Shown here in pieces: positions 1-57,056 of a stretch of 57,056 bases of DNA. The position numbers were made by a program, and so were the translations under genes. Position 1 is the first letter of the stretch, and each line of letters starts with the position of its first letter. The notes beneath the pieces were generated by a model, which had not been told where the DNA came from, ran no database searches, and saw only the letters and a program-made list of their open reading frames with translations. This stretch comes from Arthrobacter sp. SDTb3-6 (GTDB lineage: Bacteria > Actinomycetota > Actinomycetes > Actinomycetales > Micrococcaceae): the NCBI RefSeq assembly GCF_013376095.1, contig NZ_JAAMFN010000029.1, positions 1 through 57,056 on the forward strand. The letters are read 5' to 3'.

Positions 1-354
1 GCTCCACGGATGCCGTGCACCCCGAATCCGGGCCCCCGCGGGCGCCTGGAAAGCGGGGCCGGCACCGTGTCCTTTTCCCAGCTTTTTCAAGTTTCACTGT
101 AGCGTGTTGGACGCCACACCGTGTTTGCCGTCACAGGCCAAGGGGACGGGAGGGGGTGGTTATGCGCCTGACTGCGGTTTGCGCAGGCGCAGGCTGGCGG
201 CAAGCCCGCCGGGGAGCACATCCCGCCGGCCGTGCCGAAGCCCGTTGTTGGCCACTTTTCGCCCGACATGGGGGCCTTATGCCCGTGGCCCGCTAGTGTT
301 GGCCATCCGCGTTCACTAGGCTGTAACAGAACCGTGACTTTGAGGAGTGACCCC
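1..354. other. Gene-free upstream region
   Basis: I see no convincing gene here. Short open frames exist on both strands but show no domain or good start. The last 60 bases contain a TAGGCT hexamer at 317-322 that could be a -10 box and a GAGGAG ribosome binding site just before the next start. The region is probably the promoter and leader of the following membrane protein gene. Confidence 0.5.
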
Positions 355-1695
355 ATGACACAGCAAAAAGCGTCAACCACCGCGGTGGCGTCGGAACGCA
401 AGGGCCAGGCCCGGAGCAGGGCCCTGCTCGGGCCGTTGACCGTCCGTGATGTCGCCGCACTTGTTGGAGTTTTGGTAATTTTCGTAGCCTCCTTGCTGCC
501 GCTGGTCATGGGCGCCGGATATGCCGGGAACTTCTGGAACCTCAGCCCCCTGTTCTTCCTGGTGATCGGCGTGGTCCTGCCCCTGGTGGTCGGCGCACTC
601 TTCGTCATCCGCCGGCTGAGCCCCGAAGTGAAGCCGCGCGTCGGCTCGCTTTCGGTGGACCAGTTCGCCTCCGTGGTGGCCGGCTTCGCCACCTTGTACT
701 TCTTTCTGGCCACCGTCACCGAATTCCGCGCGGCCTACGTGGTGGCCCTGATCGGCGCACTGGTGCTGCTGGCCGCGACCGTCTTGGTCCCCTGGATTCC
801 GGTCTTTGCCGCCGACTTCGCCGACCGCGCCGAATCCCCCTCCCACCCGGCCGCACGCGACGCCGTGCCCGCCACCCGCCGCCCGGGCGCCCCGAAGCCG
901 GCGCTGGCGCTCCCGGCCGGACCGTCCGCAGGTGGATCCGCCAGCCAGCCGGAACCGGTGCAGCAGGGCCGGAGCTGGAACGCCGGGTCCCCGATTGCGG
1001 GCCACACCCCCGCCGGACAAATCTTCACGCCCGCCGGCGCATCCGCCCCGGCGGCCACCGGTGCCGCAGCTTCGGGTTCGGCCACTTCGGGTACGGCTGG
1101 TGCTTCAGGTGCCCCCTCCCGGGCGGCCGCGGCCGAGGAGACTGCTGCCTCGGCGACTGCCGCTGCCGCGGCCCCTGCGGCGGATTTCGGAACTTCCGGA
1201 TCGGCCACGGCCGGGACGGCCGATTCAAGCGCGGCCGCACCTGCCACGGCCGGGACGGGCAGTTCCACGGACAATGCAGTCCACGACGGCGCGCAGGATG
1301 CCGTGTCCGCCACGTCGTCCCCCACCACGGGAGAAGCCCAGGGGGCGCCGGCCCCGGTGCAGGATTCCGGCGTCGTACCTGCAGCGGAAAGCGCGCCGGC
1401 CACCACGCTCAATCCGAAGGTTGTCGGCTCCGGCCCCGCCCCCACGGAGAGCATCGGCGCAACGGTCCACCCGCAGGCCCAGCCCGTCGCGGCCGATCCG
1501 TTCTGGTTCGCCGTGGACCGCCCGCAGAATGTGGTGGATGAGCACACCCGCCAGTTCGTGTTCAAGCTGATGCCGGGTTCCTGGATCCTGGCGCTGGAGG
1601 ACCGCGGAAACAGCTTCCTGGTGCAGGACAGCCATGGCAAGACGGGGCTGTTGCTGGACCTCGTGGGAGTTGAACGGGCACCGGAGGTCCAGTAG
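355..1695 (+). CDS. Membrane protein with Ala/Pro-rich linker, unknown function
   Basis: Encodes 446 residues. I chose the ATG at 355 because GAGGAG lies about 8 bases upstream; the frame stays open further upstream without a site. The first 165 residues hold about four hydrophobic segments typical of transmembrane helices. Residues from about 170 to 375 are low-complexity Ala/Pro/Ser/Thr sequence. The last 65 residues form a compact segment with many aromatic residues (starting DPFWFAVDRP) that looks folded and may be a soluble domain. I do not recognise a family. It ends three bases before the nth start, so it may be co-transcribed with DNA repair genes, which says little about its role. 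Confidence 0.75.
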   Translation: MTQQKASTTAVASERKGQARSRALLGPLTVRDVAALVGVLVIFVASLLPLVMGAGYAGNFWNLSPLFFLVIGVVLPLVVGALFVIRRLSPEVKPRVGSLSVDQFASVVAGFATLYFFLATVTEFRAAYVVALIGALVLLAATVLVPWIPVFAADFADRAESPSHPAARDAVPATRRPGAPKPALALPAGPSAGGSASQPEPVQQGRSWNAGSPIAGHTPAGQIFTPAGASAPAATGAAASGSATSGTAGASGAPSRAAAAEETAASATAAAAAPAADFGTSGSATAGTADSSAAAPATAGTGSSTDNAVHDGAQDAVSATSSPTTGEAQGAPAPVQDSGVVPAAESAPATTLNPKVVGSGPAPTESIGATVHPQAQPVAADPFWFAVDRPQNVVDEHTRQFVFKLMPGSWILALEDRGNSFLVQDSHGKTGLLLDLVGVERAPEVQ

Positions 1696-1698
1696 GCC

Positions 1699-2550
1699 TT
1701 GAAACCGGTCGAGAACGAGTCTCCGCTGGCGCTCAAGCGCCGGGCGCGGCGGATCAACCGCGAACTCGCGGAGCTGTACCCCTATGCGCACGCGGAACTG
1801 GATTTTCGCAACGCCTTTGAGCTGCTGGTGGCCACCGTGCTCTCGGCACAGACCACGGATGTGCGCGTCAACGCGGTCACCCCGGCGCTCTTTGCCCGGT
1901 ACCCCAACGCGCTGGCCCTCTCGGAAGCGGCCTCGGTGGAGCTGGAGACGCTGATCAAGCCGACCGGGTTCTTCCGGGCGAAGGCAGCCAACCTGATCGC
2001 CCTGGCCACGCGCATTGTTGACCAGTACGACGGCGAGGTGCCCGGTTCCCTGAAAGCCCTCACCACCCTGCCGGGCGTGGGGCGGAAAACCGCCAATGTG
2101 GTGCTGGGGAACGCCTTTGGGGTGCCGGGCATCACCGTTGACACGCACTTCATCCGGTTGGCGCGCCGCTTTGGCTGGACCGAATCGGCGGACCCCGTGC
2201 GGATCGAGGCCGACGTTGCCGCCCTGTTTGAACGCAGGGACTGGACCATGGTCTCGCACCGGGTGGTCTTCCACGGCCGGCGCATCTGCCACGCCCGCAA
2301 TCCGGCCTGCGGGGCGTGCCCCATCGCCCACCTCTGCCCCGCCTACGGTGAAGGCGAGGTGGACCCGGCCAAGGCCGCCAAGCTGTTGAAATATGAGCTG
2401 GCGCCCGGCCAGGAGGCGCTGCTGGCCCGGATGCTGGCCGACGTGGGCAGGGCCGCCGAATACCGGCAGGCATCCCAGCGCGCTGCCCGGGCGGGCGTCG
2501 CCGGGACGCCAGCTCCGGCTGCAACGCCTGCCGCCGCGGCCGCGGAATGA
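1699..2550 (+). CDS. nth: Endonuclease III (DNA glycosylase/AP lyase)
   Basis: Bifunctional base-excision repair enzyme that removes oxidised pyrimidines and cuts the abasic strand. The helix-hairpin-helix reads LPGVGRKTANVV, with the catalytic lysine at K130. The general-base aspartate is D148 in VDTHF. Four cysteines at 197, 204, 207 and 213 have the C-x6-C-x2-C-x5-C spacing of the [4Fe-4S] cluster. All key residues of the family are present. The start is TTG at 1699, with GGAGGT about 11 bases upstream inside the previous gene. The protein is 283 residues, longer than E. coli Nth because of an Ala/Pro-rich C-terminal tail of roughly 50 residues that may be disordered. Its stop overlaps the NUDIX gene start by four bases, implying translational coupling. 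Confidence 0.95.
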   Translation: MKPVENESPLALKRRARRINRELAELYPYAHAELDFRNAFELLVATVLSAQTTDVRVNAVTPALFARYPNALALSEAASVELETLIKPTGFFRAKAANLIALATRIVDQYDGEVPGSLKALTTLPGVGRKTANVVLGNAFGVPGITVDTHFIRLARRFGWTESADPVRIEADVAALFERRDWTMVSHRVVFHGRRICHARNPACGACPIAHLCPAYGEGEVDPAKAAKLLKYELAPGQEALLARMLADVGRAAEYRQASQRAARAGVAGTPAPAATPAAAAAE

Positions 2551-3227
2551 GCGCCTACGCGGACCTCAAGGCGCTGGCGGGGCGGGCCCGTTCCGGCGGG
2601 TTCCACGCTGCCCGCGCCGCGCTCTGGAATTCACCCATGGACCGCAGCAAGGCGCGCCCTGCGGCCGTGCTCATGCTTTTCGGGGCGCTGGACGACGTTC
2701 CGGCGGCGTCCTCCAAGCCCCTCGCCGCGGCCGAGCTGGACGTGCTGCTCATCCAACGGGCCGCGACCCTGTCCAACCATCCCGGGCAGGTGGCCTTCCC
2801 CGGCGGCGGTGTCGACCCCGGGGACGAATCCGTGCAGGCGGCGGCCCTGCGGGAAGCCGAGGAGGAAACCGGACTGGACCCGGCAGGGGTTGAAATCCTC
2901 GGTTCGCTGCCGGAAGTCCCGGTCCCGGTCAGCAACTTCATCGTCACGCCCGTGCTGGGCTGGTGGGCGCGGCAGACCCCCGTCGACGTGGTGGACTATG
3001 GCGAATCGGCCCAGGTGTTTCGCGTCCCGGTGCGCGACCTCCTGGACCCCGACAACCGCGTCACGGCAACGCTGACCCGAAACGGGCGGACGTACTGCGG
3101 CCCGGCGTTCACCGTGAACGGCGTGGTGGTGTGGGGCCTGACTGCGGGAATCCTCACCCATGTCCTGGACGAACTGGGCTGGTCTGTGCCCTGGGACGCT
3201 TCCCGGAAGATCCCGGCGCCGCTGTAG
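2547..3227 (+). CDS. NUDIX hydrolase, CoA pyrophosphatase-like
   Basis: 226-residue NUDIX protein. The NUDIX box GX5EX7REUXEEXGU is complete (a G-x5-E segment, then REAEEETGL) and binds the divalent cations used to hydrolyse a diphosphate linkage. Immediately before it, LLIQRA...LSNHPGQVAFPGG matches the UPF0035 signature of CoA pyrophosphatases (NudL-like), so the likely substrate is CoA or acyl-CoA. Substrate is inferred from this signature only. Its ATG overlaps the nth stop (ATGA). The nth-NUDIX pairing is common in Actinobacteria. It converges on the polymerase gene downstream. Confidence 0.88.
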   Translation: MSAYADLKALAGRARSGGFHAARAALWNSPMDRSKARPAAVLMLFGALDDVPAASSKPLAAAELDVLLIQRAATLSNHPGQVAFPGGGVDPGDESVQAAALREAEEETGLDPAGVEILGSLPEVPVPVSNFIVTPVLGWWARQTPVDVVDYGESAQVFRVPVRDLLDPDNRVTATLTRNGRTYCGPAFTVNGVVVWGLTAGILTHVLDELGWSVPWDASRKIPAPL

Positions 3228-3276
3228 GGGCCGTCAGGAACGGCGCCGGCGGATCGGTTCCGGCGGGACCGGCAGG

Positions 3277-5004
3277 TCACTTCGCGTCCGCGTACGAATC
3301 CACCACTGTCACGTTGACGGGGAACTCCAGCGGAATCCGGCCAAACAACAACCGGGTGGCCACCCGCGACGACTCATGCACAATTTCCGTCACGGCGCCC
3401 ACCAGGGCGTCCGGACAGTGGACCATGACTTCGTCGTGCAGGAAAAACACCAGCTCAGGGCGGGTTGTTATTGCCGTGCCGGCGGGAGCACCGCCGGCGG
3501 GCGCAAGGGCACGGTCGGGCAGCAGGGCAGGTTCGGGCGCGAGGGCGCGCAGCCGGCGCCGCAGTTCGGCCAGCCAGCAGCACGCCCACTCCGCCGCCGT
3601 TCCCTGGACCACGAAGTTGCGGGTGAAGCGGCCCCGCGAGCGTGCCGCGGATTCAGCCCGGCGCTGTTCGTCGGCGGTGCTGCTGCGCTGCCCGGCCCTC
3701 CATTGCTCCGAGACCGGGGGTGTGCTGCGCCCCAGGTGGGTGGAGACCTGTTCGCCACGTTCGCCGGCCCGGGCCGCCTCTTCCACGAATCCCACGGCCC
3801 GCGGGTACATGCGCGTCAGCTGCGGCATCAGCCTGCCCGATTCGCCCGACGTCGACCCATAAATGGCGCCCAGCAGCGCCACCTTGGCCATGGCCCGTTC
3901 GCCGCCAAAGCCCTGGGCGGCGATGCCGGCATACAGGTCCTTGTCGCGGCCGGCGGCAGCCATCGCCGAATCCTGGGCCAGGGCGGCCAGGACCCGCGGC
4001 TCCAGCTGGGCGGCATCGGCCACAACCAGCTTGAACCCGGGGTCCGCCACCGCAGCCCCGCGGATTTGCTTGGGAATCTGCATGGCCCCGCCACCGCGGG
4101 ACGCCCACCGGCCGGAGACCACCCCGCCCACCAAGTACTCGGGGTGGAAACGGCCCGCACGCACCCACTGGTCCAGCCAGGCCCATCCGTTCGTGGTGAA
4201 CAGCCGGCTCAGTTTGCGGTAGGCCAGCAGCGGCCCAATGGCGCGATGCTGGTATTCCTGCAACTCCCAGGACCGGGTGGACTTGGCGTCTATCCCGGCC
4301 CGGTGGAGGGCCCTCATGAGGTCTTGCGGGGAGTCCGGGTTCAGGGCCGGTGCGTCCAGGGCGGCCCGCAGTTCCACGGCCAGGGCCTCCAGTTTTGGCG
4401 GCCGGGCGTGGTCCGGCGGCTCGGTGCCCAACAGTTCATCCAACAGCCTCCTATGCAGGTCGGTGCGCCAGGGGATGCCTTCATTTTGCATCTCGGCGGC
4501 CACCAAGGCGCCGGCGGATTCCGCAGTGGTGAGAAGTGACAGCCTGGCGGGGTGTGTGGAGGAGGCAATGGCGGTTTTTTGGGCCGCAAGTTCCGCCGCC
4601 ACCGCGTCCAGGCCCCAGCCGGCGTTCCTGGCGGGCTGGTCAAAGAGGCTGCCCTGGGCCGTGTCGGGGCCGGCCGCCGGCGGCAAGTCCTCGGGCGGCA
4701 GCGCCCGGGCGCGCTGCCGGTAGCCGGTCCCCGCCGTGAATTGGGAATGCAGCAGGATTGCCTGGCACAACGCCAGGTCGTGGCACCGCTCCACACGCGT
4801 GCCCGCGGCCAGCAGCCCCGGATACCAGTGTTGCGCGCGGTCCCACACCCACCGCGGCCGGTGCTCACGTTCCGTGGCCCGCACGGCCCCGGCCAGGGAG
4901 GCGGCGGCGACTTTCCGGACGTCGGATGCCGGGCTGCCGCCGTCGTCCCATAGCTGGAGCTCGACGGCGGCGGGCTCGGCTGCGGTGGCCAGTAGCGCGT
5001 ACAT
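3277..5004 (-). CDS. Short family A DNA polymerase with degenerate exonuclease region
   Basis: 575-residue actinobacterial protein of the type annotated as bifunctional 3'-5' exonuclease/DNA polymerase. The start at 5004 follows a GGAGG site; the frame is open for another 126 codons but that part overlaps the divergent gene's promoter and looks non-coding. The C-terminal half holds polymerase motif A (ADAAQLEPR, catalytic D330), motif B (R370...K374...Y382-G383) and motif C (FLHDEV). No 5' nuclease domain is present and the N-terminal 200 residues lack an obvious DEDD exonuclease acidic set. In motif B the position equivalent to E. coli Pol I F762 is Leu (L378), which is unusual. It probably acts in repair or translesion synthesis rather than replication; that is inference. 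Confidence 0.85.
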   Translation of the reverse strand: MYALLATAAEPAAVELQLWDDGGSPASDVRKVAAASLAGAVRATEREHRPRWVWDRAQHWYPGLLAAGTRVERCHDLALCQAILLHSQFTAGTGYRQRARALPPEDLPPAAGPDTAQGSLFDQPARNAGWGLDAVAAELAAQKTAIASSTHPARLSLLTTAESAGALVAAEMQNEGIPWRTDLHRRLLDELLGTEPPDHARPPKLEALAVELRAALDAPALNPDSPQDLMRALHRAGIDAKSTRSWELQEYQHRAIGPLLAYRKLSRLFTTNGWAWLDQWVRAGRFHPEYLVGGVVSGRWASRGGGAMQIPKQIRGAAVADPGFKLVVADAAQLEPRVLAALAQDSAMAAAGRDKDLYAGIAAQGFGGERAMAKVALLGAIYGSTSGESGRLMPQLTRMYPRAVGFVEEAARAGERGEQVSTHLGRSTPPVSEQWRAGQRSSTADEQRRAESAARSRGRFTRNFVVQGTAAEWACCWLAELRRRLRALAPEPALLPDRALAPAGGAPAGTAITTRPELVFFLHDEVMVHCPDALVGAVTEIVHESSRVATRLLFGRIPLEFPVNVTVVDSYADAK

Positions 5005-5191
5005 TCCTCCATTCTCCCTTGCCTGGCGGTCCTTTCGAACATTTGCACGGGGGCCTCGGGCGGGGACCCCCTCCGGAGCTGGGATGGTCCGCCGCGGCTG
5101 CCGCCTCCACAGCCGCCCCGGCCCTCCGCCTTGTCCACATTCGGCGGCCGGCCACTGGAACGGCCGCCCGTGCCGGATGGACAGTGGATCC

Positions 5192-6370
5192 ATGATGACA
5201 CGAATGAACGCCCGCCACGGGCCGGATGCCGGACCGCATGCCGCCACGGCGGCTGCACCGCATGATGTCCCGCCGGCGTGGCTGCCGGGCCCCGGAACGA
5301 CCGTCATGGTGGTCTCCGGGTCGCCCGCGCTCCACGGCGAGGTGGGGCGCGTCTGTGCGGCAGCCGCCGTCGAACTGGTCATTGCTGAAACCGTCGATCA
5401 AAGCGGAGGACGGTGGGCGGACATGGCGGCGGTCCTCATTGGCAGCGACGTGCCGGGCGGGCTGCCCGGGTGGCGCGGGCCCACCGTGGTGGTGGGGCCG
5501 GCCGGGGACGCGGGGCGGATGTGGCTGCAGGCCTCGCGGCTGGGTGCGGACCGGGTGGCCGTGCTTCCGGATTCCGCACAATGGCTGGCAAACTATTTCA
5601 CCCGGTTGCGGGAGCCCGCCGCCGGGCCGGGGATTGTGGGCATCGTCGGAGGCTGCGGCGGGGCCGGGGCATCAACCCTGGCCGCCCTCGTGGCCGGGCA
5701 GGCGGCGTCGCGGGGGATCCGGGTGCTGCTGGTGGACGGCGACCCGTGGGGCGGGAACCTGGATGCTGCCGTGGCCGCGGACGCCCTCCCCGGCCTGCGG
5801 TGGCCGGATCTGCTGCACGCCTCGGGGGCCATCAACCCGGAACAGCTTGCCGCCTCACTGCCGCAGCTGGCCGGCATGTCACTGCTCTCGTGGGGTGGGG
5901 GCGCGGAGGCCGGTGGCGGTGACCGCGCCGCCGCGGAAGCGGAGGTCATGCGCGCAGCCCGCGACGCGTATGGGCTGGTGGTGGTGGACGTCGGCAGGTC
6001 GGCGGGGCCGGCGGACGGGCTGGGCATGCACTGCGACGGTTTTGTCATGCTGGTCCCGGCACGCCTGCGCGCGGCGGCCGCGGCCCAACGCGTGCTCCAG
6101 GCACTCCCCGCGGCACCCGTCGGACTGGTCGTGGCGGGGCCGCTGCGCAACGGCGTCGACGCCCACATGGTTTCCGACGCCGTTGGCGTGCCGCTGGTCG
6201 GGCACCTGCCGCGGATCAAGGGGATGGAGGAAGCGCTCGACGCCGGGCGCCTCCCCGACCTGGCCCGGCACCGGCAGGTGCGACGCCTGGCCGGCGGAGT
6301 CCTCGGCTGGCTCGCCGGGGATGCCTCACCGGAGCCCATGCCTGCCGGACGCGGGAGACGCGGACGATGA
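5192..6370 (+). CDS. CpaE/Ssd-like ATPase of the helicase/secretion neighbourhood
   Basis: 392-residue MinD/ParA-superfamily protein, close in layout to the actinobacterial CpaE homologue (septum site-determining protein Ssd in Mycobacterium). The N-terminal part (about 1-135) is receiver-like. It is followed by a deviant Walker A GGCGGAGAST and then VLLVDGDPWGGNLD. CpaE proteins place or energise Tad pilus assembly; Ssd also affects division. The start is uncertain: ATGATG at 5192 is used, but an in-frame ATG lies at 5177 and neither has a strong ribosome binding site. It is divergent from the polymerase gene and overlaps the next gene by ATGA, so it is the first gene of the operon. Confidence 0.85.
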   Translation: MMTRMNARHGPDAGPHAATAAAPHDVPPAWLPGPGTTVMVVSGSPALHGEVGRVCAAAAVELVIAETVDQSGGRWADMAAVLIGSDVPGGLPGWRGPTVVVGPAGDAGRMWLQASRLGADRVAVLPDSAQWLANYFTRLREPAAGPGIVGIVGGCGGAGASTLAALVAGQAASRGIRVLLVDGDPWGGNLDAAVAADALPGLRWPDLLHASGAINPEQLAASLPQLAGMSLLSWGGGAEAGGGDRAAAEAEVMRAARDAYGLVVVDVGRSAGPADGLGMHCDGFVMLVPARLRAAAAAQRVLQALPAAPVGLVVAGPLRNGVDAHMVSDAVGVPLVGHLPRIKGMEEALDAGRLPDLARHRQVRRLAGGVLGWLAGDASPEPMPAGRGRRGR

Positions 6371-7671
6371 CCCGCCATGCGGCCCGGGCCCCGTTCGACG
6401 CGGCCCGGCCGGCCGGACCGGCCAGTGCCCACCCCGGACGGCCCGGCCCGGCAGCTGTGGATCCGGGTCTGCTCGAAGTGGTCCGGCGATCGGTGCTGGC
6501 CGAAGCGGGGCCGGTGACCGAGCTGCGGGTGGCGTCAGCGGTGCGCGAGAGCGGCCGGCTGCTGGGTGCGGCGGGCTCGCTGGCCGCCATGGACAGGATC
6601 AATGCCGAACTCAACGGCTTGGGGCCGCTGCAGCCGCTGGCACTGGACCCGAGCGTGACCGACATTTTTGTCAACGCGCCGGATTCAGTGTGGCTGGACC
6701 GTGGCGCAGGCCCCGAACCGGTCGAAGTGTCTTTCGACGGGGAAGCCGCACTGCGCGCCCTCGCCGTGCGGCTGATCGCCGCCGGCGGCCGGCGGCTGGA
6801 TGACAGCTCCCCGTGCGTCGACGTGAAGATCGCACCGGGCTACCGCATCCACGCCGTCCTGCCGCCCGTTTCCTCGAGCGGGACGCTGCTGTCGATCAGG
6901 ATCGGGCGGCGCCGCTCGTTCACGCTGGGGGAACTGCAGTCCGATGGCTGTGTGCATCCGGCCGTGGCCGTCGTGCTGCGCCGCATCATCGACACCCGTC
7001 TCGGGTTTTTGGTCAGCGGTGCCACGGGGGCCGGAAAGACGACGCTGCTCGCCACGCTGCTGGGCCTGTGCCAACCCTGCGAGCGGCTTGTCCTCATTGA
7101 GGACGCGGCGGAGCTGGAACCCAACCATCCCCACGTCCTGACCTTGGAAGCCAGGCATGCCAACGCGGAGGGTGCGGGCAGCATTGACCTGCAGGAACTG
7201 GTCCGTCAGGCGTTGCGCATGAGCCCCGGGCGGCTGATCGTCGGCGAATGCCGCGGACTGGAAGTCCGGGAGCTGCTCATGGCCCTGAACACGGGGCACA
7301 GCGGTGGCGGTGGGACGATTCACGCCAACAGTGCCGCGGACGTGCCCGCCCGGTTGGCCGCGTTGGGCGTGCTGGCGGGGATGAGCATCGAGGCGGTTGC
7401 CCTTCAGGCGTCCAGTGCACTTGACGTGGTGATCCATGTCGACCGCGACGCCGGCGGGCGGCGGGTGTCCGGGATCGGGGTGGTGGGACTGCGCGACGGC
7501 CGGCTGGCCGTGGTGACGGCCCTGGCCGTGGGCCCGGCCCCGCCCTCCGCACCGGACGGTCCGTCGCCGGCAGGAGGGCAGGTGTCCATGGGACCGGCCT
7601 GGCCGGAGCTGGCGGACCGGCTGGGTCTCGACCCCGGGTTCCCCGAGGGGAGAGCACCATGGCCGCGGTGA
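6367..7671 (+). CDS. tadA: TadA/CpaF-family secretion ATPase
   Basis: 434-residue type II/IV secretion ATPase that should power assembly of a Tad (Flp) pilus at the membrane. Walker A is GATGAGKTT at residues 218-226. The Asp box follows (LVLIEDAAELEP), then GRLIVGECRG for Walker B and a His-box region GHSGGGGTIHANSA. The N-terminal domain has the usual GPLQPL and IFVNAPDSVW segments. The architecture and length match the helicase/secretion-neighbourhood ATPase of Actinobacteria. The start overlaps the CpaE-like stop by four bases, and the 3' end overlaps the TadB-like gene by 13 bases. Confidence 0.93.
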   Translation: MTRHAARAPFDAARPAGPASAHPGRPGPAAVDPGLLEVVRRSVLAEAGPVTELRVASAVRESGRLLGAAGSLAAMDRINAELNGLGPLQPLALDPSVTDIFVNAPDSVWLDRGAGPEPVEVSFDGEAALRALAVRLIAAGGRRLDDSSPCVDVKIAPGYRIHAVLPPVSSSGTLLSIRIGRRRSFTLGELQSDGCVHPAVAVVLRRIIDTRLGFLVSGATGAGKTTLLATLLGLCQPCERLVLIEDAAELEPNHPHVLTLEARHANAEGAGSIDLQELVRQALRMSPGRLIVGECRGLEVRELLMALNTGHSGGGGTIHANSAADVPARLAALGVLAGMSIEAVALQASSALDVVIHVDRDAGGRRVSGIGVVGLRDGRLAVVTALAVGPAPPSAPDGPSPAGGQVSMGPAWPELADRLGLDPGFPEGRAPWPR

Positions 7672-8651
7672 CGGTGTTCGTGCTGGCGGCCGCCGCCTGC
7701 CTGCTTTGTTCGGCACGACGCCGGCGCTGGCCCGGTCCCGCCGTGGGCGCCGGTGCCCGGCGGGCCCGTGGTCCGTTCGCAGGTGCTTGGGTGCCATGGC
7801 GGCCGCCTGGCCGGGACGGTGGCATTTCGATGCCGCGGTTGGTGAGGCAGCTGGCCGCACTGCTGGCCTCGGGACGGAACGGTCCGGTCTTGTGGGCGGC
7901 GCTCGCCGGAGTCCTGGCCACCGAGCAGTCGGCCTCCCGCCAGCGGCCCCGCGCCAACCGTTTCAGCGATGCCCCGGGCCGGAGCCCGGGGCCAAGCAGT
8001 GGTGCCGCCGGTCAGCTGCCGCGCCGCCCGGCTCCCCAGGGGGCGGCGCCGCCGGGCGAGCCGCCGGCCCTGGCCGTCATCCGGGCCGTGGAGCGTGCGA
8101 GTGCCCTGGGCCTGCCCACGGCCGACGCCATACGGTCCGCCGTGCGCCACGGCGGCAGTGCTGCGCACGGCCCGGGTCGGCGACTCTCCACGGCCGCCGG
8201 TACGGCCGGGCGGGCGGCCGTTTGGCTTGAACTTGCCGCGTGTTTTGAGGTGTGCGAAGCCAGCGGTGCGCCGGTGGCTGCCGTGTTGTCTCGGCTGGCG
8301 GACCGCCTGGAAACTGAGCAGGACACGGCGGAGCTGAGGGAAACCGCACTGGCCGGCCCCCGGGCGACTGTCCGCCTGCTCACCTGGCTGCCGTTCATCG
8401 GGCTGGGTCTTGGCACGGCCATGGGAGTGGACCCGCTTGGCGTCCTGCTGGGAGGCCCCGTCGGTTGGGCCTGCCTTGCCGCGGGCCTGGTGCTTGTGGT
8501 GGCCGGGAGGTGGTGGTCACATCGCCTGATTTCCGCGGCCGCGCGCACGCCGTCGCGGCGGGGCAGCCGGGCCGGTCCTGCCACGGTCCCATCACGTCTC
8601 CGCCGGGCGGCTGGACAAGCCGCCGGTGGCCTCGCTGACGGGCGACGGTAG
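7659..8651 (+). CDS. TadB-like pilus assembly membrane protein
   Basis: 330 residues. An N-terminal hydrophobic helix is followed by a Gly/Pro/Arg-rich stretch (about 20-130), a soluble helical segment (about 140-230) and two C-terminal hydrophobic segments near residues 240-290. This is the layout of TadB/GspF-type inner-membrane platform proteins, which sit under the pilus and couple to TadA. Family identity comes mainly from position between tadA and a TadC-like gene, since sequence conservation is weak. The start ATG at 7659 lies inside tadA, preceded by GGGGAGAG. Confidence 0.75.
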   Translation: MAAVTVFVLAAAACLLCSARRRRWPGPAVGAGARRARGPFAGAWVPWRPPGRDGGISMPRLVRQLAALLASGRNGPVLWAALAGVLATEQSASRQRPRANRFSDAPGRSPGPSSGAAGQLPRRPAPQGAAPPGEPPALAVIRAVERASALGLPTADAIRSAVRHGGSAAHGPGRRLSTAAGTAGRAAVWLELAACFEVCEASGAPVAAVLSRLADRLETEQDTAELRETALAGPRATVRLLTWLPFIGLGLGTAMGVDPLGVLLGGPVGWACLAAGLVLVVAGRWWSHRLISAAARTPSRRGSRAGPATVPSRLRRAAGQAAGGLADGRR

Positions 8652-9283
8652 TGGCGGCCCTGGGATTTTTTGCGCTGCTTGCCCTGGCGGCAGGCTGCCT
8701 GCTGGGGACCGATGCCGGGCGCCGGTGGGACGTCCGGACGGCAAATCCTGCCGGGCCCGGCCATTCCGGTGCAGGGGGTGGGCATGCAGGGGACCCCGTG
8801 GCAGCCGGTGCAGGAATGGGGCATGCAGGGAACGGGCGCGGTGCGGCGGGCGGCGGAATCGGTGACGTGCCGCTTCTCCTCGAATTGTTGGGTGCGGCCC
8901 TGGACGCAGGGCTGGCCATTCCCTGGGCGCTGGAACTGGTCGCCGGGGTCTCCACCGCACAGATCCGGACGGGCCTGTCCCAAGTGGTGGCCGGGCTTCA
9001 GATCGGGGCCTCGTGGGAGCATTCCTGGGAGGGTGTGCGGGACAGGGGCGCGGTGGGTCAACTGCATGCCGCCCTGAGCTTTGCCGCCTTGACGGGCGCG
9101 CCGGCGGCGCCGCTGCTCTACGCCGAGGCCGCCCAGCGGCGGCGGCAGGCCCAACGGGATGCCGAGAAGCGGGCCGCAGCACTGGGCGTGAAGCTTGTGG
9201 TGCCGCTCGGACTGTGCTCGCTGCCCGCGTTCATCTGCCTGGGCATCGTGCCGGTGGTGGTCGCCATGGTCCCGGCAATGTAG
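8651..9283 (+). CDS. TadC-like pilus assembly membrane protein
   Basis: 210 residues starting with GTG at 8651, whose first base is the last base of the previous stop codon. It has one N-terminal hydrophobic helix, a Gly-rich linker, a T2SS-F-like region containing LLELLGAALDAGLAIPWALE, and a C-terminal pair of hydrophobic stretches ending near VPVVVAMVPAM. It should pair with the TadB-like protein as the second platform subunit. It is shorter than typical TadC, as is usual in this actinobacterial neighbourhood. The assignment is by context and topology. Confidence 0.75.
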   Translation: MAALGFFALLALAAGCLLGTDAGRRWDVRTANPAGPGHSGAGGGHAGDPVAAGAGMGHAGNGRGAAGGGIGDVPLLLELLGAALDAGLAIPWALELVAGVSTAQIRTGLSQVVAGLQIGASWEHSWEGVRDRGAVGQLHAALSFAALTGAPAAPLLYAEAAQRRRQAQRDAEKRAAALGVKLVVPLGLCSLPAFICLGIVPVVVAMVPAM

Positions 9284-9376
9284 CGGCCGGACCACACCAT
9301 GCACCACGAATTGCTCCGGTTCGTCCCTCCACAGGGGAGGCTGCGGTGCCCCGGGTCCACGATCGGCACAAGGGGG

Positions 9377-9404
9377 CTTTCCTCCCGCCAGCGGGCGGGG
9401 AAAA
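9377..9404 (+). promoter_or_regulatory. GC-rich hairpin before the pilin gene
   Basis: CTTTCCTCCCGC is followed within a few bases by GGCGGGGAAAAG, forming a strong stem-loop in the 205-base gap between the TadC-like gene and the pilin-like gene. It could be an attenuator, a processing site or an mRNA stabiliser that sets pilin stoichiometry. There is no T-run, so a simple intrinsic terminator is less likely. Confidence 0.4.
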
Positions 9405-9488
9405 GTGGGAAACAGGTGCCGCCCCGGCGGCCCGGCGGATGCCGGCGACTGCCGGATCAGCCCACTCAAAACACAACGAGGAGTCAAG

Positions 9489-9797
9489 ATGTACAGCACC
9501 GATTTTCACGCGGCGGCGGCACCGTCAAGTGCACCCGCAGACGGACACAGCAACGTCAGCGAGATCTTCCCGGGGGCCAGCAGCAGGCCGCCGGTCCAAG
9601 GCCGGGGGCCGGTTGCCTGGATGGGTCCCGTGGGCCGGCTGCACCGGCTGGGTTCGCAGGCAGGCATGGCGACCGCCGAATACGCGATAGCGACGTTGGC
9701 CGCCGTGGGGTTTGCCGGGTTGCTGGTGGTCATCCTCAAAAGCGACGAAGTGCGCGGGTTTTTGTTGAACATCATCCGCACGGCCCTGAGTTTCTGA
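9489..9797 (+). CDS. DUF4244-type Flp pilin-like protein
   Basis: 102 residues, ATG at 9489 with AACGAGGAG upstream. The N-terminal 58 residues are a polar leader. Then comes AGMATAEYAIATLAAVGFAG and a single hydrophobic helix. G followed by M and a Glu at position +5 (G/MATAEY) matches the class III/Flp prepilin cleavage rule, with the conserved Glu-Tyr. The mature product would be a small, hydrophobic, Flp-like subunit of about 40 residues. It sits exactly where the major pilin is expected, between the platform proteins and TadE. The long leader is unusual for Flp pilins but normal in DUF4244 proteins as far as I recall. Confidence 0.85.
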   Translation: MYSTDFHAAAAPSSAPADGHSNVSEIFPGASSRPPVQGRGPVAWMGPVGRLHRLGSQAGMATAEYAIATLAAVGFAGLLVVILKSDEVRGFLLNIIRTALSF

Positions 9798-9854
9798 GCT
9801 GGCGGGGCAAGTCGTGGGGCAAGGACGGCCGGAAGTCGGGAGGTGGTGGCGGCG

Positions 9855-10583
9855 ATGAAGCGGCGGCGGATGCGAAAGGGCGGGCCGAGGAAACAGGACG
9901 CTGCCCGGCGCGGTTCCGTGACAGCCGAATTCGCCGTCGTCCTGCCGGCAGTGACGCTGCTGTTGGCGTTGCTGCTGCTCGGGGCCGGCGCCGGCATCCT
10001 GCAACTGAGGCTTGAGGAAGGAGCCCGGGCCGGAGCCCGCGCACTCGCCAGGGGCGAATCCTCCGCCCAGGCGGTGGACATTGCCAGCCGGGCGACCGGG
10101 GGTGCGGGCACCGTCTCGGTGGGCCGGAACGGCGGCTACGCCACCGTGACCCTTACCGGCAGGATGTCCGGACCGCTGGCCTCGATGATGCCGTGGCAGC
10201 AAAGCGCGACGGCCTCGGCACGGATGGAAAGTGACGGGTCCGCAGCACGCCGCGCAGGCACGTGGCTGCCCTGCACGGCAGCTTCGGGCGCGGCTGCGCC
10301 GGCAAGGACCGGAACGGTCACGCAGGCGGACACTCAGGCGGTCACCCAGGCGGTAGCCGTCGCTGCGGTGCCGTCCCGTGCCCGGACGGTGCCGGCTCGC
10401 GCCTGGGCCGTGCCGCCGCGGAAAACAGCCCTGTGGCGGTGGGTCCATGCCCCCAACGCCGTGGCGGGCCTGCCGGGCATGGTGCGAGTGGGAGATGGGC
10501 CGGCGGCCTGTCGGCCCGTTCCACGGGGTTGGGGCTGCGGGCCCCTGCCGGCCGCGTGCGCGGGCGGGGCAAACCATGTGTGA
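9855..10583 (+). CDS. TadE-like pseudopilin with long C-terminal extension
   Basis: 242 residues. ATG at 9855 is chosen because GGGAGGT lies 10 bases upstream; a GTG at 9843 is in frame but lies inside that site. A basic N-terminus is followed by RRGSVTAEFAVVLPAVTLLL, the TadE signature with the conserved Glu after the processing site, and one membrane helix. Residues 60-130 resemble the normal TadE periplasmic part. The final 100 or so residues are low-complexity (Thr-Gln-Ala repeats, then Arg/Pro/Trp-rich) and do not look like TadE. This tail may be real or reflect a lost stop, because the reading frame runs into the next gene by eight bases. Confidence 0.75.
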   Translation: MKRRRMRKGGPRKQDAARRGSVTAEFAVVLPAVTLLLALLLLGAGAGILQLRLEEGARAGARALARGESSAQAVDIASRATGGAGTVSVGRNGGYATVTLTGRMSGPLASMMPWQQSATASARMESDGSAARRAGTWLPCTAASGAAAPARTGTVTQADTQAVTQAVAVAAVPSRARTVPARAWAVPPRKTALWRWVHAPNAVAGLPGMVRVGDGPAACRPVPRGWGCGPLPAACAGGANHV

Positions 10584-10971
10584 GCACGTGCGGAAGCACT
10601 GGCGGGCAGCTGAGCCTGAGCGTGGCTCCGGAACGGTGGTGGCTGCCGGGCTGGCCATGGCCCTGCTGATTTTGTTGGCGGGCCTGCTGGGGCTGGTTCA
10701 GGCGGCTGCCGCCGCGTCGCGGGCCGCCACGGCAGCCGACCTTGCTGCGCTCGCCGCCGCAGACGCAGCGCGCGGCCTGGCGGACGGCGATCCCTGCCAG
10801 GTTGCGGCCCGCCTCGCAGCCCGCCACGGCGCCACGCTGACCGCGTGCCAGGTTCTCGGCCCGTGGGCGGACACGGTGCAGTTGGAAGTGTCGGTCCGTA
10901 CCTCGCTGCCGTGGCCCGCCCACGGTCTGGCAAGGGCGGGACCCCCGCCGGGACCCCCGCCGGGACCGTGA
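10576..10971 (+). CDS. Helicase/secretion-neighbourhood TadE-like protein (Rv3654c type)
   Basis: 131 residues starting at ATG 10576. It contains ERGSGTVVAAGLAMALLILL, a hydrophobic helix, then an Ala-rich amphipathic stretch with AADLAALAAADAARG, which is characteristic of the Rv3654c-like family always found beside the DEAH helicase. It is probably a minor pseudopilin or export-associated protein. It ends three bases before the convergent helicase stop. The C-terminus is Pro/Gly-rich (PPPGPPPGP). Confidence 0.82.
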   Translation: MCEHVRKHWRAAEPERGSGTVVAAGLAMALLILLAGLLGLVQAAAAASRAATAADLAALAAADAARGLADGDPCQVAARLAARHGATLTACQVLGPWADTVQLEVSVRTSLPWPAHGLARAGPPPGPPPGP

Positions 10972-10974
10972 CGG

Positions 10975-13302
10975 TCAGCCGGCGTGCTTGAGCAGGACGT
11001 TCAGGAGCGAGACGGCCCCCGCCTTGTCAAGCGGGTTGTTCTTATTGCCGCATTTGGGGGACTGCACGCAGGACGGGCAGCCGGAACCGCATTCGCAGGC
11101 GCTGATCGCATCGCGGGTGGCCGCGAGCCACACCCGGGCCATGCCAAAGCCTCGTTCAGCGAAGCCGGCACCGCCCGGGTGGCCGTCGTAGACAAAGATG
11201 GTCGGCTGGCCGGTGTCGGCGTGGATCGCGGTCGAGACGCCGCCCACGTCCCACCGGTCGCTGGATGCCACCAAGGGAAGGAGGCCGATCGCGGCGTGTT
11301 CGGCGGCGTGGAGCGCGCCCGGAAACTGTGGTTCCACCAGGCCGCCGTCCAGGAGCGTTCGGTTGTCCATCGTGAACCACACCGCCTTGGTGAACAAGTC
11401 CCTCGCACCGAGTTCGAGCGGTTCCTCGCCCAGGACCTCGTTGGAGATGAATGCCTTGCGCTGGAAGGACACCACCTGGGTGGTCACCTGCACCTCGCCA
11501 AAATGCATTTCAACCGGCCCCCACGTCTCATGCCGCTCCGATTCCAGCACGGCAATCTGGGTGACGTCGCGGGCCGTCGTGTAGTAGTCGGGGTTGCCGC
11601 GGCGGACCAGGGCGCAATGGTCCTGTTCATTGAGCTCGAGCACCACATAGGGTTCGCCCTGATGCACGTATACGGCCCCCTGGTGCGCCTGGTAATGCGA
11701 TTGCGGGGAGTCCATGGTGCCAAGGAGCGCGCCGGTGTCGGCGTCGATGATGTTGATGGGCCCGCCGCCATCGGCGCGCAGGTTGACCATGCCCGCGGCG
11801 CTCTGCGGATGGGTCCAGAACCAGCCGGCGGGGCGCCGGCGCAGGTAGCCGTCAGCCACGAGCTGCTCTAGCAGCTTGGCCGCATTGTCGGGAAACAGGG
11901 GCAGGTCCGCATGGGTCAGGGGCAGTTCGGCGGCGGCTGCGCACAGGTGGGGGCCCAGGACATAGGGGTTGGAGGGGTCGAACACCGTGGCTTCCACCGG
12001 CACGTCGAAGATGGCCTCGGGGTGGTGCACCAGATACGTGTCCAGGGGGTCGTCGCTGGCCACAAACGCGGCCAGCGCGTCCTGGCCCGCCCGGCCGGCG
12101 CGGCCGATTTGCTGGAACAGGGACGCCCGGGTTCCGGGCCAGCCAGCCACCAGGACGGCGTCCAGGCCTGAAATGTCGATGCCCAGCTCCAGGGCGGACG
12201 TGCTGGAGACGCCCAGCAGTTCCCCGGATCGCAGGGCCCGTTCCAGGGCGCGCCGCTCCTCCGGGAGGTAGCCGGACCGGTAGGCGGCCACCCGCCCGGG
12301 CAGGCTTGGATCCACCTCATCCAACAGGCGCCGGGCCACGCTGGCGATGGTTTCGGCGCCGCGGCGGGACTTGATGAAGGCGATGGTGCGCACACGGGCG
12401 GCAACCAGGTTGGCCAGCAGGCCCGAGGTTTCGGCGATGGCGGTGCGGCGCGTCTGGGCACCGTTCTCACCCTTGAATTCGGTGAGCTCGGGTTCCCAGA
12501 AGGCCACCGTCGTGGCGCCGTGCGGCGAGGAGTCCTCGGCGACGGTGGTGACGGGTGCCCCGATCAGCCGGGAAAAGGACAGCCCCGGGTCCGAGGAGGT
12601 TGCGGAGGCGCCGATGAACACCGGGGCGGCCCCGTAGTGGGCGCAGATGCGGCGCAAGCGGCGCATGAGCACCGCCACGTGCGAGCCGAAAACGCCGCGG
12701 TAACTGTGGGCCTCGTCGATGACCACGTACTTCAGGCGACGGAAGAACCGGGCCCACCAGGTGTGGTTGGGCAGCACACCAAAGTGCAGCATGTCGGGGT
12801 TGGCCAGGACAAAGTTGGCGTGGTCGCGGATCCAGCGGCGGTCGGCCGGGGCTGTGTCGCCGTCGTAGGTTGCGGGGCGCAAGGTGGGCAGGTGGAGGGA
12901 TGCCAGGGCCGCCAGCTGGTCCGCGGCCAACGCCTTGGTGGGGGAGAGGTAAAGGGCCACGGCCCCGTCGTGCTCCAGCTTGCCGGGGTGCTCGAGCACC
13001 TTCAGTTCGGCCCGGTGCACGGCATCCACCGCCGGGAGCTGGTACACCAGTGACTTGCCCGAGGCGGTGCCGGTGGCCACGACCACGTGTTCGCCGTTGT
13101 GGGCGGCGCCGGCCCCGGCAGCCTGGTGCAGCCACGGGCAATCGACGCCCAGGAGCCCGTACGCCCGGACGATGTCCGGGTGCACCCACTGCGGCCAGGG
13201 GACAGTCACTGCCTGGCGCGCCGGAATGTGGCGGACGTGCTGGAGCTGGGCGGGGCTTTCACCCCCTCCAAGGAGCGGGATCAGGGGGTCGTTGGAGGGC
13301 AC
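10975..13302 (-). CDS. DEAH-box helicase with C-terminal DUF1998-like zinc domain
   Basis: 775-residue superfamily 2 helicase of the helicase/secretion-neighbourhood type (mycobacterial Rv3649 class). Walker A reads ATGTASGKS, motif II is IDEAHSYRG, motif III is SATSSDP, and motif VI is QQIGRAGRAGQ. The C-terminal part carries YDGHPGGAGFAERGF and a cysteine cluster (CECGSGCPSC...C) typical of DUF1998/MrfA-like repair helicases. Related MrfA acts in mitomycin-type crosslink repair, so a repair role is plausible. The start is GTG at 13302; the preceding 24 codons of open frame look non-coding. It is convergent with the pilus operon, a conserved but unexplained association. Confidence 0.9.
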   Translation of the reverse strand: MPSNDPLIPLLGGGESPAQLQHVRHIPARQAVTVPWPQWVHPDIVRAYGLLGVDCPWLHQAAGAGAAHNGEHVVVATGTASGKSLVYQLPAVDAVHRAELKVLEHPGKLEHDGAVALYLSPTKALAADQLAALASLHLPTLRPATYDGDTAPADRRWIRDHANFVLANPDMLHFGVLPNHTWWARFFRRLKYVVIDEAHSYRGVFGSHVAVLMRRLRRICAHYGAAPVFIGASATSSDPGLSFSRLIGAPVTTVAEDSSPHGATTVAFWEPELTEFKGENGAQTRRTAIAETSGLLANLVAARVRTIAFIKSRRGAETIASVARRLLDEVDPSLPGRVAAYRSGYLPEERRALERALRSGELLGVSSTSALELGIDISGLDAVLVAGWPGTRASLFQQIGRAGRAGQDALAAFVASDDPLDTYLVHHPEAIFDVPVEATVFDPSNPYVLGPHLCAAAAELPLTHADLPLFPDNAAKLLEQLVADGYLRRRPAGWFWTHPQSAAGMVNLRADGGGPINIIDADTGALLGTMDSPQSHYQAHQGAVYVHQGEPYVVLELNEQDHCALVRRGNPDYYTTARDVTQIAVLESERHETWGPVEMHFGEVQVTTQVVSFQRKAFISNEVLGEEPLELGARDLFTKAVWFTMDNRTLLDGGLVEPQFPGALHAAEHAAIGLLPLVASSDRWDVGGVSTAIHADTGQPTIFVYDGHPGGAGFAERGFGMARVWLAATRDAISACECGSGCPSCVQSPKCGNKNNPLDKAGAVSLLNVLLKHAG

Positions 13303-13374
13303 CCCATCATTGTGCCACCCCGCCGTTGTGCCGCCGCAGCGCGGCGCCTGCCACCGTCCCCAGCTGGCCCCCAA

Positions 13375-14091
13375 TCAGCCCGCTGCCATGTCCCGTTCGA
13401 GCCGGGCCCGCGGCACCAGCACGGTCACGGCGCTGACGTTGCGCCAGCCCATCTTCGCGTACAGCCGCTGCCCGTCGGTGCTGGCCAGCAACAGGCCGGT
13501 GGTGACGGGGTATTCCTTGGCACTGGCCGCCAGCGACTGCATCAGCAGCCGCCCGTAGCCCCGGCGGCGGTGGTCCGCATGGGTTTCGATTTGGTCAAAA
13601 ACGGCATAGTCGCCATAAACGGCCACCTTGCCGCTGGCCAGGACCAGCCCGCCACGGGAGATGGTGCCGGAAAACCGGGCCTGGCAGGTTGACGCCGCAC
13701 GGCGCCCGCCCATCCGGTCCACCTTCAGTGTCAGCTCGGGGTCGCCCAGGAAGGGGTCCTGGTTGTCCTGGATTTCCATCCGGGCCACCATCATCTGCTC
13801 CGACGCGGACAGCATGCCCAGCCCGGCGGCATGGCCCTGCGCCACGTAGCGGTGGATGTCCGGTCCCAGGACGCTCACCGCCCGGTTTTCGGCCTGGGCC
13901 ACCTTGGCGGCCAGCACGGCAAAATCCGCAGGCTCCGGGTCGCTGATGAAGTATTCCCAGTCGCCGCTGCGGTCCAGGCGCAGGGCGGCGTGATAGCCGG
14001 TCTCGAAGGAGGTCCGGTAGCTGCGGAGCGCCGTCCACCCGGCAAACCAGGCGTCCAGCAGTTCCCCAAGTTCCGTGGAACCAGATGTCAT
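13375..14091 (-). CDS. GNAT-family N-acetyltransferase
   Basis: 238 residues. The acetyl-CoA binding motif A is [17 protein letters not shown], matching Q/RxxGxG/A, and is followed by [12 protein letters not shown], the usual motif B ending. The N-terminal 100 residues are a divergent extra segment that may form the substrate pocket or half of a tandem GNAT fold. The substrate cannot be told from sequence. It is divergent from trhO. Confidence 0.8.
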
Positions 14092-14167
14092 TCCACCAGA
14101 CTATGTCGAGGCCCGCCCAACAAGCCACGCCATGCCCGGTTTGTCTGCGCACCGTACGCTTAAATAC

Positions 14168-15061
14168 GTGGCTTTTAACAAAATTGTGCTCTTTTATGGC
14201 TTTGCCCCGGTCCTCGACCCGGAGGCGGTGCGGCTGTGGCAGCGGGCCTTGTGCGAAAAACTGAACCTCAAGGGGCGCATCATCGTCTCCAAGGACGGCA
14301 TCAACGCCACCGTCGGCGGGGACATCAGGGACCTGAAGCAGTACCTGAAAACCACGCGCGGGTATGCCGCCTTCAGGGACATCGACGTCAAGTGGTCCGA
14401 CGGCACCGGCGACGACTTCCCCCGGCTGAGCGTCAAGGCCCGCGAGGAGATCGTCAGCTTCGGGGCGCCGGGCGAACTCAAGGTGGATGAAAACGGTGTG
14501 GTGGGCGGCGGCAAACACCTCAAGCCGGAGGAACTCCACGAACTCGTTGCCGCCAAGGAAGCCGGCGGCGGCGAGGTGGTGTTCTTCGACGGGCGCAACG
14601 CCTTCGAGGCCCAGATAGGCAAGTTCAAAAACGCGGTCGTTCCCGACGTCGCCACGACGCACGACTTCATCGCCGAACTGGACTCCGGCAAGTACGACAG
14701 CCTCAAGGACAAGCCCGTCGTCACCTACTGCACGGGCGGGATCCGCTGTGAAGTGCTCAGCTCGCTCATGGTGAATCGCGGCTTCACGGAGGTCTACCAG
14801 CTCGACGGCGGGATCGTCCGCTACGGCGAAACGTTCAAGGACAAGGGCCTGTGGGAAGGCTCGCTCTACGTCTTTGACAAGCGCATGCACCTCGAATTCA
14901 GCGACGAGGCGAAGACCATCGGCCGCTGCATCCGCTGCGAGCGCCCCACCAACAAGTTTGAAAACTGCTCCAACCCCGCCTGCCGCAACCTGAACCTGTA
15001 CTGCGCGGACTGCTCCTCCGCCCCGGAAACGCTGCAGTGCCCCCAGGGCTGCACCACCTGA
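14168..15061 (+). CDS. trhO: tRNA uridine(34) hydroxylase, rhodanese-like
   Basis: 297 residues. TrhO (YceA) makes 5-hydroxyuridine at the wobble base of certain tRNAs in an oxygen-dependent reaction. The N-terminal acylphosphatase-like region contains [16 protein letters not shown]. The rhodanese domain follows, with the active-site loop YCTGGIRCE. The C-terminal part has a Cys-rich set ([14 protein letters not shown]...C...CADC) that fits a metal site seen in the family. The GTG start at 14168 begins right where family similarity begins ([13 protein letters not shown]). It is preceded by a TAAATACGT stretch with no clear ribosome binding site, so it may be leaderless. Confidence 0.9.
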
Positions 15062-15091
15062 CGCCTTCCCGCAACCACGCACGACGCCGGA

Positions 15092-15117
15092 CACCCGCCC
15101 GGGTGCCCCGCGGCACC
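15092..15117. terminator. GC-rich inverted repeats between convergent genes
   Basis: CACCCG-CC-CGGGTG (15092-15105) overlaps a second small stem GGTGCC-CCGC-GGCACC (15102-15117). They lie between the stops of trhO and the convergent PheRS-like gene, with no T-run. They may act as a bidirectional terminator. Confidence 0.35.
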
Positions 15118-15136
15118 CTGCGCTGCGGCAGCCGCC

Positions 15137-16282
15137 CTACCCGGCAATCAGCTCCTGCACCGGTCCCTCGTGCAGGGCCAGGTAGACGCGGTTGCGCAGC
15201 CGGTTTGCCTCCCGGGCGGTGAGGGTCCGCTCCAGCGATTGCAGCGTCAGGCGCACCAGCACGTTTGCCTGCCCGGATCCAGGGCCGGCCGGGCCGGCCT
15301 CTCGTGCCACGCCCAACCTCGACAGCGCCGCCGCGGGCAGCACGGACACCGGGGTTACCGCCAGCACGTCCAGCCCTGCCAGCACATCGGCATCCGGCCC
15401 CAGCGCGGTACGGGCGGCATCCCCCAAAACCTCGGCGTCGACGTCGTCGGCGCAGAGCAGGGACAGGTCGCGGCGCACCGGCGGCATGGCGGACACGGGG
15501 CGGTACGGCAGCAGGTCCGCCATTTGGGCGGCGACGCGGGGATCGCTGGAGCGGAGCAGGCGGATGTCGTCGATGCCCTTTCGCAGCATGAGCGCCCTGT
15601 CCAGGCCCATGCCCAGCGCCAGCCCGCACCAGCGCCGCGAATCCAGCCCGGCCGCGCGCAAAACGGTGGCGGCCACCAGCCCGGCCTCGGCCAGCTCCAG
15701 CCACCCGCCGTCCACCTGGACGTCCAGCTGGACGCCGGCGGTGGTGTACGGGTGCACGCTCGGGACGGCACGCCAGCGCGTGCCGGGCAGGACGGCGTCG
15801 ACCACGCTGCCCAGCATGTCCGTGAGGTCCGGCACGCCAAGCAGCCCGCGCGAGCGCAGGCGCCACAGCTCAAGCTGGTGCGGGGTGCCCACATGGGTGC
15901 GGTCCACGGCGTCGGGCCGGTACACGAGGCCCGGCAGCACGTGCAGGGTGTCGTGGCGGCCCAGTTCGGGGCGCAGTGAATCGAGGACGGCGGGCATGCC
16001 CGCGGAGGTGTGGCTGCGCAGCATGACGGTGGGGCTGACGTGGCGGGAATAGCGTGCATCGCAGGTGACGTCGCCGCTGCTGAAGCCCAGGCGGTCGTAG
16101 TTGTCGCGGGTGGAGACCAGCGGGCCGGGCCTGTGCACCTCAAGCGGCACCTCCCAGTGCGCGGCAAGGGCGCCGGAAACGACAGCCGAGAGCTGCGCGA
16201 GGGCATGGCCGGAGGCGGGGTCGCTCAGGTCGGGGATGGCCAGGGCGGCGCTGAGCTCAGCGGGGGAAAGACAGGCATGCAT
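15137..16282 (-). CDS. Monomeric PheRS-like class II synthetase paralogue with FDX-ACB domain
   Basis: 381 residues. The ATG at 16282 has AAAGGA upstream; another in-frame start lies 12 codons earlier. The N-terminal 270 residues resemble the PheS catalytic core: the motif 2-like region around VHPYTTAGVQLDVQV, WLELAEAGLV, and motif 3-like LALGMGLDRALMLRKGIDDIR. The final 95 residues fit the ferredoxin-fold anticodon-binding domain (PPVRRDLSLLCADD...LRNRVYL), which normally ends PheT. Core plus FDX-ACB in one chain is the plan of mitochondrial PheRS. The bacterial housekeeping PheST should be elsewhere, so this is probably a paralogue with altered substrate or tRNA use. Function is inferred. 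Confidence 0.75.
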   Translation of the reverse strand: MHACLSPAELSAALAIPDLSDPASGHALAQLSAVVSGALAAHWEVPLEVHRPGPLVSTRDNYDRLGFSSGDVTCDARYSRHVSPTVMLRSHTSAGMPAVLDSLRPELGRHDTLHVLPGLVYRPDAVDRTHVGTPHQLELWRLRSRGLLGVPDLTDMLGSVVDAVLPGTRWRAVPSVHPYTTAGVQLDVQVDGGWLELAEAGLVAATVLRAAGLDSRRWCGLALGMGLDRALMLRKGIDDIRLLRSSDPRVAAQMADLLPYRPVSAMPPVRRDLSLLCADDVDAEVLGDAARTALGPDADVLAGLDVLAVTPVSVLPAAALSRLGVAREAGPAGPGSGQANVLVRLTLQSLERTLTAREANRLRNRVYLALHEGPVQELIAG

Positions 16283-16522
16283 GGGTGAATCCTTTGAAGT
16301 CCGGGAGGCGGTGGGCACGAACCCCTCAGCCGCTGCCGGATGGACTCAGCGCGTCAGCGAAGCAGCCCATGCGGCCAGAGGCGGCCGAGGGCAGGTAAAT
16401 CGCTGGACAAGGTGCATGCTGCCATCGTACTCCCCAGGCCCTCCCACTGCTCGCTCGCGGGGCGAGCTTGCTGCGGGGCCCTCCCGATCCACCCGAGGGG
16501 CCCCTGAATCCACCAAACTCGT

Positions 16523-16535
16523 TAGGCTGGGAGAA
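16523..16535 (+). promoter_or_regulatory. Candidate -10 box for a leaderless methyltransferase mRNA
   Basis: TAGGCT at 16523-16528 lies so that transcription about seven bases downstream would begin at the ATG (16535). GGGAGA between them could also serve as a ribosome binding site. No clear -35 is visible. Confidence 0.35.
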
Positions 16536-18265
16536 TGACCGATTTCGCCACCGTCCCGGATGCCCCGCGCAGCGACGACCCCGCCCTGCTGGCGTCCCTC
16601 GCGGCAGGCCTGGCCGCCCTGGACTACACGGTCGACGGCGTGGCAGCGCTCCTTGGTGCCGAAGCCCACCAGGCGCTGGGCCGGGACCAGGTGGTCCCGG
16701 CGCTGCTCGCGCTGCGCGGACGGACCGAACCGCTGGCCACGGTGGTCCGGCTGTGGCTGCTGGCCGAGCCCGTCGACCGTGCCGCGCTCGCCAACGCCCT
16801 GCCCGGCACCGGTCCACGGGTGCTCGAAGCCCTGGGCCTGGTGGAGGCCGCCGGGACACACCAGCTGCGCGCCGCCGTCGACCTGCGCCCCTACGGCTGG
16901 CCGGCCGAAACGCCGGACGGTGCCGGCACCGACCTCTGGGTGGCCAGCGACCTCGGTGCCCACCAGCGGCCCGGCGTGCTGCGCCACGACCACGTGCTTG
17001 GCATCGGCCAGGCGTCGCTGACCCTGGCGCAGGGCACCATCCGGCGCGTGGTGGGCCGCGCCCTCGACCTGGGCACGGGCTGCGGCATCCAGCTGTTCCA
17101 CCTGCTCCACCACGCCGGCACGGTGGTCGCCACCGACATCTCGGTCCGCGCGCTGGCCTTCACCCGCTTCAACCTGCTGCTCAACGCACCCTCGCTGCGC
17201 CTGTCCGCAGCCGACCTTGACCCCGCCAACCGGGACGCGCGCGTGTCGCTGCGGCTGGGCAGCCTCCTGGATCCGGTGGCCGGCGAATCCTTCGACCTGG
17301 TCGTCTCCAACCCGCCGTTCGTCATCACGCCCCGGCACCGCGGCGAGGACACCGGCGAACAATTCACCTACCGCGACGGCGGCCTGGCCGGCGACGCCAT
17401 CGTCGAAACCCTGGTGCGGGAACTGCCCGGCATCCTGGCACCCGGCGGCATCGCGCAGATGCTCGGCAACTGGGAAGTGGGGGCGGACGACGCCGGTGCC
17501 GGGCCCGGGTGGGCCGCCCGTCCCGGGCAGTGGGTTCCGGACGGGGTGCAGGCCTGGTTCATCCAGCGAGAGCAGCTCAGCCCCGGTGCCTATGCCGAAA
17601 CCTGGCTGCAGGACGCCTCCCAGGGGCGGGACAGGCAGGCCTACGCCGACGCCTACGCGGACTACCTCCACGACTTCGCCACCCGCAACGTGGCCGGAAT
17701 CGGCTTTGGCTACATCCTGCTGCGCAAACCGGATGCCGTCCAAGACGGGGCCGCACCGGGACCGGCCTCACCCGGCGGCGATGCACCGTTCCACACCTCC
17801 GCACGCTTTGAGGAAATCCTGTACCCCGTGGAGCAGCCCGTGGGCCCTCACCTGGCGGCGGTCCTGGACCGGGAGGCCTGGCTGGACGCCCGGAAGTCCA
17901 TCCTGGGCGAGTACCTGGTGGTGGCCGGGGACGTCACGGAGGAACGGCACCAAAAACCCGGCGCCGAACACCCCGGCGTCATCCTGCTGCGCCAGGGGGC
18001 GGGGCTGCGCCGCACCAACCTGCTCAGCACCGAACTGGCCGGCTTTGTCTCCGCCAGCGACGGCGACCTCACCGTGGGCCAGCTGATCGGCGCGCTCGCA
18101 GGGCTGCTGGAGCGGCCCGATGCGGGCTTCGCCGACAGCCTGTACGGCGAGGTGCGCAACCTGGTCCGCGACGGCTTCCTGGTGCCGGCAGACCTCACTG
18201 CCGAACCGCCCGCCGACGTCCCTGCCGACAGCGCCCCCGACGGAACCGCCGGGACGGCGCCATGA
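16535..18265 (+). CDS. Multi-domain SAM-dependent methyltransferase (HemK/RsmC-like core)
   Basis: 576 residues. The N-terminal 160 residues are a helical, winged-helix-like region. The central Rossmann methyltransferase has motif I ALDLGTGCGIQ and motif IV VVSNPPFVITP; NPPF is the signature of enzymes methylating planar amide or amino nitrogens (HemK-type glutamine or RsmC-type guanine). The C-terminal 180 residues are a separate domain with a winged-helix-like segment (LTVGQLIGALAGLLERP). This three-part arrangement is common in Actinobacteria and the target is not known to me. The stop overlaps the next gene start by ATGA. Confidence 0.82.
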   Translation: MTDFATVPDAPRSDDPALLASLAAGLAALDYTVDGVAALLGAEAHQALGRDQVVPALLALRGRTEPLATVVRLWLLAEPVDRAALANALPGTGPRVLEALGLVEAAGTHQLRAAVDLRPYGWPAETPDGAGTDLWVASDLGAHQRPGVLRHDHVLGIGQASLTLAQGTIRRVVGRALDLGTGCGIQLFHLLHHAGTVVATDISVRALAFTRFNLLLNAPSLRLSAADLDPANRDARVSLRLGSLLDPVAGESFDLVVSNPPFVITPRHRGEDTGEQFTYRDGGLAGDAIVETLVRELPGILAPGGIAQMLGNWEVGADDAGAGPGWAARPGQWVPDGVQAWFIQREQLSPGAYAETWLQDASQGRDRQAYADAYADYLHDFATRNVAGIGFGYILLRKPDAVQDGAAPGPASPGGDAPFHTSARFEEILYPVEQPVGPHLAAVLDREAWLDARKSILGEYLVVAGDVTEERHQKPGAEHPGVILLRQGAGLRRTNLLSTELAGFVSASDGDLTVGQLIGALAGLLERPDAGFADSLYGEVRNLVRDGFLVPADLTAEPPADVPADSAPDGTAGTAP

Positions 18266-19011
18266 TCCTTGCCGCCAACGCGCCGTGGTGGGCCATCCTG
18301 CTGTGCCTGGTGGCCGCCGTCGTCCTGCCCACGTTGATCGGCCTGGAACGCCAGGTCAACAACAAGTCGGCCGGGATGCGCACGCACGCCTTGGTGGGCC
18401 TGGGTGCGGCGTTGTTCGTGGTGGTCAGCAAGTACGGCTTTTCCGACGTCCTGGAAACCAACCTGGTCCGGCTGGACCCGTCCCGGGTGGCCGCCCAGAT
18501 CGTGACCGGGATCGGCTTCATCGGCGCCGGGCTGGTGTTCGTGCGCCGCAACAAGGTCCGTGGACTGACCACGGCGTCGTCCATCTGGCTCACGGCGGCG
18601 GTGGGCGCGGCAGCCGGTGCCGGGCTGGTGCTGTATGCGGCATTCACCACGGCCGCGTACTTCCTGATTGTGCTGGCCTACTCGAAGGTCCTCGAACGCG
18701 GGCGGCTGTTTGGCCGCAGGTACCACGTGCTGCAGGTGCAGTATGTCGACGGCACGGGTGCGCTGCGGGAGATCCTGCAGGCCTGCACGCAACAGGGCTT
18801 CCAGATCCTCGGCTTCAACACCCGCTCCGTTCCCGAGGGCGGGGAGAGCACCGTGGGGCGGCTGCTGAACACCGAAGCGCTGCCGGAATCGGTCCGCCTG
18901 GTGGAGGTCGAGCTGGAAATTGAGGGGCTCGGGGAGAAGGGCGGCCTGCTCTCGGAACTGGCCCGCCTGCCCACGATTGCCGCCGTGACGTTCGACGACG
19001 AAATCGAGTAG
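18262..19011 (+). CDS. MgtC/SapB-family membrane protein
   Basis: 249 residues. The first 145 are hydrophobic, with five predicted membrane segments. They contain PTLIGLERQVNNKSAGMRTHALVGLGAALF and the QIVTGIGFIGAGLVF segment typical of MgtC/SapB. The C-terminal 90 residues form a soluble ACT-like domain, as in full-length MgtC-type proteins. Members affect magnesium or acid stress and virulence, but the molecular activity is unsettled. The start overlaps the methyltransferase stop, so the two are co-translated. Confidence 0.85.
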   Translation: MILAANAPWWAILLCLVAAVVLPTLIGLERQVNNKSAGMRTHALVGLGAALFVVVSKYGFSDVLETNLVRLDPSRVAAQIVTGIGFIGAGLVFVRRNKVRGLTTASSIWLTAAVGAAAGAGLVLYAAFTTAAYFLIVLAYSKVLERGRLFGRRYHVLQVQYVDGTGALREILQACTQQGFQILGFNTRSVPEGGESTVGRLLNTEALPESVRLVEVELEIEGLGEKGGLLSELARLPTIAAVTFDDEIE

Positions 19012-19055
19012 GCGCGCGCCTGCCCAAAGCGGCCCGGATTCGCCTCCAATACGTG

Positions 19056-19084
19056 TTCGCGGTAAAAATATGGTGAACTAGGCT
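19056..19084 (+). promoter_or_regulatory. Candidate topA promoter
   Basis: TTCGCG (19056-19061) and TAGGCT (19079-19084) are separated by 17 bases, a plausible housekeeping sigma promoter for a high-GC actinobacterium. The region between is locally AT-rich. The topA start lies 48 bases downstream, after a GTAGGAG ribosome binding site. Confidence 0.4.
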
Positions 19085-19131
19085 CATGGGGGGCGCCTCC
19101 CGCCCACCCTTTCATTCCCTGTAGGAGTACC

Positions 19132-21882
19132 GTGCCAAGCAAGGCAGCCAACAAGCCAAAGACCGGCAAGAAGCTCGTCATCGTCGAGTCCCCTGCCAAA
19201 AGCAAGACCATCGCCAAGTACCTGGGCGAGGGGTTCGTCGTCGAAGCTTCCATTGGCCACATCCGCGACTTGCCGCAGCCTTCGGACCTGCCCGCAGAGT
19301 TGAAAAAGTCCCCCATCGGCAAGTTTGCCGTGGACCTGGAAAACGGCTTCAAGCCGTACTACGTCATCTCCCCGGACAAGAAAAAGAAGGTGGCGGAGCT
19401 CAAGGCGCAGCTCAAGGACGCCGACGAACTGTACCTCGCCACCGATGGGGACCGCGAAGGCGAAGCCATCGCGTGGCACCTGCTCGAGGTGCTCAAGCCC
19501 AAGGTCCCGGTGCACCGCATGACGTTTGCGGAAATCACCAAGGAGTCGCTGCAGCGCGCCTTGGGCAACCTGCGCGAGCTGGACACCGACCTAGTGGATG
19601 CGCAGGAAACCCGCCGCGTCCTGGACCGGCTGTACGGCTATGAAATTTCCCCCGTGCTCTGGCGCAAGGTCTCCCGCGGCCTGTCAGCCGGGCGTGTGCA
19701 GTCCGTGGTGACCCGCATGGTGGTGGAGCGCGAACGCGAGCGCATGGCGTTCCGGTCCGCCGGCTACTGGGACCTGCTGGGCACTTTCGCCCCGGACGCC
19801 TCCGCCGGCGAGCCGTTCAGCGCCAAGCTGACCGCCGTGGACGGCAAACGTGTCGCCTCCGGCCGCGACTTCAACGACAAGGGCGAGCTGACCGGCAAGA
19901 ACGTCGCCCATTTGGACGAGGCAGCCGCCACGGCGCTTGCCGCCGGCCTGCAGGACGCGGACTTCGCCGTCCGCTCCATGGAGCACAAGCCCTACACCCG
20001 CCGGCCCGCCGCGCCGTTTACGACCTCGACCCTCCAGCAGGAGGCCGGGCGGAAGCTGCGCTTCTCCTCCAAGTCGACCATGCAGACCGCCCAGCGGCTG
20101 TATGAAAACGGCTACATCACCTACATGCGTACGGACTCCTCCGCGCTGAGCGACGAGGCCGTCAACGCCGCCCGCCGCCAGGCCTCGGAACTGTACGGCC
20201 CCGAATTTGTGCCCGCCGCCAAGCGCGTCTATGCGAACAAGAGCTCCAACGCGCAGGAGGCCCACGAGGCCATCCGCCCCGCCGGCGACTCCTTCCGCAC
20301 CCCGGCCCAGGTGGCCGGCGCCCTGCGCGGCGACGAATTCAGGCTCTACGAGCTGATCTGGAAGCGCACCGTCGCCTCCCAGATGGCCGACGCCAAGGGC
20401 TCGACGGCGACCATCAAGCTGGGTGCCGCAACGGTGGCCGGGGCAGCCGCCGGGCAGGACGCCGAGTTCTCCGCCTCCGGCACCGTGATCACCTTCCGCG
20501 GCTTCCTGGCCGCCTACGAGGAAGGCCGCGACGAATCCCGCAACGCCGCCGACGAGTCGGACCGCCGCCTGCCCAACGTCAAGGAAGGGGACGTGCTCAA
20601 GGCCGCCGACGTCACGGCCAGCGGCCACGAAACCTCCCCGCCGCCGCGCTTCACGGAAGCGTCGCTGACGAAGGAAATGGAAGAGCGGGACATTGGCCGC
20701 CCGTCCACCTACGCCTCCACGCTGTCCACCATCATGGACCGCGGCTACGTGCGCAAGCAGGGTTCGGCGCTGATCCCCACCTGGATCGCCTTCTCTGTGA
20801 TCCGCCTGCTGGAGCAGCACTTCACCTCCTACGTCGACTACAAGTTCACCGCCGGCATGGAGACCGGCCTGGACAGGATCGCCAACGGCGAGGACAAGGG
20901 CTCGGACTGGCTCAGCCACTTTTACTTTGGCGACGACTCCGACGCCGGCCTGCTCGCGATCGTGAACAACCTGGGCGAGATTGACGCCCGGGACATCAAC
21001 TCGATCAAGATCGGCGACAACCTGGTCCTGCGGGTCGGCAAGTTCGGCCCGTACCTGGAAAGCACCGTGCCCACCCTGGACCCCAAGACCGGGGAAATCA
21101 TCGAGGCCGCACGCGCCAACGTCCCCGAGGACCTGGCCCCGGACGAGCTCACCCCGGCCAAGGCGCAGGAACTCATGGAGACGGCCGCCCCCGAGGAGCG
21201 GGTGCTCGGCGTCGAGGAGGCCACCGGCCGGACCATCGTGGCCAAGAACGGCCGCTACGGCCCGTACGTCACCGAGGTCATTCCGGAACTGACCGAGGAG
21301 GAAATCGCCAACCAGCCGGTCGAGTACTACAAGAACGGCAAGCCGAAGCCGCCGAAGAAGCCCGTCAAGGCCAAGCCGCGCACCGGGTCGCTGTTCAAGT
21401 CGATGACCGTGGACACCGTCACGCTGGAGGAGGCGCTGGCCATCATGAGCCTGCCCCGCGTGCTGGGCACCGACGCCGAAGGCGCCGAGATCACGGTGCA
21501 GAACGGCCGGTTCGGCCCGTACCTGAAAAAGGGCTCCGACTCCCGCTCCATCGGCTCGGAGGAGGAAATCTTCACCATCACGCTCGAGGCGGCCCTGGAG
21601 ATCTACTCCCAGCCGAAGCAGCGCGGCGCCCGTGCCGCGGTTCCCCCGCTGGCGGAGTTTGGCGACGACCCGGTCTCCGGGAAGAAGATCGTGGTGAAGG
21701 AAGGCCGCTTTGGCCCGTACATCACCGACGGCGTCACGAACATCACCGTGCCGCGCGGGACGGATGTGGCGGAACTCACGCACGAGGCCGCCGTCGGGCT
21801 GCTGGCGGACAAGCGCGAGCGCGGCCCGGTCAAGCGGACCGCCAAGGCGCCGGCCAAGCGGAAAGCCCCGGCGCGAAAGTAG
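19132..21882 (+). CDS. topA: DNA topoisomerase I
   Basis: 916 residues, type IA topoisomerase relaxing negative supercoils. The N-terminal Toprim domain begins KLVIVESPAKSKTIAKYLG, with the acidic DGDREGEAIAW motif. The catalytic tyrosine is Y331 in ITYMRTDSS. The GRVQSVVTRMV segment and EEAHEAIRP-like region are also present. After about residue 600, actinobacterial topoisomerase C-terminal repeats appear (V.NGRFGPYL-type units, at least four). The protein ends in a Lys/Arg/Ala tail that aids DNA binding. There is no Zn ribbon, as is normal in Actinobacteria. The start is GTG at 19132. Confidence 0.97.
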   Translation: MPSKAANKPKTGKKLVIVESPAKSKTIAKYLGEGFVVEASIGHIRDLPQPSDLPAELKKSPIGKFAVDLENGFKPYYVISPDKKKKVAELKAQLKDADELYLATDGDREGEAIAWHLLEVLKPKVPVHRMTFAEITKESLQRALGNLRELDTDLVDAQETRRVLDRLYGYEISPVLWRKVSRGLSAGRVQSVVTRMVVERERERMAFRSAGYWDLLGTFAPDASAGEPFSAKLTAVDGKRVASGRDFNDKGELTGKNVAHLDEAAATALAAGLQDADFAVRSMEHKPYTRRPAAPFTTSTLQQEAGRKLRFSSKSTMQTAQRLYENGYITYMRTDSSALSDEAVNAARRQASELYGPEFVPAAKRVYANKSSNAQEAHEAIRPAGDSFRTPAQVAGALRGDEFRLYELIWKRTVASQMADAKGSTATIKLGAATVAGAAAGQDAEFSASGTVITFRGFLAAYEEGRDESRNAADESDRRLPNVKEGDVLKAADVTASGHETSPPPRFTEASLTKEMEERDIGRPSTYASTLSTIMDRGYVRKQGSALIPTWIAFSVIRLLEQHFTSYVDYKFTAGMETGLDRIANGEDKGSDWLSHFYFGDDSDAGLLAIVNNLGEIDARDINSIKIGDNLVLRVGKFGPYLESTVPTLDPKTGEIIEAARANVPEDLAPDELTPAKAQELMETAAPEERVLGVEEATGRTIVAKNGRYGPYVTEVIPELTEEEIANQPVEYYKNGKPKPPKKPVKAKPRTGSLFKSMTVDTVTLEEALAIMSLPRVLGTDAEGAEITVQNGRFGPYLKKGSDSRSIGSEEEIFTITLEAALEIYSQPKQRGARAAVPPLAEFGDDPVSGKKIVVKEGRFGPYITDGVTNITVPRGTDVAELTHEAAVGLLADKRERGPVKRTAKAPAKRKAPARK

Positions 21883-21927
21883 CCGGGCCGGACCGTGTTC
21901 GGGACTGGAACGCGCAATAATGGGCAC

Positions 21928-22914
21928 ATGAGATTAGGCGTGCTCGACATCGGTTCCAACACGGTCCACCTGCTGCTTGTTGACGCCCGCCCGGGGGCCA
22001 ACCCCGTGCCGTATGCTTCGCACAAGCGTGCCCTGAGCCTGGTGCAGTACCTGGACGGCGACGGCAACATCAACGATGAGGGCCAGACCGAGCTAATCGA
22101 ATTCATCCTGGAGGCGTGGGAGTTCGCGGCCAAGCACCGGGCCAAGGACCTGCTGGCCTTTTGCACCTCCGCGATCCGCGAGTCGACCAACGGCGCGGCC
22201 GTGCTGGCCCGCGTGCAGCATGAAACCACGATCGCGCTGACGGAGCTCACCGGCGACGAGGAATCCGCCATGACGTTCTTTGCCGTGCGCCGCTGGCACG
22301 GCTGGGGCGCCGGGACCATCCTGAACCTGGACATTGGCGGAGGCTCCCTTGAAATCGCCCAGGGGTCCAACGAGCTGCCCGACCTGGCCCATTCGGTGCC
22401 GCTGGGCGCCGGCCGGCTTACGCGCGACTGGCTTACCGAGGACCCGCCCACGGCCAAGAGCGTCAAGGAGCTGCGCAAGCACATCAAGGCGACCCTGAAG
22501 GGGCCCGTCGCCGCCACGCAGGCACTTGGCGCGCCCAACATCGTCACGGGCTCCTCCAAGACGTTCCGGGCGCTGGCCCGCATTACCGGGGCGGCTCCGT
22601 CGGCCATGGGGCCCTACGTGAAGCGCGAGCTGCACCTGACCGACCTGGGGCTGTGGAGCCAGCGGCTGTCCGCGATGTCCTCGGCGGACCGGCTGCACCT
22701 GCCCGGCGTGTCCGTGGCGCGGGCCAGGCAGGTGCTGGCCGGGGCGCTCGTGGCGCAAACGGCCCTGGAACTGTTCAAGACCCAGTCCCTGCAGATCAGC
22801 CCGTGGGCGTTGCGCGAGGGGTTGATCCTGCGGCGCCTGGACCAGCTGGTCTTTGACGGCCCGTTGGATCCGCCCGCGCATGTGGGTAGGCTGACCAATT
22901 CGGCAACCCTTTAG
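21928..22914 (+). CDS. ppx: Ppx/GppA-family phosphatase
   Basis: 328 residues of the ASKHA fold that removes phosphate from polyphosphate or pppGpp. It starts MRLGVLDIGSNTVHLLLVD (phosphate 1 motif) and has LNLDIGGGSLEIA (phosphate 2) and GSSKTFRALARITG. The ATG at 21928 is immediately followed by the conserved N-terminus, which fixes the start. CAATAAT lies about 10 bases upstream and could be a -10 for a leaderless transcript. The C-terminal HD-like domain of long Ppx is absent, so it is the short actinobacterial type (Ppx1/Ppx2 class). It is followed six bases later by a TIM-barrel gene, probably the same operon. Confidence 0.9.
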   Translation: MRLGVLDIGSNTVHLLLVDARPGANPVPYASHKRALSLVQYLDGDGNINDEGQTELIEFILEAWEFAAKHRAKDLLAFCTSAIRESTNGAAVLARVQHETTIALTELTGDEESAMTFFAVRRWHGWGAGTILNLDIGGGSLEIAQGSNELPDLAHSVPLGAGRLTRDWLTEDPPTAKSVKELRKHIKATLKGPVAATQALGAPNIVTGSSKTFRALARITGAAPSAMGPYVKRELHLTDLGLWSQRLSAMSSADRLHLPGVSVARARQVLAGALVAQTALELFKTQSLQISPWALREGLILRRLDQLVFDGPLDPPAHVGRLTNSATL

Positions 22915-22920
22915 GCGGTC

Positions 22921-23796
22921 ATGAACACACCACGGACGGATTCCACCCCCTCGGACGGCACGGCGCCGCCGGCCGGCACGGCGGCGGCAGGCGGCCAGGT
23001 GCCCCGGCGCCCCATCCCGGTGGCGCTGTCCACGGCGTCGGTGTACCCGCTGAGCGTGCACGACGGTTTCGCCGTGGCCGCGGACCTGGGCTACGACGGC
23101 GTCGAGGTGCTCGTGACCCACAACGGCGACAGCCAGGACGCCCGCGCCCTGTCCACCCTGGCCGAACGCTATGACCAGCCAATCCTGGCCATCCACGCAC
23201 CCACGCTGCTGCTGACCCAGCAGGTGTGGGGCAGCGCCTGGAACAAGGTCCAGCGCTCCGCCCAGATGGCCGTGGACGTTGGCGCCGACGTCGTGGTGGT
23301 GCACCCGCCGTTCCGCTGGCAGAACGACTACGCGGAGACGTTCGCGCACGGCGTGCGGGACATTGCCGATGCGTTCGGGGTGCGCATCGCCGTGGAAAAC
23401 ATGTACCCGTGGCGGGTCCGCGGCCGGGAGGCCCTGGCCTACCTGCCGCACTGGGACCCGGTGCCGCTGGACTACCGGGACGTCACCTGGGACTTCTCCC
23501 ACGCCGCCTCCGCCGGGGCCTCCAGCCTGGACGCCGCGAAGGCACTGGGATCCCGGCTGCGGCACATCCACCTGACGGACGGCATCTCGCCCTCGACCAA
23601 GGACCAGCACCTGATCCCCGGCCACGGCACGCAGGAGTGCATGGAGGTGCTCCAGCACATTGCCGGCAACGGCTTTGACGGCGCCGTGGTGGCCGAGATT
23701 TCCACCCGGAAGGCCAAGGGCGCCGGCCAGCGCGAGGAATGGCTGGCCGAAACCCTCGAATTCGCCCGCGTGCACCTGGGCCAGACCATCGCCTGA
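22921..23796 (+). CDS. Sugar phosphate isomerase/epimerase-like TIM-barrel protein
   Basis: 291 residues in the xylose isomerase-like TIM barrel family (AP endonuclease 2 superfamily). Visible features are PVALSTASVYPLSVHDGFAVAADLGYDGVEV, ADVVVVHPPFRWQ, RIAVENMYPW, DFSHAASAG and HIHLTDG, which hold the metal ligands. A 30-residue Pro/Ala/Thr-rich N-terminus precedes the barrel, so a later start is possible. The substrate is unknown. The same gene commonly follows ppx in Arthrobacter-like genomes, suggesting a conserved operon. Confidence 0.82.
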   Translation: MNTPRTDSTPSDGTAPPAGTAAAGGQVPRRPIPVALSTASVYPLSVHDGFAVAADLGYDGVEVLVTHNGDSQDARALSTLAERYDQPILAIHAPTLLLTQQVWGSAWNKVQRSAQMAVDVGADVVVVHPPFRWQNDYAETFAHGVRDIADAFGVRIAVENMYPWRVRGREALAYLPHWDPVPLDYRDVTWDFSHAASAGASSLDAAKALGSRLRHIHLTDGISPSTKDQHLIPGHGTQECMEVLQHIAGNGFDGAVVAEISTRKAKGAGQREEWLAETLEFARVHLGQTIA

Positions 23797-23830
23797 CAGC
23801 CCGGAGCCGGCCAACCGGACCCCACGCCTT

Positions 23831-23930
23831 AACAACGCTCGGTTGCAATCGGGGGTGTTTGGGGCAACGCTTCCGCACCCGGCGCGGGAGCGTGGGGAAA
23901 AACACCCCCGGTTGCGCGGGAGCGTTTGTT
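23831..23930. repeat. Large compound palindrome (cloverleaf-like)
   Basis: GCAATCGGGGGTGTTT at 23845-23860 pairs with AAACACCCCCGGTTGC at 23900-23915 over 16 positions (one G-T). The outer ACGCTC (23835-23840) pairs with GAGCGT (23919-23924). Inside the loop a second hairpin pairs ACGCTTCCGC with GCGGGAGCGT. The whole folds as a branched structure. It lies after the TIM-barrel gene and could terminate transcription or be a dispersed repetitive palindrome. Confidence 0.7.
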
Positions 23931-24020
23931 GGTTGCTGCCTGGGCCGGGGCCTGGGGCATGGGACCGGGGCTTGGTGGACCAGGGCCTGGGGCTTAACGG
24001 CCTGGGGCTTAACGCGAAAT

Positions 24021-24132
24021 CGCCGGAGAACATGTGGCCAGTGGATGGGGGGAAACACTGGCGAGTTCTCCGGCGATTTGACTGGTCTTCAGGACAGGAC
24101 CAGCCCGATCATCACTCGCACCCTTATGAGGT
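24021..24132 (+). ncRNA. Structured module 1 upstream of proC
   Basis: An 11-bp stem (CGCCGGAGAAC 24021-24031 with GTTCTCCGGCG 24065-24075) encloses an inner hairpin CCAGTG...CACTGG whose loop is GATGGGGGGAAA. A second hairpin CTGGTC/GACCAG follows (24082-24103). The module ends with the conserved string at 24110-24132, which begins CATCACTCGCACCC and ends TTATGAGGT. The same order of elements recurs 252 bases downstream with different stem sequences, arguing for selected structure. Whether it acts as RNA or DNA, and on which strand, is not proven. Confidence 0.5.
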
Positions 24133-24272
24133 ACTTAAAACAATAGGGAGCGTGCTTGTGAATAGTCCGGGCAGAGACTGTGCATTTGCCGTTAAGTCGG
24201 GCCGGTGGCTACACGTCACCAAGAGTCACCAAAAACCGACCTGTTAACCCAAATAACCCGGTTAACGAGAAA

Positions 24273-24390
24273 CGCCGGAAGCAATGCCAGGCCTTGGGGG
24301 AAACCTAGCCGCTTCCGGCGCTCCGGACCGGCTGCTGAAAACAACTGCCGGTCCGTCATCACTCGCACCTTTATGAGGTGGTTATGACAG
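24273..24390 (+). ncRNA. Structured module 2 upstream of proC
   Basis: A 10-bp stem (CGCCGGAAGC 24273-24282 with GCTTCCGGCG 24311-24320) encloses an imperfect inner hairpin with CCTTGGGGGAAA in its loop. A perfect 9-bp hairpin CGGACCGGC/GCCGGTCCG follows (24324-24355). The tail 24357-24379 matches module 1 at 22 of 23 positions and can itself fold, with GTCAT (24356-24360) pairing ATGAC (24385-24389) around CACC/GGTG. The module ends about 130 bases before the proC start, so it would lie in the proC leader if transcription begins upstream. Confidence 0.5.
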
Positions 24391-24520
24391 TAATGGGCCT
24401 TTCTGGGCAAAGACCGCCACGGGGCTGGGAAAAGGCTGGCAGTGTCAGGTCCGCCCGTCCCGTGACGGCGCGAAACGGCGCTTTGTTGCATGCGGGGCGC
24501 CGGGGCAGAAAGATGGGGGG

Positions 24521-25357
24521 ATGAGTAAAAAGATCGTATTTCTAGGCTGCGGATCCATGGGTGAGGCAATTTTGACCGGACTGCTGGCTGCCGGGACCAC
24601 GCCACAGTCCGTCACCGTGACCGTTCGCCGGCCCGAACGGGCTGAAGAACTGGCACAGGCCCACGGGGTCACCGCGCTGGCCTCGAACGAGGAAGGGAAC
24701 GCCAACGTCGAGGCCGTGGCCGGGGCCGACGTCGTGATCCTCGGCGTCAAGCCTGTGGGCATTGCGGCGTTGTGCCGGGAGGTCGCAGGGGCCCTGGAAC
24801 CCGGCGCCGTGGTCATCAGCGTAGCGGCCGCCGTTTCCCTGGAACAGCTGGAAGCGGCGCTGCGGCCCGGCCAGCCTGTGGTGCGTTCCATGCCGAACAC
24901 CCCGCTGAAGGTGGGCCGCGGCGTCGTGGCCCTTTCCGCCGGAACCGCCGCCGACGAACACCACCTGGCCGCGGCGCACGAAGTCTTTGACGGCGCCGGG
25001 GTGGTGCTGGACGTTCCGGAGGACCAGCAGGACGCCGTGTCCGCCATCAGCGGTTCCGGCCCCGCCTACGCCTTTTACCTGGCCGAGGCCATGGCGGCCG
25101 CCGGCCGGGAGTTCGGGCTCCCGGAGTCGATCGCCCAGGTTTTGGCCCGGGAGACGGTGGCGGGGGCCGGGCTCATGCTTGCCGAGCCCGGTGCCGACGC
25201 GGCCGTGCTGCGCCGTGCCGTGACCAGCCCGAACGGCACCACCGAGCAGGCCATCGCCACCTTCGACAAGCTGGGCCTGCCGGGCATCGTCAGCGCCGGG
25301 GCGAAGGCCGCCGCGGCACGCGCAGCCCAGATCACCGAAGAGCTCGCCGGAAAGTAG
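24521..25357 (+). CDS. proC: Pyrroline-5-carboxylate reductase
   Basis: 278 residues; last step of proline synthesis, reducing pyrroline-5-carboxylate with NAD(P)H. The N-terminal Rossmann motif is IVFLGCGSMGEAI. The middle shows VILGVKPVGI and VVRSMPNTPLKVGRG. The C-terminal dimerisation domain carries the family signature around SGSGPAYAFYLAEAM and TSPNGTTEQAI. Length and motifs match the family throughout. The ATG at 24521 follows a GGGGG stretch. The unusual feature is the long structured leader region upstream. Confidence 0.96.
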   Translation: MSKKIVFLGCGSMGEAILTGLLAAGTTPQSVTVTVRRPERAEELAQAHGVTALASNEEGNANVEAVAGADVVILGVKPVGIAALCREVAGALEPGAVVISVAAAVSLEQLEAALRPGQPVVRSMPNTPLKVGRGVVALSAGTAADEHHLAAAHEVFDGAGVVLDVPEDQQDAVSAISGSGPAYAFYLAEAMAAAGREFGLPESIAQVLARETVAGAGLMLAEPGADAAVLRRAVTSPNGTTEQAIATFDKLGLPGIVSAGAKAAAARAAQITEELAGK

Positions 25358-25390
25358 CCCAGCCGCAGCCGGCCCGGCGGCCTCGAGGCT

Positions 25391-26011
25391 TCACCGGGGC
25401 GGGGCGGCCTCAAGGTCCAGCAGCAGGGCCTTGGCTTCCGTCCCGCCCACGTACGCGCCCCGGCTGCCGTCGGAGCGGACCACACGGTGGCACGGCACCA
25501 CCAGCGGCAGCGGGTTGCGGGCGCAGGCAGTCCCTACGGCCCGCACGGCGCGCGGGCTGGACGTCAGCGCAGCCACGGCGGCGTAGCTGGCCGTGTGCCC
25601 GTAGCCGATCTCGGGCAGGTGCGCCAGCACCTCGCGCCGGAAGCCGCCGGCCAGGCGGAAGTCCAGCGGCAGCTCGAACCGTCGCCGCCGCCCCGCAAAG
25701 TACTCGTCCAGTTCGCGGGCAGCCTCGTCCAGCCGTGCCGGGGCCCTGAGGATGCGCGGGCTGACCGTCGACGCCAGCGCGGCCAGCACGGCGTCGTGCC
25801 CCTCCCGCGCAAACGCCACCCGCACCAGCCCCGCCTCGGTGCCGGCCAGCAGCAGCGGCCCCACGGGGGACTCCACCACCCTGTACGCCACATCGATCAG
25901 GCCGTCCGCCGACGCCGCAGCCAGCAGCGACGCCCGCAGCCGTGCCATCGCCGGGGCCTCGCCCGCCGCCACTGCGGCAAGGTCCACCGGCAATCCATGG
26001 TTCATGCTCAT
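25391..26011 (-). CDS. Methylated-DNA-protein cysteine methyltransferase with N-terminal extension
   Basis: 206 residues, Ogt/MGMT-type suicide DNA repair protein. The active-site motif is VPCHRVVRSDGS and the helix-turn-helix region GYGHTASYAAVAAL precedes it. Compared with ordinary Ogt it has an extra N-terminal region of about 40 residues (the first few are MSMNHGLPVDLAAVAAGE) before the usual start near VVESPVGPLLL. The start at 26011 has GGGAGAGG upstream and overlaps the sigma factor stop by ATGA. Third gene of an Ogt-sigma-MGMT operon. The extension may bind the sigma factor; that is inference. Confidence 0.85.
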   Translation of the reverse strand: MSMNHGLPVDLAAVAAGEAPAMARLRASLLAAASADGLIDVAYRVVESPVGPLLLAGTEAGLVRVAFAREGHDAVLAALASTVSPRILRAPARLDEAARELDEYFAGRRRRFELPLDFRLAGGFRREVLAHLPEIGYGHTASYAAVAALTSSPRAVRAVGTACARNPLPLVVPCHRVVRSDGSRGAYVGGTEAKALLLDLEAAPPR

Positions 26012-26574
26012 AGCCCTCTCCCTTCCGTCCCGGACAACCCGGCCGGCCCGGCCAGGCGCGCCCGCAGTGCCTTCATCCCGTCGGCCGAGGCCCGCCGCGC
26101 CGCCGCCTCCGAATTCCCCAACAGGGCCGCCACCTCGGCATGCCTGAGCCCGGCCAGATGGTGGTAGACCACCGCCTCGCGCTGCCTTTTCGGCAGAGCG
26201 CCAATTGCCGCCCACACGGCGGCCGCGTCCTCGCCGGCCTCCACGGCATGGACGACGGCGTCCCCTCCGCCCGCGTCCGTCCCGCCAGGGAGGGTGGCCG
26301 CCTCCGTCCCGCCCGGGCGGCTGGCCGGCACCGGCAGCCGGCCGGCCTTCCGGTGGTGGTCGGCTGCCTTGTTCCGGGCAATCGTCACCAGCCACGCCTC
26401 GGCGTTGAGGGGCTCGGTGGACGGGTAGGCGCGCAGGGCCGCCAGGAACGTTTCCTGCCAGACGTCGTCGGCGTCCTGGACCCCGACCAGCGCCCGGCAC
26501 ACCCGCAGGACGGCGGTGCCGTGGGCTTCCACGAGGGCCTCGAACGGCGCCCGCGGGGCTGCGGCACGGCTCAA
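26008..26574 (-). CDS. ECF-type RNA polymerase sigma factor
   Basis: 188 residues. Region 2 spans about residues 10-80: FEALVEAHGTAVLRVCRALV, then DADDVWQETFLAAL for the -10 recognising helix, and AWLVTIARNKAADHHRK. Region 4 is near residues 125-180: LPKRQREAVVYHHLAGLRHAEVAALLG, a clear helix-turn-helix. No anti-sigma gene is adjacent. The only clear candidate start is TTG at 26574, overlapping the preceding ogt stop (TTGA). The gene lies between two alkyltransferase genes with overlaps on both sides, implying tight coupling and a role in an alkylation or DNA-damage response. Confidence 0.85.
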   Translation of the reverse strand: MSRAAAPRAPFEALVEAHGTAVLRVCRALVGVQDADDVWQETFLAALRAYPSTEPLNAEAWLVTIARNKAADHHRKAGRLPVPASRPGGTEAATLPGGTDAGGGDAVVHAVEAGEDAAAVWAAIGALPKRQREAVVYHHLAGLRHAEVAALLGNSEAAARRASADGMKALRARLAGPAGLSGTEGRGL

Positions 26575-27080
26575 AACAACGCTTCGGTGTGGGTCCGTGA
26601 CGGGTTTTCCAGCTCCAGCAGGAACTGTTTCCGCCCGAGCCCGCCGGCGTAGCCCACCAGGGAGCCGTCGGCGCCCACCACGCGGTGGCACGGGACGATG
26701 ATGCTGATGGGGTTGCGGCCGTTGGCCGAGCCCACGGCCTGCGCCAGGGAACGGTCGCCCAGCAGTTCGGCAATGTCGCCATAGGTGCGCAGTTCGCCGT
26801 ACGGGATCTGGCCCAGGGCGTCCCAGACGCGGTGCTGGAACGGGTTCCCGGCGGGTGCCAGCCGCAGGGAAAACTCCCGTCGGCTGCCGGCGAAGTATTC
26901 GCCCAGCTGCCGTGCCGTCGCCGCAAGGACGGGAGAGGCCGAGGTGTCGACCCGCTCCCCGAACGCCTCCCAACCCGGCCGGCGCCGGTGTTCGGCCATG
27001 TACACGGCCGCCAGCCCGGCGTCGTTCGCCACGGCGGTCAGCGGGCCGATGGGCGAGTCAAAAACGGTGTAGGTGTTCAT
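26571..27080 (-). CDS. ogt: Methylated-DNA-protein cysteine methyltransferase
   Basis: 169 residues. Transfers alkyl groups from O6-alkylguanine to its own cysteine, located in IIVPCHRVVGADGSLVGYAGG. The wing helix region VWDALGQIPYGELRTYGDIA binds DNA. The N-terminal domain begins YTVFDSPIGPLTAVAND, as in typical Ogt. The ATG at 27080 follows GGAGG. First gene of the operon, with its stop overlapping the sigma factor start. Having two MGMT paralogues in one operon, this one of standard length and the other extended, is the point of interest. Confidence 0.93.
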   Translation of the reverse strand: MNTYTVFDSPIGPLTAVANDAGLAAVYMAEHRRRPGWEAFGERVDTSASPVLAATARQLGEYFAGSRREFSLRLAPAGNPFQHRVWDALGQIPYGELRTYGDIAELLGDRSLAQAVGSANGRNPISIIVPCHRVVGADGSLVGYAGGLGRKQFLLELENPSRTHTEALF

Positions 27081-27145
27081 GTTTTTCCTCCATGCCCTGT
27101 AGACGCCCGCCGCCCCGAAAACGTGAGGAGCGGCAGCTGCGGGTT

Positions 27146-27832
27146 TCAGGGCCGGGCGGCGAAGCGTTCGAGCAGGTCGACGTAGCCGGAGACAATGAGC
27201 ATGTCGCGCCCGGACACGCGCGTGTGGGGCTGGGCATAGGTGAAGTCCTCGCCGGGCGACTTCACCCCGACAATGGTCACCCCGTACTTGGAACGGACCT
27301 TGGACTCCTCGAGGGTGAAGCCCTGGGTCTCCTTCGGCGGGTACATTTTCACGATCGCGAAGTCGTCGTCGAACTCGATGAAGTCCAGCATGCGCCCGCC
27401 CACCAGGTGCGCGGCCCGGACGCCGGCGTCGGCCTCGGGGTAGATGACGTGGTTGGCGCCGATGCGCGTGAGGATCTTCCCGTGCGACTGCGTGATGGCC
27501 TTGACCCACAGGTGCGCGATGCCCAGGTCCACCAGGTTCACGGTGATGAGGACGCTGGATTCGATGGAGGTGCCCACCCCGACGACGGCGGAGCTGAAGT
27601 CCTGAGCGCCGAGCTGGCGGAGCGCGTCGATGTTGGTGGCGTCGGCCTCGACCACGTGCGTGAGGACGCCGGCCCACTTCTGGACCAGGGCGGGGTCGCG
27701 CTCGATCGCGAGCACCTCCCGGCCCTGCTTGACCAGCTGGTGGGCCGTGGACGCACCAAAGCGCCCCAGCCCAATGACCAGGACCGGCGCATTGTGCGGC
27801 GGGCGGTTGCTGGAATTTACCTTGTCAGCCAA
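27146..27832 (-). CDS. TrkA/KtrA-type potassium uptake regulatory protein
   Basis: 228 residues. The RCK-N Rossmann domain has VLVIGLGRFGASTAHQL with the GxGxxG nucleotide motif, an acidic residue at the end of strand 2 (VLAIERD), and VEADATN. The RCK-C domain occupies about residues 145-228. It gates the TrkH/KtrB channel encoded directly upstream in response to nucleotides. A TTG start at 27832 is used; it overlaps the TrkH-like stop by eight bases, so the two are coupled. The start is not certain because no ATG precedes the conserved core. Confidence 0.92.
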   Translation of the reverse strand: MADKVNSSNRPPHNAPVLVIGLGRFGASTAHQLVKQGREVLAIERDPALVQKWAGVLTHVVEADATNIDALRQLGAQDFSSAVVGVGTSIESSVLITVNLVDLGIAHLWVKAITQSHGKILTRIGANHVIYPEADAGVRAAHLVGGRMLDFIEFDDDFAIVKMYPPKETQGFTLEESKVRSKYGVTIVGVKSPGEDFTYAQPHTRVSGRDMLIVSGYVDLLERFAARP

Positions 27833-29231
27833 TGATGGGCCTCTCTTCCGGGTAGTGGTACAGCTGGCGGCGCTGGCGCAGGGCCAGGGCGGCAGCGAGC
27901 GTGATGGAGCCGACACGGCCAAAGAACATCAGGGCGCAGAGCACATACACGCCCGACGGCGGCAGCTGGGCGCTGAGCCCCGTGCTCAGGCCCACGGTGG
28001 CGAAGGCAGAGATCGTTTCAAACAGGACCCGGTCCAGGCCCTGTCCCGAGATGGCGAGCAGCAGCCCGCAGGCGATCATGACGAACGTGGCGCCCATCAT
28101 GATCACGGAGATGGCCACGCGCATGGTCCCCTGCGGGATGGTGCGGCCGTAGATTTTCACGTCGTTGTCGCCGCGCGCCTCGGCCACGATGGCCAGGAAC
28201 ATCACGGCCAGGGTGGTGACCTTGATGCCGCCAGCCGTCGACGCCGAACCGCCGCCCACAAACATGAGGGCGTCGGTGAGCAGCATGGTGGAGGAATGCA
28301 TGGAGTTCATGTCCACCAGGTTGAAGCCCAGGGACCTGGTCATGATGGAGGCAAAGATCGAGTGCGTGATCTTGTCGCCCAGGCTCATGTTGCCGATGGT
28401 GGCCGGGTTGGTCCATTCCATCGCGCCCCACAGCACGGCGCCGGCCACCAGCAGTATCAGCGAGACCTGGATGGTGAGCTTGGCGTGCAGCGTCCACTTC
28501 CTGAAGCGGAAGCCGCTGGCCAGCAGCACCATCAGGACGGGGAAGCCCAGGCTGCCGATGAAGCCGCCCACCATCAGCGGCACCAGGATCCACAGGTCCG
28601 CCTCGTAGGGGACCACGCCGTCGGAATGGGGGGTGAACCCGGCATTGTTGAAGGCCGAGATCGAGTAAAACGCGGCATGCCAGATGGCCTGGGGCAGGGT
28701 TTCGCCCAGGACCAGGAACCGCGGGGCCAAGATGAGTGCCAGCGCCGCCTCAATGGCCACGGAGGTGCTGATGACGATCCGCAGCAGCGTGCCCACTTCG
28801 CCCAGCCGCCCGGCGTTCATGGCTTCCTGGGCGATGAGCTTGCCGCGCACGCCCAGGCGCTTGCTGACCATCAGCGACATCAGCGAGGCCAGGGTCAGGA
28901 TGCCCAGGCCGCCGACAAAGATGCCGATCAGGATCACCAGCTGGCCAAAAAACGACCAGTGCAGGGCGGTGGAGACGGTGGTCAGCCCGGTCACGCAGAC
29001 GGCGGAGACGGCCGTGAACAACGCGTCGTGGAAGGCTGTGGCGTGGCCGTCGCGGGCCGCCGCGGGCAGGGACAGCACCAGCGTGAAGGCCAGGATGACG
29101 AGGGCAAAGACGATCAGCGCCAGCCGTGCCGGGGAGCTGTTGGCGACGCGGTCCACAAAGTCGCGGACGGTGACCACAACCGCGAGGGGCCAGCGGTTGG
29201 CCGTCGGGGCCTGGGTGGATTTAGTGGCCAA
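27825..29231 (-). CDS. TrkH/KtrB-family potassium channel subunit
   Basis: 468 residues, integral membrane protein with four repeated membrane-pore-membrane units. The four selectivity-filter segments are visible: SAVCVTGLTT, SAFNNAGFTPH, GGGSASTAGGIK and FATVGLSTGL, each with the central glycine. It should import potassium together with the TrkA-like protein. The start is ambiguous: TTG at 29231 is used, while the frame is open to a further TTG at 29300. The divergent acuC-like gene starts 100 bases away. Confidence 0.92.
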   Translation of the reverse strand: MATKSTQAPTANRWPLAVVVTVRDFVDRVANSSPARLALIVFALVILAFTLVLSLPAAARDGHATAFHDALFTAVSAVCVTGLTTVSTALHWSFFGQLVILIGIFVGGLGILTLASLMSLMVSKRLGVRGKLIAQEAMNAGRLGEVGTLLRIVISTSVAIEAALALILAPRFLVLGETLPQAIWHAAFYSISAFNNAGFTPHSDGVVPYEADLWILVPLMVGGFIGSLGFPVLMVLLASGFRFRKWTLHAKLTIQVSLILLVAGAVLWGAMEWTNPATIGNMSLGDKITHSIFASIMTRSLGFNLVDMNSMHSSTMLLTDALMFVGGGSASTAGGIKVTTLAVMFLAIVAEARGDNDVKIYGRTIPQGTMRVAISVIMMGATFVMIACGLLLAISGQGLDRVLFETISAFATVGLSTGLSAQLPPSGVYVLCALMFFGRVGSITLAAALALRQRRQLYHYPEERPIIG

Positions 29232-29330
29232 GGTGTATGCCGACCCTTCCTGCCCGTTGTAAGCCTTCCTGTTCCCTCCCTGCTGCCGCCGATACGGCAA
29301 AGCGGCGGGGAGTTCGGTAGCCTGTGATGG

Positions 29331-30542
29331 ATGTCATCCATTGCCAGCACCGGGCCATCGGCCGTCCCGACAAGCATAGTCTGCGATGCGGCCATGGCTG
29401 CGTACAATTTTGGCCCCTGCCACCCCATGTCGCCAAAGCGGCTGGAGCTGACCTCCCGGCTGGCCCGCGAGCTGGGCATCCTGGACCTGCCGCAGGTGGC
29501 CGTTGCAGCGGCCCGCGTGGCCTCCGACGATGAGCTTGCCACCGTGCACAGCCCCGCCTACATCGCCGCCGTCAAGCGCGTGGGGGAGGACCCCGGCCGC
29601 CCCGATCCGGACCACGGGCTGGGCACCGAGGACGACCCGGCCTTCGCCGGCATGCACGAGGCCAGTGCCCGCCTGGCCGGCGCCTCCTTGAACGCCGCCG
29701 ACGCCCTCATCTCCGGGGCCGCCGTGCACGCCGTCAACTTTGGCGGCGGCATGCACCACGCCAGCCGGGAGAAGGCCAGCGGATTCTGCATTTACAACGA
29801 CGCCGCCATGGCCGTGCAGCGCCTCCTGGACGCCGGCGCGTCCAGGATTGCCTACGTGGACATCGACGCCCACCACGGCGACGGCACCCAGGGCATCTTT
29901 TGGGACGACCCCCGGGTCCTGACCATTTCCCTGCATGAATCCGGGCTGACCCTTTTTCCCGGCACGGGCTTCGCGAACGAGATCGGCGGGCCGCAGGCGC
30001 AGGGCTCGGCCGTGAATGTCGCCCTGCCGGCCGGCACGTCCGACGGCGGCTGGCTGCGTGCCTTCCACGCCGTGGTGCCGCAGCTGGTGGAGGCCTTCGG
30101 CCCGGACGTCATCGTCAGCCAGCATGGCTGCGACTCGCACCGGGACGACGATCTGACCCATTTGAACACCAGCGTCGACGCCCAGCGGGAGGCTGCCCTG
30201 TCCATTGCGGCCCTGGCCGGCAAGGTGTGCGGCGGCCGCTGGCTGGCGACCGGCGGCGGCGGGTATAACATCATCAGCGTGGTCCCGCGGGTGTGGTCGC
30301 ACCTGATGGCGATAGCCGCCGGCTGCCCCGTCCCGCTGCGCACCCCCGTCCCTGAAGCGTGGCGCAAGCATGTCCTGGAACGCTACGGCCGGGTGGCGCC
30401 GCTGCTCATGGGGGAGGATGCGGACACCTGGTGGAGGTCCTGGGAAGTGGGCTACAACCCCTCCGACGCCGTGGACCGCACCATCATGGCCACGCGCAAG
30501 GCGGTGTTTCCGCTCTACGGGCTGGACCCGTGGTTCGATTGA
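29331..30542 (+). CDS. acuC: AcuC-like histone deacetylase superfamily protein
   Basis: 403 residues; zinc-dependent deacetylase of the class I HDAC/AcuC fold. Active-site elements: FGGGMHHASREKASGFCIYND, YVDIDAHHGDGTQ (zinc ligands Asp and His), and QHGCDSHRDDDL with the third ligand, then TGGGGYN. AcuC removes acetyl groups from acetyl-CoA synthetase in Bacillus; the substrate here is inferred. The start at 29331 gives a short leader before the conserved IVCDAAMAAYNFGPCHPMSP, so the true start cannot be much later. Confidence 0.9.
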   Translation: MSSIASTGPSAVPTSIVCDAAMAAYNFGPCHPMSPKRLELTSRLARELGILDLPQVAVAAARVASDDELATVHSPAYIAAVKRVGEDPGRPDPDHGLGTEDDPAFAGMHEASARLAGASLNAADALISGAAVHAVNFGGGMHHASREKASGFCIYNDAAMAVQRLLDAGASRIAYVDIDAHHGDGTQGIFWDDPRVLTISLHESGLTLFPGTGFANEIGGPQAQGSAVNVALPAGTSDGGWLRAFHAVVPQLVEAFGPDVIVSQHGCDSHRDDDLTHLNTSVDAQREAALSIAALAGKVCGGRWLATGGGGYNIISVVPRVWSHLMAIAAGCPVPLRTPVPEAWRKHVLERYGRVAPLLMGEDADTWWRSWEVGYNPSDAVDRTIMATRKAVFPLYGLDPWFD

Positions 30543-30579
30543 AGATGCCGTGGCGGGCATATGTCGCTAGGGTGGTGTG

Positions 30580-31179
30580 ATGGTCGTTGAAGCAGTATTC
30601 GCAGTCATTGCCGAGGTCACGCGCAGGGACATCCTGGAGGCACTGGCCACCGGGCACAAGGCTGTGGGCCAGCTCGTGGAGGAACTGGGGGTGTCCCAGC
30701 CCACCGTGTCCAAGCACCTGCGCGTGCTGCGTGAGGCCGGCGTGGTGACCATGCGCGCCCAGGGCCAGAAGCGCTTCTACAGCATCAACACCGAACCGCT
30801 CACCCTCGTGTCCGAATGGCTGGACGGGCTGGGCGCCGGGGTGGCCGCAACGCCGCGGCCTGTGGCGCCCGCACGGGTGGCCGCGCCCGCTCCCGCAGCC
30901 CCGGCCGCTCCCACCCCGGCAGCCCCGGCTGCTCCCACCCCGGCTGCCTCAGCAGCCCCAGCCCCCTGGACAGTTCCGGCCACACTGGCCGTCGTCGTGC
31001 CGGCCGCCGCTGCAGCCCAACTCGAGCCGGCAGGCCTGCCGGTGCCGTCCGGCGTCGTCCAGGACGGGGCGCACGATCCCTCCGTGCAGCAGCAGATCAC
31101 CCGCAGTGTGGGGCGTGCGGCCAACAAGGCCGCGGACCTGCTGGCCAACCTGCCGTCCTTTCGCCGCCGCAAGGACTGA
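30580..31179 (+). CDS. ArsR-type winged-helix regulator with Ala/Pro linker and basic tail
   Basis: 199 residues. The first 80 form an ArsR-like winged helix: VFAVIAEVTRRDILEAL, VGQLVEELGVSQPTVSKHLRVLREAGVV, then QKRFYSINTEPL. No metal-binding cysteines are seen. Residues 85-150 are an Ala/Pro/Thr linker with short repeats of the type PAAPAAPTP. The last 35 residues are a distinct amphipathic, basic segment (ITRSVGRAANKAADLLANL, then RRRKD). An ATG at 30580 is chosen over GTG 30577. A TAGGGT at 30569-30574 suggests a possible leaderless transcript. Confidence 0.8.
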   Translation: MVVEAVFAVIAEVTRRDILEALATGHKAVGQLVEELGVSQPTVSKHLRVLREAGVVTMRAQGQKRFYSINTEPLTLVSEWLDGLGAGVAATPRPVAPARVAAPAPAAPAAPTPAAPAAPTPAASAAPAPWTVPATLAVVVPAAAAAQLEPAGLPVPSGVVQDGAHDPSVQQQITRSVGRAANKAADLLANLPSFRRRKD

Positions 31180-32700
<1,521 letters not shown>

Positions 32701-32736
32701 GGGCCGGTCTTCCGGACAGCACTACCACGCACCTTC

Positions 32737-32764
32737 GGCGCGTCCCCCATCCGGGGGACGCGCC
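32737..32764 (+). terminator. Terminator after gdhA
   Basis: A perfect 12-bp stem, GGCGCGTCCCCC with GGGGGACGCGCC and a four-base loop, lies 36 bases after the gdhA stop. AAAAG follows on the plus strand rather than a T-run, so the hairpin alone would provide termination. Confidence 0.6.
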
Positions 32765-32871
32765 AAAAGTGTCCTGGCCGCAGGTACGGTGCGGGACCGG
32801 CGCAGCTGCGGCTACGCTGGAAGCGGGACCGGCGCCACGGACGCCGGCCACGTCCTTGGGGAGGGTGAACC

Positions 32872-34131
32872 GTGGTCAGTGCAAAGGCGCCTGGGCATGT
32901 GGCGGTTGTTGGTGCGGGGATCATCGGGCTCTCCACCGCCTGGTATCTGCAGGAGCGCGGCATCGGCGTCACCGTGGTGGACCGCGGCGGGGTTGCCAGC
33001 GGTTCCTCGTGGGGCAATGCCGGCTGGCTGACCCCGGCCCTCACGCTTCCGCTCAGCGAACCCTCCGTCCTGGCCTACGGCCTGAAGGCGATGCTGGATC
33101 CTGCCTCGCCGCTGTATGTCCCGTTCTCCGCGGACCCGCAGTTGCTGAAATTCCTGGCCGGCTTTGCCCGGAACTGCACGCCCGGCAGGTGGCGGGCCGC
33201 CATGGGCGTCTTTGCCGAGGTGGGCCACACCGGCCTGGACGCCTTTGACGAGATTGCACAGGCCGCCGGACCCGGCGCCGAGCCCACCCGCCCGGCCGAT
33301 CCCTTCCTGGCGGCCTTTGCTTCCGTGGCGGACCGCGATGCACTGGTGAAGGAATTCCGCGTGATCCGCGAGACCGGCGGCAGCGTCGACTACTCGCTCA
33401 TGTCCGGCGGGGAAATCCGCGGCCTCGAGCCCGCCTTGGGCGCCGGCGTGGTGGCAGGCATCGGGATCCGCGGCCAGCGCTACCTCAACCCGCCGAGGTT
33501 CATGGATTCACTGGCCCGGTCCGTCACCGCCCGTGGCGGCACCATCACGGGTGCCTTCAACGTCCTGGACGTCCGTGACACCGGCACCGGCGTGGAAATC
33601 ATTGGCTCCGAGGGGCGTGCCCTTGCGGCCGACGCCGTTGTCCTCGCCACGGGCGCGTGGCTGGGGGCCCTGGCCCGCAGGTTCGGCGTCAGGCGGGTGG
33701 TCCAGGCCGGCCGCGGCTACAGCTTCACCGTGGTGCCCGGGGCCATGCCCGGCCGTCCCATTTATTTCCCTGCCCAGCGGGTGGCTTGCACCCCGCTGGG
33801 CGACAGGGTCCGGGTGGCCGGCATGATGGAGTTCCGCGACGCCGGTGCACCCCTGGACCCGCGGCGGATCCAGGCCATCGTGGCCGCCGCGGCGCCCATG
33901 TTCACGGGTATCGACTGGGAGGACCGTGCCGAGGAATGGGTGGGCGCACGGCCCTGCACCACGGACGGCTTCCCGCTGGTCGGCGCCTCACGGTCGCCGC
34001 GCGTGCACGTGGCCGGAGGCCACGGCATGTGGGGCATCGCGCTGGGCCCGCTGACCGGCAAGATGGTGGCCGCCGGGCTCACCGGCACCACGCCGCCGGC
34101 CATCATGCGCCACTTCAACCCGCTGCGCTGA
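32872..34131 (+). CDS. DadA-like FAD-dependent D-amino acid dehydrogenase
   Basis: 419 residues of the DAO/DadA family, oxidising D-amino acids or related amines with FAD. The N-terminal dinucleotide motif is VAVVGAGIIGLSTAWYL, followed by WGNAGWLTPAL, typical of DadA. The C-terminal substrate/FAD part has GARPCTTDGFPLVGASR and HVAGGHGMWGIALGPLTGKMVA. A GTG start at 32872 is preceded by GGGGAGGG. The substrate is uncertain: hydroxyproline or D-alanine type reactions are both possible. Confidence 0.88.
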   Translation: MVSAKAPGHVAVVGAGIIGLSTAWYLQERGIGVTVVDRGGVASGSSWGNAGWLTPALTLPLSEPSVLAYGLKAMLDPASPLYVPFSADPQLLKFLAGFARNCTPGRWRAAMGVFAEVGHTGLDAFDEIAQAAGPGAEPTRPADPFLAAFASVADRDALVKEFRVIRETGGSVDYSLMSGGEIRGLEPALGAGVVAGIGIRGQRYLNPPRFMDSLARSVTARGGTITGAFNVLDVRDTGTGVEIIGSEGRALAADAVVLATGAWLGALARRFGVRRVVQAGRGYSFTVVPGAMPGRPIYFPAQRVACTPLGDRVRVAGMMEFRDAGAPLDPRRIQAIVAAAAPMFTGIDWEDRAEEWVGARPCTTDGFPLVGASRSPRVHVAGGHGMWGIALGPLTGKMVAAGLTGTTPPAIMRHFNPLR

Positions 34132-34155
34132 GCCCGCAACACAAACGGTCACAAT

Positions 34156-34185
34156 TTGGCGCGGCGTCACAGGGCGGCCTACAGT
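34156..34185 (+). promoter_or_regulatory. Candidate promoter of the aromatic leader/DAHP synthase transcript
   Basis: TTGGCG (34156-34161) and TACAGT (34180-34185) are separated by 18 bases. Transcription starting about seven bases after the -10 would begin at or next to the leader peptide ATG (34192), making it a leaderless mRNA, common in Actinobacteria. Confidence 0.5.
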
Positions 34186-34191
34186 AAAGCC

Positions 34192-34251
34192 ATGACAAAC
34201 CGTTGGTATGCGTATTTTTCGTTGGCTCTGGAGGGGCCCGCGTCGAACTGA
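34192..34251 (+). CDS. Aromatic-rich leader peptide (attenuator) for DAHP synthase
   Basis: A 19-codon frame reads MTNRWYAYFSLALEGPASN. It packs Trp, Tyr, Tyr and Phe into five consecutive codons (TGG TAT GCG TAT TTT). TAT and TTT are rare in this high-GC genome, which should make the ribosome sensitive to charged tRNA supply. It precedes the gene for the first enzyme of aromatic synthesis by 116 bases. A 13-bp stem begins four bases after the TTT codon. The logic fits ribosome-mediated attenuation, as I recall for an aro leader (aroR) in Corynebacterium. Start and stop are read directly; the regulatory role is inferred. Confidence 0.85.
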   Translation: MTNRWYAYFSLALEGPASN

Positions 34252-34304
34252 CACGCATCCAACACACCTTCAGAGCCAACAGGACAGGGAACATTCCCTG
34301 TCCT
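34222..34304 (+). promoter_or_regulatory. Attenuator stem-loops between leader peptide and DAHP synthase
   Basis: TTGGCTCTGGAGG (34222-34234) pairs with CCTTCAGAGCCAA (34267-34279), 13 bp with one G-U. AGGACAGGGAA (34281-34291) pairs with TTCCCTGTCCT (34294-34304) as a terminator-like hairpin without a T-run. TTCAGA (34269-34274) could instead pair with TCTGAA (34325-34330). A ribosome stalled at the Trp/Tyr/Phe codons would cover the left arm of the first stem and change the fold. Confidence 0.65.
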
Positions 34305-34367
34305 TCGCCATTTCCAGGCGGGTTTCTGAACAGGGGCCCGCTGCCACCTGACATAAGGAACCGCCCC

Positions 34368-35513
34368 GTGACCACCACAGCAGCAGAAACCACCAGCACC
34401 GCAAACCTGCGTGTCAGCCAGTTCACCGCACTCCCGTCGCCGGCCGAACTCCAGGCCGAGCTGCCGTTGGACGCCCAGGCGGCCAACGTCGTCGAACGCG
34501 GCCGCGACCAGGTCCGGGCGGTCCTGGACGGGGTCGACGACCGCCTGTTGGTGATTGTGGGCCCGTGCTCCATCCACGATCCCGCCGCCGGCCTCGAGTA
34601 CGCGCACCGGCTGGCAGCGGCAGCCAGGGAGCACGAGGAGGGCCTGCTCGTGGTGATGCGCGCCTACTTCGAAAAGCCGCGCACCACGGTGGGCTGGAAG
34701 GGCCTGATCAACGATCCGCTCCTGGACGGCAGCCACGACGTCGCCACGGGCCTGCGGATGGCCCGGGAATTCCTTCTCGGCGTGGCCCGCCTCGGCCTGC
34801 CCGCCGGCACCGAATTCCTCGAACCCATCAGCCCCCAGTACACGGCCGACCTCATCGCCTGGGGCGCCATCGGGGCGCGCACCGCCGAAAGCCAGATCCA
34901 CCGCCAGCTCTCATCCGGGCTGTCCATGCCGGTGGGCTTCAAGAACGGCACCGACGGCGACCTCCAGGTGGCCCTTGACGCCTGCCAGGCCGCGAGTGCC
35001 GCGCAGTCCTTCCTGGGGGTCGACGGCGACGGCCGCGCCGCCCTCGTGGGCACCTCCGGCAACCCGGACACGCACGTGATCCTGCGCGGCGGCCGCAAGG
35101 GCCCCAACTACGCCGCGTCCGACGTCGAGGCCGCCGCGGCCCAGGCGGCAGGCGCCGGGATCAACCCCCGCCTGGTGGTGGATGCCAGCCACGCCAACTC
35201 CGGCAAAAGCCACCATCGGCAGGCCGAGGTGGCCCTGGAGATCGGCGCCCAGCTCGAAGGCGGCGGCCCCTCCTCGCAGGCCATTGCCGGCGTCATGCTC
35301 GAAAGCTTCCTGGTGGGAGGGGCACAGAAGCTGGACACCGGGGAGGTTGCTGCGGGCACGGCCCGGCTGAGCTACGGCCAGAGCGTCACGGACGCCTGCA
35401 TGGAGTGGGACGTGACGGCGGATGTGCTGGCGAAGCTGGCCGGGGCCTCGCACGCACGGCGCACCCGGGCACAGGAACAGCGCCCGGTCCCGGCCGGCCC
35501 AAGTTTCCGATAA
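34368..35513 (+). CDS. aroF: Class I 3-deoxy-7-phosphoheptulonate (DAHP) synthase
   Basis: 381 residues; condenses phosphoenolpyruvate and erythrose 4-phosphate, the committing step to chorismate. Type I AroF/G/H signatures: LLVIVGPCSIHDP, MRAYFEKPRTTVGWKGLINDP, EFLEPISPQY, GARTAESQIHRQLSSGLSMPVGFKNGTDG, and VDASHANSGKSHHRQ for the metal site. The GTG at 34368 has ATAAGGAA upstream. The frame continues 55 codons further upstream across the attenuator, but that part is not conserved-looking. Which aromatic amino acid inhibits it cannot be told here. Confidence 0.95.
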   Translation: MTTTAAETTSTANLRVSQFTALPSPAELQAELPLDAQAANVVERGRDQVRAVLDGVDDRLLVIVGPCSIHDPAAGLEYAHRLAAAAREHEEGLLVVMRAYFEKPRTTVGWKGLINDPLLDGSHDVATGLRMAREFLLGVARLGLPAGTEFLEPISPQYTADLIAWGAIGARTAESQIHRQLSSGLSMPVGFKNGTDGDLQVALDACQAASAAQSFLGVDGDGRAALVGTSGNPDTHVILRGGRKGPNYAASDVEAAAAQAAGAGINPRLVVDASHANSGKSHHRQAEVALEIGAQLEGGGPSSQAIAGVMLESFLVGGAQKLDTGEVAAGTARLSYGQSVTDACMEWDVTADVLAKLAGASHARRTRAQEQRPVPAGPSFR

Positions 35514-35620
35514 CAGCTTTCACTTTGGACCCGCCAGCATCTAGAGTAAGGCGTATAGTAGTCCGGGCTGCAGTTTTCCCGGGGTCATTCCACTCGACAA
35601 TAGCGAAGCATGGGGCCAAG

Positions 35621-35866
35621 GTGCAGGAGCAAAACTTCTCCGATGTGAACTTCCTGACGGTCCAGGAAGTTGCGGAGCTCATGCGCGTGTCGAAGATGAC
35701 CGTTTACCGCATGGTGCATGCCGGAGAGCTGCCCGCCGTCCGCTTCGGCCGGTCCTACCGGGTGCCGCAGAACGCCGTGGAGGCCATCCTGAAATCGCCG
35801 GTGGTGGAAGAACGGGGCCAGGGCAGGCGGCGGGACGGGGCCGCCGGTTCGGCGCATACCGGCTAG
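35621..35866 (+). CDS. Excisionase-type helix-turn-helix protein (Rv0500A-like)
   Basis: 81 residues. One MerR/excisionase-type (HTH_17) domain: FLTVQEVAELMRVSKMTVYRMVHAGELPAVRFGRSYRVPQNAVEAIL in successive segments, followed by a basic tail rich in Arg and Gly. The GTG at 35621 is used; a nearby ATG is out of frame. In mycobacteria the equivalent gene, Rv0500A, sits just before the tiny ribosomal protein gene, as here. It resembles BldC-type developmental regulators in size and fold. Not a phage excisionase: there is no integrase nearby. Confidence 0.85.
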   Translation: MQEQNFSDVNFLTVQEVAELMRVSKMTVYRMVHAGELPAVRFGRSYRVPQNAVEAILKSPVVEERGQGRRRDGAAGSAHTG

Positions 35867-35977
35867 AGGCGGTACCCTAGGAAAGATCCATTTTCGGCTT
35901 TGACCGATTCCTGCGATCGGTCGACCTAATCGTTCACGGCTTCTTTTGGGGCCAACTATGTAGTTTGTGAGGAATCC

Positions 35978-36076
35978 ATGGGTTCAGTTATCAAGAAGCG
36001 CCGCAAGCGGATGGCCAAGAAGAAGCACCGCAAGTTGCTTCGCAAGACCCGCCACCAGCGCCGCAACAAGAAGTAA
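35978..36076 (+). CDS. bS22-like ribosomal protein (AURKAIP1/COX24 domain)
   Basis: Only 32 residues, almost half Lys or Arg: [20 protein letters not shown], then [12 protein letters not shown]. This matches the actinobacterial mini-protein Rv0500B, identified as ribosomal protein bS22 of the small subunit. A GTGAGGA ribosome binding site precedes the ATG at 35978. It is too short for normal gene callers and easily missed. The following hairpin with TTTT is its terminator. Its conserved link with the HTH gene upstream is notable. Confidence 0.93.
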
Positions 36077-36094
36077 GTACGCTTCTGCACAAGG

Positions 36095-36124
36095 CACCCG
36101 TCCACATCCGTGGGCGGGTGTTTT
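36095..36124 (+). terminator. Intrinsic terminator after the bS22-like gene
   Basis: CACCCGTCCAC (36095-36105) pairs with GTGGGCGGGTG (36110-36120), with one mismatch and a four-base loop, followed by TTTT. Classic Rho-independent form on the plus strand. Confidence 0.8.
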
Positions 36125-36184
36125 CGCTTAAGGACGCCCGTCACTGGCCGGCACGGCACGGTGCGGCGCCTTACTTGCGGCGCC

Positions 36185-36997
36185 CTACTTGCGGCGCATG
36201 GAGGAAATGCCCCGCCACAGCCCGTACACCACGCCGGCGCCCGTGGCGGCCTGCAGGCCCAGGGTGGCGGCCCGGCGGCCCGAACGGTAGTCGTAAATGG
36301 GCCAGTTGTGTTCACGGGCGTGGCGGCGCAGCCTGGCATCGGGGTTGATTGCCACGGGGTTGCCCACCGTGGTCAGGAGCGGAATGTCGTTGTACGAGTC
36401 GCTGTAGGCCCAGCACCGGGCCAGGTCCAGCCCCTGCATTTCCGCCAGCTCGCGCACGGCCCGGCCCTTGGCGGCGCCATGGAGGATCTCGCCCACAATG
36501 CGTCCGGTGTAGAAGCCGCCGTCGACCTCGGCCACCGTGCCCAGGGCGCCGGTCAGCTTGAGCCGCTGGGCAATGACGCCGGCCACCTCCACGGGTGTCG
36601 CCGTCACGAGCCACACCTGCCGGCCGGATTTGAGGTGTTCCTGGGTCAGGGCCAGGGTGCCGGGCCAGATTTTCGAGACGATCATCTCGTCATAGACTTC
36701 CTCGCCCAGGTGGCGGACAAGGTCGGCGCTGATGCCGGCGGCCAGTTTTTGCGCCGAGTCCTGGATGGAATGGACGTCGGACATGTTTTCCCCGCGCAGG
36801 ATGAACTTCGCCTGCTTCCACGCGAATCCGGCGGCGTCACGCAGCGTGAAGGTCTTCTTCTGGTACATTTTGCGCGCCACGTGGAACAGGCTGGCGCCCT
36901 TCATGAGCGTGTTGTCCACGTCAAAGAATGCGGCTTCGCCCTGGAGTTTCGCAGCGGTCGAGGCAGCCTCGGCGCTATCGGTGGTCACATCGGGCAT
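36185..36997 (-). CDS. HAD-IB family phosphatase (SerB-like)
   Basis: 270 residues. The catalytic motif I is AAFFDVDNTLMKG (DxDxT, nucleophile Asp). Motif II is WLVTATP, and motif III/IV lies around KGRAVRELAEMQG and AYSDSYNDIPLLTTVG. Subfamily IB members act on phosphoserine or other small phosphomonoesters; many actinobacterial copies are of unknown substrate. The C-terminus carries a hydrophobic stretch (LGLQAATGAGVVYGLWRGI), perhaps a membrane anchor. The 3' end carries a short duplicated segment encoding the final residues. Confidence 0.88.
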   Translation of the reverse strand: MPDVTTDSAEAASTAAKLQGEAAFFDVDNTLMKGASLFHVARKMYQKKTFTLRDAAGFAWKQAKFILRGENMSDVHSIQDSAQKLAAGISADLVRHLGEEVYDEMIVSKIWPGTLALTQEHLKSGRQVWLVTATPVEVAGVIAQRLKLTGALGTVAEVDGGFYTGRIVGEILHGAAKGRAVRELAEMQGLDLARCWAYSDSYNDIPLLTTVGNPVAINPDARLRRHAREHNWPIYDYRSGRRAATLGLQAATGAGVVYGLWRGISSMRRK

Positions 36998-37093
36998 GCA
37001 ACGAGTCTAGCCATTCCAGACCCGCCTTGCCCGCTGCACCGGATACGGCGCGGTTAATAGTGGCCGGGGGCGAAGTGTGCGTACGGTTAACAG

Positions 37094-37402
37094 ATGGAGC
37101 CAGTTTCCGGCGCAACGCCGACCCTTGAATTGATCACCAAGGCCGAATGCCACCTGTGTGAGGACGCCCGGGCGGTGGTGGCCGCGGTGGCCGCACCCCT
37201 GGGCCTGGCATGGAGCGAGCGCCGGATCGACGGCGATCCGGCGCTCACCGGGCGGTACGGCGAGGAAGTCCCGGTGGTCCTGGTGGACGGGGTGCCGCGC
37301 GACTTCTGGCACATCGACCCGGTGCGCCTGCGCACCGTGCTCGTGGGCCTGATGGGGGCGGACGGGCCGCCGGAGGCCGCGGGGCAACCCCGCTTTGGCT
37401 AA
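37094..37402 (+). CDS. Glutaredoxin-like protein (DUF836)
   Basis: 102 residues with a thioredoxin fold. ITKAECHLCEDARAVV gives a CxxC redox motif (CHLC) at the N-terminus of helix 1, and EEVPVVLVDGV contains the cis-proline. This family usually precedes rex in Actinobacteria, as here. It is likely a small redox partner. The start at 37094 lies just after a GTTAACAG sequence, with no good ribosome binding site, so a leaderless mRNA is possible. Confidence 0.88.
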   Translation: MEPVSGATPTLELITKAECHLCEDARAVVAAVAAPLGLAWSERRIDGDPALTGRYGEEVPVVLVDGVPRDFWHIDPVRLRTVLVGLMGADGPPEAAGQPRFG

Positions 37403-37503
37403 CCCGGGCCCCGGTCCTACAGTTGATAATGGCCGACGGCGGACCGTGGGGACATTTGTTTCCCGCCCGGGTGTGGCCTTGCAAAAGAATTTGGAGTGTC
37501 ACC

Positions 37504-38202
37504 TTGTCCCCAGCGCAGACCCCGGAGGAACCGGCTGCAGAATCGGCCCGGCAACTGCCCCCTGCCACGGTGTCACGGCTGACACTGTACCTGCGCATGC
37601 TCAATGCGCTCCTTGCCGAAGGCACGGAACGGGTGTCCTCGGAAGCCCTGGCCGAGTCGGCCGGCGTCGGCTCCGCCAATGTCCGCAAGGACCTTTCCTA
37701 CCTGGGCTCCTACGGCACCCGCGGGGTCGGCTACGAGGTGGGGCACCTGAGCCGCAAGATCGCCCAGGCGCTGGGCCTGACCCACGAATGGCGGGTGGCC
37801 ATCGTCGGGGCCGGCAACCTGGGCCGGGCACTGGCTAGGTACGCCGGCTTTGAATCACGCGGCTTTGACGTGGTGGCCTTGTTCGACGCCGACCAAATGC
37901 TGGTGGGCACGGAAATCGGCTGGCTGCGCGTCACGGACGTGGCCGAGCTGGAACACACGCTGGAGAAGACCCGGGCCAACATGGTGGTCCTGGCGCTCCC
38001 TGCCGCCGTGGCCCAGGCGGTGTGCGACCGTGTGGTGGCCGCCGGCATCCACAGCATCCTCAGCTTTGCGCCCGTCGCCCTTACGGTGCCCGCCTTCGTC
38101 AACCTGCGCAAGGTGGACATGGCCACGGAACTGCAGATCCTCGCCTACCACGCCCAGCGGCTGGCCGACCCGCGGCTGGAGCAGGACCGGCCCGGCGCCT
38201 GA
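37504..38202 (+). CDS. rex: Redox-sensing transcriptional repressor Rex
   Basis: 232 residues. The N-terminal winged helix is RLTLYLRMLNALLAEG, then VSSEALAESAGVGSANVRKDLSYLG and GTRGVGYEV. The NADH-binding Rossmann domain is RVAIVGAGNLGRALA. The C-terminal domain-swapped helix begins NLRKVDMATELQILAYH. Rex represses respiration genes until NADH/NAD+ rises. The TTG start at 37504 has GGAG eight bases upstream. Cytochrome c maturation and menaquinone genes nearby are plausible regulon members, although I did not find a clean TTGTGA-N6-TCACAA site. Confidence 0.94.
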   Translation: MSPAQTPEEPAAESARQLPPATVSRLTLYLRMLNALLAEGTERVSSEALAESAGVGSANVRKDLSYLGSYGTRGVGYEVGHLSRKIAQALGLTHEWRVAIVGAGNLGRALARYAGFESRGFDVVALFDADQMLVGTEIGWLRVTDVAELEHTLEKTRANMVVLALPAAVAQAVCDRVVAAGIHSILSFAPVALTVPAFVNLRKVDMATELQILAYHAQRLADPRLEQDRPGA

Positions 38203-38225
38203 GTGCACCCGGGCAAGGCCCGTCC

Positions 38226-38270
38226 GCCCAGTACCTGTCCGCCCAGTACCTGTCCGTTCAGTACCCGTGC
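38226..38270. repeat. Three 15-bp tandem repeats at a gene's 3' end
   Basis: GCCCAGTACCTGTCC occurs at 38226-38240 and 38241-38255 exactly, and a third diverged copy lies at 38256-38270. The third contains the TGA stop of the minus-strand membrane protein gene where the other copies would read TGG (Trp). Confidence 0.75.
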
Positions 38271-39010
38271 GGGCCGTTGCCAGGGACGCGCTTGGCGAAG
38301 TATTCCTTGGCGGGGGAGCGGAAGAGGATGATGATGCCCACGACCCCCAGCCCCACCTGGACGATCGTGAAAATATTCGGCTGTGTCAGCGCCGCCAGGG
38401 ACACGATGGCCAGCACCAGCCCCGTGGTCCGTGCCCAGCCGGCGCCGCGGCGGATTTTTACCGCGAGCCAAAAATAGGCCACTGCGGCAATCAGGCTCAG
38501 GACCGTGGCGGCCACCAGGAGGCCGGTGATCGCGGACTGGTCCGCCAGCAGGGAGCTGTAGGCCGGATCGCTGGGCAGCGCCGACGTCAACGCGTCAATG
38601 AGGGTGCTCCGGGCCGCCGGCAGGAACAGCACAAACAGCAGCAGCACGGCGGAAAGCGCCTGCAGGGCGCCGGCGGCCATGATCAGCCGGCTGGCGAGCG
38701 CCACCGGACGCGGGGCGGCCAGGTGCTGGCCCGGCGGGACGGGGCCGGCGCCGCGGGGCGGCAGCTTGCCGCCGTTGGCCTGGCTTCCGGAGCCCCGGTA
38801 ATCCGGCCCCCCGTAGCCGGGATAGGCGGAGGCGGGCGGCAGGCCCCGGGAGGGTCCGGCGTCGTGGTTGGCTTCGGTGGACGACGGCGGCTGCCAGCCT
38901 TCCGGGGCGTACTGGCCGTAGCGCGGCACACCGGGGGAGACCTCCCCGTAGTGCCCGGGTCGGGGACCGGAGGCGGGCCGCTCTTGAGGAGTTTCGTCAG
39001 GAGTGGTCAT
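38258..39010 (-). CDS. Membrane protein with Pro/Gly-rich cytoplasmic N-terminus
   Basis: 250 residues. Residues 1-105 are polar and rich in Pro, Gly and Tyr, as in many actinobacterial cell-envelope proteins. Residues 105-235 contain four hydrophobic segments (for example LIMAAGALQALSAVLLLFVL and GLLVAATVLSLIAAVAYFWL). I do not recognise a catalytic motif. An ATG at 39010 follows GGGACCAC. It sits alone between rex and yceI, reading away from yceI. Confidence 0.8.
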   Translation of the reverse strand: MTTPDETPQERPASGPRPGHYGEVSPGVPRYGQYAPEGWQPPSSTEANHDAGPSRGLPPASAYPGYGGPDYRGSGSQANGGKLPPRGAGPVPPGQHLAAPRPVALASRLIMAAGALQALSAVLLLFVLFLPAARSTLIDALTSALPSDPAYSSLLADQSAITGLLVAATVLSLIAAVAYFWLAVKIRRGAGWARTTGLVLAIVSLAALTQPNIFTIVQVGLGVVGIIILFRSPAKEYFAKRVPGNGPHGY

Positions 39011-39133
39011 GGGAGTGGTCCCTTTCAGTGGCGGCCGGCGGCAGGCAAAACGGCCGCGCCGGGTGTGTATTTAACCCTACGCGACCGCGTGCCGGGGAAC
39101 TACCCGGCAGGTCCCTGCACGGGCCCCCGGGAT

Positions 39134-39183
39134 GTAAAAAAGCGACGTGCCGGCCCGCCATGGGTGGCAGGCCGGCACGTCGC
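39134..39183 (-). terminator. Intrinsic terminator of the yceI gene
   Basis: A perfect 14-bp stem, GCGACGTGCCGGCC (39142-39155) with GGCCGGCACGTCGC (39170-39183). On the minus strand it is followed by TTTTTT. It lies directly after the YceI stop. Confidence 0.85.
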
Positions 39184-39200
39184 GTGGTGCAGGGGTGTGG

Positions 39201-39758
39201 CTAGGCAGCCTTCACGAAGGCAACGTCCAAGGTGATGGTGACCTTGTCGGAGACCAGGACGCCGCCGGCCTCGAGTGCAGCGTTCCAGGTCAGGCCGAAT
39301 TCCTTGCGGCTGATGACGGTCTTGGCTTCAAAGCCTGCGCGGGTGGCGCCGAACGGGTCCACGGCCACGCCGTTGAACTCGCCCTTGAAGGTGACGGTCT
39401 TGGAGATGCCGCGGATGGTCAGCTCACCGGTGAGTTCAAAGTCGCCTTCGTCGCCGGAGACGCTCGTGGAGGTGAATGAAAGGGTGGGGAACTGCTCGAC
39501 GTCGAAGAAGTCCGCGCTGCGGACGTGGCCGTCGCGGTTCTCGTCGCCGGAGTTGAAGCTGGCGGCCTGGATCGTGGCGGTGACGTTGGCGTCGGCCACG
39601 GTTTCACCCAGCGTCAGGGTGGCGGCCACGTCGGTGAACTTCCCGCGGACCTTGGAGATGCCGGCGTGGCGGACGGTGAAGCCCACCGCGCTGTGGGCGG
39701 CGTCAAAGTTCCACGTGCCCTGGCTCAGGCCTACGGTTTCAACAGCTGTTGCAGTCAT
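39201..39758 (-). CDS. YceI-family lipocalin-like protein
   Basis: 185 residues with the YceI fold, a lipocalin-like barrel that binds polyisoprenoids. Motifs: WNFDAAHSAVGFTVRHAGISKVRGKF split around residues 15-40, FNSGDENRDGHVRSADFFDVEQFPTLSF, and FELTGELTIRGISKTVTF. There is no signal peptide in this version, so it is likely cytoplasmic. ATG at 39758 has AAGGAG upstream. Divergent from the phosphatase gene across a 220-base gap with an A/T-rich run near 39880-39895. Confidence 0.92.
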   Translation of the reverse strand: MTATAVETVGLSQGTWNFDAAHSAVGFTVRHAGISKVRGKFTDVAATLTLGETVADANVTATIQAASFNSGDENRDGHVRSADFFDVEQFPTLSFTSTSVSGDEGDFELTGELTIRGISKTVTFKGEFNGVAVDPFGATRAGFEAKTVISRKEFGLTWNAALEAGGVLVSDKVTITLDVAFVKAA

Positions 39759-39980
39759 GGTTTCTCCTTGGGGAATGTACTTGGGAAATACGTTGGATAC
39801 GGCGTTCAGGACCCGGGGGCCGAATCCTTCACCGGGTATAAGCATGCGTTTGCATCTAATATTCCCCAGGCGGGACATTTTTTTTAAAAAGTTTTCAACC
39901 GGCCCGTTGCCACTGTGGCGCCCGAGTCTGGGAATTCCCTGATTAACCCCCATCCCCGTAACTTTGAGAAACTTGGACAC

Positions 39981-40643
39981 ATGCCCCGAGTCACTGTTCA
40001 CCTTCTGCGCCATGGCGAGGTATTTAACCCCGACGGCGTCCTGTACGGCAGGCTTCCCGAATTCCACCTCTCCGACCGTGGCCGTGCCATGGCGGACATG
40101 GTGGCCGGGCACTTCAAGGACCTGGCAGAGCGGGGCGCCGCCCCCGTCCACCTGGTGGCCTCGCCGCTGGACCGTGCGCAGGAAACAGCGCAGCCCACGG
40201 CAGCCGCCCTGGGCCTGGACATCGTCACGGACCCGCGCATCATCGAGGCGGAAAACCACTTTGAAGGCATGAAGGTCAACAAGGCCGAGCTCCTGAAGCC
40301 GCGGCACTGGCGCTACTTTGCCAACCCGCTGCGCCCGTCCTGGGGTGAGCCCTACGCAGCCCAGGCGAAACGCATGCTCGAAGCGGCACGGGACGCCCGG
40401 CGTCGTGCCTTCGAGTTGGGCGGGGAAGGCGCGCAGGCCATCATGGTCAGCCACCAGCTGCCCATCTGGGCCACTCGGCGCAGCGCCGAGGGCAAGCGGC
40501 TGTGGCACGACCCGCGCCATCGCGAATGCACGCTGGCCTCGCTGACTTCCCTCATCTTTGAGGGCGACGACGTCGTTGGCGTGCAGTACAGCGAACCCGC
40601 AGCGGTGCTTTTGCCCGGCGCAGCGACCACGCCCGGAGCCTGA
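39981..40643 (+). CDS. Histidine phosphatase family protein
   Basis: 220 residues in the phosphoglycerate mutase-like family. The catalytic signature is VHLLRHGEVFNPDGVLYGRLP (RHG). The second basic set is ASPLDRAQETAQPTA and the second His is in MVSHQLPIWA. It is the first gene ahead of the cytochrome c maturation operon, an arrangement common in Actinobacteria, though its role there is unclear. The ATG at 39981 abuts the conserved core, so the start is likely. Confidence 0.88.
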   Translation: MPRVTVHLLRHGEVFNPDGVLYGRLPEFHLSDRGRAMADMVAGHFKDLAERGAAPVHLVASPLDRAQETAQPTAAALGLDIVTDPRIIEAENHFEGMKVNKAELLKPRHWRYFANPLRPSWGEPYAAQAKRMLEAARDARRRAFELGGEGAQAIMVSHQLPIWATRRSAEGKRLWHDPRHRECTLASLTSLIFEGDDVVGVQYSEPAAVLLPGAATTPGA

Positions 40644-40755
40644 ATGTGCCGTCCGGGCTAGGCGAAAGCCACCTTTTCGACGTAATGTAGAAATTCCGAT
40701 GGAAAAATCCGCCGTGCCACGGCACTGGAAAAGCGCAAGATGAAAGACAACTAGA

Positions 40756-41361
40756 GTGACTTCCTCGATGAGCCGCCGTTCACTGTTCGCCGCCACCGGC
40801 GCCGTGCTGGCCGTTGGCCTCGCCGCGTGCACGGCCAACGACCCCCTGGCAAAACAAGCCGTGGCCGGGGACAACAAGGGCTTCGTGGCCGGCGACGGTT
40901 CGGTCACCGAATACGCCGCGAACAAGCGCAGCGCACCCGTGGACTTTTCCGGGACGCTCTTCAAGGGCGGCACCGTCAGCGCCGCCCAGCTGCGCGGCAA
41001 GGTCACGGTCCTGAACTTTTGGTACGCGGCGTGTTCCCCGTGCCGGCTGGAGGCGCCTGACCTGCAGGCCCTGCACGTTGAGTTCGAACCCAAGGGCGTG
41101 GAGTTCCTCGGCGTGAACATCCGCGACGAGGCGCCCACCGCCGAGGCGTTCGAGCGCACCTTCAAGCTGACGTACCCGAGCATCATGGACAAGGACGGCG
41201 GCGTGCTGCTGGCGCTCTCCCAGCGCGACCTGGTCAAACCCTCCGCCGTGCCCACCACCTTGGTGCTGGATAAGCAGGGGCGTGTCTCCGCCCGGCTCCT
41301 GGGCACCGCGGACAAGGGCACGCTCAAGGCGCTGATCATCTCTGCACTGGCCGAGAAGTAG
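40756..41361 (+). CDS. TlpA/ResA-like thioredoxin lipoprotein
   Basis: 201 residues. The N-terminus MTSSMSRRSLFAATGAVLAV is followed by GLAAC, a signal peptide with lipobox, so the protein is an exported lipoprotein. The redoxin domain has the active motif WYAACSPCRLEAP (CxxC) and VPTTLVLDKQGRV with the cis-proline. It should reduce apocytochrome c heme-binding cysteines outside the membrane, using electrons from CcdA encoded next. GTG at 40756. Confidence 0.92.
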   Translation: MTSSMSRRSLFAATGAVLAVGLAACTANDPLAKQAVAGDNKGFVAGDGSVTEYAANKRSAPVDFSGTLFKGGTVSAAQLRGKVTVLNFWYAACSPCRLEAPDLQALHVEFEPKGVEFLGVNIRDEAPTAEAFERTFKLTYPSIMDKDGGVLLALSQRDLVKPSAVPTTLVLDKQGRVSARLLGTADKGTLKALIISALAEK

Positions 41362-41366
41362 GGCCG

Positions 41367-42125
41367 GTGTCCACCAACCCATTTGCCGAAATCATTAGCA
41401 GCGGCTCCATGCTGCTGGCCATCCCGGTTGCCTTGCTGGCCGGGATTGTGTCATTTCTGTCGCCCTGCGTTCTGCCGCTGGTTCCCGGCTACCTCGGCTA
41501 CGTCAGCGGACTGACCGGGGCCGACCTGCAAAAGCAGCGCAGGGGGCGCATGCTGCTGGGCATTGGGCTGTTTGTCCTGGGGTTTTCCGCCGTCTTCGTG
41601 CTGATCGGCGCCATGTTCGGCCAGCTGGGTGCGTGGCTGCGCACGCCCGATGCCGCCTGGGTGACACAGGTCCTGGGCGCCGTGGTCATCCTGTTGGGCG
41701 TAGTGTTTCTCGGGGGACTGGGGTGGTTCCAGCGGGACGTGAAGATCCATGCCAAGCCGCCGGCGGGCCTGTGGGGCGCACCCGTGCTTGGCATCACCTT
41801 CGGGCTGGGCTGGGCGCCGTGCATCGGCCCCACGTTGAGCGCGGTCCTGGCCCTGACCTACTTTGACGGCAGCACGGCGGCCAAGGGCGCGTTCTTGACG
41901 TTTGTGTACTGCCTGGGGCTCGGGGTGCCGTTCCTGCTGATCGCCCTGGGTGTCCGGCGCGGCCTGGGCGCCCTGGCGTTCTTCCGCAAGCACCGCCGCG
42001 GCCTGCAGTGGTTTGGCGGCGGGATGCTGGTGGCGCTGGGCGGACTGATGGTGACGGGCCTGTGGGGCACGTGGATCAACGAGCTGCAATTCTGGTTTGC
42101 CGGAGAAGTGAGACTGCCAATCTGA
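41367..42125 (+). CDS. ccdA: CcdA-type thiol electron carrier for cytochrome c maturation
   Basis: 252 residues with six membrane helices. VSFLSPCVLPLVPGYLGY holds the first conserved cysteine and FGLGWAPCIGPTLSAVLAL the second; together they carry electrons across the membrane. GTG at 41367 is five bases after the TlpA-like stop. The stop overlaps resB by one base. Family length and motifs are complete. Confidence 0.94.
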   Translation: MSTNPFAEIISSGSMLLAIPVALLAGIVSFLSPCVLPLVPGYLGYVSGLTGADLQKQRRGRMLLGIGLFVLGFSAVFVLIGAMFGQLGAWLRTPDAAWVTQVLGAVVILLGVVFLGGLGWFQRDVKIHAKPPAGLWGAPVLGITFGLGWAPCIGPTLSAVLALTYFDGSTAAKGAFLTFVYCLGLGVPFLLIALGVRRGLGALAFFRKHRRGLQWFGGGMLVALGGLMVTGLWGTWINELQFWFAGEVRLPI

Positions 42126-43840
42126 TGAGGGAAAATTCGGTGCAAGACGTGCAAAGCAAGAAGCCGGCCAAGAACGATGTCGAGCTGCCCCGGCTGGGCT
42201 TCTTCGGCATGCTCCGCTGGGCCTGGCGGCAGCTGACGAGCATGCGGACCGCGTTGTTCCTGCTGCTTCTGCTCGCCGTGGCGGCTGTTCCGGGGTCTAT
42301 TTTCCCCCAGCGCGCCTCCAACCCGTCCACGGTCACGCAATATTTGTCGGACCACCCCACTTCCGGGCCCATCATGGACTGGTTCAAGCTTTTCGACGTG
42401 TACTCCTCGCCGTGGTTTGCCGCCATTTACCTGCTGCTCTTCACCTCCCTCGTGGGATGCGTGCTGCCCCGGGCCAAGATCCACTGGAAGGCCATGCGCT
42501 CGGTGCCCCCGCGCACGCCCAAGCGGCTGTCCAGGCTGGCCGAATACGGCACCGTGGAAATTCCGGCCGGCAGCGGCGTTGACGCAGACCAGGCCATCAA
42601 GGATGCCGCAGCGGTCCTGAAATCCCGGCGCTACCGGGTGGACGTGCGCGACCTTGGCTCGGACCGGCCGTCCGTGGGCGCGGAAGTGGGCTTCCTGAAG
42701 GAAGTGGGAAACCTGGTCTTCCACATCTCCATTCTGGGCGTCCTCGCATCCGTGGGCTTCAGCGGGCTGGCAGGGTACAGCGGCCAGCGCGTGGTGGTGG
42801 AAGGCGATACCTTCGTCAACACCCTGGTGGGCTATGACACCTTCACTCCCGGCGCCTACTTCAACAGCGACCGCCTGAGCCCCTACTCCGTCAAACTGGA
42901 CAAGCTCGTGGTCAAGTACGACAGGGAATCGCCGGGCCACTACGGCCAGCCCATCGACTTCACGGCCTCGCTGACCACCAAGGACGGCGCCGGCGCCCCC
43001 GCCAAGCAACAGATCCTGAAGGTCAACGATCCCGTCTCCATCGGCGGCACCAACATCTACCTGGTCGGCAACGGCTACGCCCCGGTGGTGACCGTCAAGG
43101 ACGGCAAGGGCAACATCGCCTTCCAGGGGCCGGTGGTCACCATCCCCACGGACGGCGCCTACACCTCATTGATGGTCATTAAAGTTCCTGACGCCAAGCC
43201 CAAGGAACTGGGCTTCGTCGGCTTTTTCCTGCCCACGGCCCTTATCGACAGCAAGGGTGTGGCGTACGGCTCCGACCCCGACCCGTTCAACCCGCAGCTG
43301 AACCTCAATGCCTACACCGGCGACCTGGGCCTGGACAACGGCGTGCCCCGCAACGTCTACACCCTGGACACGTCCAAGATGAAGCAGATCAACGGCCGCG
43401 ACCTGAAGGCCGGTGGCATCGTGCTGGCGCCCGGGCAGAGCTACAAACTGCCGGAGGGCAACGGCACCATCAGTTTCGACGGCATCAAGCGCTTCGCCGC
43501 GCTGGACATCCGCCACGACCCGGGACAGGTCTACGTGCTGGTGTTTGCCGTCCTGGCCCTGGCCGGGCTCATGGCCTCACTCTTCCTCAACCGCCGCCGC
43601 GTGTGGATCCGCACCGGCAACCACCCGGACGGACGCACCATGGTGGAATTCGGCCTGCTGGCCCGCGGCGAGGACCACCGTTTGGCCGGGGAAGCAGCGG
43701 CCATCCACAAGGCACTCCACGTGAAGTGGGTGGTGCCACAAGCCCCGCAGGGGGAAGATGGAAAACAGCCGTCCAGCCATCAAGGCGACACCGGAACCGA
43801 TGCCGCCGTGTCAAGTACCGTGTCAAGTAAGGACCACTAA
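42125..43840 (+). CDS. resB: ResB/Ccs1-like cytochrome c maturation protein
   Basis: 571 residues. Membrane helices near the N-terminus (TALFLLLLLAVAAVPGSIFPQ and IYLLLFTSLVGCVLP), a third near residue 200, then a large extracytoplasmic domain, and a final helix (VLVFAVLALAGLMASLFL) followed by a soluble tail. This is the System II apocytochrome chaperone that works with CcsB to attach heme. ATG at 42125 overlaps the ccdA stop. The last base is shared with the next start. Confidence 0.93.
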   Translation: MRENSVQDVQSKKPAKNDVELPRLGFFGMLRWAWRQLTSMRTALFLLLLLAVAAVPGSIFPQRASNPSTVTQYLSDHPTSGPIMDWFKLFDVYSSPWFAAIYLLLFTSLVGCVLPRAKIHWKAMRSVPPRTPKRLSRLAEYGTVEIPAGSGVDADQAIKDAAAVLKSRRYRVDVRDLGSDRPSVGAEVGFLKEVGNLVFHISILGVLASVGFSGLAGYSGQRVVVEGDTFVNTLVGYDTFTPGAYFNSDRLSPYSVKLDKLVVKYDRESPGHYGQPIDFTASLTTKDGAGAPAKQQILKVNDPVSIGGTNIYLVGNGYAPVVTVKDGKGNIAFQGPVVTIPTDGAYTSLMVIKVPDAKPKELGFVGFFLPTALIDSKGVAYGSDPDPFNPQLNLNAYTGDLGLDNGVPRNVYTLDTSKMKQINGRDLKAGGIVLAPGQSYKLPEGNGTISFDGIKRFAALDIRHDPGQVYVLVFAVLALAGLMASLFLNRRRVWIRTGNHPDGRTMVEFGLLARGEDHRLAGEAAAIHKALHVKWVVPQAPQGEDGKQPSSHQGDTGTDAAVSSTVSSKDH

Positions 43841-44937
43841 TGCCAACAATCAATGATGGCCTCGCCCTGCTCAGTGAGCAGTTCATGCTCATGGCCGGGC
43901 TGGCCTACGCCGTTGCGTTTTGTGCCTACGCCTGGGACCTGGTGACCTACAGCAAGGCTGTCCGCCGCGGCCTGGCCGTGGCGGACGAGGCCGGGAATGC
44001 CCGCTCCGTGCCCGCCCAGGCCGACCGGCTCGTGGGCGTTGGCGCCGCAGGAAGCATCGGCCAGGACCTCGGCGCGGGGCCCCTGGACCGCGGCGTGCGC
44101 CCCAGCAGCAAGACGCACGCCGGTTCGGACGGCATCACCGCCGGCGATTCCATGCGCTACGGCAAGGAAAAGCGGCGCGCAGCGAGGGTCGCCGTGGCCA
44201 TCACCATCGTGGCCGCCGTCGTCCAGGGCCTGGCGGTGCTGTTCCGCGGCCTGGCTGCCGGGCGGGTGCCGTGGGGCAACATGTACGAATTCTGCACCAC
44301 CGGCGGGTTCACCGTGGCGCTGATCTTCCTGCTCGTGCTGACCCGCCGCGACCTGCGCTTCCTGGGCACCTTCGTCATCGGCCTGGTGCTGGTGATGATC
44401 ACGGCCGCCTCGGTCGCCTTCTGGACGCCCGCCGGGCATCTGGTGCCGGCGCTGCAGAGCTACTGGCTGATCATCCACGTCTCCATCGCGGTCATGTCCT
44501 CCTCGCTGTTCACCTTGACCTTCGCGATGTCGGTGCTGCAGCTGCTGCAGTCCCGCCGCGAGGCCTCCATTTCTTCCGGGAAGCCGGACAAGTTCCCGGC
44601 CATGCGGCTGGTACCGAACGCGCTGAGCCTGGAAAACATGTCCTACCGCATCAACGGCATCGCCTTTGTGGGCTGGACCCTGACGCTGATGTTCGGTTCC
44701 ATCTGGGCCGAGAAGGCATGGGGCCGCTTCTGGGGCTGGGACCCGAAGGAAGTGTGGACGTTCGTCATCTGGGTGGCCTACGCCGGCTACCTGCACGCCC
44801 GCGCCACCCGCGGCTGGACCGGCACACGCGCCGCCTGGCTGTCCATCGTGGGCTACCTGTGCGTGGTCTTCAACTTCACGATCGTGAATGTGTACTTCGC
44901 CGGCCTGCACTCCTACGCCGGCGTGGGAAGCAGCTAG
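43840..44937 (+). CDS. ccsB: CcsB/CcsA heme-handling protein (cytochrome c synthetase subunit)
   Basis: 365 residues, polytopic. The tryptophan-rich WWD heme domain is WGRFWGWDPKEVWTFVIWVAY. Conserved His residues lie in the neighbouring helices (IIHVSIAVMS and LHARATRGW). It forms the System II heme lyase with ResB. Residues 30-115 include a polar insert between the first two helices. The start overlaps the resB stop (TAATG). Last gene of the operon; a strong hairpin follows. Confidence 0.93.
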   Translation: MPTINDGLALLSEQFMLMAGLAYAVAFCAYAWDLVTYSKAVRRGLAVADEAGNARSVPAQADRLVGVGAAGSIGQDLGAGPLDRGVRPSSKTHAGSDGITAGDSMRYGKEKRRAARVAVAITIVAAVVQGLAVLFRGLAAGRVPWGNMYEFCTTGGFTVALIFLLVLTRRDLRFLGTFVIGLVLVMITAASVAFWTPAGHLVPALQSYWLIIHVSIAVMSSSLFTLTFAMSVLQLLQSRREASISSGKPDKFPAMRLVPNALSLENMSYRINGIAFVGWTLTLMFGSIWAEKAWGRFWGWDPKEVWTFVIWVAYAGYLHARATRGWTGTRAAWLSIVGYLCVVFNFTIVNVYFAGLHSYAGVGSS

Positions 44938-46083
44938 GCAGCTTCCGGCCCGCCCGCGGGCCGGGTGTACAGCTGTGGCGGGTCTGCTCCGTTGGGACCC
45001 GCCACAGCTGTACTTTCGACGGCGGGGAACACCGGCCAGGTCGCCATTTCTGTACAGCCGGACACTGCGGCGGAGCGCGCGATGGGACTTTGCCCAGGCA
45101 ATGTCCTTGCTGGTCGCCAAAAAGCCGCGCAGGGATTGTCCGGCCACGTTCCCGGGGTCGTTCCAGCCTCCCTGGACCAACATCCGGGTGGTCTTGGTGA
45201 TGGCGGCCCGCCCGCCGGCCAGCATGTCATCCTTGTTGATCAGCACCTGGTGCCAGCCGAGTGATTTCGTGATGAAGTTCCGGTCGTGGTCCTTGCCCTG
45301 TTGTTCGGGCGTGAAGTTGTGGCCGCCCTCGTACTCCGCACAGGTCCGGTATTCCTCACAGCAAAGGTCAGGGGAGACCAGTGTGTTTCCGTCCGCATCG
45401 AGGAGGTCGATGTTGGGCTCGAGCCGTGGCAGTCCCGAGCGTGCGAAAAGCAGCCGCAGCCTGGTCTCCGGGGGCGGGTCCGCGCCAACGCGGACCAGTT
45501 CCATGGCCTCGCGCAAACGGAGAATGCGCCGTGCGCCCCCGCGGCCGGCAAGGTAGGCGTTCAGGGGATCGAGTATGACCATGGCGGTTTTGGGCGGCCC
45601 GAAGGGGCGTCTGTGTTCGCACACCACCTGGTCCCCCACGGCCACCAGTTCGTCCAGCGACAGCAGCGGCGCCAAGTCCACGAAGGTGCGCTGTACCGAG
45701 GTCACGGGAACCCCTCCAATCACGACGACGTCGCCATCCGCAAGTTCCAGCCGGTGCCCCGCCACATGGCGCCGGCGGGGCACGCCGGCACCCGTGGGCC
45801 GGGCCAGGTGCACGGGCTGGTCTTCCATCCACCGGCAGGGCAGGTACAGGCCGTGGATTTTGGCGGCCGTCACATGGCTGGCCACGCCGGCGTCCGTGCC
45901 TTCCGTGTAGGGCCGGCACGCGTCCAACAAGTCAAGCGGTGCATCCTTGTGGACGCGAATGCCACGGCTGGGCGTCCACAGGTCCGCGGCACGGGTGCGT
46001 GAACGGGGCCCCAGCTGGCGCGCCTTCTCCACGGTGAACGGGCGTCCAGCTAGGCCAGGGGGGAGCGGAGCCGGATTTGTCAT
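44938..46083 (-). CDS. AbiEi-like/DUF559-type nuclease protein, 3' end unresolved
   Basis: Starts at ATG 46083. Residues 1-170 look like the AbiEi-type antitoxin C-terminal fold found in many actinobacterial proteins (for example VTSVQRTFVDLAPLLSLDELVAVGD). Residues 200-285 resemble a Vsr/DUF559 PD-(D/E)xK nuclease (SPDLCCEEYRTCAEYEGG), probably degenerate. Coding character fades near 45030. No stop occurs at the expected end: the frame stays open to 43837, antisense through all of ccsB. The end given here is where the sensible part must finish, not a stop codon. Either a stop was lost, or a frameshift leads to the alternative frame ending at 44934. Treat as a possibly damaged orphan gene. 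Confidence 0.6.
44967..45013. terminator. 18-bp perfect hairpin after ccsB
   Basis: GTACAGCTGTGGCGGGTC (44967-44984) is the exact reverse complement of 44996-45013, with an 11-base loop. It lies 30 bases after the ccsB stop and at the expected end of the opposing gene, so it may terminate both. On the plus strand only TACTTTC follows. Confidence 0.7.
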
Positions 46084-46169
46084 GGCTCCATTAGCGCTGA
46101 AACTGCTGCGCCAAAGGTGGGTTCTACTGCGGGATCGCGGAATCTGTGGATAGGGCCCGCCCCGATGCG

Positions 46170-46559
46170 TCAGTGCTGGGTTTCGTCTTTCGGGTGCTGC
46201 TCGCGAAGCTTTGCCTCGCGGGCGTCGAGTTCGGCCCGAAGCTTGCGGAGGCGGTCCGCCTCCGCCTTGTGGGCCCGGGCCACCTCAAGGTTGCGGAGGA
46301 AGGCCGGATCGTCGTCCGGCGCCGTGAACCGTGCGGTCCCGGAACGCAAGGGGCGGCGGGTGGCGGGTTCGCCGGCGGCAGCGTAGTGCGGGCGGCCCAG
46401 AAAAAGCCACAGGATGACGCCGACCAGCGGCAGCAGCACGATCACCAGGATCCAGACGGGCTTGGGCAGGCTCCGGACATCTGTGGACTCGCTGCGGATG
46501 CAGTCGATGAGCCCGTAAATGAAGAGGACCACACCAAAGATCACTGGGATATAGCGCAT
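46170..46559 (-). CDS. PLDc_N-type small membrane protein
   Basis: 129 residues. Two N-terminal membrane helices (MRYIPVIFGVVLFIYGLIDC and VWILVIVLLPLVGVILWLFL) joined by a short loop with RSLPKPVW match the phospholipase D-nuclease N-terminal domain found alone in many Actinobacteria. The C-terminal 50 residues form a charged coiled coil (FLRNLEVARAHKAEADRLRK...). There is no catalytic HKD motif, so it is not an enzyme by itself. Divergent from the DUF4229 gene. Confidence 0.88.
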   Translation of the reverse strand: MRYIPVIFGVVLFIYGLIDCIRSESTDVRSLPKPVWILVIVLLPLVGVILWLFLGRPHYAAAGEPATRRPLRSGTARFTAPDDDPAFLRNLEVARAHKAEADRLRKLRAELDAREAKLREQHPKDETQH

Positions 46560-46631
46560 GCTTCATTCTATCGTCGAGAGGCAAATTGGGCTCCGGGCCA
46601 TCGTCCAGAATCACCGGCTAAACTTGCACCC

Positions 46632-46961
46632 GTGGCATTCTTCAAATACTCCCTGATCCGCGGCCTGCTGTTTCTGGCGTTCTTCCTGGTGGCGCACCTT
46701 GCCCTGCAGCTGAGCCCGTTGACATCGGCCCTGGCGGCGGCCCTGTGTGCGTTCGTGGTGAGCTTCTTCCTCCTGCGCAAGCAGCGCGACGGCGCCACGG
46801 CTGTCATTGCCGACCGCTTCGCACCGACGGCGGGCACCACCCAGTCTGCAGCCGCCGTGGCCGATGCCGACGCCGAGGACGCACTCGTGGACGCCAACCC
46901 GGACGTCTGGGTCGACGCGGACCGGCCCGGCAGGAAGCCGCGCACCCAGCCCGAGGGCTGA
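46632..46961 (+). CDS. DUF4229 family membrane protein
   Basis: 109 residues starting GTG at 46632. Two hydrophobic helices at residues 5-50 (LIRGLLFLAFFLVAHLALQL and ALAAALCAFVVSFFLLRKQR) are followed by an acidic tail rich in Ala and Asp. The pattern fits DUF4229, usually found near the menaquinone genes. TAAACT at 46619-46624 would place transcription start at the GTG, so it may be leaderless. Function unknown. Confidence 0.85.
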   Translation: MAFFKYSLIRGLLFLAFFLVAHLALQLSPLTSALAAALCAFVVSFFLLRKQRDGATAVIADRFAPTAGTTQSAAAVADADAEDALVDANPDVWVDADRPGRKPRTQPEG

Positions 46962-47018
46962 CCCGCCAGGCAGCAACAGGCGGCACCCCACAGCACCGAT
47001 GGTGGAAAGGACAGGCCT

Positions 47019-47660
47019 ATGCGCTGGATGGAGACTGAGCGGCTGGCCATGGTCGAAACGTTCCGTGGTGCCGATCCTGAGGCCCCGACGCTGTGCGAGG
47101 GGTGGAACGGCCGGCGCCTGCTGGCCCATCTGGTGATGCGGGAGCATGCGCCACTGAAGCAGCTGCTCGACGCGGCGTCCCGGCCGGTGCCGGGCAGTGA
47201 AAGGCGGCTCGGCGACGTCGCGGCGGCTGCCCTCACCCCCGCCGGCTATGGCGGGCTCCTGGCCCGGTTCGCGGCCGGCACCGGGACGGCCAACCCCATG
47301 ACCTGGCTGGGCGATTCGGTCCAGCTCGTGGAATACGTGATCCACCACGAGGACGTCCGCCGCGGCGGCGGCAACCACCAGCCCCGGTCCCTGCCGCCGG
47401 GACAGCTCGACGCGCTGTGGGCCAGGCTGCCGCTGATGGCGAGGATGGCCTACCGGCGCAGCCCCACCGCCGTCACGATCGCCGCCAAGAACCATCCCGC
47501 CGTTCCCGTGCACAAAGGCTCCGGCAGGGTCCTTGTCAGCGGTGACCCGGTGGAGGTGGCGCTGTACATTTCCGGGCGCCAGCGCGCCGCGGACGTGGAT
47601 GTCACGGGCAGCGGCGCGGCCCTGGACGCGTTCCTGGAATGGTCGGCACGGGAAACGTAG
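47019..47660 (+). CDS. TIGR03085-type DinB-like metal-binding protein
   Basis: 213 residues of the maleylpyruvate isomerase/DinB-like helical bundle family. Typical features are ADPEAPTLCEGWNGRRLLAHLVMREH (first His), WLGDSVQLVEYVIHHEDVRR (second metal-binding His pair) and the Ala-rich C-terminus VTGSGAALDAFLEW. It probably binds a metal and may be a mycothiol-linked enzyme, although the TIGR03085 subgroup has no defined reaction that I know. The ribosome binding site is GGAAAGG. Confidence 0.85.
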   Translation: MRWMETERLAMVETFRGADPEAPTLCEGWNGRRLLAHLVMREHAPLKQLLDAASRPVPGSERRLGDVAAAALTPAGYGGLLARFAAGTGTANPMTWLGDSVQLVEYVIHHEDVRRGGGNHQPRSLPPGQLDALWARLPLMARMAYRRSPTAVTIAAKNHPAVPVHKGSGRVLVSGDPVEVALYISGRQRAADVDVTGSGAALDAFLEWSARET

Positions 47661-47676
47661 CCGCCCGGCCCTGGGG

Positions 47677-48555
47677 CTACAGGCCCGTCAGGACCATCGC
47701 CACGGCAAACAGGACACTGAATCCCAGGTTGAGCAGCCCGGTCTGTTTGAGCACCGGGATCAGGCTCTTGCGCTTCTTGCCCTTGAGCATCAGCCAGCTG
47801 GGCATGAGCATGAACGGCACCAGCAGCAGCACCAGCAGCAGCCAGGGCTTGGCCGGCACCAGCACCATCATGATGGCCACCGACACCCCCAGCATCACCA
47901 CGTAGCTCAGCCGCGCAGGCCGGTCCCCGAGCCGCACGGCCAGCGTGCGCTTGCCCACCTCACGGTCCGTGGGGATGTCGCGGACATTGTTGGCCATCAA
48001 AAGTGCGACGGCGATGAGCCCGGTTGCGACGGACCCGAGAACCGCCGCCGTGCTCACGGCCCCGGCCTGGGTGAAGGTGGTGCCGAGGGTGGCCACCGGG
48101 CCGAAGAAGAAGAACACGAACACGTCGCCCAGGCCCATGTAGCCGTAGGGGTTCTTGCCGCCGGTGTAGCCCCATGCGGCAATGACGGCCCCGGCACCCA
48201 CCAGCAGCAGCCACCACGCCTGGGACAGGATCACCAGGACCAGTCCGGCCACCATGGCCAGGCCAAGGGCGCCAAAGGCGGCCATCTTCACCTGCCGGGG
48301 CGCGGCGGCGCCGGAGCCGACCAGGCGCAGCGGGCCCACCCGCACCTCGTCGGTGCCTCGGATGCCGTCGGAATAGTCGTTGGCATAGTTGACGCCCACC
48401 TGCAGCAGCAGGGACACAAGCGCGGCGAGCAGAGCCCGGCCCCAGTGCAGGCCGCCCAGGTCGTACGCGGCGGCGGTGCCGATGATCACGGGGGCAACAG
48501 CCATCGGCAGCGTCCGCAGGCGCGCGCCTTCAATCCATTGACCAACAGTGGCCAC
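47677..48555 (-). CDS. menA: 1,4-dihydroxy-2-naphthoate polyprenyltransferase
   Basis: 292 residues, UbiA-type integral membrane prenyltransferase making demethylmenaquinone. The first Asp-rich motif is VNYANDYSDGIRGTD and the second is DIPTDREVGKRTLAVRLGD, both needed for Mg-diphosphate binding. About eight hydrophobic segments follow the family pattern. It groups with menE and menB on the same strand, defining a partial menaquinone locus. The ATG at 48555 follows AAGGAG. Confidence 0.95.
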   Translation of the reverse strand: MATVGQWIEGARLRTLPMAVAPVIIGTAAAYDLGGLHWGRALLAALVSLLLQVGVNYANDYSDGIRGTDEVRVGPLRLVGSGAAAPRQVKMAAFGALGLAMVAGLVLVILSQAWWLLLVGAGAVIAAWGYTGGKNPYGYMGLGDVFVFFFFGPVATLGTTFTQAGAVSTAAVLGSVATGLIAVALLMANNVRDIPTDREVGKRTLAVRLGDRPARLSYVVMLGVSVAIMMVLVPAKPWLLLVLLLVPFMLMPSWLMLKGKKRKSLIPVLKQTGLLNLGFSVLFAVAMVLTGL

Positions 48556-48615
48556 AGCTACTCCTTATGCACGGGGCGGCAAAAACGTGTCAGCTTCCAT
48601 TGTGCCGGGTGGGTG

Positions 48616-49752
48616 TCAGCTCCCGGCCGCCGCCGCGTCCGCCAAAAGCGCCAAAATGGCGGTCCTGTCCGGTTTTCCCGTGGCCAGCACGGGCAGCTCG
48701 GAGACGAACACCACAGTCTTGGGCACCAGGTGCGGCTCCAAAACCGCCGCCGCACCGGCCCGCAGCTCCTCACGGGAGCAGGCGCCAACCACCATGGCGG
48801 CCACCTGCTGGCCCCACTCCACGGAGTCCACCGGCCCCACAAAGGCCTCGCGGACGCCCTGCACCCGGTGCAGCCCGTCGGCCACGGCCGCCGCGGAAAT
48901 CTTCAGCCCGCCGGAGATGATGACGTCATCCACGCGGCCCAGCACGCGCAGGCGTCCCGCGCCGTCCAGCTCGCCGAGGTCGCCGGTTTCATACCAGCGC
49001 ACGCCGTCATCGGACTCGGTGAAGGCGGCCGCCGTCAGCGCAGGGTCGCCCAGGTACCCGGTGGCCAGGACCGGCCCGCCCAGCCGGACCCGGCCGTCGC
49101 GGAGGGCGAGCTCCACGCCGTCGAGCGGGACGCCGTCGTACACGCAGCCGCCGCAGGTTTCGCTCATGCCGTAGGTGGTGACCACGTTGACGCCGGCGGC
49201 GCGCGCGGCTTCCAGCAGCACGGGGCTGGCGGGGGCGCCGCCCAGCAGGATGGCGTTGAAGCGGCGCAGCACCGTGAGCGTCGCAGCGGAGGGGTTGCTG
49301 AGCAGGCGCGTGAGCTGGGTGGGGACCAGGGAGGTGTAGCGCACCGTGTCGGTCAGCTCCAGGGCCGCCGCCGTGAACGCCTCCGCCGTGAAGCCGCCGG
49401 AGAGGTCCATGGACCACGGGCGGGTGCCGGCAAAGAGGCTGCGCACCAGCACCTGCAGGCCCGCCACGTAGTGCACGGGCAGGGCCAGCAGCCACTGCCC
49501 TTCACCGCGCAGCGCCATGGCCGTGCCCACCGACGACGCGGCGAGGGCGTCCACACTGAGCATGGTGCGCTTGGGCGTGCCGGTGCTTCCCGAGGTGCGC
49601 ACGACGGCGGCAATGTCCGTTTCGCTGCCGGCCGGCAGTCCCAGCTCGCCCGGGGGGATGGGGGCGAAGCTGCCGTCGGCGGCGATTTCCACGGCGGGGC
49701 CCTCGCCGGAAAGGGCCGCGGCGAGTGCCTTGAGCAGGGGCTCGATGTCCAT
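48616..49752 (-). CDS. menE: o-succinylbenzoate-CoA ligase
   Basis: 378 residues, short version of the adenylate-forming ligases; activates o-succinylbenzoate as CoA ester. P-loop: VVRTSGSTGTPKRTMLS. The A5 motif is TYGMSETCGGCVYDG and A7 is WYETGDLGELDGAGRLRVLGRVDD. A10 has VLATGKPDR with the catalytic lysine. Members in Actinobacteria are near this length. The ATG at 49752 is 14 bases after the menB stop region, giving a tight menB-menE order. Confidence 0.93.
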   Translation of the reverse strand: MDIEPLLKALAAALSGEGPAVEIAADGSFAPIPPGELGLPAGSETDIAAVVRTSGSTGTPKRTMLSVDALAASSVGTAMALRGEGQWLLALPVHYVAGLQVLVRSLFAGTRPWSMDLSGGFTAEAFTAAALELTDTVRYTSLVPTQLTRLLSNPSAATLTVLRRFNAILLGGAPASPVLLEAARAAGVNVVTTYGMSETCGGCVYDGVPLDGVELALRDGRVRLGGPVLATGYLGDPALTAAAFTESDDGVRWYETGDLGELDGAGRLRVLGRVDDVIISGGLKISAAAVADGLHRVQGVREAFVGPVDSVEWGQQVAAMVVGACSREELRAGAAAVLEPHLVPKTVVFVSELPVLATGKPDRTAILALLADAAAAGS

Positions 49753-49766
49753 GGTTGCGGCCCCGC

Positions 49767-50720
49767 CTAAAAGTAGTAGGGGAAGTTGGACCAGTCGGGG
49801 TCGCGCTTTTCCAGGAAGGCCTCCTTGCCCTCCACGGCCTCGTCGGTCATGTAGGCGAGCCGGGTGGCCTCGCCGGCGAAGACCTGCTGGCCGGCCAGGC
49901 CGTCGTCGGCCAGGTTGAAGGCGAACTTGAGCATGCGGATGGCCTGCGGGGACTGGCGGGCAATGTCCGCGGCGTACTCCAGTGCGGTGTTTTCCAGGTC
50001 TGCGTGGTCCACGGCCTCGTTGACGGCGCCCATGCCGACCATGTCCTCGGCGGAGTATTCACGGGCCAGGAAGAAGATCTCCCGGGCCGCCTTTTGGCCG
50101 ACCTGGCGGGCCAGCAGCGCGGAGCCGTAGCCGGCGTCGAAACTTCCCACGGTGGCGTCGGTCTGCTTGAATTTCCCGTGCTGGCGGGAGGCGATGGTGA
50201 GGTCGGAGACCACATGCAGGGAGTGCCCGCCGCCCGCGGCCCAGCCGTTGACGACGGCGATGACCACCTTGGGCATGGTGCGCATGAGCCGCTGGACTTC
50301 CAGGATGTGGAGGCGGCCGGCGCGGGCGGGGTCGATGGTTTCCTTCGTCTCGCCGTCGGCGTACCGGTAGCCGTCGCGGCCGCGGATGCGCTGGTCGCCG
50401 CCGGAGCAGAAGCTGTGCCCGCCGTCCTTGGGGGAGGGGCCGTTGCCGGTGAGCAGCACGGTGGCCACGTCCGGCGTCATGCGCGCGTGGTCCATGGCGC
50501 GGTAGAGCTCGTCCACGGTGCCGGGACGGAAGGCGTTGCGCACCTCGGGGCGGTTGAAGGCGATGCGGACGGTGGGCAGGTCCCTGATGATGCCGCCTGC
50601 CGCGTCCCGTTCCACCTGGCGGTGGTAGGTCATGTCGGTGAAGTTGAAGCCCTCCACCACGCGCCAGCGGCTGGGGTCAAAGATGTCGGAAACCTGCTCG
50701 GGGAGATTGTCTGCGCTCAC
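49767..50720 (-). CDS. menB: 1,4-dihydroxy-2-naphthoyl-CoA synthase
   Basis: 317 residues, crotonase family, closing the second ring of the naphthoquinone. Family features: IAFNRPEVRNAFRPGTVDEL, SFCSGGDQRIRG, and VNGWAAGGGHSLHVVSDLTI for the oxyanion hole, TDATVGSFDAGYGSALLAR, and the C-terminal LEKRDPDWSNFPYYF. This YYF ending is diagnostic of MenB. GTG at 50720 is used; another GTG two codons earlier is possible. Confidence 0.96.
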   Translation of the reverse strand: MSADNLPEQVSDIFDPSRWRVVEGFNFTDMTYHRQVERDAAGGIIRDLPTVRIAFNRPEVRNAFRPGTVDELYRAMDHARMTPDVATVLLTGNGPSPKDGGHSFCSGGDQRIRGRDGYRYADGETKETIDPARAGRLHILEVQRLMRTMPKVVIAVVNGWAAGGGHSLHVVSDLTIASRQHGKFKQTDATVGSFDAGYGSALLARQVGQKAAREIFFLAREYSAEDMVGMGAVNEAVDHADLENTALEYAADIARQSPQAIRMLKFAFNLADDGLAGQQVFAGEATRLAYMTDEAVEGKEAFLEKRDPDWSNFPYYF

Positions 50721-50748
50721 CCTCACGATCTTAGCGGCCCGGCGGAGG

Positions 50749-51183
50749 TCAGCTGATGCAGAATTCATTGCCTTCGGGGTCGGCCATGGTGATCCAGGAG
50801 TGCGGGCCCTGGCTGGCCTCCCACAGGAAGGTGGCGCCGCGGGCCTCAAGGCGCGCCCGCACCTCCGCCTTGTCCCCGCCGCCGAGCCGCACGTCCCAGT
50901 GGATGCGGTTCTTGCCGGACTTGTCACGGCCCCCGGACTGGAACAGGATCCGCGGCTGGCCGCTGCCGGCAGCCGGGCCGGCGGTGATGGCCTGGCCGTC
51001 CTTCCAGACCAGGACTCCGTTGTGCTCCATGGTCTGCCCGGCAGTGGCATAGCCCTGTTGCACCATGGTGCGGATGAAGGCCTCATCGGAGGGCTCCACG
51101 TCCCACCCCATGGTTTCCGCCCACCAATCGGCCAGGTCGTGGGGCCTGAGGGCGTCGACAACGATCTGCAGTGAATAGGCCAT
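50749..51183 (-). CDS. VOC-superfamily (glyoxalase-like) protein
   Basis: 144 residues with two beta-alpha-beta-beta-beta modules. Module 1 starts LQIVVDALRPHDLADWWAETMGW and module 2 has NRIHWDVRLGGGDKAEVRARLEARG, ending SWITMADPEGNEFCIS. This is the glyoxalase/bleomycin resistance fold; the substrate is unknown. The ATG at 51183 has no strong ribosome binding site. It faces the GNAT gene across a palindromic intergenic region. Confidence 0.87.
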   Translation of the reverse strand: MAYSLQIVVDALRPHDLADWWAETMGWDVEPSDEAFIRTMVQQGYATAGQTMEHNGVLVWKDGQAITAGPAAGSGQPRILFQSGGRDKSGKNRIHWDVRLGGGDKAEVRARLEARGATFLWEASQGPHSWITMADPEGNEFCIS

Positions 51184-51225
51184 GCAATTAGTCTGCCGTG
51201 CCGCGGATGGGCCGTCCAGCATCCG

Positions 51226-51297
51226 CCGGGGTAGAACCCGGGGCGGGTTGTGCCCCTGGTGCACCAGGGGCGCAACCCGGGCTGAACCCATCCCCGG
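51226..51297. repeat. Long palindrome between divergent VOC and GNAT genes
   Basis: GGGTTGTGCCCCTGG (51245-51259) pairs with CCAGGGGCGCAACCC (51264-51278) around TGCA, with one G-T. It is enclosed by CCGGGG (51226-51231) and CCCCGG (51292-51297). No coding sense. It could be an operator or a transcript hairpin. Confidence 0.65.
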
Positions 51298-51314
51298 CGC
51301 GATAGTGTTTTGCC

Positions 51315-51923
51315 ATGACGACCATTGCCCCTGTAACCCTGCACGGAAAGTACGTGACCCTCGAGCCGCTGAGCCCGGACCACCACGACGGGCTGGTGGC
51401 TGCGGCCTCCGACGGCGAGCTGTGGAACCTCTGGTACACCTCCGTCCCGCGACCCGAGGCCATGGCGGCGGAGATCGGGCGCCGGCTGGCACTGCAGGAA
51501 TCCGGCATGATGGTGCCGTTCACCACGCGCCTGAACGATCCCGCAACGGGGGAACCGGGCAAGGTCATCGGCATGACCACCTATTGCAACATTGTTCCCG
51601 AGCTGCCGCGCCTGGAAATCGGCTATACGTGGAATGCGGCCAGCGTCCAGGGCACGGGCACCAACCCGGACAGCAAGCGCCTGCTGCTGGGCCACGCCTT
51701 TGAAACGCTCGGCTGTGTTGCGGTCGAATTCAACACGCACTGGATGAACATGCAGTCCCGCGCGGCCATTGCCCGCCTCGGGGCCAAGCAGGACGGCGTG
51801 CTGCGCTCGCACCGGGCCATGCCCGACGGCTCCCTGCGCGACACCGTGGTCTTCTCGATCCTGGCCAACGAATGGCCGCAGGTCCGCAACGGCCTGGACC
51901 TGCGGATCGCCAAGAACCGCTGA
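51315..51923 (+). CDS. RimL-like GNAT acetyltransferase
   Basis: 202 residues. The fold is the RimJ/RimL type: VTLEPLSPDHHDGLVAAASD, then VIGMTTYCNIVPELPRLEIGYTW, and the acetyl-CoA region TNPDSKRLLLGHAFETLGCVAVEFNTHWMNMQSRAAIARLG. The substrate (small molecule or N-terminus) is not known. A TAGTGT hexamer eight bases before the ATG at 51315 suggests a leaderless transcript. The stop overlaps the following phosphatase start (TGATG). Confidence 0.87.
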   Translation: MTTIAPVTLHGKYVTLEPLSPDHHDGLVAAASDGELWNLWYTSVPRPEAMAAEIGRRLALQESGMMVPFTTRLNDPATGEPGKVIGMTTYCNIVPELPRLEIGYTWNAASVQGTGTNPDSKRLLLGHAFETLGCVAVEFNTHWMNMQSRAAIARLGAKQDGVLRSHRAMPDGSLRDTVVFSILANEWPQVRNGLDLRIAKNR

Positions 51924-52609
51924 TGCTGCCCGGGCCGCACTGGGAGGGCGCCGTCAACGCCCGGCTGCTCATCGGCGACATCTACCGGATGGGCCGCAGC
52001 GAGTGGCTCACCGAGCGGGGATGGCAGCAGGTATACCAGGACGGCGTCCGCACGGTGATCGACCTGCGGAACCCCGGCGAGAGGAAGCGCCGGCCCAGCG
52101 ACCCGGTAGTGGGGGACGGCGCACTGGCCGGGTTCGACGTCGTCAATGCCCCCACGGAGGACCCGGACAACGCCGAATACCAGGCGATGGTCCAGCCCTA
52201 TATGAACCACCCGCGGCTGTACGCGGAAATCCTGCGGCTGTTTCCCGGGCGCGTGGCCGCGGTGTTCAAGGTGCTGGCGGCCGCGCGGGGCAAGGTGGTG
52301 ATCCATTGTTCGGCCGGGCGGGACAGGACGGGGCTGGTGGCGTCGCTGCTGCTGGCGCTCGCCGGGCAGGCGGACCAGGCGGCAGGGCAGGACGAGCTGG
52401 CGTCCCGGGGGATCAACAGCTGGCATTTGGTGGCACCCGTCAAGCACCCCTATGAACGGTACCTGGCGGAGGAGGAGATGGCGCCGATCGTTGCCGACCG
52501 CAGGCAGGCGCTGGCAGGCTTTGTCGGCGGCCTCGACGTGCGTGCGTTCCTGCTGGCGAACGGTGTCACCGAGCAGGAGATCGACGCCGTCGTGGCCCGG
52601 TGCCGGTGA
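51923..52609 (+). CDS. Tyrosine-protein phosphatase-like (DSP/SIW14 type)
   Basis: 228 residues. The signature VVIHCSAGRDRTGLVASLLL matches the HCx5R catalytic loop of tyrosine/dual-specificity phosphatases, with GVRTVIDLRNPGER as the acid-loop region. Related bacterial proteins act on phosphotyrosine or phosphoinositides. It overlaps the GNAT gene, implying co-translation. The last ordinary chromosomal gene before the accessory island. Confidence 0.87.
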   Translation: MLPGPHWEGAVNARLLIGDIYRMGRSEWLTERGWQQVYQDGVRTVIDLRNPGERKRRPSDPVVGDGALAGFDVVNAPTEDPDNAEYQAMVQPYMNHPRLYAEILRLFPGRVAAVFKVLAAARGKVVIHCSAGRDRTGLVASLLLALAGQADQAAGQDELASRGINSWHLVAPVKHPYERYLAEEEMAPIVADRRQALAGFVGGLDVRAFLLANGVTEQEIDAVVARCR

Positions 52610-52654
52610 GCGTGCGGCCCGCCTGAAAGGGTGAAAGCGTACTCCGCATGGTAG

Positions 52655-52674
52655 AAAGCATGTATATATGCTTT
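52655..52674. promoter_or_regulatory. Candidate operator before the SNF2 helicase
   Basis: AAAGCAT-GTATAT-ATGCTTT, a perfect 7-bp inverted repeat with a 6-base spacer. It lies 13 bases upstream of the helicase GTG, next to its GAGGGG ribosome binding site. The core CATGTATATATG is identical to the palindrome at 55905-55926, which implies a shared repressor. Confidence 0.75.
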
Positions 52675-52687
52675 TGAGGGGAGCGCT

Positions 52688-55585
52688 GTGACCACCGATT
52701 TCCATGCCAAGTACTGGGCCCATATTCTGATGGCCCAGGACGGCACCACGGGGGACATCACCACCGCCATGGCGCAGGCGAAGGTTGACTTGAACCCCCA
52801 TCAAGTGGAGGCGGCTGCATTTGCACTGGCTTCGCCCTTGAGCCAAGGTGTGGTCCTGGCTGACGAGGTGGGTCTGGGAAAGACCATCGAAGCGGGGCTG
52901 GTCCTGCTGCAGCTGTGGTCACGGCGCAAGCGCCGTCAACTCATCGTCGCCCCGGCCACCCTCCGCCGCCAGTGGGCCAGCGAACTGGAGGAGAAGTTCG
53001 GACTTCCCGCCAAGGTATTGGAAAAGGACGCATACACATTGGGCGGGAACCCGTTCGAGGACCCGTCGCATGTCCTGATTTGTTCTTATCATTTTGCTGC
53101 CGCACACCGGGCAGACGTCCGTGCCGTGACATGGGACCGGGTGGTCTTTGACGAAGCGCACCAGCTCAGGAATGTCTGGAAGAAGGGCAACCTTCGGGCC
53201 AAACAACTGGCAGAGGCAACCCGAGATGCCCCAACGCTGCTTTTGACGGCCACGCCCTTGCAGAACTCGCTGATGGAGCTCTACGGATTGGCTTCCGTCA
53301 TTGATCCGCACTTGTTTGGAGACGAGAAGTCCTTTCGGGCGAAGTATTCCGGGGCCGGCATCCAGCCAGCGGCCATGATGGAATTGAAGGAGCGCCTTCA
53401 ACCCGTGGTCAAGCGGACGCTGCGACGGCAGGTTCGGGAGTATGTGAAGTTCACCTCGCGCGTACCAATCACACAGGATTTCACGCCCACGCCGGACGAG
53501 GAGGCGCTGTATGAGCTGGTCAGCGAATACCTGGCTCGGGAAGATTCCTATGCGCTGCCCGCCGCCCAGCGCGCCCTGATGACCTTGATCCTTCGAAAGA
53601 TCATGGCGTCTTCCCCCTACGCCATTGGCATAACGCTGGGCCGGATGGCGGACAGGCTGGATGGCGGGCTCCCGCCGGAAGACAGTGCCCCCGCTCTCGC
53701 GCAGGAGCTGGAGATTGATGAAGATTACGACGGCGGACTTGAGTCGGGCGGTTTCGGCAGTACCGCCGGGCCTGGGACGGATGGCGTTCGGCGGGGCCAA
53801 GTCTGGCAAGACCCGGCACACTCGAGCGAACTGAAGGAGCGTAAGGCTGAGGCGGACGAGCTGCGACATTTCTCCGACCTTGCCTTGGGCATTCGCAATG
53901 ATTCCAAGTCGGCGGCACTGCTCAAGGCACTCCCACAGGCGTTCGGGAAGTCAGAAGAGAACGGTGCCCAACGCAAAGCGGTCATCTTCACCGAATCACG
54001 CCAGACACAGGCCCAATTGGTGCAGTTGCTGGAAGCGGGCGGCTACGCCGGACAAGTACTGACGATCAATGGTGTGAACACAGAGCCGCTGTCCAAGGCA
54101 CTGTATTCGAAATGGCGAGACGGGCGGCTTGCTGAAGGGCACACGGTTGGAACCCGCGCCTCGGACACGAAGTCGGCCATTGTTGAAGCATTTCGGACTG
54201 ACTATTCAATCCTTGTCGCCACTGAAGCAGCAGCCGAAGGCCTGAACTTGCAATTCTGCTCCCTGGTGGTGAATTTTGACTTGCCATGGAATCCGCAACG
54301 CATTGAGCAGCGCATTGGCCGCTGCCACCGCTACGGCCAAAAGCACGACGTGGTGGTCCTCAACTTCCTGAACAGCGCCAACGCGGCGGACCAGCGTGTA
54401 TACGAGCTGCTGGATGAGAAGTTCAAGTTGTTCAGCGGCGTATTCGGCGCCAGCGATGAGGTGCTGGGCGCTCTCGCCTCTGGTTTCGACCTGGAAAAGC
54501 GGATCGGGGACGTTTACCAACGGTGCCGCACAACGGAACAGATCGAACACGAATTTGCAGCACTTCGGAAGGATCTTGAAGCGGAGATCGAGGCAAAGAT
54601 GGACTCCACCAGGGTTGCCTTGCTGGAAGGGTTTGACGACGAAGTGCTGGAGCGGCTCAAGGTCGAGTTCGATGGGCGGAGGGGTTCCCTGAACGCCATT
54701 CAGTCGGCACTGTGGCACCTGACCTTGCATGAGCTCTCTGACACCAACGGAGTTGAGTTCAGTACCAAGGACTTCCTATTCCACGTTTCGGAACAACTGT
54801 TGGTCGGGGAAACTGTCGTGCCGGCCCATGGCAGCCACGCCTTGGAATGGGGCTTGGCACAGTCGCACAACGCCGAATTTTACAATCACGGAACGCCGCT
54901 GGCGGCCGCGCTGATAGATAAGGCCGGGAACAGGCATCTGGTGCCTTCCCGGCTGCAATTCGACTACAGTTCAAGCCCAGTGACAGTCGGTGCCCTGGAG
55001 GGGTTGAAAGGGAAGTCCGGCACTATCGGAATCCGGCGGGCTTGCTTTGACTCTGCGGACAGTGTGGTCGAGTTGCTGTTGACCGGCACCATGGACGACG
55101 GTGGCACGCTGGAGCCCGAACAGGTCAGGAGGATGTTTGCGCTGACCCAGGCCAAGGCGCTGCCAGCGGCCTTCGTGGCTGCTCCACGGCTTGCCGATGC
55201 ACTGGCTGCGGAAACCAGGCGATTCGAGGCTGAACAGCACGCGCGACTCGAGGAGATATTTACCCAAGAGTCGGACAAGTTGGACAGGTGGGCTGACGAT
55301 CTGAAGGCCGGCTTGGAACTTGAGATTGTCGAAATCAACAAGGAACTCAAGGAAGCCCAGAAGTTGGCGCGGCAGACAGCCGGGATGGGCCTGGCCGAAA
55401 GGCTCGCCGCCGAACGCGGAAAGCAGACACTGGAACGCAAGCGCAAGTCCAAACGTCGGGAACTTGAAGAGCAGGAGGATGCCATAGATGCCAAGCGAGA
55501 CGAACTCCTCTCAGGCGTTGAGGAGAAGCTGGCGGCGGAGCTCAGCGTGGAGGATGTTCTGACGGTTCAGTGGGAGCTGGTATAG
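52688..55585 (+). CDS. SNF2/RapA-type helicase of a defence or restriction island
   Basis: 965 residues. SNF2 ATPase motif I is DEVGLGKTIEAG with K65; motif II is DEAH at 155-158. LLTATPLQN follows. The helicase C domain ends in motif VI QRIGRCHRYGQ beginning at Q541. The final 150 residues are charged and coiled-coil rich. Similar proteins occur beside type III-like methyltransferases, and a SNF2 helicase (DrmD) also defines class 1 DISARM; I cannot choose between these from this window. GTG at 52688 with GAGGGG upstream. Base composition is lower in GC than the core genes. The 3' end overlaps the opposing XRE gene by 44 bases. Confidence 0.88.
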   Translation: MTTDFHAKYWAHILMAQDGTTGDITTAMAQAKVDLNPHQVEAAAFALASPLSQGVVLADEVGLGKTIEAGLVLLQLWSRRKRRQLIVAPATLRRQWASELEEKFGLPAKVLEKDAYTLGGNPFEDPSHVLICSYHFAAAHRADVRAVTWDRVVFDEAHQLRNVWKKGNLRAKQLAEATRDAPTLLLTATPLQNSLMELYGLASVIDPHLFGDEKSFRAKYSGAGIQPAAMMELKERLQPVVKRTLRRQVREYVKFTSRVPITQDFTPTPDEEALYELVSEYLAREDSYALPAAQRALMTLILRKIMASSPYAIGITLGRMADRLDGGLPPEDSAPALAQELEIDEDYDGGLESGGFGSTAGPGTDGVRRGQVWQDPAHSSELKERKAEADELRHFSDLALGIRNDSKSAALLKALPQAFGKSEENGAQRKAVIFTESRQTQAQLVQLLEAGGYAGQVLTINGVNTEPLSKALYSKWRDGRLAEGHTVGTRASDTKSAIVEAFRTDYSILVATEAAAEGLNLQFCSLVVNFDLPWNPQRIEQRIGRCHRYGQKHDVVVLNFLNSANAADQRVYELLDEKFKLFSGVFGASDEVLGALASGFDLEKRIGDVYQRCRTTEQIEHEFAALRKDLEAEIEAKMDSTRVALLEGFDDEVLERLKVEFDGRRGSLNAIQSALWHLTLHELSDTNGVEFSTKDFLFHVSEQLLVGETVVPAHGSHALEWGLAQSHNAEFYNHGTPLAAALIDKAGNRHLVPSRLQFDYSSSPVTVGALEGLKGKSGTIGIRRACFDSADSVVELLLTGTMDDGGTLEPEQVRRMFALTQAKALPAAFVAAPRLADALAAETRRFEAEQHARLEEIFTQESDKLDRWADDLKAGLELEIVEINKELKEAQKLARQTAGMGLAERLAAERGKQTLERKRKSKRRELEEQEDAIDAKRDELLSGVEEKLAAELSVEDVLTVQWELV

Positions 55586-55877
55586 TGTCCCGCTTCTCCA
55601 TGGTTCCGTGGTTGTCCAGCACGATCTCAATCAGCACTGCAGGGTCGAGTTGCAGCACTTGGGCCAGATCGATGACCAACGCGATAGTTGGATTGGAAAC
55701 ACGGTGGCTGCCAAAATCATCCGAGCCGCGCTCGAGTGTGCGGTAGTGACCTCTGGAGATACCAATGAAGTCGGCGATTTCTTGTTGTGTCTTGCCGAGT
55801 TTGTCGCGTTGGGTGGACAAGAGGCGGCCGAGGGCCCTGGCGGCGTCGGGGTGGAGGGTGCGTCGGGCGGTCACCAT
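55542..55877 (-). CDS. XRE-family controller protein
   Basis: 111 residues. A single Cro/C1-type helix-turn-helix: LGRLLSTQRDKLGKTQQEIA, then DFIGISRGHYRTLERG, followed by a helical part (NPTIALVIDLAQVLQLDPAVL) and a Pro-rich tail. ATG at 55877 is chosen because an earlier in-frame ATG (55925) would put the palindromic operator inside the coding region. Its position between the helicase and methyltransferase, and the identical operator cores, make it the probable regulator (C protein-like) of both. Confidence 0.85.
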   Translation of the reverse strand: MVTARRTLHPDAARALGRLLSTQRDKLGKTQQEIADFIGISRGHYRTLERGSDDFGSHRVSNPTIALVIDLAQVLQLDPAVLIEIVLDNHGTMEKRDTIPAPTEPSEHPPR

Positions 55878-55904
55878 TTGACTCAAGCGGCATCCATATC
55901 CCTT

Positions 55905-55926
55905 AATGACATGTATATATGTCATT
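55905..55926. promoter_or_regulatory. Candidate operator between controller and methyltransferase
   Basis: AATGACAT-GTATAT-ATGTCATT, a perfect 8-bp inverted repeat with the same GTATAT spacer as the site before the helicase. It lies 27 bases upstream of the XRE start and 43 bases upstream of the methyltransferase start, so it could control both divergent genes. Confidence 0.78.
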
Positions 55927-55969
55927 GTGGGTGACGTGCGTCGCCGTAACGTTTTCGGGGGTTTCAACT

Positions 55970-57056
55970 GTGTCCGACCATGCCTTAAAGATCAATCAAC
56001 TCGCTGCGGAACACATGCCGGACAGGGTGAGTGAACTGGCCCAACTGTTCCCTGAGGCGATGACGGACGGCAGGATCGACGTTGAGAAGCTTCGGCTGCT
56101 TCTTGGCGAACAAGTTGAAGATTCGCAGGAACGATATGGACTGACTTGGCCAGGTAAACGCGACGCCATCCGCCTGGCGCAAAAACAGTCGACTGCAACT
56201 CTTGAACCCATGCCCGGCGAATCGGTCGATTGGGTTACGACGAAGAACGTAATCATAGAGGGCGACAACCTCGAAGTCCTCAAGCTGCTGCAAAAGAGCT
56301 ATTACGGCAAGATCAAGCTGATCTACATTGATCCGCCGTACAACACCGGCAACGATTTTGTGTACAACGATGACTTTGCGGAACCGACCAACGCCTATTT
56401 GAAGCGGTCCGGGCAAACTGATAACGCGGGATTTCGCACGTCAATCAATAGGGAAACATCCGGTCGATTTCATTCGGACTGGCTGAATATGATGTATTCA
56501 CGATTGACTATCGCCCGAAATATTCTTGCGGAAGACGGGGTACTATTGATGTCTCTTGATGACAACGAGCTCTCGAATGCCAGCCTCTTGCTGAAGGAGG
56601 TTTTCGGGGAGAGTGACTTTGTAACTGTTCTCCCGTGGAAATCGAGAACTGCGAAATCTGACGTACCATTCGGAATTTCTGTAGACCATGAATGGATACT
56701 TATCTGCGCGAAGAAGAAATTCATGGCCGGGCGTCCGATTGGCCGTCGTTATTATAATTCGGTAGATACCGGAGAATTATGGAGATTGCAGGACCTCAGA
56801 AGCAATAAAACACGATATGAGCGACCCAATTCCTACTTTGAACTTATTGACCCGAAGACCGGTGAGTCCTATGCTGCGAATCCGAATCGAACTTGGAGTA
56901 TAACGCCGGAAACGTTCGATGGTTACTATGAACGGGGAAAGATTGTATTTCCCGGTGACTATGAATTCCTAAACATCGGCGCTCCTATGTTCCGCGTGTT
57001 CAAGTCTGAAGATGAGATCAAGTCACTAAAGAAATACGGTACGACTCGACCAATGT
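55970..57056 (+). CDS. Type III-like (beta-class) DNA adenine methyltransferase, partial
   Basis: Runs off the window end with 362 codons visible. GTG at 55970 begins SDHALKINQLAAEHMPDRV. The catalytic motif IV is IYIDPPYNTGNDFVYNDDF (D121-P-P-Y). Later segments SDWLNMMYSRLTIARNILAE, VLLMSLDDNE and VDHEWILICAKK are typical of Mod subunits of type III restriction systems. In this beta-class order DPPY precedes the target recognition region and the SAM-binding FxGxG, which must lie beyond the window. From about 56,400 the DNA becomes markedly AT-rich with many A/T-ending codons, a sign of recent acquisition of the recognition region. The partner (Res, or DISARM genes) would lie downstream. Confidence 0.92.
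   Translation, partial: MSDHALKINQLAAEHMPDRVSELAQLFPEAMTDGRIDVEKLRLLLGEQVEDSQERYGLTWPGKRDAIRLAQKQSTATLEPMPGESVDWVTTKNVIIEGDNLEVLKLLQKSYYGKIKLIYIDPPYNTGNDFVYNDDFAEPTNAYLKRSGQTDNAGFRTSINRETSGRFHSDWLNMMYSRLTIARNILAEDGVLLMSLDDNELSNASLLLKEVFGESDFVTVLPWKSRTAKSDVPFGISVDHEWILICAKKKFMAGRPIGRRYYNSVDTGELWRLQDLRSNKTRYERPNSYFELIDPKTGESYAANPNRTWSITPETFDGYYERGKIVFPGDYEFLNIGAPMFRVFKSEDEIKSLKKYGTTRPM

Follow-up and report, generated by a model that had tools for sequence, protein, structure and literature searches.

How does a bacterium adjust the first step of aromatic biosynthesis when a short reading frame rich in tryptophan, tyrosine and phenylalanine codons lies just upstream of its DAHP synthase gene, and which of these amino acids would such a leader sense? 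The locus that raises this question lies in a stretch of DNA from Arthrobacter sp. SDTb3-6, hereafter the window, that comprises 57,056 nt (contig NZ_JAAMFN010000029.1 of assembly GCF_013376095.1, positions 1-57,056, forward strand). A leader termed aroR has reportedly been described upstream of aroF in Corynebacterium glutamicum by Neshat et al. in 2014. We consider it very likely that the window contains an aroR-type, ribosome-mediated attenuator that switches DAHP synthase on when aromatic amino acids are short. The leader itself is real and conserved, and it is most probably functional. An attenuator kind already known from one bacterium turns out, as judged by comparative analysis of leaders, to be unexpectedly widespread across the class.

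The leader, its predicted promoter and its distribution

An earlier note on this DNA had described an aromatic leader peptide with an attenuator, and all of the parts that it listed are confirmed to be present where it placed them. The leader reading frame, MTNRWYAYFSLALEGPASN followed by a stop codon (34192..34251; this and all other features are on the plus strand unless noted), has 19 codons, begins with an ATG at 34192, ends with a stop codon at 34249-34251 and is conserved in both the family and the class. Its control codons occupy 34204..34218 and read W5 (TGG), Y6 (TAT), A7 (GCG), Y8 (TAT) and F9 (TTT), which places W, Y, Y and F inside five codons as the note had it. Downstream of the leader there is a likely ribosome binding site, AAGGA (34355..34359), followed by a type I DAHP synthase gene of the aroFGH family with a GTG start (34368..35513), the product of which matches TIGR00034 at 458.8 bits (cut-off 173.2) and NF009395 at 478.9 bits (cut-off 343). 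This GTG lies 176 nt downstream of the leader start, in agreement with the 180 bases that had been given as the outer bound. The leader region has a single match in its own genome. Downstream of the DAHP synthase gene is a HAD-IB family hydrolase gene on the minus strand (36185-36997; TIGR01490 at 168.3 bits, cut-off 98.3).

The leader is preceded by a -10 element, TACAGT (34180..34185), that ends 6 nt 5' of the ATG, and by a -35 element, TTGGCG (34156..34161), that lies 18 nt before the -10 element and has four of six consensus letters; a strict sigma-70 scan of the leader region called neither of them. Of 119 order-level leaders, 116 have a TANNNT motif, with a background frequency of 0.0033 per position, that ends 6 or 7 nt 5' of the start codon (exactly 6 nt in 70 of them; the exceptions are L085, L103 and L106). 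The same spacing is found in 47 of 55 class-level leaders, most of which were chosen with the -10 element as a criterion. Because of this spacing at the order level, the leader mRNA is probably leaderless with transcription starting at the leader ATG, and the comparison thus bears out the leaderless start that had been proposed from the predicted -10 element.

Conservation of the leader was followed outward from the genus. All 23 genomes searched in the genus have the DAHP synthase gene with a WYAYF core upstream, one of these leaders (L019) having a frameshift behind the core. In the family, the gene is present in 80 of 197 sampled genomes, and a core pattern (TGGTAYDCNTAYTTY-N6-GCNYTNGAR, at most one mismatch) was found in 78 of the 80 genomes with the gene versus none of the 117 without it, the gene and pattern lists having been matched up by eye. 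This co-occurrence is more than chance, and the two exceptions carry variant leaders (L027 with an insertion and L048 with MIKCWQAYF). A control with the reversed pattern gave none among the matches listed for the family genomes, and one genome (G094) has a second core-pattern match elsewhere with one mismatch. The exact core pattern occurs in 3 of 396 genomes of an even sample of the phylum, the window's own genome included.

Beyond the family, the DAHP synthase gene was found in 74 of 297 genomes of the order and 58 of 296 genomes of the class. A leader of the same layout is present in 36 of 40 upstream regions fetched from the order outside the family, and in 14 of 20 fetched from the class, where the six regions without a leader all belong to family f105 (L250-L252, L254, L255 and L266, in the stretch fetched). 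A related family, that of genome G281, has the gene in 92 of 111 genomes and the leader in 39 of 40 regions fetched, the second 20 of which were chosen from genera with YFWF leaders known or likely. Leaders were also absent from both regions fetched in family f77 (L127, L128), from the stretch fetched at two of three DAHP synthase paralogues of genome G854 (L122, L124) and from that at a type I DAHP synthase gene of genome G1176 (L292). Some of the type I genes without such a leader are extra copies. Automatic leader finding missed 18 loci, and 21 leaders were placed or corrected by hand.

A scan of GTDB contigs gave at least 118 pattern matches in named hosts; the pattern itself fixes RWY and F, so that the information lies in the start codon and the gene. 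Among the 118 matches listed, 112 have a DAHP synthase gene 155-366 nt downstream; for the other six, the available DNA ends no more than about 450 nt away. The hosts among the matches listed include Arthrobacter, Pseudarthrobacter, Paenarthrobacter, Sinomonas, Paeniglutamicibacter, Microbacterium, Promicromonospora, Isoptericola, Oerskovia, Phytoactinopolyspora and one Streptomyces. Additionally, Arthrobacter- or Zhihengliuella-like leaders were observed at L142 (labelled Sporosarcina beigongshangi, with a DAHP synthase 82% identical to that of the window) and L189 (labelled Kocuria polaris), assemblies that are possibly mislabelled or contaminated.

The earlier note had named conservation of the W, Y and F codons in relatives as a test of its claim, and this conservation is present. 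Among 174 leaders, a set that excludes L292 and the loci without a leader, W occurs within 14 codons in 171, Y in 174, F in 169 and all three in 166, counts that are favoured by a search that looked for aromatic residues. The aromatic set stays while its order and context shift by clade (WYAYF, WYWRF, WFTY, YWF, YFWF and WRFYF). Codon choice is strongly skewed, with 257 TAT versus 4 TAC and 172 TTT versus 29 TTC in codons 2-14 of the 174 leaders. Part of this bias could come from a need to keep the 5' end rich in AT and unfolded. In eight reading frames of the window picked by hand, TAT makes up 7 of 53 Tyr codons and TTT 18 of 77 Phe codons, so that the description of the control codons as rare in this genome holds for TAT and fairly well for TTT. 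TGG is the Trp codon and has no synonym.

Alternative stems and the position of the ribosome

The RNA that extends from the leader ATG to slightly beyond the gene start has a folding energy of -79 kcal/mol and is more stable than each of 200 shuffles (z -4.73). Its main stem pairs R1 (34221..34234) with R2 (34267..34280) over 14 bp in the minimum free energy fold, one more than the 13-bp stem that had been noticed behind the aromatic codons. The second hairpin, R3:R4 (34281..34304), has 10 bp (34281-34290 with 34295-34304); it is a candidate terminator, and the run of T that follows it is interrupted. Behind R4 there is a small hairpin, CGCC/GGCG (34306..34320; 34306-34309 with 34317-34320), which has two-sided changes at alignment columns 160-175 and 161-174. 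Further downstream is an R1-like strand, R5 (34317..34331), that can pair either with R2 or, through 34318-34322, with R6 (34337..34341). The competing pairing recognized earlier is possible as TTCAGA (34269-34274) with TCTGAA (34325-34330). R1:R2 and R2:R5 share R2, so mutually exclusive stems are present beside the control codons. Two further pairings involve the leader itself: R0 (34202..34213), the control-codon strand, can pair with R0' (34253..34263) behind the stop codon, a partner that beats the R0' of other clades, and part of R1 (34224-34228) can form a small hairpin with R1b (34234..34238).

In an alignment of 90 leaders from which near-duplicates had been removed (A1), R1:R2 is paired in 94.8% of cells with two-sided changes in 4 of 12 pairs, and R3:R4 is paired in 89.6% of cells with two-sided changes in 9 of 11 pairs. 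By these measures both stems covary. None of 500 shuffles matches either two-state structure in covariation score or in paired cells, although related sequences can exceed shuffles even without structure; the number of pairs with a two-sided change does not stand above the shuffles, 85 and 34 of which, respectively, reach the count. Complementarity measured against one-strand shuffles gave mean z values of -5.61 for R1:R2, -4.42 for R3:R4, -2.53 for R0:R0', -2.39 for R5:R6, -2.06 for R2:R5 and -1.01 for R6:R7. The z value for R2:R5 is below -1 in 29 of 42 clusters in the shuffle version, the partner-swap version being unusable for this pair on account of outlier energies and of R5 strands that are alike across clusters. 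By eye, a clade with YFWF leaders (L263-L265, L279, L281-L286 and most of L287-L306) seems to be without R3:R4 and has a short hairpin over the ribosome binding site. Two relatives, L304 and L305, lack R3:R4; as judged by eye, part of R2 lies there in a hairpin with 6-7 T behind it, which resembles a terminator but is placed differently from that of the window's family.

The effect of a stalled ribosome was simulated for 144 leaders, comprising the 90 of alignment A1 and 54 class-level leaders (L303 removed), as equilibrium folds with an assumed ribosome footprint rather than as kinetics. When the ribosome occupies the last aromatic codon, which is Phe in 133 of the 144 leaders, R2 pairs downstream at a mean of 0.53 and above 0.5 in 84 leaders. 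With the ribosome on the first aromatic codon (Trp in 90, Tyr in 51) the mean is 0.04 and only 5 leaders exceed 0.5; the corresponding means are 0.15 without a ribosome and 0.08 with a ribosome at the stop codon. For the 57 leaders of the window's family the last-codon effect is 0.76; it is weaker in the 33 leaders from the rest of the order (0.52) and in the 54 from other orders (0.29). In this last group R2 was assigned automatically with less certainty, and at several YFWF loci the wrong strand may have been taken. In the window, the fraction of R2 moved from R1 to R5 is 0.0 for stalls at W5 and Y6, which leave R1:R2 intact (1.0), 0.55 for a stall at Y8 and 0.87 for a stall at F9, with W5 lying too far upstream for the ribosome to cover R1. 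The outcome was the same in a coarser simulation of the window, apart from a fall of R2:R5 to 0.21 in the longest transcript under the F9 stall.

Under the classical reading, these folds would make phenylalanine, and then tyrosine, the effective signal. The earlier note had held that all three aromatic amino acids are sensed at once. Since stalls on the first codon, which is often Trp, leave R2 on R1, equal sensing of the three is unsupported and has been lowered accordingly in our assessment. What stands of the earlier interpretation is the leader peptide, the alternative stems, the leaderless start and the codon conservation.

The attenuator that we favour would operate as follows. Transcription would begin at the leader ATG, as suggested by the conserved -10 spacing, and a ribosome would translate the 19-codon leader. 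When aromatic aminoacyl-tRNAs are sufficient, the ribosome would reach the stop codon, R1:R2 would form, the downstream RNA would adopt its default fold and the gene would be off. When phenylalanine (F9) or tyrosine (Y8) is short, a stalled ribosome would cover R1 and free R2, which would then pair with R5, and expression would rise. The codons, start, stems and alternative partners are conserved at the sequence level, whereas the stalling, the polarity and the read-out are inferred. For the polarity of the switch, with R2:R5 corresponding to an active gene, we would claim slightly better than even chances.

We retain the opposite polarity as a rival for two reasons: R0:R0' is conserved, and seven T follow R2:R5 in L305, which would make R2:R5 the terminator. 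According to this scheme, a stalled ribosome would cover R0 and prevent R0:R0', leaving R1:R2 to form with the gene on, while a plentiful supply would allow R0:R0' together with R1:R1b and R2:R5, turning the gene off. R0:R0' crosses R1:R2, and its complementarity tracks clade changes: tested against partners taken from other clades, the 49 R0 clusters give a mean z of -0.89, but z is below -1 in only 25 of them, and they are not independent lineages. In fold simulations of the window, R0:R0' and R1:R1b form at 0.99 as long as the transcript has yet to reach R2; once R2 is made, however, R1:R2 is the energetic default (0.98 in L002 without a ribosome), and it is removed by stalls at F9 and Y8. 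Survival of R1:R2 under W5 and Y6 stalls would fit the reversed scheme, which would also give W a role. Overall we regard this alternative as unlikely, at perhaps one chance in four.

A broader proposal, which is more speculative still, combines these pairings into a chain (R0-R0', R1-R2, R2-R5, R5-R6) of one ancestral, class-wide attenuator that would read three amino acids by position. A shortage at the stem-proximal codon, usually Phe, would turn the gene on, and a shortage at the distal codon, often Trp, would leave the stem in place and give a different or opposite response.

Termination or translation as possible read-outs

For the classical attenuator that we prefer, we regard premature transcription termination as the likelier read-out, since some relatives have U-rich tails behind R3:R4 and since a review, in its accessible part, speaks of transcription attenuation for the C. 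glutamicum relative (PMC11802643). In the window, R3:R4 is followed by 4 T in 9 nt, and a terminator scan called none at the leader region. Among 173 leaders, 12 have 6 T or more in the 9 nt behind the best hairpin, as counted by an automatic finder whose choice of hairpin is not always R3:R4 and which missed the T-run of L305. A scan of 25 region pairs over 90 leaders found no conserved pairing that would break R3:R4. The best candidates for an antiterminator, both rejected, were R2:R4 (mean z -1.11; z at or below -1.645 in 32 of 90) and the region from R1b to the stop codon with R3 (mean z -0.74; 17 of 90 leaders); the same scan gave mean z values of -1.83 for R2:R5 and -1.48 for R1b-to-stop with R5.

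Alternatively, the switch could act on translation, with a choice between R5:R6 and R6 paired to the ribosome binding site setting access to the DAHP synthase start. R6 can pair with the binding-site region in some clades, the YFWF clade has the short hairpin over this site noted above, and aroR is termed a translational regulatory leader peptide in the accessible part of PMC7356990. Against this, the mean unpaired probability of the site over the 144 leaders is 0.41 with R2 removed versus 0.43 with R2 present; removal of R2 makes the site more accessible by >0.05 in 24 leaders and less accessible in 40. R6:R7 is paired in 64.3% of cells and is the stem that stands least above its shuffles. 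Gating of the binding site was rejected as a general read-out for want of a consistent difference in access, and we consider translational attenuation improbable, more so than either the reversed polarity or the ancestral chain. Since T-runs are few, no conserved pairing opposes R3:R4 and there is no consistent change in access to the binding site, the way in which the fold acts on expression is inferred.

Two further explanations would dispense with attenuation. The near-invariance of the peptide within the window's genus would suit a functional small peptide, with the RNA stems merely fixing the codons. However, across families it is the aromatic cluster and the stem-forming codons that are kept, whereas the C-terminal part differs both in length and in sequence. 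This, together with the frameshift behind WYAYF in two relatives, makes the explanation very improbable. These two frameshifted leaders (L019 in genome G007 and L027 in genome G140) may indicate that the C-terminal part of the peptide does not matter, or may be sequencing errors. Least probable of all is a riboswitch or T-box in which leader translation has no role, since strong structure would suit it but the window has no Rfam match above the gathering score, and the TAT/TTT bias together with retention of W, Y and F favours translation; six weak Rfam matches at 34100-34420 are all far below the cut-off.

Relation to known attenuators

Leaderless leader peptides with hairpins behind them are described for trpL, leuL and ilvL of Streptomyces lividans (PMC8079986), which concern other amino acids and genes, and the accessible part of that paper lists no DAHP synthase leader. 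The ilvBNC attenuator of C. glutamicum, according to the part of PMC11857589 that is accessible, likewise has a leaderless leader and is listed with a terminator, an antiterminator and a third hairpin over the ribosome landing region. It differs in its branched-chain codons and in an overlap of antiterminator and terminator that was not found in the 90 leaders scanned here. A proposed leader reading frame with a terminator also precedes the DAHP synthase gene aroF in Acholeplasma (uORFC-13-1; PMC8632094, in part), but this case involves other organisms, Phe codons and a leader that has a ribosome binding site. In its accessible part, the survey of Seliverstov et al. 2005 (PMC1262725) reports candidate structures linked to the metabolism of tryptophan, cysteine and leucine as well as T-boxes upstream of ileS, whereas for other amino acid pathways it gives none; aroF and aroG are not mentioned in the accessible parts of PMC11109978 and PMC4833913. 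The accessible literature that was searched contains no report of the leader in Micrococcaceae or as a class-wide element. If our reading is correct, many soil Actinomycetes set the feedback on the first aromatic step by a leaderless attenuator without a counterpart among the Rfam families. Its natural variants, which differ in the order, spacing and codon choice of W, Y and F, would allow a direct test of whether one attenuator senses several amino acids according to codon position. Replacement of this leader could additionally be useful for the production of aromatic compounds, for which aroR in C. glutamicum provides a precedent in the accessible part of PMC7356990.

The closest counterpart is this aroR leader, with which the window's leader probably belongs. 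Both place clustered aromatic codons, including Phe and Tyr, in a leader before a DAHP synthase gene under attenuation, which in the window is the probable mechanism. The C. glutamicum leader holds Phe-Tyr-Phe (PMC4046766; PMC11802643, each in part) and is described in the available section of PMC11802643 as responding to limitation of phenylalanine and not of tyrosine. In contrast to it, the leader in the window has WYAYF with Trp first and a weak T-run behind R3:R4. Two loci presumed to be from Corynebacterium (L267 and L268) have WRFYF leaders in the same layout, which contain the reported Phe-Tyr-Phe.
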